DNA from: Spirochaetia bacterium
GTDB taxonomy: Bacteria > Spirochaetota > UBA4802 > UBA5550
Direction of reading: 5' to 3'
Length of the DNA stretch: 53,225 nt
NCBI GenBank assembly: GCA_009885955.1
Contig: VFJS01000074.1
Location: 1-53,225 of the forward strand
The notes below the pieces were generated by a model that ran no database searches, was not told the origin of the DNA, and saw only the letters and a list, made by a program, of their open reading frames with translations. The position numbers and the translations under genes are program-made. Below, piece after piece: positions 1 through 53,225 of this stretch (within the stretch, counting starts at the first letter, position 1; each line of letters begins with the position of its first letter).

Positions 1-93
1 GTCGCCCGGTGCATCCGAGGATAGCTACCCGACTTTCTGGCAATTATCGGGACTGGACTTTCACCAGTTAGCAGACGACAGCTTCAGAACGGA
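1..93 (-). other. possible group II intron remnant, 5' domain I-like, cut by window edge
   Basis: Read on the minus strand this stretch contains CTAACTGGTGAAAGTCCAG followed by a GGTAGCTATCC-like segment. That resembles the GUGAAAGUCC region of domain I in bacterial group II introns. No reverse transcriptase ORF is present inside the window, and the sequence runs off the left edge, so the rest of the intron (if any) would lie outside. The call rests on recalled motif resemblance only. It could instead be another structured RNA or an unrelated repeat. Confidence 0.35.
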
Positions 94-94
94 C

Positions 95-165
95 CAGAAT
101 AAAGATTATCAGAAACTGCATATTTATGACAAATAATCAAATCTATGTACTCTGTCTTAAAATTT
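95..165. repeat. direct repeat copy 1 (about 71 bp), partner at 1487-1558
   Basis: This segment starts CAGAATAAAGATTAT and ends CTGTCTTAAAATTT. It recurs in the same orientation at 1487-1558 with only a few differences. The two copies bracket the PIN/partner gene pair and the membrane-protein ORF, as expected for a duplicated junction of an inserted segment. Region 166-379 between this repeat and the antitoxin carries no convincing gene. A 61-codon minus-strand reading frame there (194-379) has no ribosome binding site and an odd composition. Confidence 0.75.
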
Positions 166-379
166 AAAATATTGTAATATTCAGGCTGTCGATTTAATAA
201 AATAAGTAGCTCCCGGTAAAGGGGCATTTCGCATAAGCCCAAGCTGAACGCTGTTGACCTGGGAAAAAATCGTTTTTATGCCGGAAAAAAGGGCAATGGC
301 GTTTAGCGACGCTTAGGCGATGTGGCCATGGGAAGCATCCCGCACGAATCAGTGGCAGGGTTACGGCTGGACTCTTCAA

Positions 380-565
380 TTAAGCAGTTTGCACCGAATC
401 ACTATCTCTTTCTTTCTTCCATGATTCATATATACTCATTAATTCCTTGTTTATTTCATCAATAGTTTTGTTCTCAAACTCTTTATGTAATTTATGACGA
501 ATTTCATGCAGTTCCCATAATGTCTCATCTTCGCTTTTTGAATAATCATTTTTATAAGTTCCCAT
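380..565 (-). CDS. small partner (putative antitoxin) of PIN-domain protein
   Basis: This 61-residue acidic/basic protein has a YKNDYSKSEDETLWELHEIRH-like N-terminal half and a helical, charged C-terminus. I recall this as a small family found beside PIN-domain genes, so an antitoxin role is inferred from position. The start at 565 is chosen because a GGGGG Shine-Dalgarno lies 8 nt upstream of ATG. A longer TTG start at 589 lacks one. It overlaps the end of the upstream PIN gene by 14 bp, so the two are probably translationally coupled. The toxin-first order is the reverse of classical vapBC. No DNA-binding fold is evident. Confidence 0.65.
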   Translation of the reverse strand: MGTYKNDYSKSEDETLWELHEIRHKLHKEFENKTIDEINKELMSIYESWKKERDSDSVQTA

Positions 566-1034
566 ATTTTGAACCCCCGTATATTTCAAGCGTTCCTATC
601 TCCATTATAATATAATCATGTTTCCTGTTTATTTCATGTATTTTTTTAATCGGATTTATGCTCACGACATGTTTAAAATTCCACGACGCAAGCGATTCAA
701 TCCCGTTTACCGTCGCAATCGCTATATGCAAGGCATCTTCCGGCTCGGATTCCGGAATCGCTCCTTTCTCAATATATTCCCGTGAAAGTTTTACCGCAGG
801 CTCATTAATATTCAATATTGTGATATTATTATCAAATATCAATTTTTTTATATTGTCTCTTTTTATTATATTCAAAAATTTTTCAATCTCTCCTATTCCG
901 ATGAGCGACATATACAGATCATAATTTATTGCTTCAATCTCAAACCATTTCTGCGTCACAAGTTGACGCACCGGCTTTGAGTAATCATAATATGCGCTCG
1001 GTATTGAGGTGTCGAGATATAATTTTGATTTCAT
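552..1034 (-). CDS. PIN-domain protein (VapC-like RNase toxin)
   Basis: This 160-residue protein has the PIN layout: an N-terminal LYLDTS strand with the first acidic residue (about D8), a central acidic helix (GIGEIEKF), and the C-terminal ExEDALHIAIATVNGIESLASWNFKH block typical of PIN nucleases. PIN proteins of this type are Mg2+-dependent endoribonucleases, often toxins. The C-terminus extends some 25 residues beyond the PIN core. It is co-transcribed with the small 380-565 gene. AT-rich codon use and the flanking direct repeats suggest acquired DNA. The domain is clear; the RNA target is unknown. Confidence 0.8.
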   Translation of the reverse strand: MKSKLYLDTSIPSAYYDYSKPVRQLVTQKWFEIEAINYDLYMSLIGIGEIEKFLNIIKRDNIKKLIFDNNITILNINEPAVKLSREYIEKGAIPESEPEDALHIAIATVNGIESLASWNFKHVVSINPIKKIHEINRKHDYIIMEIGTLEIYGGSKYGNL

Positions 1035-1047
1035 AATCGTTTCAAAT

Positions 1048-1482
1048 CTATTGAATTTTAAAATTAAATAAAGATATTGCTAATAGAATTACAATAATAA
1101 ACAAAACCCATGCCCAATCTTTAATTTTTAATAATAAGCCATTCCCAAACCTGACATTATAAAATGATAAAAGAACTGCTCCAATAATACTTACAATGAA
1201 AACAAAAGGTAAATTTTCTTTTTTAAAACTTATTAAGTTAACATAACTACCGGTTGCTAATATTCCCCCAAAAAAGAAAATAGTAAAAAATAAAATTGGA
1301 TAAATAATTTTTCCTTTATTCCATTGGCCTAGTTGAAAAAATAAAAAAATAAATATTATTCGAAAAGTTAACTCGAGTTTTGATTCGCCCATGTATATCC
1401 AGGAATTTCCATTAGTAATTGGGTAAAACAGATCCCGAAAATCGTTATAAATATAGAAAGTATTTAATACAACCTTATACAA
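1048..1482 (-). CDS. hypothetical multi-pass membrane protein
   Basis: This 144-residue AT-rich ORF has about four hydrophobic segments (near residues 40-55, 60-80, 90-110 and 120-142) separated by short Lys-containing loops. I recognise no family. Its 5' end lies only 4 bp from the second copy of the direct repeat (1487), so the gene may have been truncated at its N-terminus when the repeat-bounded segment formed. It sits 13 bp upstream of the PIN gene on the same strand and could be co-transcribed with it. Confidence 0.5.
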   Translation of the reverse strand: MYKVVLNTFYIYNDFRDLFYPITNGNSWIYMGESKLELTFRIIFIFLFFQLGQWNKGKIIYPILFFTIFFFGGILATGSYVNLISFKKENLPFVFIVSIIGAVLLSFYNVRFGNGLLLKIKDWAWVLFIIVILLAISLFNFKIQ

Positions 1483-1486
1483 GAGA

Positions 1487-1558
1487 CAGAATAAAGATTA
1501 TAAGAAACTGCATGTTGCATGACAAATAATCAAATCTATGCACACTGTCTTAAAATTT
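1487..1558. repeat. direct repeat copy 2 (about 72 bp), partner at 95-165
   Basis: This is the second copy of the repeat at 95-165, in the same orientation, differing mainly in the short segment after GAAACTGCAT. It lies just upstream of the membrane-protein ORF. See the first copy for interpretation. Confidence 0.75.
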
Positions 1559-1649
1559 GCGCAGTCCCAAAAAATGAAAAGACATACCTCTTCTGTATAC
1601 TTTTATACAGTAACAACCATTTAATTAATGTCAACAATTTTTTGCTAAT

Positions 1650-1886
1650 TTAGAAACTCGAATTCCTATCAGGGAGGTATTGATTTTCTGTTCTCTTTTT
1701 AAAAGAAATGAAATAGCCTTTTACAATAACATGTGTTTTAATCAGTTTTTTTATTTCCCTGTCAGCAAGGAATGAAAAAATGGTATCAGGCAACATAAAA
1801 GTTGTACACTCCGGGCATTCTTCAGGAGCTTTATCAAAGGAATTCTGAATTGCCAAAGCCCATGTTTTTCTATCTATCTCTTTCAA
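1650..1886 (-). CDS. small hypothetical protein with CPEC motif
   Basis: This possible 78-residue protein would start at TTG. It carries one CPEC pair that might bind a metal, and is otherwise charged with no recognised domain. There is no clear ribosome binding site and the start codon is weak, so this is a low-confidence gene. Its 3' flank (1887-1979) contains no gene but includes a short dispersed repeat resembling TTCGTG...CTTTCGTGG. Confidence 0.3.
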   Translation of the reverse strand: MKEIDRKTWALAIQNSFDKAPEECPECTTFMLPDTIFSFLADREIKKLIKTHVIVKGYFISFKKRTENQYLPDRNSSF

Positions 1887-1979
1887 TTTTTTTTCAATAT
1901 ATCATAAAAAACAAATTTTAAATTTTTCGTGATGTTCGTGCCTTTCGTGGTTAATCTTATTGGATGCTGAGGTTAAAAA

Positions 1980-4340
1980 TTAATACGACTGTTTTTTGAA
2001 ATGTAATGCATTAAATATTTCATTGTTCAATAGATTAGAAGAACTCCCGTTGATATCGAGAAAAATTCCATTTTTCCCCTGGAGGATAAGGGTATTATCA
2101 ATTTTTTTTAAATTATATATATCTCCTTCACTCCCCTGGTCGATAAAAATCGAAAAACTGGTTCCACCATGATAGTGATTGACACCGGCCACTCCCGGAT
2201 TGCTGCCATTGGTATATTCATCCCTCCCGGAAGAATCAATAAAAATGGAGACGCCGTTGTGGGCCGAAGCTCCCAGGGAAAATCCGCCGCCGGTTTTATA
2301 CACATCATTCCCGCCCCTGTCGATAAAAAGGGTCACGGACAGATCCCATGAGGCGCTGTTCACCACACCGCTATTTCCTTGATATACATCGTCACCCCCG
2401 TCATCAATGAATGAAGCGATGCCCGAATGGGCCGCCGCGGACAGGCCGTACCGTGATGCATGATAGATGTCATTGCCGTTCCCCGAATCTTTCAGGATCC
2501 CCCAGCCGTAAAAATATCCGCACCCCAGGGAGAATTCGCCTCCTTCATAGGTGTCGTTGCCCCCTGAATCCAGCAGTACCCCGATACCTCCTGAGCTGAT
2601 TCCCCTGAACCCGATGCCGGCGCCCTGGGAGAATCCGCTGAACATCCCCGCTGTCCCGTAGGTGCTCTTATGCTTTCCCCCGGCATAATAGGTGTCATTG
2701 CCGGCAATGTCCATGCACAGGCCGATCCCCAACGGCAGCCCCACCCCCTGGGAAAACAGATGCGCCGTATAGCGGTCATTCCCGCTGACATCAATGCTTA
2801 TCCCCATGCCCCAGAGCCCCACTCCGTTCATATATTCACTGCCCCTGTACTCATCATCCCCTGCGAAGTCCATAATGATTCCCGCGCCGGCAATGCCGCA
2901 TCCGGCAGCGCATGTTTTTGCCGTGTAGGTGTCGTTTCCAGAAAGGTCAAGGACCATGCCGATGCCCATCCTTCCATAACCGATGCCGCCTTCACCGACG
3001 GCCGTGTACCGGTCATTGCCGCTGAAATCGATGATGAAACTGAGGGGTTCATGGATACTGAATGTCCCGCCTGCATTCCCTTCATACAAGTCATCCCCGC
3101 CCAGGTCGATGATCACTGCTGTATTCCCGGTGTACCGGTTGGGCCCGGTCCCGCCGATTATTATGTCGCCAAATTCAGTTACCTCTTTATGGAGGATTGT
3201 TCCCGGGGGATCATCTTTCGAATGGAGTGGAGACTTGTTGAATGACTTCATCAGATCAGCCTTTAACCCGGTCAGGTATTCCCTGTCAGCAATCCCGGCT
3301 GATATTAAAATTGCCCTGGCAAGAGAACCAAAATCGATGGCGTATGAAAGCTTTATCAGACGCTTCACCGTATCCCATTCATCATTTTCATAGAGATAGA
3401 TATTGTCAATAAAGCTTTTCAAAACTGTATGGGCATTATTGAAGAAAAAAATCTTATCATCCGCGGAAAACTCCCTGAAGGCCTTATCGCGGTAGAGTTT
3501 AGCCTCCTTCATGACTTTTTTTATCTGGTCAATATGGCTTGCCATTGATATTCCCGTTTTCAGTTTCATGGGACTGAATTTCCCGGTTGAGAAATCAAGC
3601 TTCTCGCTCAGGATAGTTGTAAGGGCATAGAGATCCTGAGTTTTGCTGTTGACGGCAGACTCAATGGCGGACATGAAATCCATGGTTATCTTTTCTATTT
3701 TAAAAGGGTCCCGGTGAATATAGCTTATGACGCCAAGTCTGAACAGGTCATTCCATTCTTCATCCTTCCTGAGCCTCTCCATAAGGTCTTTGTAATCATC
3801 GATGATATTAAAGTGCGTTACAAGCTTTTGAACAATTTTCGAAGTATCATCTGAATAATTAGTCAATTCAGGAAATATTGCGCTGTTTTCAGGGATCTCT
3901 TTTTTTCTGCTGATTGCATCAAATCCGCTTTCTATAACAGCATTGAAATCCATGACAACACTTTTAATACCGGCTTTATTATCCCCAGCCTTCACTACTC
4001 TTAAAATCGTAAGGCTCACCGTGTCTCCCGGATTTTTCGCTTCAATGGATTTTTTAAAATTGCCGAGGATTTCATCCTCTTTCCCATAAAAAGGTTTTCC
4101 ATCGAGGCCGATGATAATGTCTTCATGGAGGAGCCCGCCTTTTTCAGCAGGAGATTTTTTCATAACACGTATTTTCATGCCGTAAGGTGCCGTGGTGCCG
4201 TCGGGGAGGATGATATTCTTTTCCAGTGTCCTGTAGATGCCGAGGAATCCCTTTTCTTTTTCTTTATTCTTTGACTGGCTTATAACTGCGGTCATGGAAA
4301 GGCAGAGAATAATAAGTACCATTGATTTTAGAAGTTTCAT
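1980..4340 (-). CDS. exported PDZ protein with about twelve G(N/D)DxY repeats
   Basis: This 786-residue protein begins with a signal peptide (MKLLKSMVLIILCLSM). A PDZ domain follows at about residues 32-120, with the GMKIRVMKKSPAEKGGL loop and an IIIGLDGKPF strand. A mostly helical middle spans about 140-390. The C-terminal half is built from about twelve repeats of roughly 25-35 residues, each containing [DS]xxG[ND]DxY such as SGNDRYTA, AGDDEYRG and GGNDVYKT. Regular Gly/Asp turns suggest a parallel beta-helix or beta-solenoid, possibly Ca2+-binding like RTX repeats, though the GGxGxD consensus is absent. No protease residues were seen, so the PDZ part probably serves recognition. Location is periplasm or surface. 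Confidence 0.75.
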   Translation of the reverse strand: MKLLKSMVLIILCLSMTAVISQSKNKEKEKGFLGIYRTLEKNIILPDGTTAPYGMKIRVMKKSPAEKGGLLHEDIIIGLDGKPFYGKEDEILGNFKKSIEAKNPGDTVSLTILRVVKAGDNKAGIKSVVMDFNAVIESGFDAISRKKEIPENSAIFPELTNYSDDTSKIVQKLVTHFNIIDDYKDLMERLRKDEEWNDLFRLGVISYIHRDPFKIEKITMDFMSAIESAVNSKTQDLYALTTILSEKLDFSTGKFSPMKLKTGISMASHIDQIKKVMKEAKLYRDKAFREFSADDKIFFFNNAHTVLKSFIDNIYLYENDEWDTVKRLIKLSYAIDFGSLARAILISAGIADREYLTGLKADLMKSFNKSPLHSKDDPPGTILHKEVTEFGDIIIGGTGPNRYTGNTAVIIDLGGDDLYEGNAGGTFSIHEPLSFIIDFSGNDRYTAVGEGGIGYGRMGIGMVLDLSGNDTYTAKTCAAGCGIAGAGIIMDFAGDDEYRGSEYMNGVGLWGMGISIDVSGNDRYTAHLFSQGVGLPLGIGLCMDIAGNDTYYAGGKHKSTYGTAGMFSGFSQGAGIGFRGISSGGIGVLLDSGGNDTYEGGEFSLGCGYFYGWGILKDSGNGNDIYHASRYGLSAAAHSGIASFIDDGGDDVYQGNSGVVNSASWDLSVTLFIDRGGNDVYKTGGGFSLGASAHNGVSIFIDSSGRDEYTNGSNPGVAGVNHYHGGTSFSIFIDQGSEGDIYNLKKIDNTLILQGKNGIFLDINGSSSNLLNNEIFNALHFKKQSY

Positions 4341-4417
4341 ATCAATTAGTTCTGCTTATACCGGTTAAATTGCACTTCTTGATTGAAGTTGGGGCATAAT
4401 AAAAAAAACATCCGGTC

Positions 4418-4990
4418 TCATTTTTTCAGCACTGCCACCTTTTTCAACTTCTCAGAACTCGCAATGTCCCTGGGCGACATGAATCGGTCCGCCCTATTGT
4501 TTTTCAGGTCCAGGCCGATGGAATTGTATACCTGGGCCACATAGAAGGAGCAGAAGAGCCTTTTTGACCGGCACAGGTCATCTACTTTTTCATTTCGCCA
4601 GGGAAATATCTTGTACAAAAGAAAGGCGAAGAGACCCAGGAACGAATATTCCTTTCCCAGCTGCTGCTGGGCGAATTCCAGCATCTTCTTCCTTGATTTT
4701 TCCGGAATGTTGTCCCTGTGCTGGTACCACTCGACGCCCCCATCATAATGGGCCACATTTGCTGACATGGGTGTTACCACTATCCCCTTCCCCACTGCCT
4801 CCATGACCATGAGCCGGCCATTCCACCATACTGCAAGGCCCGCATGGGAATAGGGGGACCTGGTGAGCAGTTGGATGAGCCTGGAAAGGCGGGAGGTCCC
4901 CCGGTACAGGAGGATATCGGCGTTTCGAATTTTTTTGCGGCTGCCGGAATAGCTCAGAGCATCGCTTTGTGAATAGTTCATGGTTCTCAT
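4418..4990 (-). CDS. YiiX/permuted NlpC/P60-like cysteine hydrolase
   Basis: This 190-residue protein has the circularly permuted NlpC/P60 arrangement seen in YiiX-type proteins. A conserved His lies in SPYSHAGLAVW (about residue 48) and the catalytic Cys follows in a later helix (LFCSFYVAQVY, about residue 147). The family are thiol hydrolases or amidases acting on peptides, lipids or cell-wall material; the substrate here is unknown. There is no obvious signal peptide, so it may be cytoplasmic or membrane-associated through the hydrophobic FLGLFAFLLYKIF stretch. It lies 77 bp upstream of the PDZ-protein gene on the same strand. Confidence 0.7.
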   Translation of the reverse strand: MRTMNYSQSDALSYSGSRKKIRNADILLYRGTSRLSRLIQLLTRSPYSHAGLAVWWNGRLMVMEAVGKGIVVTPMSANVAHYDGGVEWYQHRDNIPEKSRKKMLEFAQQQLGKEYSFLGLFAFLLYKIFPWRNEKVDDLCRSKRLFCSFYVAQVYNSIGLDLKNNRADRFMSPRDIASSEKLKKVAVLKK

Positions 4991-5183
4991 GTCAAATCAC
5001 TATCCTGCATATGTGAAGCCCCTTACTCGAGATTCATTTCCAAATACTGAGAAATAATTTATTCCTGTATATTTTCAATTTGCCCACTCTCCCCCGGTGG
5101 GGGCACGGCTCATCTATATGCTCATGCCATATAAAAAATCAGAATATATAAAATTATAGTATTCAGATTATTTCTCTAGAGAT

Positions 5184-5365
5184 GCGGGCTGTCTAAAAAA
5201 TCAGCCACGGAGACACAGAGGCACGGAGTATAGTAATATCAATATTAAATTGAAAAAACCTCTATAAATTGATAAACAATTTATTCCTTTTAAATAATTA
5301 ACTATTGTTTTTCTGTGACTCTGCGCCTCTGTGGCAAAATTTTTTTCTTTTTTGGACAGTCCTGC
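5184..5365. mobile_element. MITE-like inverted-repeat element, CTCTGTGGC family
   Basis: The ends form imperfect inverted repeats. The left end reads GCGGGCTGTC then a poly-A tract and GCCACGGAGACACAGAGGC. The right end is its complement, ending GGACAGTCCTGC. The roughly 80-bp interior is AT-rich and non-coding. The gap between the NlpC-like and DUF4349 genes (4991-5384) otherwise holds nothing recognised. A related half-copy lies at 21438-21473. Such CTCTGTG(C)CTCTGTGGC repeats are dispersed non-autonomous sequences in many environmental genomes. Confidence 0.6.
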
Positions 5366-5384
5366 ATGGGGCCCAATATCTGAT

Positions 5385-6281
5385 TTATTTATTTCTTCTC
5401 AACAATCCCTTAATCGCTCCCCTTTTCCAGACCATGACGCCAATTATTATGATGAGCGGCAATGCATAGAGCACGGCATACAGAAAAGTAAGAACACCAT
5501 TTACCGCGCCCACAAGAGCGTTACCATAGTTCGGCACTTCTATCGAGTCAGGCATTTGCGGGCCTTTTATATAGATATGTATTTTTGCCCAATTGATCCT
5601 GTCCTTTATTTTCCATTTTTCCAGTTCTGCGCGGTCCAGGCTGTCTTCCGTTTTCGATAGCGACGCGTCCTGCTCCACCCAGGTTTTCGCGCCCGGCGCG
5701 CTTGCCGATATGGCATTGCTTTTCCGGAGAGTCCGGAGCAGTTCACGCTTTACGGTAATTTCCTGTAGAACCATGTTTTCCGTATGATCAATGACGGTTA
5801 TTGTTTCTGAGAGCATGGCGCCGATTTTTTCAAAATCAAGCAGCGCAGTAAATAACGTATCAGCCCGGATGGATAATTCCACAGAGGCATAGGGGTACTT
5901 CCCTTCTGTAGATGCGCGGCTGGAATTGATAAATCCATATCTGGAAATTATCGCCAGCAGATCCTGGCGTGATTTGATCACATCCTTTGATTCATAGGTT
6001 ACATTAATTCTGTATTCCAGAAGACGTTCCCTGGCCTGTTCCAGGGGAGTGATAAAATGCGAGGGGAGGCCTTTTTTCGGCGTATCGCCATCTTTTTCTT
6101 TCTCCTTTTTCACCGATAAAGGTTCAAGTCCGGCGCTATGTTTTGCTTCATCCTTCATTGCACCGGGAGATGTCCGGGATTCCACTGATTTTTTTTCCTC
6201 AGATTTACTGCATGAGAACATGTTCATGCTGAGCAATAGCGCCATAGCGGTGATTTGTATCAACGGGAAAATTTTTTTCAT
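5385..6281 (-). CDS. DUF4349-type lipoprotein
   Basis: This 298-residue protein starts with a lipoprotein signal peptide (MKKIFPLIQI... MFSC) and a low-complexity charged linker. A mixed alpha/beta region with a long central coiled-coil segment follows (about 150-230). It ends in a C-terminal transmembrane helix (about 262-285) and a basic cytoplasmic tail (KRGAIKGLLRRNK). This lipobox, helical domain and C-terminal TM layout matches DUF4349 proteins, whose function is unknown. The start at 6281 is preferred over 6299 because GAGG lies 8 nt upstream. It lies 45 bp beyond the serA stop. Confidence 0.7.
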   Translation of the reverse strand: MKKIFPLIQITAMALLLSMNMFSCSKSEEKKSVESRTSPGAMKDEAKHSAGLEPLSVKKEKEKDGDTPKKGLPSHFITPLEQARERLLEYRINVTYESKDVIKSRQDLLAIISRYGFINSSRASTEGKYPYASVELSIRADTLFTALLDFEKIGAMLSETITVIDHTENMVLQEITVKRELLRTLRKSNAISASAPGAKTWVEQDASLSKTEDSLDRAELEKWKIKDRINWAKIHIYIKGPQMPDSIEVPNYGNALVGAVNGVLTFLYAVLYALPLIIIIGVMVWKRGAIKGLLRRNK

Positions 6282-6326
6282 ATGTAATGCCTCTTTCATT
6301 CAATAAATTTCAGACTTCATCACAAC

Positions 6327-7502
6327 CTAAACCGCATCCCTTATTATCCTTACCATGACGACATCGGCAATCTTTCTCAGTTCATCCGCCACATTCTCTT
6401 CAATCCCGCCGTCGATGTCAATGATATTAAAGGCATGGTCTCCCTTGCTCTTGTTGAGCATGTAGGCGATGTTGATGGAATTTTCTGCAAGGACATGGGA
6501 AATCTGTCCAATCATGTTGGGCACATTTTTATTGGCTATGATCACCCGTATGGAGCCGTTCCTCGGCATCACGCAGTCGGGAAAATTCACGGAGTTCCTG
6601 ATGATCCCCTCTTGTAAAAAGTCCCTCACCTGTTCCACGGCCATGACCGCGCAGTTCTCCTCGGATTCGGGTGTTGATGCGCCAAGGTGGGGGATGGGGA
6701 TGATATGATCGGAATCGAGAAGTTCCTCGTCGGGGAAGTCGGTGACATAGGTATCCACGATCTTCGCGTCAATGGCAGCCTTGAGGTCTCTGTTATTTAT
6801 CAGCCCCCCCCTTGCGAAATTCAATATCCTCATACCTTTTTTCATGATGGCGAATTTGTCCTTGTTTATGAAACCCTTTGTGTTGTCGTTCAGGGGGATA
6901 TGAAACGTAATGTAATCCGAGTCCGCCAGTAAGCTGTCGAGGCTGAGCGCCTTCTTCACCTCCCTGGAGAGGCCCCACGCGGAATCGACTGATATGAACG
7001 GGTCAAAACCCGCAACCTCCATGCCCAGGGACCTGGCGTCATTTGCCACCATGACGCCGATGGCGCCCAGCCCTATGACGCCGAGCTTCTTCCCTTTCAG
7101 CTCAGGGCCGGTAAAATTTCCCTTCTCCTTTTCAATGAGAGTGGATATCTCGCCGCCCTTCCCCTTCAGGCTTTTCATCCACTGGATGCCGCCGTAAATC
7201 TTCCTCGATGACATGAGCATCCCCAGGAGCACGAGCTCCTTCACGGCATTGGCGTTGGCCCCGGGTGTATTAAATACCACGATCCCCCTGGCCGAGCATT
7301 TATCCACGGGGATGTTATTAACCCCGGCGCCGGCCCTGGCTATGGCCTTGAGTGAGCCCGGAAGCTCCATGTCGTGCATGCTGAAGCTCCGCACAAGGAT
7401 GGCATCGGGACTCAGAATGTCAGTGGCATATTCAAACCTGTCCCCGGGGAGGAGCGCCAGGCCCGTGGGCGAAATCTTATTGAGTTTCTGTATCTTGAAC
7501 AT
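6327..7502 (-). CDS. serA: D-3-phosphoglycerate dehydrogenase
   Basis: This 391-residue NAD-dependent dehydrogenase converts 3-phosphoglycerate to 3-phosphohydroxypyruvate, the first step of serine synthesis. It shows the D-2-hydroxyacid dehydrogenase layout: a Rossmann motif GVIGLGAIG (about residue 142), the catalytic Arg in NFARGGLINN, and the catalytic His in PHLGASTPESEENC. A C-terminal ACT domain (about 318-391) probably senses serine. It is a short-form SerA without the intervening ASB domain. AAGGAG lies 7 nt before the ATG. It is 11 bp downstream of serC in the same operon. Confidence 0.93.
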   Translation of the reverse strand: MFKIQKLNKISPTGLALLPGDRFEYATDILSPDAILVRSFSMHDMELPGSLKAIARAGAGVNNIPVDKCSARGIVVFNTPGANANAVKELVLLGMLMSSRKIYGGIQWMKSLKGKGGEISTLIEKEKGNFTGPELKGKKLGVIGLGAIGVMVANDARSLGMEVAGFDPFISVDSAWGLSREVKKALSLDSLLADSDYITFHIPLNDNTKGFINKDKFAIMKKGMRILNFARGGLINNRDLKAAIDAKIVDTYVTDFPDEELLDSDHIIPIPHLGASTPESEENCAVMAVEQVRDFLQEGIIRNSVNFPDCVMPRNGSIRVIIANKNVPNMIGQISHVLAENSINIAYMLNKSKGDHAFNIIDIDGGIEENVADELRKIADVVMVRIIRDAV

Positions 7503-7513
7503 CGGGTGTCTCC

Positions 7514-8596
7514 TTACCTGTTTTTAACTTCAAATTCTTTCATGAAATCGATGAGTTTCTGTACGCCTTCCACCGGCATGGCATTGTATATGCTGGCCCT
7601 CATGCCGCCGACGGAGCGGTGGCCCTTCAGGGTGAGGAACCCTTTTTTCTCAGCCTCTTTTATGAACTTCGAATCGAGGTCATCGGACCCGGTGACAAAG
7701 GGGACATTCATGAGAGACCTGAACTCCGGCACCACCGTAGATCTGAACATTTTGGAATTATCGAGATAATTATAAAGGAGCCCGGCCTTGTACCGGTTCA
7801 CCTTCTCCATTTCCCCCACGCCCCCCATTGCCTTTATATGCTCAAAGACCAGCTTCGCCATGTATATGCAGTAGGTGGGAGGGGTATTGTACATGGAATC
7901 ATTCTTCACATGGGTCCGGTAGTCGAGCATCGTGGGGGTCATCTCCATGGGGCTTCCGATCAGGTCCTCCCGTATGATGACAATGGTGAGGCCCGCGGGC
8001 CCTATGTTCTTCTGCGCGCCGGCAAAGATGACGCCGAACTTTTTCACGTCCATGACTTCCGATAGGATACACGACGACATGTCGGACACCAGGGGGACCT
8101 TCCCGGTATCGGGAACATACGTCCACCGCGTGCCGAAGATGGTATTGTTCGTGCAAATGTAGAAGTAGTCGGCATCGGGGCTGAACTTTGTTCTATCCAG
8201 TTCCGGTATGCAGGTGAAATTTTTATCCTCAGACGAGGCAATGATGTTCACCGTACCGTACCTTTTCGCCTCCTGGATGGCCCTCTCGGTCCATGCGCCG
8301 GTATGCACCAGGTCGCATTTCCTGCTCTTTTTGAAGAGGTTCATGGGGACCATGGCGAACTGGAGCGATGCCCCTCCCTGGAGAAAAAGGATCTTATAGT
8401 TGTCCGGTATCCCCATGATCTCTTTTAAAACAGCTACGGTACCGTTATAGATTTCAAGAAATTCATCGGAGCGGTGGCTCATCTCCATAACCGACATCCC
8501 GGAATTCCCGTATTCAACAAGCTCCTGCGCGGCCTTCTTCAAAACAGCTTCCGGCAGCATTGCAGGCCCTGCGGAAAAGTTGTACACTCGTGTCAT
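7514..8596 (-). CDS. serC: phosphoserine aminotransferase
   Basis: This 360-residue PLP-dependent class V aminotransferase makes 3-phosphoserine from phosphohydroxypyruvate and glutamate. Visible hallmarks are the N-terminal YNFSAGPAMLPE, the FLQGGASLQFA phosphate-binding loop, the PLP lysine in FAGAQKNIGPAGL, and the C-terminal GHRSVGGMRASIYNAM. Length is normal for SerC. AAGGAG lies upstream of the ATG. It precedes serA in the operon, and a MITE-like repeat occupies its upstream gap. Confidence 0.95.
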   Translation of the reverse strand: MTRVYNFSAGPAMLPEAVLKKAAQELVEYGNSGMSVMEMSHRSDEFLEIYNGTVAVLKEIMGIPDNYKILFLQGGASLQFAMVPMNLFKKSRKCDLVHTGAWTERAIQEAKRYGTVNIIASSEDKNFTCIPELDRTKFSPDADYFYICTNNTIFGTRWTYVPDTGKVPLVSDMSSCILSEVMDVKKFGVIFAGAQKNIGPAGLTIVIIREDLIGSPMEMTPTMLDYRTHVKNDSMYNTPPTYCIYMAKLVFEHIKAMGGVGEMEKVNRYKAGLLYNYLDNSKMFRSTVVPEFRSLMNVPFVTGSDDLDSKFIKEAEKKGFLTLKGHRSVGGMRASIYNAMPVEGVQKLIDFMKEFEVKNR

Positions 8597-8627
8597 ATCG
8601 TTCTCCTTAATTAGTTATTCTGCATCC

Positions 8628-8930
8628 ATGCCCTCACCCCCGTCCCACTTCGACATGCTCAGTGCATCGCCTCTCCCGGAATAGGGAGAGGGGAGTTTTG
8701 GCAGGGCAAATCATTATATTCTTTTTTTGAGTACCTATATTTTCCCATCTCTTTATAAAACTAAACGCAATTCATGGCAATAAATAACAACAAAAAACGA
8801 TAAAATTCATGTTACACCCCCCTCTCCCCGATCCATATTGAAAATGGGAGAGGCGACAAGCAGGACGCTTTAGTGTCGAGCGCAGACATGGATGTCTAAA
8901 AGGCGCTCGACGAGACGGGGGTGAGGGCAT
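8628..8930. mobile_element. MITE-like element, 17-bp perfect terminal inverted repeats (CCCTCACC family)
   Basis: The left end (8628-8644) and right end (8914-8930) are perfect 17-nt inverted repeats, the right one being GACGGGGGTGAGGGCAT. Inside are a CTCTCCCGG...GGGAGAG hairpin, an AT-rich middle, and a nested hairpin near the right end (GTCGAGCGC 8875-8883 with GCGCTCGAC 8903-8911 around AGACAT/ATGTCT). No ORF encodes a transposase. The right end overlaps the last codons of rex. Shorter relatives lie at 20461-20578 and 30488-30604. Confidence 0.7.
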
Positions 8931-9588
8931 CATCTGACGCAGTCATTAAGGCCGCGAGATACCTCAAATCGCCGATGATATCAATATTAACAATGTTCAC
9001 CCCGCTCTTCATATCAGGGTTCAGAACGGTTGATGAAAAATTTATGATCCCCTTTATCCCCGCCCTTATGAGATTCTCAGCGGTTTCCACTGCCCGGGGC
9101 CCGGGAACGGCGATGATTGCCATCTCGATCTTCTCCTTCTTGATGATAAGGGGAATCTCATTGGCCGGATATACGGGAATATCGGTCCTCAGGGTCTCTA
9201 TCCTGTTTATGCTGGAGTCGAACCCGGCAACAATTTTCATGTTATTATAGGGAAGCCTGTCGTAATCCATGAGGACCTTGCCCAGTTTCCCGATGCCCAC
9301 GATACAGGCCCTTCTCTCAATATGGAACCGGAACCTGCTGCCGATCTCCTCTTTCAGGACCGGCACATTGTACCCTGAACCTGCCCTGGTATCCCTATGG
9401 AGATAGGAAATATCCTTCCTGATGGTATGCGGGGCAGTGCCGGTTTTTTCACCCAATTCCCTGGAGGATATGGCCTTCTCTCCCATTTTATCATACTCAT
9501 CAAGAATTGCATAGATGCGGCAGAGCCTTTTAAGGCTGGGATCGGGAATCATCTTCCCGGCCGTCTTATTTTTAAGGTTAAATCCCAT
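8896..9588 (-). CDS. rex: redox-sensing transcriptional repressor Rex
   Basis: This 230-residue repressor has a winged-helix DNA-binding domain (about 16-70: SSRELGEKTGTAPHTIRKDISYL) followed by a Rossmann NAD(H)-binding domain with CIVGIGKLGKVLM. Typical Rex features follow, including AGFDS and the C-terminal domain-swap helix. Rex binds DNA when NADH/NAD+ is low and controls fermentation and respiration genes. Two Rex-type operators lie directly upstream, implying autoregulation. The last 11 codons (DALTPVSSSAF) and the stop lie in the end of a MITE-like element, so the native C-terminus has been replaced. Confidence 0.9.
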   Translation of the reverse strand: MGFNLKNKTAGKMIPDPSLKRLCRIYAILDEYDKMGEKAISSRELGEKTGTAPHTIRKDISYLHRDTRAGSGYNVPVLKEEIGSRFRFHIERRACIVGIGKLGKVLMDYDRLPYNNMKIVAGFDSSINRIETLRTDIPVYPANEIPLIIKKEKIEMAIIAVPGPRAVETAENLIRAGIKGIINFSSTVLNPDMKSGVNIVNIDIIGDLRYLAALMTASDDALTPVSSSAF

Positions 9589-9595
9589 GGATCAC

Positions 9596-9613
9596 TTGTG
9601 AAATAATTCACAT
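9596..9613. promoter_or_regulatory. Rex operator 1
   Basis: TTGTGAAATAATTCACAT matches the Rex consensus TTGTGAAW4TTCACAA with one terminal mismatch. It sits 8 bp upstream of the rex start codon, overlapping the likely ribosome binding region, so occupancy would block rex expression. Confidence 0.8.
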
Positions 9614-9677
9614 AAAAAGTCAAGATAAATAACAATTATTTTCTTAAAATTTGATAATTATTATAAATTAACAGTAT

Positions 9678-9695
9678 TTGTGAATTTTTTCACAC
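9678..9695. promoter_or_regulatory. Rex operator 2
   Basis: TTGTGAATTTTTTCACAC is a second near-consensus Rex site, 82 bp from site 1 centre to centre. It lies in the divergent gap between rex and the PstS-like gene, so it may serve the rex promoter, the divergent gene, or DNA looping between the two sites. Confidence 0.75.
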
Positions 9696-9759
9696 CATTA
9701 TATCAAACAATTAATATTTTTATTTACTATTGAACTGATATATTGTATAAATAATTAAC

Positions 9760-9788
9760 TTGACTAATTGTAATCATTACAATATTAT
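9760..9788 (+). promoter_or_regulatory. sigma70-type promoter with PerR/Fur-like operator in its spacer
   Basis: TTGACT (9760-9765) and TATTAT (9783-9788) are separated by 17 bp. The spacer holds a perfect 17-nt palindrome, ATTGTAATCATTACAAT (9767-9783). It fits the 7-1-7 box of the PerR branch of the Fur family (ATTATAATNATTATAAT) with one symmetrical change. It should drive the PstS-like gene starting at 9869. Confidence 0.65.
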
Positions 9789-9868
9789 AAAAATGTCAGT
9801 ATGTAACACTTTCTCACTTAATATGTATTTATTATTGAGCAAAACCTTTCTGAATTATGGGAATTAAA

Positions 9869-10663
9869 ATGAATAAAATAGTATATATATGCGCCCTGAT
9901 CCTTTTCATACCAGCACTTGCATCGGCTGAACTCACTTATGAGGGCTCATCAACAATAGGTGAAATCATCATGCCGGGCGTCAGCGCTGCTTTTGAAAAA
10001 AAAACCGGTATCAAATTCAGCAAAATAGGGATTGCAGGGTCGGGCTCGGGGATAAAAGCGGTACAAGAGAATAAAACCGACATAGGCGGCATCAGCCGCT
10101 CCCTCACGAGGAATGAGATGAATATGAGGCATTACTATTGCATTGCAGGGTATGATGCGATTGTTGTCTTTGTCAATAAAAACAACCCCGTGAATAATCT
10201 TTCTGCGGCTGCGGTAAAAGGGATTTTTTCCGGCAGGATAAAAAACTGGAGGGAGCTTGGCGGCGCCAATGCCCCTATCGTTGTAGTCACGGAAATCATG
10301 GCGGGGAAAAGGGCCACCATGGAGGAATTCAGGCACCTGGCCATGGATGGATCGGATTACATTGTCACGAAGGAGATCGACAAGCCGGCTGACTGCGTAA
10401 AGCATGTCGCCACTGATATCAATGCAGTGACCTTTGCAGGCATGGCTTTCAGAGTGGACGGCATCAAGGCGGTCATTTATGACAACACGGATCCGTCCAG
10501 GAACAATGTGAGCACCGGGGCATACCCTCTGTCGCGTCCGCTGATTTTCATGACAAAAAAATATCCCAGGGGCGATATTAAAAAATTCTTTGATTTTTTG
10601 TTGTCCTCTGAAGGCCAGAAAATCATCGGGGAAAAAATCGTCCCCATAAAACAGGCTGATTAA
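9869..10663 (+). CDS. PstS-like phosphate/anion-binding periplasmic protein
   Basis: This 264-residue exported solute-binding protein has a signal peptide (MNKIVYICALILFIPALASA). Its mature start LTYEGSSTIGEIIMP and the SGSGIKAV and IGGISR motifs are typical of the PstS/PBP-like family. An NKNNPVNNLSAAAVKGIFSGRIKNWRELGG block follows that the phosphate ABC family shares. ATG 9869 is chosen because GGGA lies 6 nt upstream. No pst permease or ATPase genes are adjacent. Instead it is followed 29 bp later by a chemoreceptor, so it may feed ligand information to chemotaxis. A PerR-like box lies in its promoter. Confidence 0.8.
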   Translation: MNKIVYICALILFIPALASAELTYEGSSTIGEIIMPGVSAAFEKKTGIKFSKIGIAGSGSGIKAVQENKTDIGGISRSLTRNEMNMRHYYCIAGYDAIVVFVNKNNPVNNLSAAAVKGIFSGRIKNWRELGGANAPIVVVTEIMAGKRATMEEFRHLAMDGSDYIVTKEIDKPADCVKHVATDINAVTFAGMAFRVDGIKAVIYDNTDPSRNNVSTGAYPLSRPLIFMTKKYPRGDIKKFFDFLLSSEGQKIIGEKIVPIKQAD

Positions 10664-10692
10664 TATTTTATTAAAAATATAAGGAAAAAATC

Positions 10693-12423
10693 TTGATAAA
10701 TTTTATTATAAATCTCACCATAAGAAAAAAATTATTCGTAATAATTACGGTCACATTTTTCCTGTTTATTATCTCCTTCCTCGGGAACTTCTTCGTCCTG
10801 AACAAGGTTAAAGTCGGGGGCATACTTTCCGATAACATTGAATTGTACCACAATAACCTTGAGACCATAGCCCTCCTCAAATCCGACCTCATAATAGTAC
10901 GGAATCAGCTCCTGAATTTTATATATGAGCGCGACAGCGGCAAAATGTCCCAGTTGCAGAAGGGCATAGTTGAGTCCTCTGAAAAAATCGACACCTCATT
11001 CAAAAACATGCAGGCGGCAATAAGCGAGGAGGATATCAAAGTCACCTTAAAGGCGTCTCAATTTACCTGGACCGAGTTCAAGAATACCAGGGACAAGGTA
11101 TTGATTCCGGCAATCCTGGCGGGAAACCGCGAAGGCGCAAGAGAAATAGCGGGCGGGATTCAGGCCAGGAGGTATAACCGCTTCATAGAACAGACGGACT
11201 GTACAATTAACTCAATAGAACTCGTCATTGAAGATCTCCGGAATGCCGCAGACGAAATTGTCACATCAAACACCATATACCTCTCTCTTTTTAACGGGAT
11301 CCTGCTTATTATTATTATCGCCATAACATTTTTTATCGGCAACCTTATTGTAAAATCAATCAGGCAGCTGACTGAACGTACGCGGGACCTTTCCGAGGGG
11401 GAAGGGGACCTGACGATTGAGATTGACATCCGATCCAGGGATGAGACTGGCCTCCTTGCGGGATATTTCAACAAATTCGTGGCCAGGATCAGCGAGGTGA
11501 TACGGGACACGTCGCTCACCGCGGACCAGCTGTCGGTTTCATCCACGGAGATGTCATCATCGACAATGGCTTTCTCGGAAAACGCCCAGAGCCAGGCCGC
11601 CTCGGCAGAGGAAATAATGGCAAGCGTTGAGGAAATCTCCGCAGGTATGGACAGCGTGGCAAGCATAGCCGAAAATCAGCAGGGCAACATGAATTCCCTC
11701 ATGCAGCGGATAGACATCCTTTCTGATATCATAACCGGGATGAGCAGCCAGGTAAAAGAAGCGCTGGGGACAAGCGGGGCTATAACCGAGAAGGCGCGCT
11801 CAGGAGAACAGTCCCTGGGCTCAATGAATGAAAGCATGAGAAAAATCGGCGACAGCTCCAATAAAATGACCGACATCATCAAGATCATAAATAACATATC
11901 CGATCAGATCAACCTCCTTTCCCTCAATGCCGCAATTGAGGCTGCGCGGGCCGGCGATGCCGGGCGCGGATTTGCTGTTGTTGCAGACGAGATTTCGAAA
12001 CTTGCCGATAAAACCGCCCAGAGCCTGAAAGACATTGACAGTTTAATAAAGACAAATGAGAGCGAGATTGGGAAAGGTATTTCCATAGTAAACGTCACCG
12101 TGGATACAATCGGCACCATAATCCGCGGCGTCAACACAGTAGCAGATATGATGAAAAGCATTTTTGATTTCATGGAGAAGCAGCAGGAAAACAATACCCT
12201 GCTCATAAACGAGGCAACCCAGGCCAGGATAAGCTCCGAAGAGATACGTTCAGCCACGGACGAACAGAAAATTGCAATCAGCGAGATTGTGAAAACAATA
12301 TCAAACATAAATGAAAAAACACAGACAAATGCCTCGGGCGCGGAGGAGATGGCCGGTAATTCAGAGGAGATCTCGGGCATGGCCGAAACCCTGAAAATGA
12401 AGGTGGGATTTTTCAAGGTGTGA
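10693..12423 (+). CDS. methyl-accepting chemotaxis protein
   Basis: This 576-residue receptor has TM1 (about 12-34), a periplasmic four-helix-bundle-type sensor (about 35-190), TM2 (about 198-218), a HAMP domain (about 219-275) and a long MCP signalling coiled coil. The conserved hairpin tip is recognisable at [21 protein letters not shown] (about 407). The helical sensor domain rather than Cache suggests indirect ligand sensing, possibly through the PstS-like protein encoded just upstream. The start is TTG with AAGGA 7 nt before it. No che genes are in the window. Confidence 0.92.
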
Positions 12424-12464
12424 AGGATCGGTTGCCTCGTGAAAAAATCCTCCAAGCGACAAAA

Positions 12465-13103
12465 TTAAACAAGAATATCCGAAATAAATAAAAATTTATT
12501 TTCGCGCAGCCCGTGCTTCACATATTGTTTTTTTAAATAATTTATATGATTATTCATATCGATATCATCTTCAATAATATGATAATGAAATGATTTCTGC
12601 CATTTGAACTTCACAAAGCCGTGATTGTTTCCATATTTTATGAAAAATTCCGATCTCAGGTTTTGAATGTTTTCGATATGTTCCATGAACGGTCCACATC
12701 CCCCCACAAGCGACGATTCGAATCGTCGCTTGTGGGGGGACCGTCGCTTTTCGGGGGACTGGCGCAGTTGGGGAGATCGGATGAAATCGTTCCCTGAGAT
12801 CATATCATTACAATCCCTTGCGAAATTACGTTTTATAGTGCCCATGATATCAGAAAAAGTAAATCCCTCAGCCTGTTTCAGCAAAATATGGACATGATCA
12901 GGATTTATTTTATACCCGTACAATAAAAAACGATAAGGAGAATAAATGCTTCTTATTGTCCGGCAGTATTCCATGGTTTCAACGAACAAACGGCATACTA
13001 TATCATCACTGAAATACGGAACACGGTTACAGGTATTTGTTGTTATAAAATATACCGAATTCTTTCGATAATATCTTTTCTGGGAATTCCTGTGAAAGGG
13101 CAT
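12465..13103 (-). CDS. REP-associated tyrosine transposase (RAYT), copy 1
   Basis: This 212-residue Y1 transposase belongs to the IS200-like RAYT branch. It has YFITTNTCNRVPYF near the N-terminus, the HUH-type metal motif HVH (about H70/H72) in GYKINPDHVHILLKQ, and the catalytic Tyr near the C-terminus (about Y189 in HINYLKKQYVKHGL). RAYTs cut and join single-stranded DNA at palindromic repeats. ATG 13103 is used (GGAG upstream); a longer reading frame starts inside the upstream palindrome. Codons 122-135 are a 42-bp palindrome in frame, preceded by three 6-codon half-arm repeats. Copy 2 is at 14941-15567. No terminal repeats of an IS were found. Confidence 0.85.
   Translation of the reverse strand: MPFHRNSQKRYYRKNSVYFITTNTCNRVPYFSDDIVCRLFVETMEYCRTIRSIYSPYRFLLYGYKINPDHVHILLKQAEGFTFSDIMGTIKRNFARDCNDMISGNDFIRSPQLRQSPEKRRSPHKRRFESSLVGGCGPFMEHIENIQNLRSEFFIKYGNNHGFVKFKWQKSFHYHIIEDDIDMNNHINYLKKQYVKHGLRENKFLFISDILV
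12699..12740. repeat. TTCGAA palindrome A (42 nt, perfect), inside RAYT copy 1
   Basis: Two 21-nt arms meet at TTC|GAA (12719/12720). The core is GCGACGATTCGAATCGTCGC; the outer arms are a C-tract/CACAA and its complement. It is fully within the coding sequence and reads as HKRRFESSLVGG-type residues in the minus frame. Partial arm copies follow at 12741-12775. Confidence 0.95.
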
Positions 13104-13161
13104 TGTATTTTCTCCTTTCTCTATATACGATTCACAGGAGAGGATTATGAAAAAAAATCCA

Positions 13162-13205
13162 TCCAAACCAAAGGCGACGATTCGAATCGTAGCCTTTGGT
13201 TTGGA
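13162..13205. repeat. TTCGAA palindrome B (44 nt, one mismatch), upstream of RAYT copy 1
   Basis: Two 22-nt arms centre on 13183/13184 with a single C/A mismatch. Outer arms are CCAAACCAAAG and its complement, unlike those of copy A. It lies 59 bp upstream of the RAYT start codon. Region 13206-13519 beyond it contains no convincing gene. A 17-nt stretch there (13364-13380) recurs at 15952-15968. Confidence 0.9.
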
Positions 13206-13519
13206 ATTCATCACGATAAAGTGTACGCTGATGGATTAGAATTCAGCACCGGAACCTCAGTTAAACCGACTGACAATGATATTCGCCCTTGCCCCGTCGG
13301 ACTGCTGCCAAATGACAATGCCATGCCCAAAGTTATCGAAAATTAATTGTGGAAAATTTGCAGGATAAACATGCTCAGAGCAAAATATTGAGCTTGCAAC
13401 GTTACAGTTGATATAAAAATTACATTTCAGCAATCTTTTTACCATCCGGAATATTTTGTTTGACAATACCAATTATATTTAGTAAATTTACATTAATGAT
13501 AAAAGCCAAGGATTATTAA

Positions 13520-13705
13520 ATGCCAATCAGTGGAAAAGAGATGCTAAGGATTTACAAAAAAGCAGGATGGAAAGTTGAAAGAGTAAAAGGCAGCCATCAT
13601 TGCATGTCAAAGGGCAATGCAGTTGAAACAATTCCTGTATCCTCGAAAGACCTCACTAAAGGACTTGAACGAAAATTATTGAAGAAACTGGAGAAAACAA
13701 TATGA
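13520..13705 (+). CDS. hicA: HicA-type mRNA interferase toxin
   Basis: This 61-residue protein has the double-stranded RNA-binding-like HicA fold. MPISGKEMLRIYKKAGW comes first, followed by the catalytic-His region VKGSHHCMSK and the VPVSSKDLTKGLERKLLKK-like tail. HicA cleaves mRNA and is neutralised by HicB. The gene overlaps hicB by 4 bp (ATGA), typical of the module. It lies between the two RAYT copies. Confidence 0.9.
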   Translation: MPISGKEMLRIYKKAGWKVERVKGSHHCMSKGNAVETIPVSSKDLTKGLERKLLKKLEKTI

Positions 13706-14124
13706 AATATCATTTTAAAATACATAGAGATACCGATGGACTCTGGGCAGAGTGTGTTGAATTAGACGGCTGTCATACTCAGGCTGAAACAGAGAAAGAG
13801 CTTTATAAAAATATGAAAGAAGTCCTTGATCTTTATTTAGATGAACCTGACGAATCCATTAGAATAGCGCCGCTGCCTAAAATAAAATTAAAATCGAAAA
13901 ATATCGCTGAGATCGAGGTTAATCCAAAGATCGCATTTTCTCTATATATGAAGCATTTAAGGAATAAGCACAATTTTACCCAGCAGCAGCTTGCCGACAT
14001 GCTCGGTATGAAGAATATTTATAGTTATCAAAGACTTGAAAAAAAATCCAACCCGAGCCTTGACATGCTTGCAAGGGTTAAAAAAATATATCCCGAATTT
14101 AATTTTAATAAATTATTTGAATAA
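13702..14124 (+). CDS. hicB: HicB-type antitoxin with C-terminal HTH
   Basis: This 140-residue antitoxin has an N-terminal partially degraded RNase H-like HicB domain (residues 1-60: DGLWAECVELDGCHTQAETEKELYKNMKE). A C-terminal Xre-type helix-turn-helix follows (about 85-125: RNKHNFTQQQLADMLGMKN). The HTH would repress the hicAB promoter. It is coupled to hicA by a 4-bp overlap. Confidence 0.9.
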   Translation: MKYHFKIHRDTDGLWAECVELDGCHTQAETEKELYKNMKEVLDLYLDEPDESIRIAPLPKIKLKSKNIAEIEVNPKIAFSLYMKHLRNKHNFTQQQLADMLGMKNIYSYQRLEKKSNPSLDMLARVKKIYPEFNFNKLFE

Positions 14125-14183
14125 AACCAATTACACAATCTTTTTTACACCCTTAAAATTTTTTATAAACTGCTGGATAACTT

Positions 14184-14579
14184 TTAGTTTATTTTGAATA
14201 AATTAAAAGTTATAAATTTCTTCATAAGATAAAAATGTTTATCAATTGTTAATAATGATATATTATTATTAACTATGTTTTGCAGAATAATTAAATCAGG
14301 TATTCCAACATTATTAATGCCATTCTTAATATTGATTACCTGGTAATTGATAATTTCATCCCAATCAATAACAATAGGAATATTTCTGATAGTTAACAGA
14401 ATATCGATTAACTTGAATTCCTTTTTAATTTTTAGATACGGCAGTAATTCCGACAGGATTAAATTATTAATGCATATTTGATTATTATCGATAAGACCGT
14501 CCACAACATCGGAATTGACTGATTTTGAGCCGCGGAAATACTCGACCCATACAGAAGTATCGATTAGTATAAAGTTCAT
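14184..14579 (-). CDS. vapC: VapC-type PIN-domain RNase toxin
   Basis: This 131-residue PIN protein has N-terminal FILIDTSVWVEYFRG with the first acidic residue (D7), a central acidic ILSELLPYL (E43), and C-terminal GIPDLIILQ and LLTIDKHF with further acidic ligands. It would be a Mg2+-dependent endoribonuclease. It is translationally coupled to vapB by a 4-bp overlap. Very AT-rich codon use suggests acquired DNA. Confidence 0.88.
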   Translation of the reverse strand: MNFILIDTSVWVEYFRGSKSVNSDVVDGLIDNNQICINNLILSELLPYLKIKKEFKLIDILLTIRNIPIVIDWDEIINYQVINIKNGINNVGIPDLIILQNIVNNNISLLTIDKHFYLMKKFITFNLFKIN

Positions 14580-14767
14580 CTGTTTCTTAATGTATCAAGA
14601 TCAATATTTATTTTTATTTTCCCATGGAAACTTTTAATATTTTTAACTTTTTCACGCTGAATCAGGCTTATCAAAGCTTCTTTAATAACGCCTGTTTTCG
14701 TTTTAATATTTGCAAGCTTCATAGCTTCTGATACAAGATTTTCCGGTAAATCAATTGTTGTTCTCAT
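14576..14767 (-). CDS. vapB: VapB-type ribbon-helix-helix antitoxin
   Basis: This 63-residue protein has the RHH motif MRTTIDLPENLVSEAMKLA followed by a basic C-terminus that would bind VapC. ATG 14767 has GAGG about 7 nt upstream. A longer frame back to 14830 crosses the operator and is unlikely. The palindromic operator immediately upstream supports autoregulation. Confidence 0.85.
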   Translation of the reverse strand: MRTTIDLPENLVSEAMKLANIKTKTGVIKEALISLIQREKVKNIKSFHGKIKINIDLDTLRNR

Positions 14768-14780
14768 GGCAATACCTCTA

Positions 14781-14810
14781 TATGCATAATATATAAAATT
14801 TATATGCATA
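14781..14810. promoter_or_regulatory. vapBC operator (paired TATGCATA sites)
   Basis: Two identical self-palindromic TATGCATA octamers lie at 14781-14788 and 14803-14810, just upstream of vapB. Their centres are 22 bp apart, two helical turns. A third TATGCAT lies near 14825. This fits RHH antitoxin autorepression. Confidence 0.65.
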
Positions 14811-14940
14811 GTCAAGTATATTTTATGCATTGAAACTAATTAATTCCCTAAAACAGACCAATAGGAATAATCACCCTCACCGTTCTCAAACCTGCGAAAA
14901 CAAGGTCATATTTACAAAAATGAACTATGCGGAAATAATA

Positions 14941-15567
14941 TTAAACAAGGATATCCGAAAAAAATAAAAATTTATTTTCGCGCAACCTGTGCTTCACATA
15001 TTGCCTTTTTAAATAATTTATATGATTATTCATATCGATATCATCTTCAATAATGTGATAATGAAATGATTTCTGCCATTTGAATGGGGCAAAGCCATGA
15101 TTGTTCCCATATTTCATGAAAAATTCCAATCTCAGGTTTTGAATGTTTTCGATATGTTCCATGAACGATCCCCATTCCTCCAAAAGCGACGATTCGAATC
15201 GTCGCTTTTGGAGGAATCGTCGCTTTTCGGGGAATCGTATGAAATCATTCCCTGAGATCAAATCATTATAATCCCGCGCGAAATTACGTTTAATTGATCC
15301 CATGATATTCGAAAAATTATGGAAAAGACGATGATTCGAATCATCGTCTTTTCCTTGTTTGATCAACATGTGAACATGGTCAGGATTTATTTTATACCCA
15401 TATAACATAAATTTTTTTATTATTCGGCAATATTCCATTGTCTCAACGAACAAACGGCATGTTATATCCTCATTGAAATACGGAACGCGGTTACAGGTAT
15501 TGGTTGTTATAAAATATGCTGAATTTTTACGATAATATCTTTTCTGTGAATTCCTGTGAAAGGGCAT
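14941..15567 (-). CDS. REP-associated tyrosine transposase (RAYT), copy 2
   Basis: This 208-residue paralogue of the 12465-13103 protein shares YFITTNTCNRVPYF, HVH (H64/H66) and the C-terminal catalytic Tyr (about Y185). The start has GGAG upstream. It differs by two in-frame changes. A palindrome insertion adds net 8 codons (GKDDDSNHRLFHN, residues 72-84) just after the HVH strand. It also lacks a six-residue stretch before GYKI. A second palindrome lies in frame at residues 117-131, at the same place as in copy 1. All active-site residues remain, so both could be active. Confidence 0.85.
   Translation of the reverse strand: MPFHRNSQKRYYRKNSAYFITTNTCNRVPYFNEDITCRLFVETMEYCRIIKKFMLYGYKINPDHVHMLIKQGKDDDSNHRLFHNFSNIMGSIKRNFARDYNDLISGNDFIRFPEKRRFLQKRRFESSLLEEWGSFMEHIENIQNLRLEFFMKYGNNHGFAPFKWQKSFHYHIIEDDIDMNNHINYLKRQYVKHRLRENKFLFFSDILV
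15174..15217. repeat. TTCGAA palindrome C (44 nt, perfect), inside RAYT copy 2
   Basis: Two perfect 22-nt arms centre on 15195/15196, with core GCGACGATTCGAATCGTCGC and outer arms of the ATTCCTCCAAAA type. It occupies the same place in the gene as palindrome A but the outer arms differ. A partial arm copy follows (15218-15233). Confidence 0.95.
15321..15354. repeat. TTCGAA palindrome D (34 nt, perfect), second insertion in RAYT copy 2
   Basis: Two 17-nt arms centre on 15337/15338. The core is GATGATTCGAATCATC, a variant in which changes on one arm are matched on the other. RAYT copy 1 has no palindrome here, so this is an in-frame insertion. Confidence 0.93.
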
Positions 15568-15699
15568 TTTATTCTCTCCATAAGATATATACGATTCACA
15601 GGGGGAGTTTTGGAAAATTTATATGAGATTATACATAAAAGTGTACCTGAAGAAGTGTGATGCCTATCTGAAAAACCAAAAACCACAACCCTCACCCTG

Positions 15700-15765
15700 A
15701 AAAGCGACATCTCACAACCCAAAAAAGTGACGTCTCACAACCCCGAAAGGCGACATCTCATCCCC
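15700..15765. repeat. three tandem degenerate palindrome arms
   Basis: Three consecutive 21-23-nt units, of the form AAAGYGACRTCTCACAACCC, lie at 15700-15720, 15721-15743 and 15744-15765. They lead directly into palindrome E. Each looks like one arm whose second half was never copied. The surrounding region 15568-16043 has no supported gene. Confidence 0.7.
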
Positions 15766-15798
15766 AAAAGCGACGATTCGAATCGTCGCTTTTGGGGA
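15761..15798. repeat. TTCGAA palindrome E (38 nt, perfect)
   Basis: Two 19-nt arms centre on 15779/15780, with core GCGACGATTCGAATCGTCGC and TCCCCAAAA outer arms. It is intergenic, downstream of the tandem arm array. Confidence 0.95.
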
Positions 15799-16043
15799 AG
15801 GGGAGGCGTGAAGGTTGCTTATGCGGAACCATCTACACCCACTGTTCTCACGGAACCCCCATTCCACTTCGGCAGACTCAGAGCAGGCAATCCCTCCCCT
15901 TCTTCGGCTCCGTTCAGGGAGCGGGAGATGGGGGAGCAAATAAGTAGTTTTGATAAACATGCTCAGAGTAAAACATCCATTTTATCAGCAAAATCTTTGA
16001 TGAGAAATATCTTTGCCTCATATCCTAAAAATCTCAATATTCA

Positions 16044-19000
16044 TTAAGGCGACTGTGTATTGACGGTAGCATTTGTATTGGTAACCGTAACAGTTGTTGT
16101 CGTTGTGGTCATAGTTGTGATATTTGTTACAGTGGCCGAAGTAGTAGTTATTGTAGCGCTTGTGTCAGTAACAGTAGCGTTTGTTGTTGTACCAAAGGGT
16201 GGGCATGAACCGTCAGATTTTGTTTTTATTATCCAGTTGTCCCAACCCCCTGCACCAAATCCCTGTGTCTGCCCATTTACTATGATGCCTCCATCATTTG
16301 TAATAGTCATTGAAGGTAATTGGGAAACACTTTCTAATGATGAACTGTCATATCTTTTTTGCCAAATAATTGAACCATCGTAATCTATTTTAATAAACCA
16401 TAAATCAGCATTTGCACTAAATGATCCTGTAGTACCAAAAAGAATTAACCCGCTATTATCCTTTACCATACCACCTGGATAGTCAGCATTCGCACCGCCA
16501 TATGCTTTTTGCCATAAAACAGTGCCATTTGTATCAAATTTTGTGACCCAATAATCCTGATTTCCTGTTCCAGGATTGTTACTACTACTTAATGCCAAAT
16601 ATTTGCCGTCCGGACTTTCCTCAATTGACTGACCAGTATCAGCTGAACTTGAGAAACCAAGGGCTTTTTCCCAGAGAACATTGCCATTGCTGTCCAATTT
16701 TAAAACCCACTGTTCCCATTCAGGCCCGGAACCGCCGGCATTATAATACCCGGTTACAATTAAATTATTATCACTTGTTTCTTTAATATCACGGATACTT
16801 TCACTTCCTGAATTTATACCATAAGCTTTTGCCCAGAGAATATTACCATCATTGTCAATTTTTATAATCAACCCATCATTACCATAATATCCACCGCCAA
16901 CGCCAAATGAGGCGGTAAGTCCTCCAAGTATATATCCATCATCAGATGTCTTTATTATTTTATACACGCCATCATGATTAGCGCCCCCATATGCCTTTTG
17001 CCATATGATATTACCGCTTGAATCTAATTTAATCAGGAGAATATCCGTTAAACCTGCTCCGTAGTAGTTTGTGCTGCCAGCAATTAGACTTCCATTATTT
17101 GAGGTTGAAACAATTGATGTAAAATATTCTTGACCTGTCCCTCCAAATGCTTTCTCCCATAAAATATTGCCGTTAAGATCTGTTTTAATCAACCAGCCAT
17201 CTTCATCACCAGCGCCGAACGAATACGTTCCTCCGCCTATAAGATATGAAGAATCTGCGTTTTGCATAATAAACTCACCTGCATCGGCAAGACTCCCCCC
17301 ATAGGTCTTTGCCCATGAAATAGTATTCGGCTCATTATAGAGCGCTTGGATTTCTGAAGCTGAAAGGGCTCGGTTGTAGATGCGGACGTCATCGATTTTG
17401 CCATAAAAAGATTTATCAGTACCTGGAGTTAAATCTCTATTACGCTCACCAATATCATATAGAGTTGCATTAAATGTCCTGGAAACACTACTAAGTAGTT
17501 CCCATTGAAAAGTATTGTTTATATACAATTTTGCTTTTCGAGTTGATTCATCATATACTAAAATAACATGATGCCACACTCCATCATTTACACTCATAGT
17601 ACTTTCTTCCCATGCATTTGGAAAATCCCAATGACCAGGACCAACCACTTTGCCATTTTGAACAGCAAGGTAATAATAGCTTCTAAAATCTGAAAAGTAT
17701 CTGAAATTTGAATTAGCTATTTCAGATGTATTTATCCATACTGAAATAGTAAATGAAGATATTGAAATTGATGTCCAATCTGATTGAATGTAATCATCCA
17801 GTCCATCAAAATTATAAGCACTACTAGTATTTCCGAACCTGTCTGTTGTCAATGCCGGATCGCTGGCATCCGTTCCGCTGGCCGTTCCTAATTGTCCATG
17901 ATTCCCACTCCCGCTTGAGTCACTGGCATCACCATTGAATAGATATTCTGCCACCAGACCATTCCTTGGAATTCCAGAATTTTGTAAAACAGTCAGGATA
18001 AACATCTTCGTATCATTGGCCAGTCCTTTACTAATAGTTGCGGTTAAAGTGGATGAGGCATTACCAGAACCGGACACAGGCCTTGTCACAACGCCGCTGT
18101 TGGAAATTACGGCTGTATTACTTGAAACCCACGATATCGTTGTCCCGCTTGACCCAGCTATTGCAAGTGTTACATTCTGTGTTACGCTCCCGGCGCTGTC
18201 GCTCCCGCCGTAGATAATAACCAGAGCTGTCTTATCCGCTGCCACTGCTCCTGCATCGGTCTGCGGCGACTCTAACACTGTCAGAACAAACTGCTTCGTA
18301 TCATTGGCAAGCCCCTTTGTTATGGTTGCCGTTATCGTCGACGACGCATTTCCGGAACCATAGGCCGGGCGAGTTACTATACCGGCGTTGCTGATAACTC
18401 CCGTGTTGCTTGAGCTCCAGCTTATGGTTGTCCCGCTTGAACCCACGGTTTGCAGGGTTACATTCTGTGTCACGTTCCCTGCGCTGTCGCTTCCTCCGTA
18501 GATGATCACCAGGGCGGCCTTGTCCGCTGCAACTGATCCCGCATCGCTCTGTGGGTTCTCGATAACCGTGAGGATAAATTGCTTCGTGTCATTTGAAAGC
18601 CCCTTGGATATTGTCGCGGTCATGGTAATGGATGCGTTACCGGAGCCGTAGGCCGGTCGTGTCACCGCACCATTTGCCGCGATTATTCCCGTATTGGATG
18701 ATCCCCATGCAATGGTGGTCCCGCTTGAACCGGCAGTCGGCAGGGTTACATTCTGTGTTACGCTCGCGGAACTGTCGCCGCTTCCATAGGTAATGACCAG
18801 GGCCGATTTGTCCGCAGCAACTGATCCGGCATCGGTCGATGGGGCTTGTATAATGGTAATGATGAATATTTTCGTATCAAAGGTGCTCCCCTTTGATATG
18901 GTAGCGGTCAGGGTAACCGTTGTGTTACCGGTGCCATAAGCCGGCCGTGTAACCGTACCGTTTATCGCGATTATCGTTGAATTCGATGAAAGCCATGTTA

Positions 19001-19250
19001 TTGTAGTACCATTGGGGCCGGTGGTTGCCAGAGTTATATTCTGTGTTATACTCCCGGAACTGTCTGTCCCGCCATAGGCAATGTCCAGAGACCCTTTGTC
19101 CGTCTGTACAGACTCAGATTCGACAGTTTTATAGTACGCTATCCCGTCAGGGTCATACTGGTTGTTATACGTAATCTCCTTCACCCCGCTGTCGCATGAA
19201 ACGACTGAGAGTATCATGGAGCATATTGTCATCAGTAAATTTTTTTTCAT
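16044..19250 (-). CDS. large lipoprotein: Ig-like repeats, LamG domain, delta-60-like propeller
   Basis: This 1068-residue surface lipoprotein has a signal peptide ending SVVSC. Four Ig-like repeats of about 93 residues (about 50-420) follow, each with SVTQNVTL, GTTISW-SSN, VTRPAYGSGNAS and L(T)ATISKG. A LamG/concanavalin-like domain spans about 425-640 (YNFDGLDDYIQ, WHHVILVYDE, GKIDDVRIYNRALSASEI). Seven or so WLIKTDLNGNILWEKAFGG-type repeats form a propeller (about 645-1010). A Thr/Val/Asn-rich low-complexity tail ends the protein. It probably binds glycans or surfaces. A GGAGAGAGG ribosome binding site precedes the ATG. Confidence 0.8.
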   Translation of the reverse strand: MKKNLLMTICSMILSVVSCDSGVKEITYNNQYDPDGIAYYKTVESESVQTDKGSLDIAYGGTDSSGSITQNITLATTGPNGTTITWLSSNSTIIAINGTVTRPAYGTGNTTVTLTATISKGSTFDTKIFIITIIQAPSTDAGSVAADKSALVITYGSGDSSASVTQNVTLPTAGSSGTTIAWGSSNTGIIAANGAVTRPAYGSGNASITMTATISKGLSNDTKQFILTVIENPQSDAGSVAADKAALVIIYGGSDSAGNVTQNVTLQTVGSSGTTISWSSSNTGVISNAGIVTRPAYGSGNASSTITATITKGLANDTKQFVLTVLESPQTDAGAVAADKTALVIIYGGSDSAGSVTQNVTLAIAGSSGTTISWVSSNTAVISNSGVVTRPVSGSGNASSTLTATISKGLANDTKMFILTVLQNSGIPRNGLVAEYLFNGDASDSSGSGNHGQLGTASGTDASDPALTTDRFGNTSSAYNFDGLDDYIQSDWTSISISSFTISVWINTSEIANSNFRYFSDFRSYYYLAVQNGKVVGPGHWDFPNAWEESTMSVNDGVWHHVILVYDESTRKAKLYINNTFQWELLSSVSRTFNATLYDIGERNRDLTPGTDKSFYGKIDDVRIYNRALSASEIQALYNEPNTISWAKTYGGSLADAGEFIMQNADSSYLIGGGTYSFGAGDEDGWLIKTDLNGNILWEKAFGGTGQEYFTSIVSTSNNGSLIAGSTNYYGAGLTDILLIKLDSSGNIIWQKAYGGANHDGVYKIIKTSDDGYILGGLTASFGVGGGYYGNDGLIIKIDNDGNILWAKAYGINSGSESIRDIKETSDNNLIVTGYYNAGGSGPEWEQWVLKLDSNGNVLWEKALGFSSSADTGQSIEESPDGKYLALSSSNNPGTGNQDYWVTKFDTNGTVLWQKAYGGANADYPGGMVKDNSGLILFGTTGSFSANADLWFIKIDYDGSIIWQKRYDSSSLESVSQLPSMTITNDGGIIVNGQTQGFGAGGWDNWIIKTKSDGSCPPFGTTTNATVTDTSATITTTSATVTNITTMTTTTTTVTVTNTNATVNTQSP

Positions 19251-19327
19251 ATCCTCTCTCCCTTAAAATGAATATCATCATAAACTAAAATACAGTTACT
19301 CACCCCTCTCTAAAAACGACGTCTCCC

Positions 19328-19367
19328 CCCCTGAAAAGCGACGATTCGAATCGTCGCTTTTCAGGGG
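19328..19367. repeat. TTCGAA palindrome F (40 nt, perfect)
   Basis: Two 20-nt arms centre on 19347/19348, with core GCGACGATTCGAATCGTCGC and outer arms CCCCTGAAAA. It is intergenic between the CsgG-like gene and the large lipoprotein gene. Arm-like fragments flank it at 19312-19327 and 19370-19385. Confidence 0.95.
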
Positions 19368-19406
19368 TCTCATCGCTTTTTGTCGATGAGTCGAGCGGTG
19401 TGGGAA

Positions 19407-20414
19407 TCAGAACCTCACCATGATCCCGCCTCCGATAAAGTTCCCGTCACTCCTCCCGGTTCTGTACCCAGGCTCGCGCCAGGTAAAAAAGAGGGGCATA
19501 ACATTGAATTTATTCATATCCATGCCTCCGGTGACCGCTGACGGTACATATACAATATATTTATAGAAAAAATACCCGCCGATTAGCAGAAAACCTGCTC
19601 CGGCCCCGTAGGTGATGTTCCGGTAAAGAAGATATTTGTCCGACTCCTTTTTAGTGTCCGACATTCTGCTGTGAAGGCTCTTTGCCTCGGCTTCGGTTGT
19701 TGCCGTTTTATATTTTGATGACAGGCTGTTGTAATCATCGGTGAGGGTGGTCACCTTCATGTTAAAATAGTATACGCCTCCCAGCGACGAGGCCGACAGG
19801 CCCAGAAGTCCGAATGCAGGCAGCCGGTAGGGATTATAAGGGCCGGCCGGGACATTTTTTTCCTCATCCTGCTTTTCCTGTTCTTTTTTCACCGGCTCTT
19901 TTTTAATCTCGGTTTTCTCGGCTGCCAGATCTTTAGCGTCCCCTGACTGCAGCATTTTTGATGCCTTAACTGCGATGGTTGATATGGCATCGGGGATGTC
20001 ATTTTCCGTTAAGGCATGTTCCGTATCCGCGTAAATAACGACCCCTTTCTGGACATCCATGACTTTTATCGAAAGAAGAAATTTCCCCAGCCTGTCAATG
20101 CTTCCCACAATAACATAATCCACGGAAAGGAGCTTTCCTATCTGCACGGCGCAGGAGGTGTCTATGCATCCGGAAACATTGAGCCCCTGCTCCTTTAATA
20201 TCAAGTCCATCTTGTCCCTTTCCAGGATTTCAAAATATCCGGTTTTATAAAGGGCCACCTCGATCTGGTTTCGCACGATTTTCGCGTAAGCGCTTGCTGT
20301 GTTATTAGCCGTAAAATCCATGACCGCGCCCCTTTTCTTAATTGTCCCTGTGACCGGGAACGATGCCGCAAGCGTTAGCAGCAAGATACACAATATCCTC
20401 TCTCGCGTTTTCAC
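19407..20414 (-). CDS. CsgG/TolB-N-like exported protein
   Basis: This 335-residue protein has a signal peptide (MKTRERILCILLLTLAASF). A CsgG-like domain follows (about 27-160) with RGAVMDF, ALYKTGYFEILERDKMDLILKEQGL, SCAVQIGKLLSVDYVIVGSI and ITVKVMDVQKG-type strands. A charged KKEPVKKEQEKQDEE linker and a C-terminal region with a hydrophobic segment (about 275-295) end the protein. In this superfamily the domain assembles in the periplasm or outer membrane. It is downstream of the sigma/membrane-protein pair, and a MITE-like element lies between. Confidence 0.75.
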   Translation of the reverse strand: MKTRERILCILLLTLAASFPVTGTIKKRGAVMDFTANNTASAYAKIVRNQIEVALYKTGYFEILERDKMDLILKEQGLNVSGCIDTSCAVQIGKLLSVDYVIVGSIDRLGKFLLSIKVMDVQKGVVIYADTEHALTENDIPDAISTIAVKASKMLQSGDAKDLAAEKTEIKKEPVKKEQEKQDEEKNVPAGPYNPYRLPAFGLLGLSASSLGGVYYFNMKVTTLTDDYNSLSSKYKTATTEAEAKSLHSRMSDTKKESDKYLLYRNITYGAGAGFLLIGGYFFYKYIVYVPSAVTGGMDMNKFNVMPLFFTWREPGYRTGRSDGNFIGGGIMVRF

Positions 20415-20460
20415 AATATCTCTCCTTGATTCATTTTTATCTTTTTTTCTAAATACTTCA

Positions 20461-20578
20461 TGCCCTCACCCCAGGCCCCTCTCCCGAAATAGGGAGAGGG
20501 GATCTTGGCAATATTTAGTTCTTGAAACAGAAGCCCTCGCCCTACCGGGAGAGGGCGCGCAGAGCGCGGGTGAGGGCA
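20461..20578. mobile_element. short MITE-like CCCTCACC element (118 bp)
   Basis: TGCCCTCACCC (20461-20471) and GGGTGAGGGCA (20568-20578) are inverted ends. Inside are a CCTCTCCC/GGGAGAGG hairpin and a GCCCTCGCCCTA...GAGGGCGCGCAGAGCGC segment. The layout matches the 117-bp element at 30488-30604. Confidence 0.75.
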
Positions 20579-20595
20579 GCCTCTGTGGCAAATCT

Positions 20596-21366
20596 TTATT
20601 TCTTCATTATTTTCTCCGCAATCCTCCCCGATATCCTGTCGCAGGCGCTGATTATCTCGCTATCCGAATTTATATTTTCATCAGTGATATACAGTGCGCT
20701 CCCCTTTTCCAGGTCTACCACCTTGGCCGAGATCATAATCAGGCTCCCCAGTTTACCCACGGAACCGGTAAGGAGGAGATTAAAATTTCTTGTCCTGTTC
20801 CCGTCTGATAAATTGATAATACTTCCGCTCCCAAGATATCCGGCCAACCCGGCCCTTATCCTTTCCGTGACCAGAAGGGATTTATTTCTGTCAATATTAT
20901 CATTGCTGAATCCTTCTATACCCAGCCTGTATGCAATAACCGGAGAATTTTCGATCTTCTTTTCACCAACCTTCTCTTTTTCCGCAATTTTCAGACTCAT
21001 GTCCCTGGAATTAGGTTCCTCAATTTTCTTTAAAACTCTTTCCAGCGGTAGAGGTTCGTTTCCTGATGTCAGCAATCCCCGGGCAACCGTAATCCCCCCC
21101 GCAATTGCCGCGGCTGCAAAGACTGTTATGATCCCGAGCATTAATGCGCTCTGGGCCGCGGTTATCCTTATCCCCATTCTTCTCGCCATGAAAAAAATTT
21201 TTAAAACCATTCCATATACAAAGCTGTATTGATTGAGAACCTTAAGGGTTGAAACGAGCGCTTCCCTCATGGAAGAGAGAATGAAAGCCTGGTCGGCAGG
21301 AGCCAGAGGCCCGGTAAATTTGAATTTCTCTAAAAGTTTCTGGATTAGATTCATTTTTTCATTCAT
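20596..21366 (-). CDS. membrane protein with CsgG-like C-terminus (possible anti-sigma partner)
   Basis: This 256-residue single-pass protein has a cytoplasmic N-terminal helical region (1-75: APADQAFILSSMREALVSTLKVLNQYSF). A TM helix follows (about 77-98), then a linker and an extracytoplasmic domain (about 125-255). That domain has CsgG/TolB-N-like strands (PVIAYRLGIEGFSN, LLVTERIRAGLAGYLGSG, LLLTGSVGKLGSLIMISAKVVDLEKGSALYIT). It is 122 bp downstream of the ECF sigma gene. Position and topology fit a membrane anti-sigma factor, but no ZAS or other known anti-sigma motif is visible, so that is inference. Confidence 0.6.
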   Translation of the reverse strand: MNEKMNLIQKLLEKFKFTGPLAPADQAFILSSMREALVSTLKVLNQYSFVYGMVLKIFFMARRMGIRITAAQSALMLGIITVFAAAAIAGGITVARGLLTSGNEPLPLERVLKKIEEPNSRDMSLKIAEKEKVGEKKIENSPVIAYRLGIEGFSNDNIDRNKSLLVTERIRAGLAGYLGSGSIINLSDGNRTRNFNLLLTGSVGKLGSLIMISAKVVDLEKGSALYITDENINSDSEIISACDRISGRIAEKIMKK

Positions 21367-21437
21367 TGCAGGTTCTTGCCCGTATTAATCATCAGCTGCA
21401 TCAAGGAGACTCTGCGATTTATCATCATCCTTATTAC

Positions 21438-21473
21438 TCTCTGTGTCTCCGTGCCTCTGTGGCAAATATTTTT
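21438..21473. repeat. CTCTGTG(T)CTCCGTGCCTCTGTGGC dispersed repeat, half copy
   Basis: This intergenic segment between the sigma and membrane-protein genes matches the arms of the MITE-like element at 5184-5365. Only one arm is present. Confidence 0.6.
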
Positions 21474-21488
21474 CCTGGCAGATTTTTT

Positions 21489-22010
21489 TCACAACAGGTC
21501 GCTGATATCCTTAATGCCATTTTTCGCAAGGTACTCAAGGATCCTGTCAACAATGAGGCCGTACCTGTATTCAACCTGCCTTCTTGTCATACCCGTTATT
21601 TTTGCCGCATCGCCATAGGTGAAATTATTGACAGCGATAAGGTCAAAGATTACCCTCTCTTCTTCATTCCTGTAATTTTCCATGTCTTCAATCGCTTCAT
21701 TTATTATAATCCTGGCATCGCGGAACCCGTTGACGAATGTAAGGCCCACGTCGGTGAAAACATCATCGATATTCAGACCTGTATTTTTTTTCTTCTCCCT
21801 GAAATATTCCAGCACCACGAGTTTCAGGGCGCTGAAAAGCCATCTCCTCACATTTTCCACATCATCCATTTTATTAAAAAGCCGGATGAACACCTCCTGG
21901 CATATGTCCTTCGTGTCGTCCCTGTTGCCCACTTTCGTTAAAACAGCGCCGAATACAACAGGGTAATAATCGGCATAAATCTCTGTGAGCCTGTTCCGCC
22001 TGTTTACCAC
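21489..22010 (-). CDS. ECF-type RNA polymerase sigma factor
   Basis: This 173-residue protein has a region 2-like segment (YYPVVFGAVLTKVGNRDDTKDICQEVFIRLFNKMDDVENVRRWLFSALKLVVLEYFREKK). A region 4 HTH follows (about 118-160: VIFDLIAVNNFTYGDAAKITGMTRRQVEYRYGLIVDRILEYL). It would recruit polymerase to a dedicated regulon, presumably including the membrane and CsgG-like genes downstream. The region between domains is longer than usual and the family subgroup is unclear. Confidence 0.85.
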   Translation of the reverse strand: MVNRRNRLTEIYADYYPVVFGAVLTKVGNRDDTKDICQEVFIRLFNKMDDVENVRRWLFSALKLVVLEYFREKKKNTGLNIDDVFTDVGLTFVNGFRDARIIINEAIEDMENYRNEEERVIFDLIAVNNFTYGDAAKITGMTRRQVEYRYGLIVDRILEYLAKNGIKDISDLL

Positions 22011-22155
22011 CGATCCTTAACTCTCCATGTTCAGAATATCATGTCGTTTTATATCAAAAACGCACAAAAAAAAATTAAACGAGATTGATTAATATAAAAA
22101 ATTTATATCAATCTAATATATCTTTATCTCCCAATACAAAAGAAGATAGACAAAG

Positions 22156-22197
22156 GGTGAATAAAAGCTACGATTCGAATCGTAGCTTTTATTCACC
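22156..22197. repeat. TTCGAA palindrome G (42 nt, perfect)
   Basis: Two 21-nt arms centre on 22176/22177. The core is the compensated variant GCTACGATTCGAATCGTAGC, with outer arms GGTGAATAAAA. It lies in the divergent gap between the sigma gene and the DUF1015 gene. The rest of 22011-22431 shows no gene. Confidence 0.95.
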
Positions 22198-22431
22198 GGA
22201 TAGAGCTGCCGGAAAGTAGGGTCTTGCATCCAATGAAGAATTATATCTCAAACGGGTCTGAGAAGTCCCTGAAATCTTCATCTCAAATGATCTGTTTGTA
22301 TAGGTTGCTGTTTTTTTTGGATAATGAAATCAGGCAATGTAAAAATTTGGATTAAAAACAAACCGGCAGCAGACAATAAAAAAGTCAACTTTGGATTATT
22401 ACAACTCAGATTATTTTATACAATGAATTAA

Positions 22432-22460
22432 TTGACAAATTATTCCAGAAAGATTAATAT
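22432..22460 (+). promoter_or_regulatory. strong sigma70-type promoter upstream of DUF1015 gene
   Basis: TTGACA (22432-22437) and TAATAT (22455-22460) are separated by exactly 17 bp. A start near 22467 would give a 5' leader of about 30 nt before the small upstream ORF. Confidence 0.75.
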
Positions 22461-22495
22461 AGCGCTTAATTTCAATTTAACTTTAAGGAGTACCT

Positions 22496-22549
22496 ATGAA
22501 TTACAAAGTCTCTGTGTTAATCGATAAAGATAAATTCGGATTAAAGTAA
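22496..22549 (+). CDS. 17-residue upstream leader ORF
   Basis: AAGGAG lies 6 nt before ATG, followed by 17 sense codons (MNYKVSVLIDKDKFGLK) and TAA, ending 5 bp before the DUF1015 start. This ORF has the best ribosome binding site of the region, while the DUF1015 start has none of its own. It therefore probably acts by translational coupling or is a leader peptide. It could also be a remnant of a lost upstream gene, since its sequence faintly resembles a dehydrogenase N-terminus. Confidence 0.6.
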   Translation: MNYKVSVLIDKDKFGLK

Positions 22550-22554
22550 AGCCC

Positions 22555-23784
22555 ATGGCAAATATTTACCCCTTCAGGGCCCTCCGGCCCCAAAACAGCC
22601 TGGCCCATGAAATTTCCGAACTCCCCTACGATGTGGTTACCCGGGACGAGGCGAAGGCGGCCGCGCTGAACAATCCGAAAAGCTTTTTCAACATATCCAG
22701 GCCCGAAATATGCCTTCCCGACGAAACCGATCCCTACAGCCCTGAAGTTTACGAGACCGGAAGAAAAAACCTCGACCGGTACATCAAAGACAATCTCTTT
22801 TACCAGGATTCCAAACCGTGCCTCTACATATATACGCTCATCATGGACGGCAGGGAGCAGACCGGCCTGGTCTCCTGCTTCAGCATCGACGACTATGCCG
22901 ACGGCACCATAAAAAAACATGAACTCACCCTGGAGGCCAAGGAGCTCGACAGGACCCGGCACCTCAGCGCCCTCAATGCCAATTCTGGTCTGGTATTCCT
23001 CTTCTATAAAAATAACGGGAGCAAAAAACATCTTTTTGAAAAGGCCATGGATAAAAAACCGGACTATGACTTTGTAACACCGGACGGGATAAGGCATGTT
23101 GTGCGGACCGTGGATGATGAAGGTATTATCGCCGGATTCGTCAGCTCCTTTTCAGGGGAGAGCCTCTTTATCGCCGACGGCCACCACAGGGCTGCATCGG
23201 CAGTCTCCGTGGGCATGGCGAGGAGAAGGGAGAATGCAAACCATACCGGCAGCGAGGAATACAACAGGTTTCTTGCAGTGGCATTCCCCCATGACCAGCT
23301 GAAAATTTATCCCTACAACAGGGTTGTAAAGGACCTGAACGGCATGGCCGGGGAGGAGTTTTTTGCAAAGATATCGGGCAGATTTATTGTGGAGAAAAAC
23401 GGGCCGGCATTGCCCGCTCAAAAACATCATATCTCAATGTACATGGACAGAGCGTGGCACAGGCTTGTGTACACCGGGGCCATGGGGGCAAGCCTCACCG
23501 GGAACCTCGATGTATCAATACTGCAGAAGGAGATTCTGGAACCGGCCCTGAATATCATGGACCAGCGAAAGGACAGCAGGATCAGTTTCATGGGCGGCGT
23601 GGACGGTACAGGTGAGCTTATGAAAGCCGTGGATTCCGGAAGGTACAGGGCCGCCTTCTCCATGTACCCCACATCAACAGAAGAACTCATGGCAGTCTCT
23701 AACAACGGTGAGATCATGCCGCCCAAGTCCACATGGTTTGAGCCGAAGCTCAGGAGCGGGCTGTTCCTTCATTTCCTCGATTGA
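22555..23784 (+). CDS. DUF1015 protein (ParB/Srx-fold, possible serine kinase family)
   Basis: This 409-residue DUF1015 protein has the conserved ANIYPFRALRP start, ELPYDVVTRDEAK, and the ADGHHRAASA motif (about residue 207) equivalent to the catalytic loop of the ParB-like fold. PPKSTWFEPKLRSGLFLH ends the protein. Archaeal SerK, a free-serine kinase, belongs to this superfamily. In other genomes DUF1015 genes sit beside serA/serC; here they are about 14 kb away. The kinase activity is inference. Confidence 0.8.
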   Translation: MANIYPFRALRPQNSLAHEISELPYDVVTRDEAKAAALNNPKSFFNISRPEICLPDETDPYSPEVYETGRKNLDRYIKDNLFYQDSKPCLYIYTLIMDGREQTGLVSCFSIDDYADGTIKKHELTLEAKELDRTRHLSALNANSGLVFLFYKNNGSKKHLFEKAMDKKPDYDFVTPDGIRHVVRTVDDEGIIAGFVSSFSGESLFIADGHHRAASAVSVGMARRRENANHTGSEEYNRFLAVAFPHDQLKIYPYNRVVKDLNGMAGEEFFAKISGRFIVEKNGPALPAQKHHISMYMDRAWHRLVYTGAMGASLTGNLDVSILQKEILEPALNIMDQRKDSRISFMGGVDGTGELMKAVDSGRYRAAFSMYPTSTEELMAVSNNGEIMPPKSTWFEPKLRSGLFLHFLD

Positions 23785-24159
23785 TGCCTCAGCCCTCCTG
23801 GATATGAAACTGATTTCTTAAATTTTTATAATTCCCCCTTGCGGCAAATCCAGCTTTCCATTAAATATCCTCCCCATAATCATTTAATACTGCGGGGAAT
23901 AAATCATGAAAATTCAGATTATTTTCAAAATATTTTTTTGTTCACTTGAAAAATCAGAAGTTCATGTTTATTATATTACCATCATAAAATCCTGATTTGA
24001 GGAGAAGTGAAGTGAGCCCCCTTCAGTCTGCTTAAATGGGGTATGCATATATGAAGTTCACTTTCGAAATCATGCAATATTATTCAAGAGGGAAAATATC
24101 AGATTAAAGATTATCATGGATATAACAAAAACTTTTAATAAAAGGAACCGCCTGCAGCC
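23785..24159. other. intergenic, no gene seen
   Basis: This AT-rich gap between the DUF1015 and histidine kinase genes has short frames only. No tRNA, strong hairpin terminator or known repeat was recognised. Confidence 0.5.
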
Positions 24160-25749
24160 ATGAACCGGATTCTCATAAAAGTTCCCCAGGGAAGCCCTTT
24201 CCGGAGGTTCTGCATACAGTCAGGGCTCCTCATATCTGTAGCCATATCCTATTACCTTTCAGCCAGGCTGGGGCTTTTATTTGTAAGCCCGGTGGAAAAG
24301 ATAGCGGCCTTCTGGCCGCCCAGCGGCCTTGCCCTGTCCATACTCCTTATTTCAGATAGAAGGCTCTGGTTTAAGATCCTAATCACCATATGCGCATCAA
24401 ACCTCTCGGCCAATTGTTTGTCTGGAAACAGCATTGAGGTGTCGGCATCATTCGCCCTTGTTAATTCCATTGAACCTTTTTTTATCGCATACCTTATTGG
24501 ATTGAAAAAATTCAACGAAAAATCCCTGTTCACCATTAAAGGGATGCTGAGCCTCCTGGTCATTACCCCTGTTGTCATGCTGGCGACTTCATTCATGGGA
24601 GCGGCGGTCACCTATATCGGATTCGGAGCGCCCTACTGGCAGTCCTATGCGCAGTGGTTCCTTTCGGACACATTCGGAGTATATGTTATCACCCCCATGA
24701 TCCTCAGTATCATCAATATACACAATCAGGAACAAGAGCTGTTCAAGGCAAAAATCAGTGAGGCAGCAGGCCTCACTATGCTGATTACCGGGATCTCCCT
24801 GCTTGCATTCATATTTGAAATTAAATCCCAGTGGATTTTCAGGCCGTACCTTCTTCTGCCCTTTTATTTCATACTCGCAATGAGGCACAGGCTCCATATT
24901 GTCGCCATAAATCTTCTTATATCAAGCTCAATTGCCGTGTGGGGCACAGTCAACAGCATGGGCTCTATAGGATCAACACTCCCTGACTTACCCAGCGCTC
25001 TTCTTGCGCTCCAGATTTTCCTGGGATTCAAGATATTTTCAGTGCTTCTCATATCCGCCTACTCCTATGAGAACAGGCTCATGGCCGAAGGAAACAGAAA
25101 GGCCATTGTCGAACGGGAATGGCTGTTAAAAGAGCTCCACCACAGGGTAAAAAATAACATGTCCATCATCTCCTCCATCCTTTCCATCCAGGCATTTAAA
25201 ACCGATGACATGAATACAAAATCAGCATTGACCGACAGCCTTAACCGGATTCAGTCAATAGCCATGGTCCACGAAAAGCTCTACAAAGGCGACAACTACC
25301 ATGAGATTGACATATCCGGATATCTTACCAGCCTTATAAAAAATATCCAGCAATCCTATACTTCTGCCGGATCGGTAAAATTTGACATCAATATTGAACA
25401 TATCATGATAAGCATAAAAAAAATAGTACCCTGCGGACTCATTGTAAATGAGATTATCACCAATTCCCTGAAATATGCCTTCTCCGGCATTAATGAACCG
25501 GAAATATTCATCAGCCTTAATAAATCCGATGATGATATGATTTCACTCACGGTCACTGATAACGGGAAGGGCCTGCCGGATCAAAAAACCTCGCCGGACT
25601 CATTAAAGGGGAGCGGCCTCGGATTTATGCTTATTGAAGCCCTGGCAAAACAGCTGAAGGGAAATCTGGTCATTGACAGCGGGAACGGAGCCAGGGTCAG
25701 GATAGTTTTCCCTGCAGACTCGGCGGAAAAAAGCCAATCAGCCCCATAA
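24160..25749 (+). CDS. MASE1-domain sensor histidine kinase (HisKA_2 type)
   Basis: This 529-residue membrane kinase has a MASE1 integral-membrane sensor (about 15-300, 8 or so TM helices; SPVEKIAAFWPPSGLALSILL is typical). A HisKA_2 dimerisation domain follows with phospho-acceptor His in ELHHRVKNNMSII (about 326), then a HATPase domain with NEIITNSLKYAF, DNGKGLP and GSGLGFMLI. No response regulator is adjacent, so it is an orphan. HisKA_2 kinases often act on stress or light pathways; the signal here is unknown. Confidence 0.88.
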   Translation: MNRILIKVPQGSPFRRFCIQSGLLISVAISYYLSARLGLLFVSPVEKIAAFWPPSGLALSILLISDRRLWFKILITICASNLSANCLSGNSIEVSASFALVNSIEPFFIAYLIGLKKFNEKSLFTIKGMLSLLVITPVVMLATSFMGAAVTYIGFGAPYWQSYAQWFLSDTFGVYVITPMILSIINIHNQEQELFKAKISEAAGLTMLITGISLLAFIFEIKSQWIFRPYLLLPFYFILAMRHRLHIVAINLLISSSIAVWGTVNSMGSIGSTLPDLPSALLALQIFLGFKIFSVLLISAYSYENRLMAEGNRKAIVEREWLLKELHHRVKNNMSIISSILSIQAFKTDDMNTKSALTDSLNRIQSIAMVHEKLYKGDNYHEIDISGYLTSLIKNIQQSYTSAGSVKFDINIEHIMISIKKIVPCGLIVNEIITNSLKYAFSGINEPEIFISLNKSDDDMISLTVTDNGKGLPDQKTSPDSLKGSGLGFMLIEALAKQLKGNLVIDSGNGARVRIVFPADSAEKSQSAP

Positions 25750-25786
25750 ATTTATCCATTTTATATACATATGTTCAAAATAATAA

Positions 25787-25815
25787 TTGACAACCATAAA
25801 TTTTTATCTTATTAT
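25787..25815 (+). promoter_or_regulatory. sigma70-type promoter for liv operon
   Basis: TTGACA (25787-25792) and TATTAT (25810-25815) are separated by 17 bp, placing the start near 25822, upstream of the AAGGAGG site at 25867-25873. Confidence 0.7.
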
Positions 25816-25879
25816 CATTAATTAATATTATTATCTTAAAATCATCATATAAAATAAGTTAAGTTTAAGGAGGAATACA

Positions 25880-27127
25880 TTGAAAAAATTCAAGTTTATG
25901 CCATTTCTTTTCCTGTTCATTTTCCTTGTAGAGGGGATGACCGGGCTTAATTGCGGCAAAAAGGACGACACCTACAACATGGGGGTTATCCTTTCAATTA
26001 CCGGAGCAGGCTCCATTTATTCAAAGGACGGCGTTGACGCCCTGGAGCTGGCTGTTGCGGAAATTAATGCCAAGGGCGGATTTCTCGGCAAACACCAGAT
26101 AAAACTTATAATCCGCGACGACCAGACCAAACCCGATGTTGCCGTGACTGTGGCCAAGGACCTTATCCTCAGGGACAAGGTAAAGGTCATACAGGGGACC
26201 TATTCCAGCGCATGCGCAGAGGCGATAAAACCGATTGCAAGGGAGAACAAGGTACTCCACATTGCCGCGATAAGCAACTCGGAAAACATAACCAAGGTGA
26301 ATTTCAGCCCCTACACTTTCCAGGTCGTTCCTAACAGCTACATGCAGGCCCAGGCCGTGGTTCTCGGCGTTGGAGCCCTTGCCAAGAAAAACAACTGGAA
26401 GGAATATGTCACCATCGCATCGAACTATGAGTGGGGAAGATCCACGCAGAATAACACCGTTGCCCTGTTAAAAAAGAGCGCTCCGAATCTCGTACTGAAA
26501 AAAGAGTTCTGGCCCAAGCTCGGTGAGACACAGTTCACTACCTATATCACAGCCATCATGGCCCAGAAACCCGATTTCGTCATAGGCTCCATCGCATCCC
26601 AGGATAATGCATCGTGGATGAAACAGGCGGGAGATTTCGGATTTTTCAAAAAAATCCCCTATCCCGGATCGCTTATCAGCGTAACCGAGCTCATATTACA
26701 GGCCAAGACCATCGACCGCGGGACCGTGGGCCTCTGCAGGGCTCCGTTCTTCGCACACATGGACAACCCCATAATGGCAGCATTTGTGAACAGCTTCAAG
26801 ACCAAGTACGGCCGCTATCCCAGCGACTGGGCAGTCATGGAATATGATGCTGTCTATGCCCTGAAACAGGCCGTGGAAAAGGCCAACAGCATCGATACGG
26901 AAAAAGTCAGGGAAGCCATGACGGGCGCGACTATTGAGACAACCCGCGGCAAGCTTACTTTCCGGACCATCGATAACCAGCTGAGCTGCTCGTCGTATAT
27001 CGGCATAGTGGCTGACGATCCGAAATATCCATTCCCTATCTACAAGGACATCGTAGAGGTAAAAGGGCCCGATTCATGGAGGCCTGAACAGGAGATAGTG
27101 GATGCAAGGAAAACTGAGAAAAAATAG
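25880..27127 (+). CDS. branched-chain amino acid ABC transporter substrate-binding lipoprotein
   Basis: This 415-residue type I periplasmic-binding lipoprotein has a lipobox near GLNC. The mature NMGVILSITGAGSIYSKDG start, ALELAVAEINAKGG and IIRDDQTKPDVAV are the LivJ/K hallmarks. It delivers amino acids to the LivHMGF permease encoded downstream. The start is TTG preceded by a strong AAGGAGG, and a consensus promoter lies upstream. Related binding proteins also carry amides or urea, so the exact ligand is inferred from context. Confidence 0.9.
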   Translation: MKKFKFMPFLFLFIFLVEGMTGLNCGKKDDTYNMGVILSITGAGSIYSKDGVDALELAVAEINAKGGFLGKHQIKLIIRDDQTKPDVAVTVAKDLILRDKVKVIQGTYSSACAEAIKPIARENKVLHIAAISNSENITKVNFSPYTFQVVPNSYMQAQAVVLGVGALAKKNNWKEYVTIASNYEWGRSTQNNTVALLKKSAPNLVLKKEFWPKLGETQFTTYITAIMAQKPDFVIGSIASQDNASWMKQAGDFGFFKKIPYPGSLISVTELILQAKTIDRGTVGLCRAPFFAHMDNPIMAAFVNSFKTKYGRYPSDWAVMEYDAVYALKQAVEKANSIDTEKVREAMTGATIETTRGKLTFRTIDNQLSCSSYIGIVADDPKYPFPIYKDIVEVKGPDSWRPEQEIVDARKTEKK

Positions 27128-27140
27128 GCTGTAAATCTTA

Positions 27141-28025
27141 ATGGATATATCACTTATCATTGCCCAGTTTATGAGCGGAATATCCCACGGGATGATGCTC
27201 TTCCTCATCGCCGCGGGGCTCTCGCTCATATTCGGGGTAATGAATATCCTCAACTTCGCGCATGCATCGCTCTGGCTTGTGGGCGCATACCTCTCGTATA
27301 CCTTCTGGTATATTTTACAAGACTATTCCATTGCCATGTGGCTCAGCATAGTTCTCACGACCCTCTCCATGGGTGTCATCGGGATGATAATAGAAATTGT
27401 TCTTATCCGGAGGATCTACAACCGGGATCTCTCGGAGCAGCTCCTCCTCACCTACGGCCTCATCCTGGTCATCGGCGACGGGATAAAAATCATATGGGGC
27501 GTTGATAACAAGCTCATTCCGCGCCCTGAAATCGTGGCAACGCCGATAGACTTCTTCGGCATCCCCTTTGATTCATATTTCATATTCGTAATACTCACCG
27601 GCCTTTCCGTTACATTCTTTCTCTGGTGGTTTCTGAAAAAGACCAGGTACGGGCATATTATCAGGGCAGCGGTGTACAGCCGCGAGATGGTCAGCGCCCT
27701 GGGCATCCCCATACCCAGGATATACACCGGGGTATTTGCAATGGGTATAGCGATTGCCGGCCTGGCAGGGGCGATTCAGGCGCCCATCGGGTCCATCACC
27801 CTGGGCATGGACATGTCAGTCGTGGTTCAGGCTTTCTGCGTCGTCGTTATCGGCGGGTTCGGGAGCCTTCTTGGCACTTTTGTAGGAGCGCTTATCGTAG
27901 GCGAAGTCTATGCCTTTTCCATACTCCTGTGGCCCCAGGGAGCGCTTATATTCATTTTCCTTGTCACTGCATTTATTTTAATCGTACGTCCGTGGGGCCT
28001 ATTCGGCACTCCCATGAGAAAATGA
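27141..28025 (+). CDS. livH: branched-chain amino acid ABC permease LivH-type
   Basis: This 294-residue permease has about eight TM helices and the LivH signatures GLSLIFGVMNILNFAHASLW near the N-terminus and VVVIGGFGSLLGTFVGALIVG near the C-terminus. It forms the inner-membrane channel with LivM. It starts 13 bp after the binding-protein stop in the same operon. Confidence 0.92.
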   Translation: MDISLIIAQFMSGISHGMMLFLIAAGLSLIFGVMNILNFAHASLWLVGAYLSYTFWYILQDYSIAMWLSIVLTTLSMGVIGMIIEIVLIRRIYNRDLSEQLLLTYGLILVIGDGIKIIWGVDNKLIPRPEIVATPIDFFGIPFDSYFIFVILTGLSVTFFLWWFLKKTRYGHIIRAAVYSREMVSALGIPIPRIYTGVFAMGIAIAGLAGAIQAPIGSITLGMDMSVVVQAFCVVVIGGFGSLLGTFVGALIVGEVYAFSILLWPQGALIFIFLVTAFILIVRPWGLFGTPMRK

Positions 28026-28052
28026 CAGCAGGGATGAAGGTGATCTGATATT

Positions 28053-29027
28053 ATGAATAATAAAAAAAAATTACTGTGGATAGCGGCTATCTTTGCAGCT
28101 GCGCTCATCCTCCCCCTCATAATCGGGGAATTCTGGGTCCACATAGCCATACAGATCCTGATCATGGGGCTCTTCGCAACGAGTTTTAACATGATATTCG
28201 GCTACATGGGACAGCTCAGTTTCGGCCATGCCGCCTACTTCGGAATCGGGGCCTATGCCACCGGCCTTCTCATTGTAAAGGCATCGATCCCCCTTCACTT
28301 CAGCCTGGCTGCATCGATGATCGTTGCCGGGCTCTCTGCCGTGGTCTTCGGTTATTTCTGTGTAAGGCTCACCGGTATATATTTTGCAATACTGACCCTG
28401 GCATTCGGTCAGCTTATTTTCTATATCGTATTCCAGTGGTATTCTTTTACCGGCGGTGATGACGGCCTGCAGGGTGTCGTTCCCCCCGATTTTTTATTCA
28501 GCGCCTATTCCTACTACTATTTCACGCTGATAATTGTCACAGCCGCCCTCATTGTAATGTGGATGATTGGTGAATCCCCCTTCGGCTACACCATGCGCTC
28601 AATAAGGGACAATGACAGCCGCACCAGGTTTCTCGGCATCAATGTGCGGGCCTACATGCATGTCAATTTCATCATAGCCTCCATGTTCGCCGGACTTGCC
28701 GGCGGCCTGTTCGGCCCCTTCAACCGGTCAATAGCGCCGGACCTGCTGAGCTGGCACCATTCAGGCATCCCGGTATTCATGGCTGTAATCGGGGGGTCGC
28801 GCTCATTTTTCGGCCCGTTTCTGGGATGCATCATCTATACATTCCTCATGGCATTCATCACGGGGTTTACCCAGTACTGGCCCCTGGTAATCGGCACCAT
28901 CATCATCCTGGTGGTACTTTTCGCCCCGGGCGGCATACTCGGGATATTAGAATCCAGGATAAAGGCCCTCCTCTCATGGAAAGGGATTGATGAAATCGGT
29001 AAAAAAACTGATGACGAGAGCTATTGA
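28053..29027 (+). CDS. livM: branched-chain amino acid ABC permease LivM-type
   Basis: This 324-residue permease shows the LivM pattern: FGYMGQLSFGHAAYFGIGAYA, TGIYFAILTLAFGQ and GEVPFG-like GESPFGYTMRSIRDND, with a C-terminal MAVIGGSRSFFGPFLG. It pairs with LivH and is stacked in the liv operon 27 bp downstream of it. Confidence 0.92.
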   Translation: MNNKKKLLWIAAIFAAALILPLIIGEFWVHIAIQILIMGLFATSFNMIFGYMGQLSFGHAAYFGIGAYATGLLIVKASIPLHFSLAASMIVAGLSAVVFGYFCVRLTGIYFAILTLAFGQLIFYIVFQWYSFTGGDDGLQGVVPPDFLFSAYSYYYFTLIIVTAALIVMWMIGESPFGYTMRSIRDNDSRTRFLGINVRAYMHVNFIIASMFAGLAGGLFGPFNRSIAPDLLSWHHSGIPVFMAVIGGSRSFFGPFLGCIIYTFLMAFITGFTQYWPLVIGTIIILVVLFAPGGILGILESRIKALLSWKGIDEIGKKTDDESY

Positions 29028-29028
29028 C

Positions 29029-29781
29029 ATGCCCGACGATTTCATCCTGAAAATTGAAAATCTGAACAAGTCCTTTGGAGGGGTGAAGGCCACCAGTAAT
29101 GTGAATTATAAGATGAAATCCGGGGAGCTCTCGGCAATTATAGGGCCCAACGGCGCAGGGAAAAGCACATTCTTTAACCTCCTCACCGGATTTCACAGGG
29201 TGGATTCAGGCTCGGTATTTTATAAAGGCAGGGATATTACAAACTGGCACCCGCACAGCATAGCACGCCTGGGGATAGCACGGGCCTTCCAGGTGAGCAA
29301 TATTTATCATACCCTTACAGCGTACGAGAATATACGGCAGGCTATCCTTACACAGCAGAAAAAGACGCTTAATTTTTTCACACCGGCAAGGAAGCTCGCA
29401 GAAAGGGAGACCATGGAACTCCTAGACACCATAGGGCTCCATGAACAGGCCCATGTGACAGCCGGTAACCTGTCCCAGGGCGATAAAAAACGGCTCGAGC
29501 TTGCGCTGGCACTGGGATGCCGCCCCGATCTCCTGTTCCTCGATGAACCGACCGCAGGCATGTCAGCCGAGGAGACCCATGACACCATGATGCTGGTAAA
29601 AAAACTCAACATGGAGCTCGGCTTAACCATACTTTTCACTGAACATGACATGTCCGTGGTATTCGGATACGCCCAGAGGCTCACCGTTCTCCACCTGGGG
29701 GCCATAATCTCGGAAGGTACCCCGGCCGAGGTGAGGGCCGATGAGAATGTCCAGAAGGTATATCTCGGAGTTGAACCATGA
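29029..29781 (+). CDS. livG: branched-chain amino acid ABC ATPase LivG-type
   Basis: This 250-residue ATPase has Walker A GPNGAGKST, a QGDKKRLELALALG signature region in place of canonical LSGGQ, Walker B LLFLDEPTAGM and a FTEHDM His switch. The ATG at 29029 is used because it follows the livM stop by 1 bp with a GAG-rich upstream site. An upstream ATG at 28987 would overlap livM by 41 bp. It couples ATP hydrolysis to transport with LivF. Confidence 0.9.
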   Translation: MPDDFILKIENLNKSFGGVKATSNVNYKMKSGELSAIIGPNGAGKSTFFNLLTGFHRVDSGSVFYKGRDITNWHPHSIARLGIARAFQVSNIYHTLTAYENIRQAILTQQKKTLNFFTPARKLAERETMELLDTIGLHEQAHVTAGNLSQGDKKRLELALALGCRPDLLFLDEPTAGMSAEETHDTMMLVKKLNMELGLTILFTEHDMSVVFGYAQRLTVLHLGAIISEGTPAEVRADENVQKVYLGVEP

Positions 29782-30485
29782 TACTGGAAGTAAAAAATAT
29801 AAATACATTTTACAGCACCAGCCATATTCTATTCGATGTAAGCCTCACCATCAATGCCGGAGAAATTGTATGCCTCCTGGGCCGCAACGGCGCCGGTAAG
29901 ACAACAACAATGAGGAGTATCATGGGGCTTACCCCGCCGAAAACCGGCAGTATCATTTTCCATGGGGAGGACCTCAAGGGAAAACCGCCCTATTATAACG
30001 CGCAAAAAGGAATGGGCTATGTTCCTGACAACCGCCTGATTTTCCCGGACCTCACGGTACGTGAAAACCTTGAGCTTGCCGCAAAAGTTCCAAAAAACAT
30101 GAAGCGGGAACCCTGGACAACCGACAGCATATACCGTGTGTTCCCCCTGTTGAAAAATCTTGACAAACGGCTGGGCGGATATCTCAGCGGCGGGGAACAG
30201 CAGGTGCTGACACTGGCGCGTACACTCATGGGAAATCCCGACCTCCTGCTCCTTGACGAACCCGTGGAGGGGGTTGCTCCCCTTGTAGTCAAAGACATAG
30301 GCAGCCACATCCTGAAACTGAAGGAGATGGGCGAGACCATCCTATTTTCAGAACAGAACGTTGAATTCGCCACCAGGACCGCAGACCGGGCCTTTGTCAT
30401 AGACAGGGGCAGGATCAAGCACCAGTGCACCATGCAGGAGCTCTGTGAAGACGATGAGATCAAGAAAAAATACCTGATGATCTGA
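29778..30485 (+). CDS. livF: branched-chain amino acid ABC ATPase LivF-type
   Basis: This 235-residue ATPase has Walker A GRNGAGKTT, Q-loop GLTPPKTG, signature LSGGEQQVL, Walker B LLLDEPVEGVAP and SEQNVEFA, all of LivF type. It overlaps livG by 4 bp. It is the last gene of the transporter operon; a MITE-like repeat follows. Confidence 0.92.
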   Translation: MILEVKNINTFYSTSHILFDVSLTINAGEIVCLLGRNGAGKTTTMRSIMGLTPPKTGSIIFHGEDLKGKPPYYNAQKGMGYVPDNRLIFPDLTVRENLELAAKVPKNMKREPWTTDSIYRVFPLLKNLDKRLGGYLSGGEQQVLTLARTLMGNPDLLLLDEPVEGVAPLVVKDIGSHILKLKEMGETILFSEQNVEFATRTADRAFVIDRGRIKHQCTMQELCEDDEIKKKYLMI

Positions 30486-30487
30486 TA

Positions 30488-30604
30488 ATGCCCTCACCCC
30501 CGCCCCCTCTCCCGCAATAGGGAGAGGGGGGATGGTACCTATATGTTAAGGATAAAAAGCCCTCGCCCTACAGGGAGAGGGCGCGCAGAGCGCGGTGAGG
30601 GCAT
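30488..30604. mobile_element. short MITE-like CCCTCACC element (117 bp)
   Basis: ATGCCCTCACC (30488-30498) and GGTGAGGGCAT (30594-30604) are perfect 11-nt inverted ends. The inner CCCTCTCCC...GGGAGAGGG hairpin and the GAGGGCGCGCAGAGCGC segment match the 20461-20578 copy. Its right end is 18 bp before the next start codon, so it may affect read-through from the liv operon. Confidence 0.75.
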
Positions 30605-30622
30605 AAATTTTTTTAACACGGG

Positions 30623-31471
30623 GTGATCGACGTGGACATTAAGGAACCCTTAATCAGTAAAAAGGATATCCTCTTTATTGATGATGATAATTTCAATCCC
30701 CGTACTGTCTGCATAGTCACCGGGGCCGGTACCGGGATCGGAAGGGCCGTTGCAATAGCTGCGGCAGCAAATAAACTTCTTACCGTTGGCCTCGATATAA
30801 ATGAAGATGAGGGAAAGAAGACGGTAAAGATGGCCGAAGGCCTTGACGGCCGGATGGTATTCATCAAAACCGACCTCACCAGTGATTCCCAGGTTGAACG
30901 TGCTGTAAAAGAGGCATCGGGCCTCGGCTCAATACGGTACCTGGCAAATATTGCAGGGATACAGCACATCGATTCAGTGGAAAACTTTCCCATGGAAAAA
31001 TACGACCTCATGCTGAACCTGATGCTCAGAGCCCCTTTTTATCTTTCAAAGCTCTCCATTCCTCACATGAAAAAAAACGGCGATGGAACAGGAGTCATTG
31101 CGAATATGTCATCGGTTCATGGGCATATAACCACAATGAACAAGCCCGTATACAACATCACAAAATTCGCCCTGAGGGCGCTCAGCCAGTCCATATCCGC
31201 TGAAGGAGGCGGGAAAATCCGCTCCTTTTCCGTGAGCACAGGATTTGTGCGGACACCCCTTGCCCTGAACCAGATCCCCGCTCAGGCCGCCCAGCGCGGC
31301 ATCTCGCAGGAGGAAGTGGTGACCGATGTCATGATGGCGAAATCCCGCATCAAGGAGATGATGACACCTGTCGAAGTGGCGAACCTCTTCATCTTCGGCT
31401 TCTCACGGCATTCAAAATATCTCATCGGCGGGGATCTTCTCTTCGACGGCGGGATGGTGCTGACGTATTGA
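30623..31471 (+). CDS. short-chain dehydrogenase/reductase (3-hydroxyacyl/3-hydroxybutyrate type)
   Basis: This 282-residue SDR has the nucleotide motif TGAGTGIG (about residue 33), NIAGIQ, the catalytic Ser in MSSVHG, and YNITK for the Tyr-Lys pair (about 173-177). An unusual N-terminal extension of about 25 residues precedes the Rossmann fold. The start is GTG with a weak ribosome site. Next to an acyl-CoA synthetase and transporter, a role in oxidation of branched-chain or hydroxyacyl intermediates is plausible; the exact substrate is not decidable. Confidence 0.8.
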   Translation: MIDVDIKEPLISKKDILFIDDDNFNPRTVCIVTGAGTGIGRAVAIAAAANKLLTVGLDINEDEGKKTVKMAEGLDGRMVFIKTDLTSDSQVERAVKEASGLGSIRYLANIAGIQHIDSVENFPMEKYDLMLNLMLRAPFYLSKLSIPHMKKNGDGTGVIANMSSVHGHITTMNKPVYNITKFALRALSQSISAEGGGKIRSFSVSTGFVRTPLALNQIPAQAAQRGISQEEVVTDVMMAKSRIKEMMTPVEVANLFIFGFSRHSKYLIGGDLLFDGGMVLTY

Positions 31472-31476
31472 GCACT

Positions 31477-31580
31477 GCTCCCTTCGGCTCCGCTCAGGGA
31501 GCGATCTGTTCCGGGAACGCAGAAGGCTGTTAGTTCACGAAACCATAAGTCCGGTCGTTGAGCGGAGCCGAAACGACCGG
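31477..31580. repeat. GGCTCCGCTCA inverted-repeat element
   Basis: TTCGGCTCCGCTCA (31483-31496) is perfectly complementary to TGAGCGGAGCCGAA (31559-31572). Nested hairpins GCTCCC/GGGAGC and CCGGTCGTT/AACGACCGG also occur. Related fragments lie near 15860-15925. It fills the gap before the acyl-CoA synthetase gene. Confidence 0.65.
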
Positions 31581-31598
31581 TACACACAGGAGGCCACT

Positions 31599-33242
31599 AT
31601 GATGCTGAAACGCGGTAAAACCTACGACGACGTCTACAACAGCTTCACCTGGAACATCCCGGAATACTACAACATAGGCGTCGATGTCTGCGATAAGCAT
31701 GCGCACCAGAAGTACCGGCTGGCCCTTATTTACGAAGACGAAAACGGCACCGTTGAAAAATACACCTTCTGGGAGCTGAAAAAGATTTCCAACCGCTTCG
31801 CCAATACTCTGAAAGCAAAAGGTATAAAGCGCGGCGACAGGGTGGCCATTCTCCTGCCCCAGTGCCCTGAGACCGGAATAGCACATATTGCAGTCTCCAA
31901 GCTCGGGGCAGTAGCCCTCCCCCTCTTCACCCTCTTCGGCCCGGACGCGCTGGAGTACCGGCTGAACAACAGTGAAGCCAGGTGCCTGGTTACCGACGGT
32001 GCAAACATAGAAAAGGTTCTGGCGATTAAGGATAAGCTCCCGCTTCTGGAGACGATCTTTGTTACACGGGGCAGCAGTGAGGAGGGGACACTGGATTTCT
32101 GGGAGACACTGGAAAGGGGCTCTGCCGATTTTACCCCGGTAAAAACCCGCGCCGATGACCCTGCAATCCTTGCCTATACTTCAGGAACAACAGGGCCGCC
32201 CAAGGGAGCCCTCCATGCCCACCGGATGCTCCTGGGCCACATCCCCGGGATAGAATTCCCGCACAATTTTTTTCCGCAAGAGGACGACCTCTTCTGGACT
32301 CCGGCAGACTGGGCATGGTTCGGCGGGCTCACGGACGTACTCCTCTCAAGCTGGCACCACGGCATACCCGTTGTCGCTTACCGGGGAAAAAAATTTGATC
32401 CTGAATTTGCCTTCAGGCTCATGGAGAGGCATGGCATACGGAATGCCTTCATCCCGCCAACGGCCCTGAAACTGATGAGGCAGGCCCGGCCTGGAGGCAG
32501 CAGCCCTGTACACGAGATGAGGAGCATAGGCAGCGGAGGAGAAACCCTCGGCTCCGGGCTCCTTGATTGGGGAAAAAATACCTTTGGAATTATGATCAAT
32601 GAATTCTACGGACAGACAGAGGTGAACCTGGTCGTGGGCAACTGCTCGGAGATCATGGAGATTCGCCCCGGCTCCATGGGAAAGGCAATCCCCGGCCATG
32701 TCGTTGAGATCGTCGATGACGAGGGCAACCTGCTGCCGGGAGGGGTCATCGGCAATGTTGCCATCAAACGGCCGAACCCGGTAATGTTCATTGAATACTG
32801 GAAAAATCCCGATGCCACAAGGGACAAGTACAGGGGTGACTGGTGCCTCACCGGCGACCTTGCAAAAAAAGATAAAGATGGATATTTCTGGTTCGTCGGC
32901 AGGGAGGATGACCTGATTACAAGTTCCGGCTACAGGATAGGCCCGGGTGAAATAGAAGACTGCCTGATGAAACATCCTGTGGTGGCAATGGCAGCGGTAA
33001 TAGGCGCTCCCGATGAAACGCGCACTGAGATAGTGAAGGCCTTCATCATACTCAAAACCGGGACAGTTCCCGATGACAGCCTTGAGAATAATATCAGAAA
33101 CTTTGTTAAAGAGAGGCTTGCCGCCCATGAATATCCCAGGGAAATCGAATTTGTCAGCGAACTCCCGATGACAGCCACAGGTAAAATTATAAGGAAGGAC
33201 CTCAGGAAAGCCGAAGTGGAAAAAAAAATGAAAAACTCATGA
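31599..33242 (+). CDS. AMP-forming acyl-CoA synthetase
   Basis: This 547-residue adenylate-forming enzyme has the P-loop TSGTTGPPKGALHAHR (about 190), GGETLGSGL, EFYGQTE, the hinge GDLAKKDKDGYFWFVGREDDLITSSGYRIGPGEIE and the C-terminal PMTATGKIIRKDLR lysine. It resembles acetyl/medium-chain or branched-chain acyl-CoA synthetases. It would activate carboxylates with ATP and CoA. GGAGG lies 5 nt upstream of ATG. Co-location with Liv, SDR and Vor genes suggests branched short-chain acids. Confidence 0.85.
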   Translation: MMLKRGKTYDDVYNSFTWNIPEYYNIGVDVCDKHAHQKYRLALIYEDENGTVEKYTFWELKKISNRFANTLKAKGIKRGDRVAILLPQCPETGIAHIAVSKLGAVALPLFTLFGPDALEYRLNNSEARCLVTDGANIEKVLAIKDKLPLLETIFVTRGSSEEGTLDFWETLERGSADFTPVKTRADDPAILAYTSGTTGPPKGALHAHRMLLGHIPGIEFPHNFFPQEDDLFWTPADWAWFGGLTDVLLSSWHHGIPVVAYRGKKFDPEFAFRLMERHGIRNAFIPPTALKLMRQARPGGSSPVHEMRSIGSGGETLGSGLLDWGKNTFGIMINEFYGQTEVNLVVGNCSEIMEIRPGSMGKAIPGHVVEIVDDEGNLLPGGVIGNVAIKRPNPVMFIEYWKNPDATRDKYRGDWCLTGDLAKKDKDGYFWFVGREDDLITSSGYRIGPGEIEDCLMKHPVVAMAAVIGAPDETRTEIVKAFIILKTGTVPDDSLENNIRNFVKERLAAHEYPREIEFVSELPMTATGKIIRKDLRKAEVEKKMKNS

Positions 33243-33318
33243 ACATGAATGATCATTTCTAATGATTCCCGGTATTTGTTTTTTCCTTGAATTTCGATCA
33301 TTCCTGAGTTAATAAAAA

Positions 33319-33747
33319 TTACATCTTGTATATCTCAGTACTGTAGGTCTTTACCCAGTGCTTCTGTAAAATTTCCTTCGCTTCCTTTATCTTGTCAACT
33401 TCCAGTATAATGATTGCATCCTCGCCGGAAAGATTAATGAAAGGGTACAGGGTCTCGATATTTATATTTGCCTGGAACAGCGGCCGGAGCACGGCATTTA
33501 GCCCGCCTGGATGGTCCGGAGTGGCAACAGCTATCACCTCTTTCGTGCTCAGCGTATACCCCTTGCTCTTTAGAACGCTCTCTGCCCTGACAGGGTCATC
33601 AACAATAAAATGAACCTGGACCGGGCTCAGCGCCGAAGACGCCATGACACCCTTGATGTTGATCTTTTCATTTTCGAAAATATTGCAGACCTCATGCAGT
33701 GTGCCCGGGTTGTTCTTCACAGCTACGGATATTTGTGTTATCGGCAT
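33319..33747 (-). CDS. tandem ACT-domain protein
   Basis: This 142-residue protein consists of two ACT domains, about 1-68 (ISVAVKNNPGTLHEVCNIFENEKINIKGVM) and 69-142 (VIAVATPDHPGGLNAVLRPLFQANINIETLY). Such small ACT proteins bind amino acids and often accompany 2-oxoacid:ferredoxin oxidoreductase or aryl/acyl-CoA ligase genes. It lies 32 bp downstream of the oxidoreductase genes and is probably co-transcribed. A regulatory or amino-acid-sensing role is inferred. Confidence 0.8.
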   Translation of the reverse strand: MPITQISVAVKNNPGTLHEVCNIFENEKINIKGVMASSALSPVQVHFIVDDPVRAESVLKSKGYTLSTKEVIAVATPDHPGGLNAVLRPLFQANINIETLYPFINLSGEDAIIILEVDKIKEAKEILQKHWVKTYSTEIYKM

Positions 33748-33779
33748 ATCAGCATCCTCCGGAAATTATCCTGTTTCAA

Positions 33780-34331
33780 TTATTTTCCCCCATCTGCAAA
33801 GGGAAACCTGTTATATCCCTCGGTGAGAATTTTTTTGCTGATATCGGCAATCTTTTTCTTGGTCCCCATGAGCATGTCTATACTTTTATAAAGGGTCTCC
33901 AGTTCAAGAACACCGGTGAGTTTAAGGAAGGAACCCATGATAACCATGTTTGCGGATTTCTCATTCCCCATCTCCATGGCGATTCCGTTTGCAGGGACAG
34001 GGTAGATCTCCACATCCCCTCTGAAGGGTATTGTATCGGTAATACTCGAGTTGTACATGAGCTGCCCGCCCTGCTCAAGCCTGTTTATGAACGTAAGAAC
34101 CGATGGTTGATTTAGGGCTACTATAATGTCCGGGGCCGATGCAACGGGTGAGGCGATTTCATTGTCCGATATGCATATGGTGCAGTTTGCCGTGCCACCA
34201 CGCATTGCAGCACCGTAGGATGGAAGAAAGGTGACATAAAAGTCCTGAAGCATGGCGGCATTCCCGAGGATGTTTCCGAATGTCAATACCCCCTGCCCTC
34301 CGGAACCGGCGCATAAAATTTTCATCAGCAT
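33780..34331 (-). CDS. 2-oxoacid:ferredoxin oxidoreductase gamma subunit
   Basis: This 183-residue gamma subunit has KILCAGSGGQGVLTFGNILG at its N-terminus, then SYGAAMRGGTANCTICISD, and an IVALNQPS motif. It completes the CoA-binding part of the complex with the alpha, beta and delta subunits. ATG 34331 is 1 bp beyond the beta-subunit stop; a second ATG two codons later is also possible. Confidence 0.88.
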   Translation of the reverse strand: MLMKILCAGSGGQGVLTFGNILGNAAMLQDFYVTFLPSYGAAMRGGTANCTICISDNEIASPVASAPDIIVALNQPSVLTFINRLEQGGQLMYNSSITDTIPFRGDVEIYPVPANGIAMEMGNEKSANMVIMGSFLKLTGVLELETLYKSIDMLMGTKKKIADISKKILTEGYNRFPFADGGK

Positions 34332-34332
34332 A

Positions 34333-35085
34333 TTATTTTTTGTCCCCCCTTTTGTCCGTGAGAACACCGGGTGTATACTCCCTGGTCATCTCATTCTTAA
34401 TCCAGCTGAAGGAGTCAACGGGAGACATCTTCCAGTTCGTGGGGCAGGCTGAAAGTATTTCAACTATGGAATAACCAAGGCCGTCTATCTGGGTCTGAAA
34501 GGCGTTTCTGATTGCCTTTTTTGTCCTGGTCACACCGGCCGGCCCATCCAGGGACACGCGCTCGGCATATATGACACCGCGGAATGTGGCAACAAGGTCG
34601 GTGATATGGAGAGGGTATCCCTCTAAGGCAGGATTTCTGCCAAGCGGGGAGGTTGTAGTCTCCTGGCCTATGAGGGTTGTGGGGGCCATCTGCCCGCCCG
34701 TCATTCCATACACGGCATTATTGATGAAAATAACAGTGATATGTTCGCCCCTGTTGGCCGAATGTATTGTCTCGGCAGTGCCGATTGCCGAGAGGTCACC
34801 GTCTCCCTGGTAGGTGAAGACGAATAGGTCAGGCCTGGCCCTCTTGATTCCCGTGGCCATGGCCGTACCGCGTCCATGCGCAGACTCAAGCATGTCAATG
34901 TCAAAATAGAGGTATGCAAGTACTGCGCATCCGGCAGGATTAACGCATATAGCCCTTTCGCCTACCTGCATCTCTTCAAGGAGCTCGGCAACTATCCTGT
35001 GCACAATGCCGTGCCCGCATCCCGGACAGTAGTGTGATACGACATCTTTTTTATAATATTTAGGCCAGTCATTCTTTAATTTCAT
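34333..35085 (-). CDS. 2-oxoacid:ferredoxin oxidoreductase beta subunit (TPP-binding)
   Basis: This 250-residue subunit has the YCPGCGHGIVHRIV motif, AICVNPAGCAVLA, GRGTAMATGIKRA, and the TPP/Mg2+-binding GDGDLSAIGTAETIHSANRGEHITVIFINN. It decarboxylates the 2-oxoacid and passes electrons to ferredoxin via Fe-S. It lies 20 bp downstream of the alpha-subunit gene. Confidence 0.9.
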   Translation of the reverse strand: MKLKNDWPKYYKKDVVSHYCPGCGHGIVHRIVAELLEEMQVGERAICVNPAGCAVLAYLYFDIDMLESAHGRGTAMATGIKRARPDLFVFTYQGDGDLSAIGTAETIHSANRGEHITVIFINNAVYGMTGGQMAPTTLIGQETTTSPLGRNPALEGYPLHITDLVATFRGVIYAERVSLDGPAGVTRTKKAIRNAFQTQIDGLGYSIVEILSACPTNWKMSPVDSFSWIKNEMTREYTPGVLTDKRGDKK

Positions 35086-35105
35086 ACATTACTCTTATAC
35101 TGATT

Positions 35106-36167
35106 CTATTTCTTTAATTTTTGATTTTCACGGTATATGTACCTGGCAAATTCCGCAGGCGTGGGGATTACTCCGCCGGGACGCCCGTGAAATGCAATTT
35201 CCGCCTTTCCGGCGATTGCAAGCTGCACATCCTCGAGCATCTGCCCTGTACTCATCTCAAAAACAATAAAACGGCTGATATGCGATGCAAAATCAAGCAG
35301 AACTTTTTTGGGGAATGGCCAGAGAGTTATGGGCCTGATGAGCCCTGCGCGGATTCCGTCACCCCTGGCCCTCTTAATGGCCCCTTTCGCAATCCTGGCA
35401 GCTGTGCCGTAGGCTATGACAATGATATCAGCATCATCGGTCATAAAGGATTCATACCTGACCTCATTCTTCTCAATCTCCCCGTATTTCCTCATCAGTT
35501 TCCAGTTATGCCTCTCCATCTCCAGGGGATCCAGGATGAGCGAAGCCATGTAGCGGCTTTTCCCGGTCCCCCTCCCCTTGAGCGCCCACTCCTTTTCCGG
35601 CAGGTCTTTGACAAAATCGGGAAAAACAACCGGCTCTTTCATCTGCCCCATCATACCGTCCCCGAGTATCATAACCGGTGTCCTGTACCTGTCTGCGATG
35701 CTGAACGCTTCAAAGGTAAGGTCGGCTATCTCCTGCACAGATCCGGGGGCAAGAACCGGGGTCCGGTAGTCGCCATGCCCTCCACCCCTGGTGGCCTGAA
35801 AATAATCGCCCTGGGCAGGGGCAATATTCCCCAGCCCCGGACCTCCCCTCATGACATTTACAATGACCGCAGGAAGTTCAAAGCCGGCAAGGAATGATAT
35901 CCCCTCCTGCTTAAGGCTGATACCGGGGCTCGAGGATGAGGTCATAACGCGGGCACCGGTGGACGATGCCCCGATAACCATGTTTATCGCAGCGGTCTCA
36001 CTTTCAGACTGAAGGAAGACCCCTCCGTTATTAACAAGATGATTGGCCATATATTCGCCCAGTTCATTCTGCGGGGTTATTGGATACCCGAAATAGCAGC
36101 TGCATCCTGCCCTGATGGCAGCTTCGGCAAAGGCATGGTTCCCGCTTATGAATACCTTATTCATCAT
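35106..36167 (-). CDS. vorB: 2-oxoacid:ferredoxin oxidoreductase alpha subunit (VorB-like)
   Basis: This 353-residue alpha subunit has GNHAFAEAAIRAGCSCYFGYPITPQNELGEYM, SESETAAINMVIGASSTGARVMTSSSSPGISLKQEGI and RGGPGLGNIAPAQGDYFQATRGGGHGDYR, closely matching proteins called VorB (2-ketoisovalerate type). Two start codons are adjacent; GAGG favours the second (36164). It overlaps the ferredoxin gene by 11 bp. Confidence 0.88.
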   Translation of the reverse strand: MMNKVFISGNHAFAEAAIRAGCSCYFGYPITPQNELGEYMANHLVNNGGVFLQSESETAAINMVIGASSTGARVMTSSSSPGISLKQEGISFLAGFELPAVIVNVMRGGPGLGNIAPAQGDYFQATRGGGHGDYRTPVLAPGSVQEIADLTFEAFSIADRYRTPVMILGDGMMGQMKEPVVFPDFVKDLPEKEWALKGRGTGKSRYMASLILDPLEMERHNWKLMRKYGEIEKNEVRYESFMTDDADIIVIAYGTAARIAKGAIKRARGDGIRAGLIRPITLWPFPKKVLLDFASHISRFIVFEMSTGQMLEDVQLAIAGKAEIAFHGRPGGVIPTPAEFARYIYRENQKLKK

Positions 36168-36381
36168 ATACCTCTATAACCAGATCAGGGCATATGGATG
36201 TGCATATCATGCAGCCTGTGCATGCGGTATCCTCCACCGGTTCTGCATACCGGTATCCCATCTTGTTCAATTTATCAGATAAAACGAGTTTCCCGCTTTT
36301 ACAGAATTCAATGCAGAGGCTGCATCCCTTGCAGGACTCGCTCTTCACCATTACAGTGCATTTACCAGTTTTCTGTGCCAT
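36157..36381 (-). CDS. 2-oxoacid:ferredoxin oxidoreductase delta subunit (2x4Fe-4S)
   Basis: This 74-residue polyferredoxin has two 4Fe-4S motifs, CKGCSLCIEFC and CTGCMICTSICP. It transfers electrons from the catalytic core to ferredoxin. It is the first gene of the delta-alpha-beta-gamma set and overlaps the alpha gene. The context (Liv transporter, VorB-type alpha) suggests branched-chain 2-oxoacid oxidation. Confidence 0.9.
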   Translation of the reverse strand: MAQKTGKCTVMVKSESCKGCSLCIEFCKSGKLVLSDKLNKMGYRYAEPVEDTACTGCMICTSICPDLVIEVYDE

Positions 36382-36465
36382 TAAATTAACCGGACCTTTA
36401 ATTACTTTTTATGATGTCAGTTTTTAACAGGGTTCCATATATATCAATAATATTTTTCGTTCATT

Positions 36466-36954
36466 TTACATGGAAGCAATAAATCGGGCCCTGAGGCTAT
36501 TCCTTACCTGAACAGGGTCAGTGACAAAAATTCGCGTCCCGGAAAGGACGTCAAGAAACCCGGCTTCATTTCCATACCTGGGGACGATATGTTTGTGAAT
36601 GTGGGATATGCTTGCCCCGCTCCCGTTTCCGATATTGAAACCGATATTGAACCCCGTTGGGCTGAATTCATGAGTTAACACTGATATCGATTTAACCAGG
36701 AGAGTGTGCATTTTCAAAGCCTCTGCCCCGGATAATTCATCCAGGTTCACTACATGCCTGGCCGGGAAAATCATTAAATGTCCGGGATTATATGGGTAGA
36801 GATTCAGGGATGCTATGAAATCATCATCCCTGAAAATTTCAAGGCTCTCAACTTCAGGGCTTTTATCCCTTATTGCGCATAATATACAGTCAATAAAGGG
36901 CTTTTCCCCCCGGATATATGATAGCTTGTTTGTACTGAAAAGATGATCTCTCAT
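36466..36954 (-). CDS. HIT-family hydrolase
   Basis: This 162-residue HIT protein has the histidine triad motif in SHIHKHIVPR (about 126-130) and an upstream CILCAIRD pair (about 20-26) that may bind zinc. HIT proteins hydrolyse dinucleoside polyphosphates or adenylylated substrates. It lies 84 bp downstream of the vor operon start on the same strand and follows the cytochrome gene by 18 bp, probably in one transcript with it. Confidence 0.88.
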   Translation of the reverse strand: MRDHLFSTNKLSYIRGEKPFIDCILCAIRDKSPEVESLEIFRDDDFIASLNLYPYNPGHLMIFPARHVVNLDELSGAEALKMHTLLVKSISVLTHEFSPTGFNIGFNIGNGSGASISHIHKHIVPRYGNEAGFLDVLSGTRIFVTDPVQVRNSLRARFIASM

Positions 36955-36972
36955 ACAGGTAAATCAGGACAC

Positions 36973-37845
36973 CTATTTTCTCCTGTACAGCATTACTGCA
37001 GTATAGATGAGAAATCCGGAGATGGTGAGTGCAGCGAAAATAATAGTCATGATATAAAGGATATTAAGCCTCTGCGTAAGATCCACCTTAGTCCCTGTAT
37101 CATGGAGCAGGTTTTCTATTTCAAGCTCTATTATTTTCTGTGTTGTCTGAATCTCTGTCAGTGAAAAAATATGCATAAACTGCCGGTAAAGGAGACGGGT
37201 TCTCTGGAGCCTTGACTCAATTTCCTTAATCTCTGAATGATATTCTTGTAAGAAATTAATATTCCCGTATATATTTTTTACCCCTTTTTCAATCCCAGTA
37301 AGCGATGTAAGTATCTTTCTGGTATGTTCAGGAGTATGACAGCCCGTGGCGCAGTTTTTATCTGTTATGATCTCCGAGGACGATTTCTGAATATTATGAG
37401 TACCATGGCAGCTGGAGCAATTCGGGACACCAGTTTCAACAACCGATTTATAATGGGGGCCCTTCATGAATAGCTGATGTTCTGTTACATGGCACCCCTC
37501 TCTGCCGCAGAATAGAAGCATCTCCCTGAATTTTGGAATTCCGATAAACCCGCTGGCTTTGCTTTTAGCAACTGTCTTGATATTTGAATCCGGATTTCCC
37601 CCATGGCAGATATTGCATTTCGTACCGGCTTTGCCATGTACACTCACTCGCCACAGCCTTACAGGCTCCTTCAGTTTTCCCGCCAGTTCATTGTGGCATT
37701 CCACGCAGTAATTTTTTATCTGGGTGAAATCGGGCTCTGTTTTTTTTACTGGATCACCGGTATTGCCCTGTGAAAACAGAGCGCGGGATATACAAAGATA
37801 GATTGCCGCATGAATAAAAACTGTAATTATCCGCTTTTTATTCAT
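36973..37845 (-). CDS. membrane-anchored multihaem c-type cytochrome
   Basis: This 290-residue exported cytochrome has a signal peptide. Three CXXCH sites (CVECH about 47, CNICH about 76, CSSCH about 142) and two atypical sites (CGREGCH, a CX4CH; CATGCH, a CX3CH) give up to five haems. A long helical stalk follows (about 185-250), then a C-terminal TM helix with a short basic tail. This layout resembles NrfH/cytochrome c3-type electron-transfer modules facing the periplasm. No partner reductase is present, so its redox partner is unknown. Confidence 0.8.
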   Translation of the reverse strand: MNKKRIITVFIHAAIYLCISRALFSQGNTGDPVKKTEPDFTQIKNYCVECHNELAGKLKEPVRLWRVSVHGKAGTKCNICHGGNPDSNIKTVAKSKASGFIGIPKFREMLLFCGREGCHVTEHQLFMKGPHYKSVVETGVPNCSSCHGTHNIQKSSSEIITDKNCATGCHTPEHTRKILTSLTGIEKGVKNIYGNINFLQEYHSEIKEIESRLQRTRLLYRQFMHIFSLTEIQTTQKIIELEIENLLHDTGTKVDLTQRLNILYIMTIIFAALTISGFLIYTAVMLYRRK

Positions 37846-37970
37846 ATCTCTTCCTCAATAGTTGGAATTTAATCGGAATACACTTCATCAATGGCTCACC
37901 TCAAAATCAGAATTTTCCCCGGAATGTTTGCCGCCATGGGAACGGAATGCTATCATGATTTATGATCCCC

Positions 37971-38453
37971 TTATTGTAAAATCGGTACATTCAGGTATTT
38001 TGATAAAAAGATTATGCCGAACAGAAAAAAATTAGTATAGAGTCCGGCAACATAATCGTCTAACATTATCCCCAGGCCCCCTTTAAGATTTTCCAGTGTC
38101 CGCGCAGGATAGGGCTTAATAATATCAAATATACGGAATACAAAAAAAGCTATAATGGCTATTTTCCAGTTAAATGGATGAAACAGGACGCTGATCCAGT
38201 ATCCCATAACCTCATCAAGTACAACAGGGGAAGGATCTTTTTCTCCAAAATATTTCTCCCCGGCATCTCCTAATTTAATAGATGGATATATCATTACAAG
38301 CACCAGGACAAGGTGGACATTCAAGCTCGCTGCGCCGAATATGAGATATTCAATAAAATAAATAAGCATACCCACCAATGTCCCGGCTGTCCCCGGGGCT
38401 ATGGGTGAATATCCTGAATAAAAAGCGGTAAATAAAAGTACCTTAAACTTCAT
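37971..38453 (-). CDS. pgpA: phosphatidylglycerophosphatase A
   Basis: This 160-residue membrane phosphatase has FYSGYSPIAPGTAGTLVG at the N-terminus, VLDEVMGYWISVLF in the middle, and about four TM helices. It removes phosphate from phosphatidylglycerophosphate to give phosphatidylglycerol. It overlaps pgsA by 11 bp at the end of the operon. The 37846-37970 gap downstream shows no clear terminator. Confidence 0.9.
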   Translation of the reverse strand: MKFKVLLFTAFYSGYSPIAPGTAGTLVGMLIYFIEYLIFGAASLNVHLVLVLVMIYPSIKLGDAGEKYFGEKDPSPVVLDEVMGYWISVLFHPFNWKIAIIAFFVFRIFDIIKPYPARTLENLKGGLGIMLDDYVAGLYTNFFLFGIIFLSKYLNVPILQ

Positions 38454-39066
38454 CTTCAGTTTTCCCAGTTTTATCTACTGATTTATCGGGAAAAAAGAGT
38501 CTCCAGTTGGTTACTAAATAACGAAGCCCGGAAAGGGCGGTGAGCAGTGTAACGCCGACCATAATCCAGTAAGGAATCGATTTATATGTGACAAAAATCC
38601 CTTTTTTTCTAATATAATAGATCATAATAATGAGTACTATCGAGACCATCTGGAAGGCCGTTTTAAATTTTCCAAACCTGTTTGTCTTCAGGGGCCTCCC
38701 CCTCTTAAGCGCAAGATATCTCATGACTGTGATAAGCACATCCCTCCCCACGATTATCAGTATCATCCAGAAATCGATTATTTCAAAGCTGGGATCTATG
38801 ACAAAAATTGCGGCAAGACACGATATAACAAGGATCTTATCTGCCAGGGGGTCAATGAACTTTCCGAATTCCGATTCCAGGTGTAATTTTCTGGCGCTCC
38901 ACCCGTCAAAAACGTCTGTAAGGGAGGCAATGATGAAAACAATGAGTGCATTAATGAGAGCCTCGCCAGTTTTAAGATTCAGGAGGTATATGAACAGTGG
39001 TATCAGCACAATCCTGCTTAGGGATAATATATTGGGAATATTAAATGAAAAATCGTATAGACTCAA
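38443..39066 (-). CDS. pgsA: CDP-diacylglycerol-glycerol-3-phosphate 3-phosphatidyltransferase
   Basis: This 207-residue enzyme has the CDP-alcohol phosphatidyltransferase motif DVFDGWSARKLHLESEFGKFIDPLADKILV (DGX2ARX8GX3DX3D) and several TM helices. It makes phosphatidylglycerophosphate, the substrate of the adjacent PgpA. It overlaps rimO by 4 bp and pgpA by 11 bp. Confidence 0.92.
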   Translation of the reverse strand: MSLYDFSFNIPNILSLSRIVLIPLFIYLLNLKTGEALINALIVFIIASLTDVFDGWSARKLHLESEFGKFIDPLADKILVISCLAAIFVIDPSFEIIDFWMILIIVGRDVLITVMRYLALKRGRPLKTNRFGKFKTAFQMVSIVLIIMIYYIRKKGIFVTYKSIPYWIMVGVTLLTALSGLRYLVTNWRLFFPDKSVDKTGKTEDEV

Positions 39067-40355
39067 GCCAGCTCCCCCATAAGATCGTAGTCGACCGCTC
39101 CTGTAACTTTTGCCCTTACGATTATTTTATCAATATCTCTTCCGGAGGTCAAGAAAAAAATGCCATCCACTTCCGGCGCATCAAACTCGCTCCTCCCCAA
39201 GAAAGTAGTCTCATCAACCTTTTCTTCAATAATTACGTCCACTTCACTCCCTATCATCATTACGAGCTTTTCCGTGGAAATGCGCCCCTGGAGTTCCATG
39301 AATTCCCTGTACCTTCTCTTTTTTATTTTTTCAGGGACCTGCCCTTTCAATGCATACGCCCCGGTATTTTCCTCTCTGGAATAGACAAATCCACCCACCC
39401 TGTCGAGCTTTGCTTTTTGAAGAAAATCGAGTACCATCCCGAAATCCTCTTCAGTTTCGCCCGGATAGCCCAGCATGAAGGTGGACCTGATTCTCACCTC
39501 AGGTATCCTTCCCCTGATCCTTTTGACCAGGTCGTGGTATACTTCAAAATTCCCCTTTCTCCCCATGGACTGCAATATTCTGCCGCTCACATGCTGAAAA
39601 GGAATATCCAGATATCTGACTATTTTCCGATTATTCCTGACAAGATCAATAATATCGTCAGTAATGTGATCCGGATGGCAATACAAAAGCCTTATCCAGC
39701 GAACACCGTCAATTTCGGAAATCCTGTTTATCAGCCAGGGGAGGCCTTCATCACCCCAGCGGTATGCTGTAATATCCTGGGCTATTATTATGAGTTCAAT
39801 GGCGCCGCCGGCTACCGCTCTTTTCGCGTCATCAAGCACCAGATCAGGGTGATAAGAGTTATGCCGGCCCCTTATGAGCGGAATACTGCAATAATTACAG
39901 TTATGAGAACAACCCTCGGAAATTTTTATGTAGGCATAAGGTAGAGAATCGAAAAGCGGTATCCTTGAAACATCCTCTGGAGTCCTGTTTATCCTTATAT
40001 GAAGATTCTTTCCAAGTTCAGCCAGAAAATGATCATCAAGGACCCCGTAGACCATATCAATTTCAGGCATATCCCTGGTGATTTCATCTTTATACCTTTC
40101 AGTAAGGCATCCGGTTACAACAATATGCCTTTCGCCGCTTCCATTCAGCTCATCCAGAATCACATCTATCGATTCCTCTTTTGCCGACTTGATGAAACCG
40201 CAGGTATTGATGATAACAATGTCCGCTTCATCGGAAGATTCAGCCCTCTTAAAGCCGGAAGAATCCATGAGGCCGTTGATCCTCTCAGAATCGACAAGGT
40301 TCTTGGAACATCCCAGGGAAATTATATGATAAGTACAATCAGAGGATACAAGCAC
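39063..40355 (-). CDS. rimO: ribosomal protein S12 methylthiotransferase
   Basis: This 430-residue radical-SAM methylthiotransferase has N-terminal UPF0004 cysteines (SLGCSKN, NTCGFI, TGCLTE), the radical-SAM CX3CX2C motif in EGCSHNCNYCSIPLIRG, and a C-terminal TRAM domain. It methylthiolates an Asp of ribosomal protein S12. It overlaps pgsA by 4 bp and follows rodZ by 3 bp. Confidence 0.93.
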   Translation of the reverse strand: MLVSSDCTYHIISLGCSKNLVDSERINGLMDSSGFKRAESSDEADIVIINTCGFIKSAKEESIDVILDELNGSGERHIVVTGCLTERYKDEITRDMPEIDMVYGVLDDHFLAELGKNLHIRINRTPEDVSRIPLFDSLPYAYIKISEGCSHNCNYCSIPLIRGRHNSYHPDLVLDDAKRAVAGGAIELIIIAQDITAYRWGDEGLPWLINRISEIDGVRWIRLLYCHPDHITDDIIDLVRNNRKIVRYLDIPFQHVSGRILQSMGRKGNFEVYHDLVKRIRGRIPEVRIRSTFMLGYPGETEEDFGMVLDFLQKAKLDRVGGFVYSREENTGAYALKGQVPEKIKKRRYREFMELQGRISTEKLVMMIGSEVDVIIEEKVDETTFLGRSEFDAPEVDGIFFLTSGRDIDKIIVRAKVTGAVDYDLMGELA

Positions 40356-40358
40356 GTT

Positions 40359-41492
40359 CTACCAGTCGTTAATTACAATATGGTAAAGATTAGGGTCCCT
40401 GGCATCCTTTTTCCAGGTTATGACCTTGTTGGCAATCTGGCCTGTTTTCCCAAAGGTGTATTCCTTGCCGTTTACCTTTATGCCGATTGCGCCGGCATTT
40501 CCCATTTTAAGCTGGATATATTCGGCAGCCTCCCAGGTCTCTCTTTTGCCTTTCAGGATGAATCCCCTTTTCTTAAGTGAACCGTCGAGGTAGATTTCGA
40601 TGAAAGATTTCTCCCTGAAATCGGCTTCAAGTACAATTTTCAGATTCTTTTTATTCTGGGCTACAACATCGACACTTTCCGAAGGCTCTTCCTTGTTTTT
40701 TTCATCGGAAAGTTCAGCCTGATCAATCTTGATTGCTTTGTCCAGCATTACAAATATTTTAGCCCTGTTCTCCGTAAGGCCTTTAAGGATGAAAACTATC
40801 TCCCTCGGGGTTCCTTCAATCTTTAATGTTTTGGGGAGATCCATTTCAATGGTTTCATTCTGTTTCTGCGGCAGAAATTCCATGGATACGCTTTTTCCGG
40901 TTACCTCTTTAAGAATGAATATAACCTCTTTCTTGTCCACCATGAACTGTACAGCTTCATTTTTATACACCAGGATAAAACCCCTGTTATTCTGGAGCTG
41001 AAGGTTCCTGATATTTTCAATTTTAGCATCTTTGTTCTTGATGGCATGATCTTTCTGGATACTCACAACAGATTCATCGCTGCCTGTATCTACCTTTGAT
41101 GACATGAGCCAGTTAATTCCCCAGTAAAGGATCAGTGCGATGAAAGCAACCGAAACGGCAAATACCACATTCTTGTAATTATTCACAAAGGATGATAAAA
41201 TCATGGCCAGCGAGGGCTTGGTCGATTTAGTCAGTTCTTCAAGCGGAGTGGCGCTCTCGCCGATCTTAAAGCCCTTGTAGGACTGGACCATTTCGCTTAC
41301 ATCCAGCTTCAGGTATTCAGAATATAACTTCAAAAACCCTATAAGGTAGGTCTCGCTTGGAAACTTTTCGAAATCCTCATCTTCCAGGGCATTGAGATAG
41401 ATGGGACTTATTGTTGTCTGCTTGGCCACATCCTTTATGGTCAGTTTTTTCGCGGTTCTTGCTGATTTTAATTTTTCGCCGATAGTTTCCAT
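40359..41492 (-). CDS. rodZ: RodZ-like cell-shape protein
   Basis: This 377-residue protein has an N-terminal Xre-type HTH (about 1-70: GEKLKSARTAKKLTIKDVAKQTTISPIYLNALEDEDF) that links to MreB. A single TM helix (about 112-132) and a long extracytoplasmic region follow, ending in a DUF4115-like beta domain (about 285-375). GAGGAA formed by the last lolA codons provides the ribosome site. It is the second gene of the lolA-rodZ-rimO-pgsA-pgpA operon. Confidence 0.88.
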   Translation of the reverse strand: METIGEKLKSARTAKKLTIKDVAKQTTISPIYLNALEDEDFEKFPSETYLIGFLKLYSEYLKLDVSEMVQSYKGFKIGESATPLEELTKSTKPSLAMILSSFVNNYKNVVFAVSVAFIALILYWGINWLMSSKVDTGSDESVVSIQKDHAIKNKDAKIENIRNLQLQNNRGFILVYKNEAVQFMVDKKEVIFILKEVTGKSVSMEFLPQKQNETIEMDLPKTLKIEGTPREIVFILKGLTENRAKIFVMLDKAIKIDQAELSDEKNKEEPSESVDVVAQNKKNLKIVLEADFREKSFIEIYLDGSLKKRGFILKGKRETWEAAEYIQLKMGNAGAIGIKVNGKEYTFGKTGQIANKVITWKKDARDPNLYHIVINDW

Positions 41493-41495
41493 TTA

Positions 41496-42215
41496 CTATT
41501 CCTCGGAAATCAGGGGATTTTTAATTACCCTGGCCATTGATGGAATGCTGAATTTAAAAAGCCCGTTTGACAGATCCACATTTGTCCTGATCTGGGAAAA
41601 GGATATTTCCACTTTTTTCCCGGAGGAGGTAGTTCCCATAGCTTTTGTTATAAAAAAATCCTCGGAAATCCAGAGCTTCAGTGTCCTGAAACCGCTTCTG
41701 CTCTCCTTCTGGTTAAGAAGAAGAGTGTACATCTTGGTTCCATCTTTCTGAGGTTCAGGCTGGGTCTTGGAATCAAACTTATAATGATATTTAGAAAAAA
41801 GTCTTTTCAGTCCCATTTTAGTCCCAGAGGAAAATATGCTTGTATCGGACTTCAAATCCTGCTCCGCCACCACATTCAGCGCTGGAATATAAATCCACAT
41901 CATCTTGCCATTTGCAACTATCTTCTGCCCGGGCGGATTGTAGAAATTCATGAGCAGTTTGTCCGTGGCCTTGTATTTAATGTCTCCATTATTCTGGGTC
42001 TTTTTACCCATTTTCTCAGACACTATGACAAAATTTGCCTCATAGGAGTCTATTTCTCCGAATTTCTTTTTAACTTTATTTACAATATCGGTAACAGTTA
42101 CAAAATCAAATTTATATGCATTAACATCAGATGTGAACATTAGAACCATAATGACCAGTGCTGTAATGATCCCTGTGCCTTTAAACCTTATATTTGACAA
42201 TTTTGAATTTCTCAT
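41496..42215 (-). CDS. lolA: LolA-like outer-membrane lipoprotein carrier
   Basis: This 239-residue periplasmic carrier has a signal peptide. It shows the LolA pattern: VNKVKKKFGEIDSYEANFVIVSEKMGKKTQNNGDIKYKATDKLLMNFYNPPGQKIVANGKMMWIYIPALN. It shuttles lipoproteins from the inner to the outer membrane, confirming a diderm cell and fitting the many lipoproteins in the window. It starts the operon and lies 3 bp upstream of rodZ. Confidence 0.88.
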   Translation of the reverse strand: MRNSKLSNIRFKGTGIITALVIMVLMFTSDVNAYKFDFVTVTDIVNKVKKKFGEIDSYEANFVIVSEKMGKKTQNNGDIKYKATDKLLMNFYNPPGQKIVANGKMMWIYIPALNVVAEQDLKSDTSIFSSGTKMGLKRLFSKYHYKFDSKTQPEPQKDGTKMYTLLLNQKESRSGFRTLKLWISEDFFITKAMGTTSSGKKVEISFSQIRTNVDLSNGLFKFSIPSMARVIKNPLISEE

Positions 42216-42495
42216 AACCTTCTTATCACTTATATTTAATATTTTAACCTGGAATTTTGGATTATCTTCTTAAATCTGACTTTATTACTGTCAAATATTT
42301 TATGTGAAATTTAAAAAATGTCACCAAAAAGTCAATACTAAAACATTTTAAATTTTATACCAATATTAAATCACCGGAATAATAAAATAGTGGACAAATA
42401 AATTAATTATTAATCATTATGATCCAATAGTTTTCTGGGAATGTTCTTATATTAATATATTCAGGAAGTTTTCAGAAACGGTTTCATAAGCAATG

Positions 42496-42567
42496 CGCAG
42501 ATCCTTGTTTGAAGTCTGCGATTAGAACAGCTCTTTGACTGGTAATAAATAAATTCCCCAGTCAAAG
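42496..42567 (+). other. structured 5' leader of small ORF (two hairpins)
   Basis: Two hairpins precede the 42621 ORF: GCAGA with TCTGC (42496-42518), and CTTTGACTGG (42533-42542) with CCAGTCAAAG (42558-42567), a perfect 10-bp stem. The rest of the gap 42216-42620 after lolA is AT-rich with no gene. This could be an untranslated regulatory region or an independent small RNA. Confidence 0.45.
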
Positions 42568-42620
42568 CAGAGATTTTTGAACTGGCAGCATATTTTATAA
42601 ACAGGAATTATATATATATT

Positions 42621-42809
42621 ATGAAAGCAATATTTATAGATAACACAAAGCTTAAGGAATACGATTTTTATGACCAGGCCAGGGACGATGCCTTTATACA
42701 GCTCCTCACTGAATACAAAATTCTCGAATCACATGTTATATATTTTTCAGCAGGTGATGCAAAAATAAAAGAGATCATGATATGCAAGGAGCCGTTATAT
42801 TCAGCCTGA
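42621..42809 (+). CDS. small hypothetical protein
   Basis: This 62-residue acidic ORF (MKAIFIDNTKLKEYDFYDQA...) has an ATG but no clear Shine-Dalgarno. I recognise no family. Support is moderate: it follows a structured leader and is ended by a bidirectional terminator, so a transcript probably exists even if the ORF is not the main product. Confidence 0.45.
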   Translation: MKAIFIDNTKLKEYDFYDQARDDAFIQLLTEYKILESHVIYFSAGDAKIKEIMICKEPLYSA

Positions 42810-42837
42810 ACTTGATTAATATAAAATCTTATAAATA

Positions 42838-42895
42838 AAAAAGACCTTTTTGCGCCAATAAAACATGGAGAAAAAGGCCTTTTTCTATATAAAAA
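42838..42895. terminator. bidirectional intrinsic terminator
   Basis: GACCTTTTT and AAAAAGGCC form a near-perfect stem around GCGCCAATAAAACATGGAG. T-runs lie on both sides when read on either strand. It would end the plus-strand small gene and the minus-strand acuB-like gene. Confidence 0.75.
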
Positions 42896-43007
42896 ACTTC
42901 AAATTATCATCTTTGGCTATTCTCATAAAGACACAAATACTTTCTAAAATCAGAATCTTCAGTATTTCAAATATAAAAATTCTGATTTTTTAGCGGGAAC
43001 TTTAATA

Positions 43008-43652
43008 TTAATACCCCGCATCGGTAACCTTGAAACCTGCCGCGGTTAACTTCTTGGCAATTTCTGCGCTGTCCCCCCTGACAAGCCTGATGAAAATACG
43101 GCATTCTCCTGCTCCATCTTCAGGACAATTGAAAACCATAAGGCTTAAAAGAGGTATCTGCATATCATCAAGGACCTTCATAATACCCTGCAGATTACCA
43201 TAATCCTTGGTGACTTCAATATCAATCCTCACGCCTTTATCCTTGACGCCGAGAATCTTCGTCATAATCCTGACAATATCTGATTCCGTGGTTATTCCAA
43301 CGAGTTTACCGTCATCTACAACCGGGAACGCGCCGTATCCATTTTCCTGGCCCAAATGCAAAGCTTCTTCAATAGGCATGTTTGAAGAAATAGACATGGG
43401 CTTCTTAACCATTATATCCTTAACAACCATCTTGGCCAGGAGATAATGGAGTTCATGGATACTCAAAGTGGTCGCCTTTGACGGCGCTGCCTCGAGAAGC
43501 ATCCTTTCAGTAACAAGTCCCACTAGCTTGTCATTCTTTACAATGAGGAGCCGTCTTATTTTTTTATCCTCCATGATCTTCCTGGCATCATGTATGGATG
43601 TTTCCTCATCAATAGTGACTAGCTTTGTATTCATTACATCTCTTACTCTCAT
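43008..43652 (-). CDS. acuB: AcuB-like CBS-pair protein with ACT-type C-terminus
   Basis: This 214-residue protein has two CBS domains (about 1-56: MRVRDVMNTKLVTIDEETSIHDARKIM; about 73-130: VKDIMVKKPMSISSNMPIEEALHL) and a C-terminal ACT-like domain (about 140-214). This is the AcuB layout, a sensor of adenine nucleotides associated with acetyl-CoA metabolism. ATG 43652 is chosen because GGTGG lies 5 nt upstream; a GTG at 43661 has no site. The target in this organism is unknown. Confidence 0.8.
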   Translation of the reverse strand: MRVRDVMNTKLVTIDEETSIHDARKIMEDKKIRRLLIVKNDKLVGLVTERMLLEAAPSKATTLSIHELHYLLAKMVVKDIMVKKPMSISSNMPIEEALHLGQENGYGAFPVVDDGKLVGITTESDIVRIMTKILGVKDKGVRIDIEVTKDYGNLQGIMKVLDDMQIPLLSLMVFNCPEDGAGECRIFIRLVRGDSAEIAKKLTAAGFKVTDAGY

Positions 43653-43765
43653 AACAACCACCTTCTTATATTTAAAATTTTTATTTTAACATAACGCATA
43701 ATAATAAAATACCATTAAAAAATATTATATTCAACCTAAAAATTTAAAATAAAAACTTTTTTTAT

Positions 43766-43796
43766 GAAAAATTCCGGACAACGGTCCGGAATTCTA
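43766..43796 (-). terminator. intrinsic terminator of FecR lipoprotein gene
   Basis: On the minus strand GAATTCCGGAC and GTCCGGAATT form a near-perfect stem with a 4-nt loop, followed by a T-run. It lies between the FecR gene end (43858) and the acuB-like start, so the two genes are probably separate units. Confidence 0.8.
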
Positions 43797-43857
43797 TTTT
43801 GAAGTGCTGATTAACAGAAGGTTACCCTTCCAGAAAAACCCGGGCGGGAAAGACAGA

Positions 43858-44934
43858 TCAGAGCTTTTCTCCTGTCTCGAGATCGAGCTTGGACTCTTTA
43901 CCTTCCGATGATATAACAAGTGAATTGTCTATAATCTTCAGCTTTCCATCATTCTTTAAATTCTTCCTCCACAACACAGGACCGTCACTGGCTGCGCAGA
44001 ATACATAGTCTCCTGAGGCTATATAGATCCTCTTATCCCTGTTCAGAGGGCCTTCAACCACGTTCCCCTCCCATACTACTTTACCATTTTTAATGAAATA
44101 TATCTCATACCTTGTTACAAGGAGGCGGCCATCGGCCTTTGGCATCTCCTTTTCCTGTGCTATAACCTTAATGATCCTCTGTATCACCTCTCTGGGTTTT
44201 ATCTGTATAGTGACTATCTCTTTCCCCTCTCTGGAAAAATCCTCGGGTTTGAAATTCTGGATCGATTCTTTTGAAATAGCAGATTCATTTTTCAGCTGGG
44301 TTATGATAGTTGAAATCTCCTTCCCCTTACCTTCTTTTATGAGTTTATCCGCAGCAGCTTCAACTTTCTGAACTTCTTTTGCGGTTATCACTACCTTTTT
44401 TTCCTTTTCAAGGATTGGCGCCTGTTCAAGGACCTTTTCTATGCTTCCTTCAAACTGCTTCACCCTCTTTGCTATCTGTATCTTTCCGTCAAAAACCTTG
44501 ATCCTGGTTGTTTTCATGGCGTCGGCTTCAACACTGAAGTTTGTTCCCCTTACACCGGCAACTGCTGTTGGGGTTTTAACAATGAAACTCTCAGATTTTA
44601 TCAGCTTTTTAGGTTTGCATAGCATCTTTCCCACATCAAGTCCCAGGGTCGTACTCTCACTATTATCCTTTCTAATGATATTTGATATAACAACTTTCGA
44701 TCCCTCCTTGATTCTGATTATGGAATCTCCTATTTTAACATCGCAGAATGAATCAGCTGCGGTAATTATTTCATCCTTCTCCTTGATTATTTCACCAATT
44801 TCTACAGCAGCATTATTTCTCTTCACATCACCGATCATAAAGGTGATCATGGCATATTCATCCACCTTCTCCTTCGAGCAGCTGTAAACCGAACTGATAA
44901 TCATGCACATGCATACCAAACATAATTTTTTCAT
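43858..44934 (-). CDS. FecR-domain lipoprotein
   Basis: This 358-residue lipoprotein has a lipobox near VYSC. A FecR-type beta domain follows (about 28-140: FMIGDVKRNN, GEIIKEKDEIITAADSFCDVKIGDSIIRIKEGSKVVIS, TPTAVAGVRGTNFSVEA), then a charged coiled-coil middle (about 150-240). A C-terminal PQQ/beta-propeller-blade-like segment ends it (GKVVWEGNVVEGP, LWRKNLKNDG). The domain often senses or scaffolds in the periplasm. No sigma/anti-sigma partner is adjacent. The divergent gap 44935-45255 is AT-rich, with no gene. Confidence 0.85.
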   Translation of the reverse strand: MKKLCLVCMCMIISSVYSCSKEKVDEYAMITFMIGDVKRNNAAVEIGEIIKEKDEIITAADSFCDVKIGDSIIRIKEGSKVVISNIIRKDNSESTTLGLDVGKMLCKPKKLIKSESFIVKTPTAVAGVRGTNFSVEADAMKTTRIKVFDGKIQIAKRVKQFEGSIEKVLEQAPILEKEKKVVITAKEVQKVEAAADKLIKEGKGKEISTIITQLKNESAISKESIQNFKPEDFSREGKEIVTIQIKPREVIQRIIKVIAQEKEMPKADGRLLVTRYEIYFIKNGKVVWEGNVVEGPLNRDKRIYIASGDYVFCAASDGPVLWRKNLKNDGKLKIIDNSLVISSEGKESKLDLETGEKL

Positions 44935-45255
44935 TTATCCCCCCTAAAATCACTATTTTGCCGTTATTATTAATACAACTTCATCTTGCGGGTATCTGTA
45001 ATAATCTGAATTTATCTCTTTCCCTTAACCCCGCAGGTGAATTCTTAACAATTATTCTACGTTTTCATTGTATCATAGAAATATACCAATATTTAATAAT
45101 ATAATGTAAATAATTAAAAATAAAACAAAAAAATTTAAAAGATAAAGATTAATTTATGTATATTTTAAATGAAATATATATTCATGTCTATGGGTATTGT
45201 CTCCAGAATATAAAGGAAATTATAAATATACAAGCCTGGCAGGTTAATTTCAAGT

Positions 45256-46548
45256 ATGATTGATGATAGAATAATGAATATCCTCCTGAATTCCATAATT
45301 GGTGATGCCCTGGGCTCTACTTTTGATGGATTAAGCAGGGGACACACAGCATCCATATACAGAGATTCCCCAGGCTATTTTGACCCGCCGGTTAAAAAAA
45401 CCGGAACAGAAAAATGGAAAAAACCGGGCCTTTACACATCGATGTCTCAGTTGATGCTCATCTCGTCGATGTCAATGGAAAGGGGCCGTTTCAAAAAAAA
45501 AGCATTCATTGAAAATATCAGGAGATCCCCTAAAGTTGAAAATACACCATGGGGGATATTCAGACACACCGGCATGGCTGAAAAAAAATTCCTTGATACC
45601 ATATTAAACAGCGCTATCAGCCCGTTAACACAGAATTATTCATCGGCCAGGCTCCTCCCGCCAGTCATTTCCCTTTCTTTTGGAAGAATGAGCGAAAATG
45701 ATCTTGTTCATGACTCAGCTGCCATGATGTCCCTCATGACCATGGATTATCATACAATTTCCGGGGGTATCCTATTATCATCCCTTTTGAATCATCTCCT
45801 TTCCATGGAAAGCCCATTACTGAAAGATTTGCTCCTGTCAGCCCTGTCTATCAGCAGGGGGCTGAGGGCCATTATTGAAAAAAACTCCCCGGATATATTC
45901 AGCTTACGGCTTAATCCGGACATGCTGTCTGCTGCAGCAGATTCTTATTCTGACATACTTTCTGAAATTATTGATGCCCCTGATAAACTCAAAGCCGAGG
46001 AAATGATTACAAGAAAAATCAGCAGATTAATGAACAGTAATGTGAAAAAAGCCTCATTAGACCATCCCCTGGCCATACTCCCTTATACCCTGTATCTTTT
46101 TCACAGTTATCAGGATGATGAGAAAAAATTTCTCCATACAATGGCTAAAGAAGGCGGAGCTGCGTCGGCTCTCACATCAATTGCCGGCGCTGTTTCAGGC
46201 GCCTTTCCTGATAATTTTACAATCCAGCCAGAACTGACAGGCCAACTGGTAAATAAAAAAAAGATAGCTTCAATAGTTGAAACAATTGTTTCAGGAAGAA
46301 AAACTGCTCATTTTATTGAAGATTTCCTCATTTCTGAATCCCTTCTGACAAAAAAGGAGATGGAAGAGTTCAATGCAAAGCAGAAAAAAGATAAAAAAGG
46401 GGCAAAAAGTGTTAAAAATCGTAAAAATATTGAAAAAATGATGACAACACATGTTGTTGAAAGCTGGACAAAGCTTGATAAAGCCAGATGGAAAAAAACC
46501 AGAAAAAATATGATACAAATTGATGATTCCGAAAGTGATGAAGAATAA
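45256..46548 (+). CDS. ADP-ribosylglycohydrolase-fold protein lacking metal ligands
   Basis: This 430-residue protein keeps the DraG/ADP-ribosylglycohydrolase framework. It starts NSIIGDALGSTFDGLSRG, has a GLYTSMSQLMLISSMSM segment where active enzymes have a TDDT metal-binding motif, and GGAASALTSIAGAVSGAF where they have GGDTDT. The metal-binding Asp/Thr residues are replaced, so it is probably non-catalytic and may bind ADP-ribose or a protein. A Lys-rich tail (about 375-430) may bind nucleic acid or partners. Assignment rests on motif alignment by eye. Confidence 0.6.
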   Translation: MIDDRIMNILLNSIIGDALGSTFDGLSRGHTASIYRDSPGYFDPPVKKTGTEKWKKPGLYTSMSQLMLISSMSMERGRFKKKAFIENIRRSPKVENTPWGIFRHTGMAEKKFLDTILNSAISPLTQNYSSARLLPPVISLSFGRMSENDLVHDSAAMMSLMTMDYHTISGGILLSSLLNHLLSMESPLLKDLLLSALSISRGLRAIIEKNSPDIFSLRLNPDMLSAAADSYSDILSEIIDAPDKLKAEEMITRKISRLMNSNVKKASLDHPLAILPYTLYLFHSYQDDEKKFLHTMAKEGGAASALTSIAGAVSGAFPDNFTIQPELTGQLVNKKKIASIVETIVSGRKTAHFIEDFLISESLLTKKEMEEFNAKQKKDKKGAKSVKNRKNIEKMMTTHVVESWTKLDKARWKKTRKNMIQIDDSESDEE

Positions 46549-46650
46549 TTCATAATTCAGGTTTTAATTTGAAAGAAGATGAAAAAAACATAATCATACT
46601 GGTTTGGCATAAATAGTATAAAAAATAGACATTTCATTAACATAAAATAT

Positions 46651-46678
46651 TTGACAAAATGCCGTCAATATGTAATAT
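46651..46678 (+). promoter_or_regulatory. sigma70-type promoter
   Basis: TTGACA (46651-46656) and TAATAT (46673-46678) are separated by 16 bp, upstream of the hairpin leader and the 46752 gene. Confidence 0.7.
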
Positions 46679-46702
46679 TAACTGTAATACTAATATTTCA
46701 AG

Positions 46703-46750
46703 GTACAATAAGGAGTATTGTACGTGACTACTTATCCTCATGGAGGTTGA
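46703..46750 (+). promoter_or_regulatory. leader hairpin with ribosome site in loop, plus 8-codon mini-ORF
   Basis: GTACAATA (46703-46710) and TATTGTAC (46716-46723) form an 8-bp stem whose loop is AGGAG. Eight nt after the loop a GTG opens an 8-codon frame (MTTYPHGG) ending TGA at 46750, 1 bp before the main ATG. The main gene has its own GGAGG inside that frame. Confidence 0.5.
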
Positions 46751-46751
46751 C

Positions 46752-47678
46752 ATGTCAGCGAAAAAATATGGATTTATCTCCATTTTAATTATCTTAGGCG
46801 TAGTTTTAACATTCAATATTGTATCATCTATGGATTTATCATATACTCAGATAAATATACAGGATATATCGAGATATGATGAGGACAGGCTTGCATATCA
46901 GCAAATTGAGATAGTCCCGGTAATGTATCACCCTGAAAAATTTGACAATTCTGCAGCAACTCTTCTCGTTATAAAAGATAAAAAAATGTACCTCTTTATT
47001 GATGGGTATGATAATCCCAATGATGTCAGAACCCAGAGACTTATCACCGAAATGGAGAACAGACTGCTACCCGATGTATGGAAAACAAAAATCGACAATC
47101 TCCCTGATTACATGGTAATAACTGAAAGAAGAGTTGAAATACAAAAAAAAATGGCTGATCAGAACTCAGGACAAAAAAGCCTGGGCCCCAAATTCGACAA
47201 TTTTTACAAAAATATAAGAAATAAATTGATACTTCAACATGTAAAAACATTCAAGACCCTTATGATTAACAGAAAAGAATCCGGACTCTATGTTGTTAAG
47301 TCCCCGCTTCCGAAAAAAGTATATGATACCGGCCCCACAAAATTCTTTATTTCAGTTTCAGGGAAAACAATTGATGAAAAACAGTTCTATGCAGAAGATG
47401 CTGATGGCGACGGTGTAACTGAAACTTTCTGCGTGCACATGGGCGACGGTTTCAACTGGGGATATAAATCCGGGCCGAATATTATTTTCATATATAAAAA
47501 TACCCAGAAAGAAATTTCTGATATAATTGGAAAAATGACAAATGAAGCTTATTATGGCACAGAAGAAGAGGATAAAATTGTTCAGAAATCATTCTTCCAG
47601 GAGGATGAAATTACAAATATTATAGATGATATTTACAGGCTGTCACCGGATCAGGAAAAACTCCTGCTAACAAAATAG
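46752..47678 (+). CDS. exported protein of unknown function
   Basis: This 308-residue protein has a signal peptide or N-terminal anchor (KKYGFISILIILGVVLTFNIV). A mixed alpha/beta region follows, with a DADGDGVTET segment (about 222) that looks like a Ca2+-binding loop and is rich in acidic residues. I recognise no family. ATG 46752 is used because GGAGG lies 5 nt upstream. It is expressed from its own promoter and leader and followed by a strong terminator. The product is probably periplasmic. Confidence 0.65.
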   Translation: MSAKKYGFISILIILGVVLTFNIVSSMDLSYTQINIQDISRYDEDRLAYQQIEIVPVMYHPEKFDNSAATLLVIKDKKMYLFIDGYDNPNDVRTQRLITEMENRLLPDVWKTKIDNLPDYMVITERRVEIQKKMADQNSGQKSLGPKFDNFYKNIRNKLILQHVKTFKTLMINRKESGLYVVKSPLPKKVYDTGPTKFFISVSGKTIDEKQFYAEDADGDGVTETFCVHMGDGFNWGYKSGPNIIFIYKNTQKEISDIIGKMTNEAYYGTEEEDKIVQKSFFQEDEITNIIDDIYRLSPDQEKLLLTK

Positions 47679-47723
47679 TTTTACATTTTAACAAATCACT
47701 GAAAATAAAATTTTAACAAACTC

Positions 47724-47752
47724 TAAAATCCCCCCACTAAGGGGGATTTTTT
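47724..47752 (+). terminator. intrinsic terminator
   Basis: AAATCCCCC and GGGGGATTT form a stem around CACTAA, followed by TTTTTT. It ends the 46752-47678 transcript. Confidence 0.85.
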
Positions 47753-47900
47753 ATACAGATTTATCATTATATTTCCCCTATTTAATTTAAAAAAAATCAA
47801 TAGATTATTTTTTTTAAATTAAATAATTCTAAATAGAATTCAAAAAAAGAGGATTATTAAAAATACAGTAAATTAAATTGGGTACATCCAATCTGGATGA

Positions 47901-48623
47901 TCAGTATTTGGAAAATGGCATGAACTCTATTTTATCCCTGTGCGGCAGAAAATGAAGAGGATTGAGGGGTATATTTTTATATAAAATCTCAAAATGAAGG
48001 TGATTCCCGGTGGAATTACCCGTACTTCCCAATAATGCAATAATCTGCCCTGCCCTTACAAATTCACCTTTTTTGACCAGAAGAACTGAATTATGTGAAT
48101 ACCTGGTGAACAGGTTATTCCGGCCTTCTATCAATATAGAATTACCATATCCGCTGTCATAACCGGTTAATGCCACCATACCGTCAGATGCGGATAGAAC
48201 AGGCGTTCCCTTTGTCTTTGGCAGGTCTATTCCATTGTGAAACTGCCCCCATCTCATGCCGAAGGTGGAGGTAATTCTGTCAATATCCTCAACAGGCCAT
48301 ATAAATTCATCCTCATTATATGTCAGTGCAGTGTTCCTGTCTTTCCCTTCAACCTGAAGCCTGCCCAGGTAATCGGCTGAATAAGGAATGAACATGTAAT
48401 CACCTACAATGTTACCCCTGTTAACATCATAAATATCTTTAATATTGATCTTATATTTTCCAGCAAAAAAATTCAGCAGGTCCTTAGATTCAATCAATTC
48501 CCAACGGCCGATTTTACCCCTGTACTGCTGAATATATGAATTATCTACAAAAATTATATATTCTGCCGATACATTCGTAACTTTAATAAATATTATAATA
48601 AAAAAGATAAATATTTTTTTCAT
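47901..48623 (-). CDS. M23 peptidoglycan endopeptidase with LysM-like segment
   Basis: This 240-residue exported enzyme has a signal peptide (MKKIFIFFIIIFIKVTNVSA) and a LysM-like region (LLNFFAGKYKINIKDIYDVN). The M23 zinc-peptidase motifs HNGIDL (HX3D) and HLHFE (HXH) follow. All metal ligands are present, so it is probably active on peptidoglycan cross-links. The ATG at 48623 gives a proper signal peptide; the longer frame to 48704 does not. Confidence 0.9.
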   Translation of the reverse strand: MKKIFIFFIIIFIKVTNVSAEYIIFVDNSYIQQYRGKIGRWELIESKDLLNFFAGKYKINIKDIYDVNRGNIVGDYMFIPYSADYLGRLQVEGKDRNTALTYNEDEFIWPVEDIDRITSTFGMRWGQFHNGIDLPKTKGTPVLSASDGMVALTGYDSGYGNSILIEGRNNLFTRYSHNSVLLVKKGEFVRAGQIIALLGSTGNSTGNHLHFEILYKNIPLNPLHFLPHRDKIEFMPFSKY

Positions 48624-48706
48624 CTTGAAGAACAGCTCGAACTCCAGAAAATTTGTAGAATAATTAAAATTCTTTTTAAATTGAAATGGATAACTCTTAA
48701 ACAATA

Positions 48707-48737
48707 ATATTAGGCCGCATTGTTAAAATTCTGTCAA
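48707..48737 (-). promoter_or_regulatory. possible promoter of M23 peptidase gene
   Basis: On the minus strand TTGACA (48737-48732) is followed 19 bp later by TAATAT (48712-48707). The spacing is at the upper limit, so confidence is modest. Confidence 0.45.
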
Positions 48738-48819
48738 GAAAAATATTTTTTTGTACCAGTAAATTATCTCTAATACCTCACTGAAGTTATTAAGTAAACT
48801 AATTCTAAAAAATTCAGTA

Positions 48820-49632
48820 TTACTGAATCAATTTTTCCAATTCATTCAGAGTATAATTCCTTTTGATATGTTGTCTCCGCAGGGAATAGTTGTTTCTAGT
48901 AATAATATTTGAACCGTAATCAGTTGAGAAAACCCTTTTATACCCGGCAACAGATGCCAGTTCAACAATATTCAGGTCATATTTCCCATATGGAAATGCA
49001 AAAAATAAAATCTCCTTCCCGAGGTAGATCTCCATTGCTTTTTTTGAAAGATAAATCTCCCTGAAAAGGTTGCCCCTTGAACCTGGCGTATTTTCTCCGG
49101 ACAAGTGCACGAGGTCCGCGTGACTTTTTGAATGTGCCTGGATATCAATGCCGTTTTTATCCAGATACCGCAGCTTTTCCCAGTTCAAACCGGTTTTTTT
49201 CATTTTCATAAAAAGATCGGAGTAAATGAACAGCGTTACCGGATACTGAAATTCTTTTACAAGGGGTAAAAGTTTTGTATACATGGAATTGAAGCCATCA
49301 TCAAAGGTGATGACAATCACTCTGTCATCAAAGGGCACTGGCTTATCCAGCCTGTTTATCAGTTCTGATAGTTTAATCACCCTTATTTTTTTATTTTTAA
49401 ATAGCTGGAAATGAGACCTGATTACCGGGAGATCCATAGAGAAAGCCCCCTTTCCGTCAATGTTATGATATAAGAGAATGGGGATGGCAAGAAGTCTGGT
49501 CTTTATCTCATTCTCCTTTTTTTTCCAGACAATATTCTCTTCATTATGAAATTCCGGGATATTGAAAAAAAGCCATAATGAGATAACCAGCGAAAAGACG
49601 ATGAGAATTATTAATATAATTATTTTTTTCAT
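48820..49632 (-). CDS. polysaccharide deacetylase (NodB-type)
   Basis: This 270-residue membrane-anchored enzyme has an N-terminal TM helix, PILLYHNI, VITFDDGFNSMY (catalytic and metal Asp), HSKSHADL (metal His pair) and FAFPYGKYD. It is a carbohydrate esterase 4 fold acting on N-acetylated polysaccharides or peptidoglycan, facing the periplasm. It is separated from the M23 gene by about 200 bp. Confidence 0.9.
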   Translation of the reverse strand: MKKIIILIILIVFSLVISLWLFFNIPEFHNEENIVWKKKENEIKTRLLAIPILLYHNIDGKGAFSMDLPVIRSHFQLFKNKKIRVIKLSELINRLDKPVPFDDRVIVITFDDGFNSMYTKLLPLVKEFQYPVTLFIYSDLFMKMKKTGLNWEKLRYLDKNGIDIQAHSKSHADLVHLSGENTPGSRGNLFREIYLSKKAMEIYLGKEILFFAFPYGKYDLNIVELASVAGYKRVFSTDYGSNIITRNNYSLRRQHIKRNYTLNELEKLIQ

Positions 49633-50066
49633 TGATTCCTAGCTCTTTGCTTCCTTCAAATCAGAAAAAGATTAATATCCCTATTTGACTATTAAAAATT
49701 ATTGAGGTACTCCTCTATCTGAAAATTATATAAATGTTTTACCTGATCGTTAATAAATATAAGAAATACAGGATGATGATTATTTTGGGTTCATTAATCA
49801 TATATCGATATTAATGTATCAAACCATTAAACATGAAATTACGATAGAAATCTTAAAAATCCAAAATCGAAGCTTATTTTTTTTAAAATACCTTAATTTA
49901 CGCTTTACTTTAAATGTTATTTCTGATTATAATTTAATAACATATTAAAATATAAATTGTTAAACATTAAATATGAATAATTCTGGTAGTGCCAAATAAT
50001 TGTGTAATCCAGTGAACTACCTGATTTAATTATTCAATGTTCACTTACATATTAAGGATATAAAAT
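49633..50066. other. divergent intergenic region with dapF promoter candidate
   Basis: This AT-rich gap carries TTTACT (49904-49909) and TATAAT (49928-49933), 18 bp apart, as a plausible dapF promoter with a roughly 125-nt leader. AAGGA lies near the dapF start. No gene or repeat was recognised. Confidence 0.45.
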
Positions 50067-50906
50067 ATGATTAAATTTATAAAAATGCATGGGACCGGAA
50101 ACGATTACATTTATATAAATGCATTGGAAGAAAAAATATCCAAGTCTGAAAAACTTGCTGTGAAGATGTGCGACAGGCATTATGGAGTGGGCTCAGACGG
50201 GCTGATACTCATCCTCAAATCGGAAAAAGCTGATTTCAGAATGAGAATATTTAATCCCGATGGGAGCGAGGCTGAGATGTGCGGAAACGGGATAAGGTGC
50301 TTCGGTAAACTCCTGTTTGATAAGGGACTTACTAATAAAAAAAAGCTGGATATTGAAACCTTAGCTGGTATTATGAAACTTTCACTACATGTGAAGAATG
50401 ACAGGGTTCATTCAGTAATTGTTGACATGGGAGAACCCATACTGCTCAGGGAGAGGATTCCCATGCTGGGAATCCCCGGCATGGTTATAGACGAAATCCT
50501 GAAACTTGACGACGGCACAAAATTTCAAATCACTTCCCTCTCCATGGGGAACCCGCACGTGATAATTTTTGTTGAGGATATTAAAAACTTTCCAGTGGAG
50601 AAATACGGCCCGATTATAGAAAATAACTCTCTATTCCCGCACCGTACAAATGTGGAATTTGTCCAGGTATTGAATGAAAATGAAGTGATTCAGAGGACAT
50701 GGGAGCGGGGAACCGGGGAGACCCTTTCATGCGGTACCGGTGCCGCTGCTGTTACTGCCGCTTCAGTTTTAACAAAGAAGACTGAAAGGAAACTCCTTCT
50801 GCACCTTCGGGGAGGCGACCTGAATGTAGAATGGAATGAGGATGATAACAGAATATATCTTTCCGGACCTGCAGTTGAAGTATTTCATGGTGAATGGCCC
50901 GACTGA
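50067..50906 (+). CDS. dapF: diaminopimelate epimerase
   Basis: This 279-residue enzyme has both catalytic cysteine motifs, EMCGNGIRC (about 73) and SCGTGAAAVTAA (about 222), and N-terminal KMHGTGNDYIYIN. It converts LL- to meso-diaminopimelate for peptidoglycan and lysine. Length is normal. It converges with the GerMN gene, with 8 bp between stop codons. Confidence 0.95.
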   Translation: MIKFIKMHGTGNDYIYINALEEKISKSEKLAVKMCDRHYGVGSDGLILILKSEKADFRMRIFNPDGSEAEMCGNGIRCFGKLLFDKGLTNKKKLDIETLAGIMKLSLHVKNDRVHSVIVDMGEPILLRERIPMLGIPGMVIDEILKLDDGTKFQITSLSMGNPHVIIFVEDIKNFPVEKYGPIIENNSLFPHRTNVEFVQVLNENEVIQRTWERGTGETLSCGTGAAAVTAASVLTKKTERKLLLHLRGGDLNVEWNEDDNRIYLSGPAVEVFHGEWPD

Positions 50907-50914
50907 TCAGAAAA

Positions 50915-51493
50915 TCATATTTCCCAGAGTTTTTTCCCTGGTATGCCCCTCACAAGAAAATGAACATTTTCGATCCCTGATATGTTCTCCTTCAATGTTT
51001 TTATTACGGCCCCTCTGAACACCTCCTCCGACCCCGGAATAAATTTCAATGTTTCTTCAGGATAGGCAGGTACAATATCAATTATACACTCCCCATTCCC
51101 TGAATCATCTTTAATCCAAATCTTTCTTATGAAAAGATCGATGGGTACGGTCTGGGTTGTATTTTCATAGTTTGAACCCTTGAGGATCTGCCCGATGAGA
51201 AAATCCGCCAGTCTCTCCTTCGAATTAAAATTAGGGATAAACCGTTTCTCAATTGTAAAATTTTTTCCGTCAAGTGTTGGGAAGTATACATTAATCTCCC
51301 TTCTATCCTCAATAGCCGGTATTGATGGGAAAATATTGAAAATATTTTTATCTGCATGGAAAGAGAACATCAGATAGTCAAGCAAAAATATATATGACAG
51401 GGACAGTATAACAAGTCTATTTCTCTCCTTCCCTTTTTGCCCGAGTTTTTCCTTGTAAGAAGTATAAAAGTTTTTAATAAATTTAATTTTCAT
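50915..51493 (-). CDS. GerMN-domain protein
   Basis: This 192-residue protein has a basic N-terminus, a TM helix (about 27-45), and a GerMN domain (about 65-190: INVYFPTLDGKNFTIEKRFIP, ADFLIGQILKGS, GECIIDI, VFRGAVIKTLKENISGIENVHFLVRG). It is periplasmic and envelope-associated. It lies 68 bp downstream of the amidase gene on the same strand; the pair is a common cell-wall neighbourhood. Confidence 0.85.
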   Translation of the reverse strand: MKIKFIKNFYTSYKEKLGQKGKERNRLVILSLSYIFLLDYLMFSFHADKNIFNIFPSIPAIEDRREINVYFPTLDGKNFTIEKRFIPNFNSKERLADFLIGQILKGSNYENTTQTVPIDLFIRKIWIKDDSGNGECIIDIVPAYPEETLKFIPGSEEVFRGAVIKTLKENISGIENVHFLVRGIPGKKLWEI

Positions 51494-51561
51494 TATTCCT
51501 ACCGCAGTATTTCTAAAATTATATTGAGGCTCTAACTGAAAAATATGTCAATAATTTTTTT

Positions 51562-52740
51562 CTATTTACCTGATGAAGAATTATACTTTTTGATAAATCT
51601 GATTACCCCATCGGCCACACCGCGGGCTATTTTTTTCTGATAATCTGAAGTCAGCAACAAGGCAGCTTCATTCCTGTTGGTAATATATCCTACTTCTACA
51701 AGTGCAGCAGGCATTAGCGAACCTCTCAGAACAAAAAAATCGGCTTTTTTTACACCCCTTGACTTATTTTTGGATATCGTACCGGAAATGCCCGCCTGTA
51801 TTTGATCAGCAAGCATTGAGCTTTCCTTCTGTATCTGGGTTGTTATCATCATTGCTTCGATGTAATCTACATCCCTGAAAGTCTTTCCTTTTTTTTCTTC
51901 AAATATAACAACATCATTCTCAAGAGCAGCCGTATTTCTTGCCTCTTCATTTGTAGGATTTTGAGATAAAAAATAGGTCTCAAAACCAGAAATTTTAGGA
52001 GAAAGCGCTGCGTTTACATGGATACTGACAAAAAGGCCATTTGTTTTATCCTTTAAAAACCTGTTTGCAAATTCGGTCCTCTGAAATAGTTCGATAAAAA
52101 TATCTTTATCCCTGGATAGCCTGATTTTTATCCCTTTTAAGTTTGTAGATAAATAATTTTCCACATATCTTGCAATTTTAAGAGTAATACTTTTTTCCTT
52201 TATTCCGCCACGTCCCATGGCACCTGGATCTTTTCCGCCATGTCCCGGATCAATTATTATAAAACTGATCCTGTCACTGGTTTCTGTCAATAGTTTCCTA
52301 TCAATCGTGGATTCTTTTTTCCCAATTTTTTCTTTATCTCCGGAATCATGATCAAGAGAAATCCTGTCATTAAAATATACTACACCCTTCCCGGGAAACA
52401 TTGAATCAATTAAGGGCTCAATAAATTTCAGAGGAATCATTATTTCACCTTTAAAACGATCAACAGGATAAGTAGATTTAAAGAGCTTCCCGTCAATGAT
52501 CATGTAATGAAGCCCTACAGCATAAGCAGCCTGGTGATTTTTATTGTATATTTTGCCCCTCTGCAGAAAAAAATCAAAGTTTGATTCAAGGTTTAAAAAC
52601 ACAATTAGTTCATACAGGGAAACATATTGTTTGTTATCAATGAATTTAATAAAGAGCTGGTTTTTATCTGCTGTTGCTGTTCCAATGAATGCTAGCGGCA
52701 TTAAGAGGATAAGGATATTTGTTAAAATAGTATTTTTCAA
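51562..52740 (-). CDS. N-acetylmuramoyl-L-alanine amidase (Amidase_3)
   Basis: This 392-residue exported zinc amidase has a signal peptide. A copper-amine-oxidase-like N-terminal domain follows (about 30-130), then a C-terminal Amidase_3 domain (about 165-385) with IIIDPGHGGKDPGAMGRGG, SIHVNA, and the catalytic Glu in PAALVEVGYITN. It cleaves the amide between MurNAc and L-Ala, as in cell separation. The downstream GerMN gene is probably co-transcribed. Region 52741-53160 shows no gene. Confidence 0.92.
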   Translation of the reverse strand: MKNTILTNILILLMPLAFIGTATADKNQLFIKFIDNKQYVSLYELIVFLNLESNFDFFLQRGKIYNKNHQAAYAVGLHYMIIDGKLFKSTYPVDRFKGEIMIPLKFIEPLIDSMFPGKGVVYFNDRISLDHDSGDKEKIGKKESTIDRKLLTETSDRISFIIIDPGHGGKDPGAMGRGGIKEKSITLKIARYVENYLSTNLKGIKIRLSRDKDIFIELFQRTEFANRFLKDKTNGLFVSIHVNAALSPKISGFETYFLSQNPTNEEARNTAALENDVVIFEEKKGKTFRDVDYIEAMMITTQIQKESSMLADQIQAGISGTISKNKSRGVKKADFFVLRGSLMPAALVEVGYITNRNEAALLLTSDYQKKIARGVADGVIRFIKKYNSSSGK

Positions 52741-53167
52741 AATAAAATAAAATGACTGTCAATAGTCATCTGTTTTATAATTACCGGAAAACCGGTATAT
52801 TGGCATTATAAAATCCAGTAAGATTTAAACTTACATTTTCTTAAACCAGTATTAAATGATTGCATAAACATGAAAACTCATTTTTATGCAGAGATTCAGA
52901 TGACGGTTCAACATTTTGATATCCTTATAAGGCAAATATAATAAAATGTCGATAGAGTCAAGATTTTTTTTTTAAATACATTATGACCAATTTCATATGT
53001 AGTTTTTTCTTTTAGATACATTTTAAAAGCTGGAAATTTTAAAAGTATCATAATGAAGAATAAAAAAGATTCTATTATTCAAAAATCCTCATGAATCATT
53101 GGTTTGTTAACAAACATTTTACTCAGATTTAGAATGAATTTTTTATCAGAAATAAGATAAAGAGTTG

Positions 53168-53225
53168 TAACCTCGTTTAATCGCCGTAGAATGGCGATAC
53201 CGTAGCAGGTAAAAAAACGAGGTTA
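53168..53225. other. structured inverted-repeat element at window edge (three-way junction)
   Basis: TAACCTCGTTT (53168-53178) is perfectly complementary to AAACGAGGTTA (53215-53225). Inside are two hairpins, ATCGCC/GGCGAT (53180-53198) and ACC/GGT (53199-53210), with loops GTAGAAT and GTAGCA. I recognise no known RNA family or attachment site. It could be an RNA element or a folded single-strand recombination site; the window ends there. Confidence 0.5.

Follow-up and report, generated by a model that had tools for sequence, protein, structure and literature searches.

Two RAYT-like genes of a Spirochaetia bacterium each contain, in frame and at the same place, a long perfect palindrome of the family that also surrounds them, and this in-gene arrangement is present in dozens of related genes from many bacterial phyla, each with its own version of the repeat. 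It is probable, in our judgement, that these genes belong to a RAYT/REP-like system that keeps a resident copy in the gene, with arms that are mirrored by hairpin-templated repair. This proposal builds on directly observed positions, reading frames, symmetry, covariation, agreement between in-gene and flanking codes and local clustering in the window genome, together with a predicted fold and predicted motifs of the window enzymes.

Two RAYT genes and the palindromes around them

The window (the whole stretch of DNA that was analysed, 53,225 nucleotides) contains the following features; units, palindromes and direct copies are given without strand.

12465..13103, minus strand: RAYT1, RAYT-like Y1 HUH enzyme, 212 amino acids from MPFHRNSQ (Pfam, NCBIfam, alignment)
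14941..15567, minus strand: RAYT2, 208 amino acids (Pfam Y1_Tnp 7e-5; AlphaFold model; 4er8 match)
12461..13388: RAYT unit 1, possible extent, between repeats common to unit 2 (putative, from direct repeats D2, D3, D8, D16)
14937-15976: RAYT unit 2, bounded by repeats common to unit 1 (putative, from direct repeats)
12699..12740: perfect palindrome in RAYT1, 21-bp arms, zero spacer
15174..15217: perfect palindrome in RAYT2, 22-bp arms, zero spacer, site as in RAYT1
15321..15354: second perfect palindrome in RAYT2, 17-bp arms
13162..13205: palindrome 5' of RAYT1, one mismatch
15761..15798: perfect palindrome 5' of RAYT2, 19-bp arms
15694..15769: three direct copies at 23-nt spacing, like a half-palindrome (CCCCGAAAAGCGACATCTCACAA), running into the 15761 palindrome (repeat family D9)
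19328..19367: perfect intergenic palindrome, 20-bp arms
22156..22197: perfect intergenic palindrome, 21-bp arms

The two proteins are 83% identical, and match the NCBIfam model NF047646 (REP_Tyr_transpos) at 74.2 and 71.7 bits (E 1e-20 and 6e-20), against a curated cutoff of 80. The mechanical reading frame of RAYT1 reaches 13214, and the extended frame matches Pfam Y1_Tnp (3e-7). For the AlphaFold model of RAYT2 (mean pLDDT 89.9), the nearest solved structure is that of TnpAREP (4er8; Z 14.0, 2.1 A, 134 residues), with IS608 at Z 11.6. The HVH of RAYT1 is found at approximately 12888-12896 and its putative catalytic tyrosine, assigned by alignment, at approximately 12537-12539; the corresponding residues of RAYT2 are His64 and His66 (15370-15378) and the putative catalytic Tyr185 (15013-15015). 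A preliminary description of this DNA had named the two genes as RAYTs; the Pfam family and the solved structure closest to the predicted fold support their identification as RAYT-like Y1 HUH enzymes.

The same description had placed perfect palindromes of one family at equivalent sites in both RAYT reading frames (12699-12740 and 15174-15217), with the frame open through both and with the HVH and putative catalytic tyrosine retained. All of this was confirmed; its inventory of in-gene copies was correct for those two and overlooked a third, at 15321-15354 in RAYT2. The RAYT1 palindrome codes for SPHKRRFESSLVGG, in the linker between a conserved helix and the WQ strand. Its RAYT2 equivalent differs at three positions, each altered on both arms, and encodes approximately residues 117-132, in a low-confidence linker (AlphaFold block means 57 and 65 for residues 111-130) around which the rest of the fold is confidently predicted. 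The second RAYT2 palindrome codes for GKDDDSNHRLFH, in the loop right behind the HUH strand; RAYT1 has no counterpart, and RAYT2 is longer there by a net 24 nt, in frame.

Seven long palindromes are present in total, all inside 9.5 kb. A search of the whole 4.77-Mb genome with a 20-nt core and up to three mismatches recovered six of them and gave no match outside the window; the copy at 15321-15354 was absent from the matches because its core (GACGATGATTCGAATCATCGTC) is too divergent. The bare hexamer TTCGAA is not enriched (18 against 22 expected), unlike the long palindromes, which are far above chance. Single-strand folds of four palindromes, computed as DNA, gave z-scores of -7.4 to -8.7.

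A clade of enzymes with in-gene palindromes

The clade of the window proteins extends across Spirochaetota, Patescibacteria, Cloacimonadota and others, and no description of it was found in the literature searched, the supplementary files of PMC6006769 aside. When an in-gene palindrome was called at a score of at least 9 with up to two mismatches, 44 of the 57 proteins sampled had one (43 if the distant outgroup L213 is set aside), a proportion that represents no random survey because a sequence query from the window clade was used to find the members. All in-gene palindromes of the sampled proteins are located between HUH and WQ, and those of the window clade lie behind the conserved helix, not ahead of it. 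The 13 sampled proteins without an in-gene palindrome include several that look intact (L155, L159, L161, L178 and L150). That the palindrome is embedded in the gene, as first described, also held when palindrome-free homologues were checked for the peptide that it encodes; they are without that amino-acid stretch. A scan of genome contigs with the RAYT2 protein alone gave no relative, while an alignment query did retrieve relatives; tblastn against plasmids gave no match.

The counts of reading frames (35:4:4 overall; 15:3:1 among genes with all frames open, p = 6e-5 if independent) and of codes (37 distinct inner 9-nt half-codes in 43 genes, with 461 of 472 cells paired) are not phylogenetically independent, and the tree has many unsupported forks. 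The favoured frame yields a recurrent EG[DAE]xxxxRL-type peptide; all three frames occur, and their peptides are unrelated. A candidate rule, by which a palindrome lies in the gene only if its core is stop-free in every frame, did not hold: the in-gene cores of L165 and L180 contain stops but are translated in a different frame, and the core of L150, though free of stops, is not in the gene.

Symmetry and covariation

The in-gene palindromes share AAGGCG...CGCCTT. Between the in-gene copy and the palindromes flanking its own locus, the code showed 0.375 differences of 9, against 3.24 (p = 2e-4, n = 16 relatives). The in-gene code is identical or nearly identical to that of its own flanking palindromes, and the enzyme locus and the repeat therefore change together, which bears out the earlier suggestion that the evolution of enzyme and target is tied. 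Protein distance and code distance are weakly correlated (Mantel r 0.19, p 0.002).

Opposing positions covary: 97.7% are paired, with 129 double-change cells against 35.7 when shuffled (score 0.672 against 0.154), and changes in the arms are symmetric both between paralogues and between orthologues. G-U cells are rare (3 of 520), and among mismatches up to 11 nt from the centre 3 of 11 are G-T or T-G, without a bias toward G-U. Pairing covariation with rare G-U suggests a constraint at the level of DNA.

Dispersed copies and their arms

The dispersed set comprises 81 sequence-distinct places and may hold a few near-duplicates (overlapping fetches, orthologous sites). Across loci a 14-nt half-core is conserved; past position 14 cross-locus conservation is approximately 0 bits, and over positions 15-25 pairing drops from 74% to 37%, where chance is approximately 26%. 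The arms beyond the 14-nt core are locus-specific. Most copies outside RAYT genes are intergenic or close to gene ends; an in-frame insertion was also found in a CoA-enzyme activase gene, and in genome G023 a decayed RAYT fragment adjoins a palindrome. Some palindromes between convergent genes are flanked by an A-tract and a T-tract and could be retained as terminators.

The palindromes had been expected to accompany RAYT genes. Across 98 genomes, TTCGAA-type palindromes and window-type RAYTs do co-occur (7/6/4/81, p = 3e-5); the expectation failed in genome G027 (95% complete), where 20 palindromes were counted but no RAYT at E <= 1e-8. The repeats therefore persist where no enzyme is detectable; either symmetry can be maintained in G027 in its absence, or a RAYT was lost or overlooked. 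The sole near-empty orthologous site, in G032 (compared with L074), is ambiguous because a decayed palindrome occupies that site in G042, of a related genus, and loss in G032 is possible.

Proposed mechanism and alternatives

The proposed system would pair a Y1 HUH enzyme specific for single strands with a family of short palindromes, themselves non-autonomous, which the enzyme most likely recognises, and may cleave, when they are folded as hairpins on single-stranded DNA, and which would be mobile as single strands. Each enzyme lineage would have its own palindrome core, or 'code', with one copy in frame in the enzyme's predicted disordered linker, where it would leave the fold undisturbed and may be neutral. 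A shared place, and usually a shared frame, suggests that most of the clade inherited this copy as a resident. The use of other frames, and the second copy that RAYT2 carries in a different loop, point in addition to several fresh placements. The arms would be kept perfect, and probably lengthened into flanking DNA, by hairpin-templated copying between them (template switching or palindrome correction), so that the code could drift and yet stay symmetric. We know of no description of template-switch quasipalindrome correction for an enzyme-tied repeat family with a common core.

Rather than from mirrored flanks, the locus-specific arms might derive from hairpins that already existed, terminators for example, and that received the core by insertion. 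This appears unlikely: some copies do sit, with A- and T-tracts, between convergent genes, and REPs inserted within palindromes have been described (Di Nocera et al. 2013, PMC3733652), but the arms often lack T-tracts and extend into coding sequence or gene starts, they vary between orthologues yet remain symmetric, and RAYT1 contains nothing of the arms that the second RAYT2 palindrome has. A role at the RNA level, in which a hairpin in the RAYT mRNA would slow translation or make the transcript more stable, is very unlikely, even though the transcript would form a long hairpin too (the folds having been computed as DNA). The pairs of the palindrome are almost solely Watson-Crick (the 3 G-U cells set against the 129 double changes), the mismatches near the centre lack a G-U bias, the copies elsewhere are mostly intergenic or by gene ends, and an Rfam search gave no match. 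Still more improbable is a role for the palindrome-coded peptide as the reader of the code, through which a symmetric change in DNA would alter target and reader together. The preference for one frame and its recurrent peptide would fit such a role, as would the short insertions that Quentin et al. (2018, PMC6006769) place between aC and b4, near the REP-recognition region; however, three frames are used with unrelated peptides, the second RAYT2 copy is in the other loop, and the peptide stretch is predicted to be disordered.

A further possibility, which can be entertained only tentatively, is that the in-gene palindrome is functional and selected rather than tolerated, as a self-target for acting on or repressing its own locus (negative feedback) or for keeping specificity and code linked. 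The in-gene copy is very common in the clade and at one place, its code is the same as that of the flanking copies, its symmetry looks like that of DNA, G-U pairs being few, and the same arrangement in another loop of subclass 2.4 (PMC6006769; L214) suggests more than one origin. Against this, 13 of the 57 sampled proteins do without it, some of them intact-looking, the linker may just tolerate insertions and lie near the enzyme's site of action, and REPs are found in frame in unrelated genes too (the CoA-enzyme activase; PMC3733652).

The broadest claim is that a widespread RAYT lineage, undescribed in the literature searched, keeps its own target palindrome in its gene as a selected self-target, such that gene DNA, enzyme and repeats shift code jointly via hairpin-templated symmetric copying. 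We regard it as rather doubtful; if true, it would describe a self-referential mobile-element locus, the design of which would have been reached separately in subclass 2.4. How RAYTs and REPs keep matching each other as both change can be addressed directly by specificity swaps, because approximately 40 natural enzyme/palindrome pairs are available; most of these have a short code to themselves and carry one copy inside the enzyme gene. Under the proposed resident-copy system, the mirrored, locus-specific arms would be a visible trace of palindrome growth or repair, and in-gene palindromes, since they recur in two loops and in two groups of enzymes, raise the question of whether they are tolerated or needed.

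Comparison with known systems

The preliminary description held that known REP/RAYT systems have their palindromes outside the gene. This was incorrect: in-frame REPs inside tnpAREP genes were reported for subclass 2.4, where they are predominant (Quentin et al. 2018, PMC6006769). As in that subclass (RAYT group 4), the repeats studied here flank the gene and also lie in frame inside it, between HuH and Tyr, and the WQ motif is present. In contrast, both window proteins have DHVH where subclass 2.4 has NH[IFV]H, and Y-L-K-[KR]-Q where class 2 has Y---NP (a motif that several relatives in other phyla do carry, for example as YIEYNP or YIQYNP), and the AAGGCG..CGCCTT cores of the window clade lack the canonical or double GT[AG]G foot of subclass 2.4. 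Among the sampled relatives, it is the more distant, 2.4-like L214 that has a GTAG...CTAC form in its gene, ahead of the helix, whereas the main window palindrome lies behind it (the two helices being equated by their sequences). The second RAYT2 palindrome is ahead of the helix, and the variable insertion of subclass 2.4 is between b3 and aC.

The REP/RAYT systems of gammaproteobacteria ('REPtrons'; Nunvar et al. 2010, PMC2817692) likewise display palindromes that flank the enzyme gene, co-divergence of enzyme and repeat, and complementary changes in the stem. Their REPs carry a GTAG/GTGG head and number in the tens to hundreds, whereas the palindromes of the window genome have no spacer, no such head, and seven copies limited to 9.5 kb, and relatives of the window RAYTs have locus-specific arms. 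Short palindromes in frame in protein genes are also a feature of Rickettsia palindromic elements and CGTC REPs (Di Nocera et al. 2013, PMC3733652). The CGTC repeats, known from Spirochaetes among other phyla, have a CGTC end tag and no dedicated transposase; unlike them, the window-family palindromes are tied to a RAYT-like gene and have locus-specific ends. The copying of one arm from the other that is proposed here resembles quasipalindrome correction by replication template switching, which yields identical arms (PMC7202029, PMC8604942). In-gene repeats were thus known from one enzyme group; here they occur in a different group and at a different place, with a symmetry that is unusually perfect and locus-specific.

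Palindromes in and around the two RAYT genes

Both in-gene palindromes named in the preliminary description (12699-12740 in RAYT1 and 15174-15217 in RAYT2) were confirmed to be present, perfect and in frame. RAYT2 harbors a further palindrome (15321-15354) that has no counterpart in RAYT1, and its reading frame is kept because the net difference between the two genes at this point is 24 nt. All belong to one family of seven members, spread from 12.7 to 22.2 kb of the window. Used as a search pattern across the entire 4.77-Mb genome, the 20-nt core (up to three mismatches) matched six of the seven, missing only 15321-15354, whose core is too divergent, and returned no match outside the window. 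RAYT1 and RAYT2 are the only close RAYTs of the host, where more distant Y1-type matches also exist. The arms of their palindromes differ at three positions, all three compensated.

Several further features are found nearby. The open reading frame of RAYT1 continues upstream across 13103-13214, through the palindrome at 13162-13205, a possible N-terminal extension; MPFHRNSQ begins both RAYT2 and the homologous stretch in RAYT1. Three direct 23-nt units resembling half-palindromes (15694-15769) stand ahead of the 15761 palindrome. The product of a gene at 16044-19250, whose coding DNA includes three tandem 288-nt repeats, is a large protein that has a Laminin_G_3 domain as well as four aBig_2 stretches. 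The interval between RAYT1 and RAYT2 holds two toxin-antitoxin modules (13520-14830):

13520-13705, HicA, in a module with an HTH partner
13702-14124, HTH partner of HicA
14184-14579, PIN VapC
14576-14830, VapB, in a module with PIN VapC

Both RAYT proteins match Pfam Y1_Tnp and score 74.2 and 71.7 bits against the NCBIfam REP-associated tyrosine transposase family, just under its cutoff of 80. The closest solved structure to an AlphaFold model of RAYT2 (mean pLDDT 89.9, 48 aligned sequences) is 4er8, a TnpAREP with bound REP hairpin (Z 14.0, 2.1 A, 134 residues); IS608 ranks behind it (Z 11.6). Between helices 85-105 and 125-153 lies the peptide of the main palindrome, about residues 117-132, which falls mostly in the model's lowest-confidence part, where the ten-residue blocks 111-120 and 121-130 have averages of 57 and 65; the second palindrome encodes a stretch directly after the HUH strand.

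Distribution and inheritance

Homologues of the window RAYTs occur in Spirochaetota, and an alignment query gave others in Patescibacteria, Cloacimonadota, Margulisbacteria and other phyla. An in-gene palindrome (up to two mismatches) was found in 44 of 57 proteins, always (44/44) between HUH and WQ; 43 is the fairer count, since one sequence (L213) shares a long branch with the distant relative L214, outside the clade, and its ‘foot’ differs. In the clade, the outer part is conserved (AAGGCG...CGCCTT) and inner positions vary, with 37 distinct 9-nt half-codes among the 43 genes. The longest perfect in-gene arms (L202 and L158, 26 bp each) extend far past the shared core. Reading frames are distributed 35:4:4; among palindromes open in all three frames the ratio is 15:3:1 (p = 6e-5 on the assumption of independence). 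Across a tree with many unsupported forks, shared frame and place suggest that the palindrome was inherited in most of the clade, while the other frames and the second copy in RAYT2 suggest repeated placement.

At 16 loci with both kinds, in-gene half-codes differ from the nearest of their own locus's flanking palindromes at a mean of 0.375 of nine positions, versus 3.24 in shuffled loci (p = 2e-4). Code distance correlates weakly with protein distance (Mantel r 0.19, p 0.002); turnover of codes is fast. Across 98 genomes, TTCGAA-type palindromes and window-type RAYTs co-occur (7, 6, 4, 81; p = 3e-5), with exceptions such as G027, which has 20 palindromes and in which a RAYT was not found. In G023, a stop-codon-bearing RAYT fragment, possibly a relic, adjoins a palindrome (L067 1042-1206, equal to G023:C37:3613-3777).

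Symmetry and origin of the arms

Among 40 in-gene palindromes, pairing is seen in 97.7% of cells, with 129 double changes (35.7 when shuffled); the covariation score is 0.672, versus 0.154 shuffled (slid controls 0.04-0.09). G-U accounts for just 3 of the 520 cells. The pattern points to the DNA palindrome rather than to a hairpin in RNA. A 14-nt half-core is conserved in 81 sequence-distinct dispersed palindromes (a non-random set of pattern matches from 13 fetched genomes, perhaps with a few near-duplicates); beyond it, at positions 15-25, pairing drops from 74% to 37% (chance about 26%), and different loci have almost no sequence in common. Arm differences between sister genomes at orthologous sites are likewise compensated; one site has four symmetric versions in four species, that of G032 with one mismatch and an altered center. 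Orthologous palindromes between convergent genes (L075, L091, L099) have A-tract/T-tract flanks like those of bidirectional terminators.

At one site, G032 has a single-copy left arm beside the ATG of the next gene, and three relatives show the full series of arm, core and inverted arm there. The comparison is consistent with mirroring of flanking DNA; but a decayed palindrome occupies this spot in G042, a member of a related genus, so the one in G032 may have been lost instead. Homogenization of inverted-repeat arms by template switching is an established process (PMC7202029, PMC8604942), and as the likeliest cause here would account for the symmetry.

Comparison with known systems

Palindromes also appear to be tolerated outside RAYT genes. 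A CoA-enzyme activase gene of G040 (L077) carries two in frame within a 1066-aa stretch (BcrAD_BadFG and DUF2229), so RAYT is not the sole tolerant gene; orthologues in G023 (L109) and G032 (L110) have palindromes at the same two places, and the arms and the extent of decay vary among the three species. The data fit either reading, that the copy in RAYT is needed or that it is merely tolerated.

The preliminary description placed the palindromes of known REP/RAYT systems outside the gene, which is not right; the arrangement has precedents. According to Quentin et al. 2018 (PMC6006769), REPs lying in frame inside the gene, between HuH and Tyr, are unique to TnpAREP subclass 2.4 and predominant there, and Di Nocera et al. 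2013 (PMC3733652) describe REPs located in many other genes. The window proteins have DHVH rather than NH[IFV]H and Y---Q rather than Y---NP, and their palindrome cores lack the GT[AG]G foot of subclass 2.4. Missing several of its features, they may stand apart from that subclass. L214 (NHVH, WQ, YYIQQNP), in contrast, looks like a subclass 2.4 member: its in-gene palindrome (GTAG...CTAC) encodes VGNGFKPFPT before the helix LSEIVRGFKTFSSRKIN, whereas the main palindrome of the window clade follows the matching helix. The in-gene pattern is real and well supported; it is partly known already, and its novelty is that of a variant form of RAYT/REP-like systems.

Follow-up and report, generated by a model that had tools for sequence, protein, structure and literature searches.

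The window analysed here, a stretch of 53,225 nucleotides from a Spirochaetia bacterium (contig VFJS01000074.1), contains two paralogous genes for Y1 (REP-associated) transposases, both on the minus strand: copy 2 (14941..15567; 208 aa; PF01797, E 7e-05) and copy 1 (12465..13103; 212 aa), which is 83% identical to it. The HUH motif (HVH, at residues 64-66 of copy 2) and the single catalytic tyrosine (Tyr185) are present in both. Against the NF047646 profile (REP_Tyr_transpos), copy 2 scores 71.7 bits and copy 1 74.2, both below the curated cut-off of 80, which among the six proteins scored is passed only by that of locus L111 (82.7). The AlphaFold2 model of copy 2 (pLDDT 87.9) has as its best Foldseek match 4er8_A (E 2.9e-06, with a TM of only 0.44/0.55); 4er8, the E. 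coli TnpAREP with its REP hairpin, is the top match by sequence as well as by fold. Outside the palindrome segments described below, the two copies differ by a dS of 0.44 and a dN of 0.061 over 160 codons, a ratio of 0.138, and both have thus been kept as proteins. Eight other PF01797 places are found in the 4.77-Mb genome (G000).

Two toxin-antitoxin-like pairs, HicA/HicB-like and VapC/VapB-like by reading of the sequence, lie between the transposases (13520-14124 and 14184-14830), and upstream of copy 2 relative to its transcription is a large gene for a repeat-rich protein (16483-17196 and 18105-18968), which contains 59-nt repeats as well as three of 288 nt.

A scan of all 53 kb of the window for palindromes with a half-score of at least 11 finds exactly seven, every one a member of the same family; they are given here without strand. 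One stands at equivalent places inside each transposase gene: 44 nt in copy 2 (15174..15217, centre 15195, encoding ...KRRFESSL...) and 42 nt in copy 1 (12699..12740, centre 12719). Others lie upstream of copy 1 (13162..13205, 44 nt with one mismatch; absent upstream of copy 2, a net difference of +44 nt), upstream of copy 2 (15761..15798, 38 nt) and in further intergenic positions (19328..19367, 40 nt; 22156..22197, 42 nt, with the variant core GCTACGATTC). The seventh, at 15321..15354, is a second palindrome within copy 2. Each family copy is a palindrome of 34-44 nt, whose inner part is common to the copies and whose outer arms are largely unrelated from copy to copy, yet paired within each. 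The core GATTCGAATC occurs seven times in G000, every time in the window at 12.7-22.2 kb, the seven places all falling within 10 kb around the two transposase genes; this count refers to the GATTCGAATC core, and degenerate or differently centred REPs elsewhere would escape it. GATGATTC variants are also found in genomes G044, G045, G066 and G079.

Degenerate half-elements with the consensus CCCnAAAAGCGACrTCTC accompany the palindromes: three of them, in tandem with a 23-nt period, adjoin the palindrome at 15761 (15694..15760, plus strand), and others stand at 19312-19325 and just after 12740 and 15217. Copies with an 18-nt period within both transposase genes encode repeated PEKRR-like peptides.

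The palindrome at 15321..15354 (GGAAAAGACGATGATTC|GAATCATCGTCTTTTCC, 17 of 17 pairs) is perfect, carries the variant GACGATGATTC and encodes GKDDDSNHRLF in the loop behind the HVH strand. The preliminary description of this DNA had reported it as present in copy 2 and absent from copy 1, in a net in-frame insertion of 24 nt directly after that strand, and both points are borne out by codon alignment (+24 nt, 8 aa). The further statement that the insertion contains the palindrome needs correction: since the net gain is 24 nt, the 34-nt palindrome was not wholly inserted, and about 10 nt of it would be older gene or replaced sequence. In the model of copy 2, the insertion falls in the loop between the strand at 64-70 and the helix at 85-105 (block pLDDT 70). 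No plain target duplication was recognised in copy 2 in the paralogue alignment, in which boundaries within the arms are not resolvable.

Whether the difference is a gain in copy 2 or a loss from copy 1 can be read from the relatives, as the earlier account had itself suggested for outgroup RAYTs. In an alignment of 38 proteins (A2; L130, L132, L141, L146 and L147 were omitted as short, interrupted or N-rich), the 8-aa insertion occurs in copy 2 only and is missing from copy 1 and 36 further relatives. Because 37 of the 38 proteins lack it, the palindrome is, by sequence comparison, a gain in copy 2, and a loss in copy 1 is ruled out. That no mobile element is involved at all, the palindrome having been gained or lost by chance in one of the copies or being an assembly artefact, is hardly credible: the region is a single contig of one assembly, which would suit an artefact, but the reading frame is intact, the core is found at six other places and the insertion is private to one protein. 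A chance palindrome is likewise ruled out, since none as long was found in 20 first-order Markov resamples, where the longest half, with mismatches allowed, was 15.

The conserved palindrome in the linker of both copies (at 12719 and 15195) has a much wider distribution than the one at 15321. It is carried at the same linker by 33 of the 38 full-length relatives in A2, the exceptions being L109, L113, L114, L134 and L136; in the last four a look-alike peptide remains despite the missing palindrome. When the 41 loci from named genomes are taken with both copies in the window, an in-gene palindrome is present in 34 of 43 genes; its position is 0.54-0.72 of the matched length, setting aside the additional palindrome of copy 2 and two rows for L132, which is N-rich. 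In a separate phylum search, 9 of 19 loci (L092, L088, L095, L097, L105, L099, L100, L101 and L103, some of these genes being also in A2) had no in-gene palindrome at the threshold used. The general form is an arm, then GAAGGCGnnNNNN, then the mirror of both. By record title the hosts include Spirochaetes, Brevinematales, Margulisiibacteriota, Saganbacteria, Peribacteraceae and Gracilibacteria, as well as Falkowbacteria, Parcubacteria, Cloacimonadota, Marinimicrobia, Dojkabacteria and Ignavibacteriae, among others; those with the linker palindrome range from Spirochaetota to Patescibacteria and Cloacimonadota, and the host taxa as a whole we take to represent about six phyla. Judged from this comparison, the linker palindrome is old.

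What has been conserved seems to be the DNA and not the peptide, since in-gene palindromes are found in all three frames: 29 of 35 have a common reading frame, and 4 and 2 are in the other two, the conserved palindromes of copies 1 and 2 belonging to the group of 4. In the model of copy 2 the block pLDDT of the region holding the older palindrome is 51-60, and between the two copies the linker shows a dS of 0.105 and a dN of 0.165 over 27 codons. Furthermore, 18 of 23 flanking palindromes have the same 5-nt centre as the in-gene one, as against a mean of 2.7 and a maximum of 9 in 2000 shuffles; on these matching centres, transposase and palindrome appear to co-vary, the enzyme and its hairpin changing together. 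H64 is invariant in the 38 proteins and Y185 nearly so. The second histidine of the HUH motif is replaced in seven (L118, L122, L123, L124, L125, L128 and L145, with DHLN, DHIN, DHVY or NHCQ), so that the members need not all be active cutters, a point that speaks against one active mechanism throughout; these seven still hold the in-gene palindrome.

Palindromes tolerated in coding sequence are already known, both as in-frame REPs in tnpAREP genes of subclass 2.4 and as intragenic REPs and Rickettsia palindromic elements (PMC6006769, PMC3733652). In subclass 2.4, as described by Quentin et al. (2018, PMC6006769), REPs are inserted in frame in the transposase gene between the HuH and Tyr motifs, and the HUH/Y1 transposase, the cognate palindromes on both sides and the in-frame REPs are all shared with the present genes; the 15321 palindrome appears to sit in the same gap, between beta3 and alphaC, as insertions described there. 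In contrast, the motifs here are DHVH ... WQ ... Y-x-x-x-Q/N followed by KH, and not the NH[IFV]H ... YIxNNP of that description, and the conserved palindrome is in a later linker. The Y---NP motif by which PMC6006769 defines class 2 and subclass 2.4 is replaced by YLKRQ in copy 2 and by Y-x-x-x-Q or N in the relatives. Moreover, the GT[AG]G foot of GTAG-type REPs was found in none of the seven window palindromes and in 4 of 33 in-gene palindromes of relatives. By motif likeness only, the genes resemble TnpAY1 subclass 1.2 (DH[IV]H, WQ and YIKNQKEHH, against DHVH, WQ and YLKRQYVKH in copy 2); however, in the account of PMC6006769 this subclass is given as being without REPs, whereas here palindromes surround and interrupt the gene.

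The preliminary description had compared the inserted palindrome with Rickettsia palindromic elements. The comparison stands as one of style, in that in-frame palindromes are tolerated in genes (Di Nocera et al. 2013, PMC3733652), but REP palindromes with their own Y1 transposase are the better class: the intragenic repeats of R. conorii, RPE-4 and RPE-6, are in that description grouped with CGTC repeats, with no dedicated transposase. Perfect palindromes in coding genes are also described in the mitochondria of Nematomorpha, which differ in being animal organelles and in that no transposase family came up with them in the literature search (PMC6649704). The claim that coding sequence tolerates the palindrome is supported by the purifying selection on copy 2 (dN/dS 0.14 outside its two palindrome segments). 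The palindrome belongs to a family with seven places in the genome; that it moves is deduced from comparison and not observed.

The origin of the outer arms was examined at 19 sites: SET1-SET4, S2-S8, G040:5250, L193/L201, L195/L199, L196/L203, L198/L209, L197, the site upstream of copy 1 and copy 2 itself, the genomes compared being mostly metagenome bins. Fourteen were uninformative, since the palindrome was present in all species, the flanks could not be aligned or neither arm was recognised. Four (S2, S3, L196/L203 and L198/L209) were informative at the nucleotide level; they all belong to a single other genus within the order (G023, G032, G040, G044 and G045). In each of the four, exactly one arm is original flank, of which the other arm is an inverted copy; both arms were native at none of the 19.

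The clearest case is L198/L209. In the empty site of a fourth species (L209), CGCGGGGCGCACGGTG stands between the gene end and the next start codon; L208 has the same 16-nt CGCGGGGCGCACGGTG, followed there by the core and then by CACCGTGCGCCCCGCG, a right arm missing from L209. Thus in three species (L198, L225 and L208) the left arm is native, its 16 nt stopping exactly at the start of the core, and the right arm is its inverted copy. L209 could in principle be a deletion instead, and a further 19 nt next to the palindrome are missing from its site. Elsewhere, the left arm of L027 holds a gene end, AAGTAGC, common to three other species, the right arm being a new mirror; at L030:1741, compared with L164, it is the right arm that is native; and the right arm of L203 is the mirror of a left flank that it has in common with L196; here both species have the palindrome, and the evidence is that common flank and not an empty site.

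Copy 2 is weakly informative on this point, by way of a protein profile of 36 relatives. Removal of 15323..15346 (minus strand) is the best-scoring phase of all 24-nt phases and gives an empty site reading QGKDHNFS; the score rises from 209.7 bits for the present gene to 223.3, and neighbouring phases are within 1-2 bits. Relative L105 reads TGKDINYS at the matching site. The segment so defined would consist of 16 nt of core and 8 nt mirroring GGAAAAGA, the flank on the left. Other empty sites score less in the same profile: 220.8-221.4 bits for QGKFHNFS/QGNFHNFS and 218.2 for QRLFHNFS. The best phase is some 2 bits above a native GGAAA/TTTCC, a small inverted repeat that copy 2 could have held before the insertion (220.8-221.4 bits) and that would suit a different view, in which the element prefers the loops of small inverted repeats or terminators and the outer arms existed beforehand. 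Insertion into existing hairpins would also be in keeping with the bulges between outer arms and core in the L193 and L203 palindromes, and with L155, which has an imperfect inverted repeat at the position of the core in L031. We nevertheless regard pre-existing arms as improbable, given that only one arm is native at the four informative sites and that the net gain upstream of copy 1 is the full 44 nt, arms included.

The reading that we favour, with somewhat better than even confidence and on comparative grounds, is that a mobile REP-like hairpin entered copy 2, one of the genes for its own Y1 transposase, by an in-frame insertion that followed the divergence of the copies and involved hairpin-primed copying of the flank. 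It builds on direct observations, namely the family and its clustering, the matching centres, the gain seen in copy 2 and the four sites of related genomes at which the native arm is on one side only; this one-sidedness is the reason why copying of the flank is proposed. The transposase would cut single-stranded DNA and join the hairpin core to the 3' end of the target; the folded-back 3' end of the hairpin would then prime a short synthesis templated by the adjacent strand of the target, and ligation of the product would follow. Cleavage and joining of single-stranded hairpins by HUH enzymes are knowledge of the family, and these enzymes leave a 3'-OH able to prime synthesis (PMC8266576). The outcome would be a perfect palindrome with the element as its inner part and, as outer arms, target sequence and an inverted copy of it. 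Applied to copy 2, this would make GGAAAAGA (Gly-Lys-Asp) the native left arm and would divide the 24-nt gain into 16 nt of core and 8 nt of inverted flank; the older linker palindrome would act as a master copy travelling with the gene. More generally, we suggest, tentatively and at somewhat less than an even chance, that REPs of this subfamily insert by hairpin-primed copying, with an inverted instead of a direct target duplication, and that the in-frame REP is a built-in master copy kept across what we take to be about six phyla.

The main rival is template switching after insertion: the core would transpose without copying its flank, and the arms would be perfected later by replication slippage in the hairpin, one arm being rewritten from the other, so that the palindrome would grow outward and remain perfect. 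Its support comes from palindromes at orthologous sites (SET1-SET3, S4 and S5), where the core is constant and the arms differ yet still pair; from a stepwise change C:G -> T:G -> T:A across L208, L225 and L198, which favours later rewriting; and from the linker palindromes of copies 1 and 2, where three differing arm pairs are paired in both copies and the inner 12 pairs are identical, two more differing pairs lying past the end of the copy 1 palindrome and being unpaired in copy 1. For the 16-nt native arm of L198/L209, which ends exactly at the core, a single copying step is simpler than template switching, and as a full account we consider the rival rather unlikely; later correction of arms probably also happens. 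Part of the arm pairing may therefore post-date insertion, and hairpin selection and arm-to-arm copying at replication would both explain paired change.

Insertion with inverted copying of the flank was not found for REPs in the literature searched, which comprised open-access papers and is no proof of absence from print, and PMC8266576 describes the way in which REPs spread as unresolved. As an insertion signature, one native arm and one inverted copy would open the mechanism to tests on sequence data and in vitro, and a recognition hairpin in the transposase reading frame over several phyla would hold enzyme and substrate together. Should the insertion prove ordinary, it would still add to the in-gene REPs of subclass 2.4 those of another Y1 group and of Spirochaetota, Patescibacteria and Cloacimonadota.

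Finally, several family palindromes outside the window lie in other settings. Some old copies between convergent genes look like two-way terminators (SET1). At L033:3908, L049:4050 and L051:4215, in three species, an orthologous palindrome lies between convergent genes and has A-rich and T-rich arms in the manner of such a terminator. In one spirochaete genus, family palindromes lie in frame in two conserved unrelated genes (L030:4089, L030:6003, L159, L161 and L169), which by their look are presumably CoA-dehydratase activases; their arms differ per species, and that of L161 is nested (62 nt). The palindrome at L038:2074, at a gene end, seems to replace the usual stop and to lengthen the protein, and L194 (G023:C37:3342-3801), beside a palindrome, resembles a stretch of G032:C42 that holds a subfamily transposase, and is perhaps a remnant gene.

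Follow-up and report, generated by a model that had tools for sequence, protein, structure and literature searches.

Among proteins of the ADP-ribosylhydrolase (ARH) fold, DraG and human ARH3 are active metal-dependent hydrolases with aspartate ligands according to those parts of the review PMC7050489 that treat them, and the same review, in its available text, lists ARH2 as suspected of being inactive. ARH2, or ADPRHL1, of the vertebrate heart is documented in the excerpts of PMC7390403 as a dead enzyme with a changed pocket in which the ancestral cleft is nonetheless essential. As such, it resembles the bacterial protein described here, which we refer to as pseudo-ARH, in combining an ARH fold, lost metal ligands, an altered pocket and a selected non-catalytic role, but it is eukaryotic and, as given in the same excerpts, keeps one aspartate, the equivalent of Asp55. 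We assume that ADPRHL1 and the spirochaete pseudo-ARH are of independent origin; to our knowledge, no counterpart of the basic SWTK tail of pseudo-ARH occurs in ADPRHL1. A search by title and the beginning of the abstract, with subscription literature outside its reach, found no paper on a bacterial pseudo-ARH.

Structurally, the best match to pseudo-ARH is the archaeal ribosylglycohydrolase MJ1187 (1t5j; Z 32.6, rmsd 2.5 over 293 residues), which is also the best PDB profile match to the family (E 1.4e-22). Unlike pseudo-ARH, however, MJ1187 keeps WTDDTEQ and GGDTDS, and at 313 aa it is too short to carry a long C-terminal tail. The fold is likewise shared with DraG (2woc, Z 29.2) and human ARH3 (2foz, Z 29.4), whereas pseudo-ARH is without all four of the aspartates that serve as ligands in such enzymes. 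The ARH fold is also used in complexes, since two ARH-fold chains sit in large assemblies, namely 8xks_Q, the ARHL subunit of the Orf2971-FtsHi motor complex (Z 31.1 to our model; also 8xqw_G), and 6sga_FP, which is mt-SAF23 of the trypanosome mitoribosomal small subunit (Z 20.9) and is alike in fold and in its role as an assembly subunit. Both are organellar, and their sequence relation to the pseudo-ARH family is very weak (E 0.041 for ARHL and 0.33 for mt-SAF23). Literature searches on mt-SAF23, on ARHL with FtsHi/Ycf2, on mitoribosome assembly factors and on FtsZ immunity yielded nothing usable on ARH-fold subunits, and a term search of the available text of the mitoribosome preprint PMC11785013 returned no mention of SAF23.

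The gene lies on a contig of 53,225 nucleotides (VFJS01000074.1, assembly GCA_009885955.1, Spirochaetia bacterium), which was analysed at its full length and is called the window below; its features are collected in Table 1. The order to which the window belongs is presumably UBA4802 of GTDB.

Table 1. Positions in the window of the pseudo-ARH gene, its parts and its neighbours
Feature	Coordinates	Strand	Basis
Pseudo-ADP-ribosylhydrolase gene	45256..46548	+	430-aa ORF, stop included; PF03747 match; AlphaFold model and fold matches
ARH-fold domain, residues 1-348	45256..46299	+	VIA-align matches cover model residues 1-348
First replaced metal motif, residues 58-65, GLYTSMSQ (canonical xxW[ST]DDTQ)	45427..45450	+	hhalign register; Asp in 0/42 rows with letters
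Second replaced metal motif, residues 300-308, GGAASALTS (canonical GGDTDT)	46153..46179	+	hhalign register; Asp in 0/44 rows
Conserved pre-tail segment ExxLTxKExEE, residues 361-371	46336..46368	+	Residue conservation in family alignment A1
Conserved basic tail core HVVESWTKxDKAKWKK (consensus), residues 399-414	46450..46497	+	S403, W404, T405, K406 invariant in A1
Downstream neighbour, 312-aa protein with N-terminal hydrophobic helix, without Pfam family	46740..47678	+	Same strand downstream, 28/41 loci
FecR-domain protein resembling LipL45-type lipoproteins, divergent upstream	43858..44934	-	PF04773, 53.4 bits; 28/41 loci

An ARH fold with a replaced metal site

The original prediction held that the framework of the ADP-ribosylglycohydrolase family is kept in this protein, and both a profile search and a structure prediction, which it had proposed as checks, returned the ARH fold and not a different one. 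The query matches PF03747 (ADP_ribosyl_GH, Pfam) with 37.5 bits against a gathering score of 26.2, over profile positions 3-278 of 287, and 30 of the 37 family members match the same profile at E ≤ 0.01. No enzyme family other than PF03747 was matched, a single NCBIfam match being far under its cut-off. The AlphaFold2 model, predicted from the 37-row family alignment A1, is nearly all-helical (pLDDT 89.3, pTM 0.85) and least confident in the tail, where residues 381-410 average a pLDDT of about 53-61; residues 1-348 of the model match 1t5j, 2woc, 2foz and other ARHs with Z of 26-33 (Foldseek, VIA-align). An ARH fold is thereby predicted for the product of 45256-46548 with good support from profile and model. 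Given that no signal peptide is evident by eye, we infer that the product is cytosolic.

Both metal-ligand motifs had been described as replaced, and the alignment with canonical enzymes bears this out. When A1, which comprises 37 of the 44 rows, was compared by hhalign with an alignment of 12 canonical Spirochaetota ARHs (A3; 12 of 15 canonical-ARH regions, the remaining three being L146, a fusion, and L147 and L149, where other proteins were read), the two aligned with a probability of 99.4 and an E of 1.4e-21, with LYTSMSQ opposite TWSDDTS and EGGAASALTS opposite LGDDTDTTAA. The replaced motifs are hence in register with SDDT and GDDTDT, and no alternative Asp ligands aligned elsewhere in the protein. 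The query has TSMS in place of T/S-D-D-T and GGAASA in place of GGDTDT, and it lacks the metal motifs of catalytic ARHs. Across the query and 43 homologues, Asp is found at the first-motif ligand columns in none of the 42 rows with letters there and at the second-motif columns in none of 44 rows, such that no orthologue retains an aspartate at any of the four positions, all of which are invariant in the 12 canonical control rows; gaps in the motif columns stem from L006 and L020, which have late-Met starts, and from the fragment L040, and the 81-aa fragment L046 was left out of the family alignments. The former ligand positions vary, as seen at 302-305, and are mostly occupied by small or hydrophobic residues, while the flanking Y60, Q65, G300 and G301 are invariant or nearly so. 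The glutamate of the Glu-flap (E41 in ARH3) is D24 in the query, and the order rows have Glu in 6 and Asp in 13 of 26 cases. Judged by these alignments, the loss of the metal site in pseudo-ARH is well supported.

Retention across one order

Relatives of the query were detected in 45 of 392 sampled genomes of the phylum, 44 of them in the window's order and one, G002, outside it. By profile search, 44 of 46 order genomes carry pseudo-ARH, including all 30 with at least 90% completeness and at most 5% contamination, and the two genomes without it are 72% and 73% complete. There is one match per genome, with the exception of one genome in which two matches lie on different contigs and cover different parts of the protein. 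Seven within-order pairs gave NG86 dN/dS values of about 0.07-0.29, with dS exceeding 1 in two of them. Because purifying selection coincides with order-wide retention, the active site has been lost from a protein that is not decaying, and the predicted combination of a conserved loss with retention of the fold is borne out among the orthologues. Conservation peaks at residues 41-60, 261-280, 361-380 and 401-420, and WxKPGLY, FRHP and TRATVNHP stand out as conserved motifs of the putative cleft rim. Pseudo-ARH is a vertically inherited, near-universal and single-copy gene in one order of uncultured Spirochaetota. Viral contigs, phages and plasmids contained no matching relatives; a mobile or phage gene was rejected on this ground, and a defence gene for want of a padloc match.

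The basic tail and the relatives in a second phylum

The C-terminal tail, which had been read as a Lys-rich addition, is real and strongly conserved. Few parts of the protein are as conserved as residues 399-414, with SWTK itself invariant in A1, and in the preceding segment E361 is invariant and L364, T365, K367, E368 and E371 are nearly so. The tail is present in 18 of 18 rows of the tail alignment A2, and in 7 genomes a profile made from it found pseudo-ARH once per genome, the sole further match, at E 0.14, being to a frame with stops. The tail profile also aligns gap-free with eukaryotic homeodomains, which account for 10 of its 11 PDB matches (best E 0.021), whereby WxKxxxAKWKK falls at the position of the recognition helix. 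We rejected a homeodomain assignment and treat the resemblance as no more than a lead, as the PDB matches are sub-threshold (E 0.021 or worse), the Pfam homeodomain is matched in 0 of 18 members, the column of the invariant recognition-helix Asn, which we take to be Asn51, is variable in A2, and the tails from the second phylum described below are without the conserved Trp of SWTK.

This second, small phylum has relatives in 6 of 7 sampled genomes, of which five are readable in full (L152-L156) and the sixth, a 120-aa frame in G393, stayed outside the motif comparison. The five share KWRKPGLY, an EYGLTxRE (ExExGLTxRE-like) segment and a basic tail with a DxKKF[RK][RK]-like core. Their metal motifs range from TDET with GGDSDA in three near-identical members, through TVDV with GGDADG in one member where part is kept, to SSNT with GGETAA in one member that has lost all four Asp. 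PF03747 scores are far higher for L154 (183 bits), L153 (159) and L152 (147) than for G002 (44) and the query (37.5). Since the basic tail co-occurs with mostly intact ligands, it did not arise only with the loss; the tail as such was correctly predicted, but its addition and the loss of the metal site are not coupled, given that ligand-keeping relatives are tailed as well.

A tree built without both motifs and the tail, with canonical ARHs (9 of the 12 rows) as the assumed outgroup to 26 order rows, G002 and 5 rows from the second phylum, recovered the order (100/97), then G002 (94/95) and then the second phylum (99/92), apart from the canonical ARHs. The placement of L152 inside the second-phylum clade, which is weak (91/43), suggests that the metal site may have been lost a second time, independently, in that phylum.

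Genomic neighbourhood

Neighbours were counted at 41 loci, comprising the window and 40 others, some of them on short contigs. The FecR-domain gene is divergent upstream of pseudo-ARH in 28 of the 41, and its window copy matches NCBIfam models of Leptospira LipL45/Lsa33-type lipoproteins below their cut-off. Downstream, also in 28 of 41 loci, a same-strand gene follows whose product of about 300-360 aa belongs to no Pfam family; members of this protein's own family occur in 46 of 46 order genomes. The 312-aa window copy has no Pfam match at E ≤ 0.1, and its model (pLDDT 83.5) has no Foldseek match at E ≤ 0.001 and a best VIA Z of 3.9. A conserved DxDGDGxTE motif was observed in this protein. 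In 15 of 41 loci, a 4HBT-like thioesterase is encoded convergently downstream, with 19.4 bits, just under the cut-off, in the one member scanned. Rfam and tRNA scans of the window gave no matches. The neighbours are thus of envelope or housekeeping types that name no pathway, and together they suggest a stable housekeeping locus. Elsewhere in the same genome, one further PF03747 match is a truncated frame of 123 aa (contig C100, L001, 1501-1851, minus strand), of canonical type, that keeps TDDS and ends before the second motif; it lies close to where the BrxC gene of a BREX-type defence locus begins.

Possible function of pseudo-ARH

As judged from its sequence, pseudo-ARH probably works by binding and not by catalysis. 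We favour, with moderate confidence, a role as a non-catalytic ARH-fold adaptor that binds through its remodelled cleft and its basic SWTK tail. In such an adaptor, the former dinuclear metal centre would be filled by small or hydrophobic residues and would no longer allow hydrolysis of ADP-ribosyl bonds, the remodelled cleft rim would engage one partner, and the SWTK/basic-helix tail might dock on a second, for which RNA, a ribonucleoprotein or an acidic protein surface are the most plausible candidates.

Alternatively, the old cleft might house a new, metal-independent active site formed by H30, D43, W54, R103, R265 and N/D269-H270-P271. Across the order, most of these residues show little or no variation, which sets them apart from the old ligand positions; however, R265 is Lys in the query itself and no enzyme family beyond PF03747 is matched, and we consider a neo-functional enzyme unlikely.

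The original prediction proposed a sensor or regulator of ADP-ribose-type ligands, in which the dead site would bind ADP-ribose, NAD or a related nucleotide and signal through the tail. The fold is indeed that of ADP-ribose-binding enzymes, and the cleft-adjacent segments 41-60 and 261-280 remain conserved. In canonical ARHs, ADP-ribose is contacted by the histidine of THxH, by the asparagine ahead of GGDTD and by the NG pair of NGxxMR. Taking the columns that at least 7 of the 8 canonical rows share (L142 left out), we counted how many of the 26 order rows keep the residue. The His of THxH and the Asn before GGDTD are each kept in 0 of 26, the Asn and the Gly of NGxxMR in 2 of 26 each, and a conserved Met and a conserved Trp in 0 of 26, as are the four Asp ligands, with the qualification that the alignment between the motifs is uncertain at such a distance, which makes the counts for the non-Asp pocket residues weaker than those for Asp. 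Scaffold residues, by comparison, are kept, namely the Gly before the second motif in 26, the Asp of GDA in 25 and the Ala in 24 of 26 rows. That canonical pocket residues besides the aspartates are also gone weakens the case for an ADP-ribose sensor. Nor does pseudo-ARH track canonical ARHs or macrodomains: a second PF03747 match elsewhere in the genome is present in 10 of 45 order genomes, counting the truncated one of the window's genome (eight of the other nine loci show TDD[TS], and L171 gave no frame), and macrodomains are present in 31 of 45. Hence, the analysis does not support this part of the prediction, and a ligand sensor seems to us improbable.

A bolder reading, and one that we would call a long shot, is that pseudo-ARH is an obligatory, non-enzymatic component of core machinery, with a refilled cleft and an SWTK/AKWKK tail docking on nucleic acid or a ribonucleoprotein, and that the related phylum preserves intermediate steps of the decay. 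If this were true, the homeodomain-like tail would represent a convergent solution for nucleic-acid binding.

A pseudoenzyme partner of an active ARH or ADP-ribosyltransferase, acting as an allosteric regulator or an immunity-like blocker, is brought to mind by the ARH toxin-immunity pairs among the fold matches (6dre/6drh, 8za7). We regard it as very unlikely, as canonical ARHs occur only sporadically in the order, none of the neighbours was recognised as toxin-like, padloc and the phage and plasmid records gave no match, and a vertical, near-universal, single-copy spread is unlike that of immunity genes; a regulator of an active paralogue was rejected on the same ground, namely that canonical copies occur in a minority of order genomes. 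Least probable of all is a still-active ARH with an unusual metal site built from other residues, for although 25 of 26 rows retain the aspartate of the GDA motif (D17), Asp is absent at all four ligand positions in every row with letters and the hhalign register offers no nearby conserved acidic substitute.

Where the best-described pseudo-ARH in the accessible literature, as far as that literature covers it, is the vertebrate ADPRHL1, here such a protein is fixed across a bacterial order as a near-universal, single-copy gene. With its relatives, it forms a natural series in which the metal site passes from largely intact to wholly lost while the basic tail is present throughout, and because this series exists, the role that an ARH fold takes on after the loss of catalysis becomes testable.
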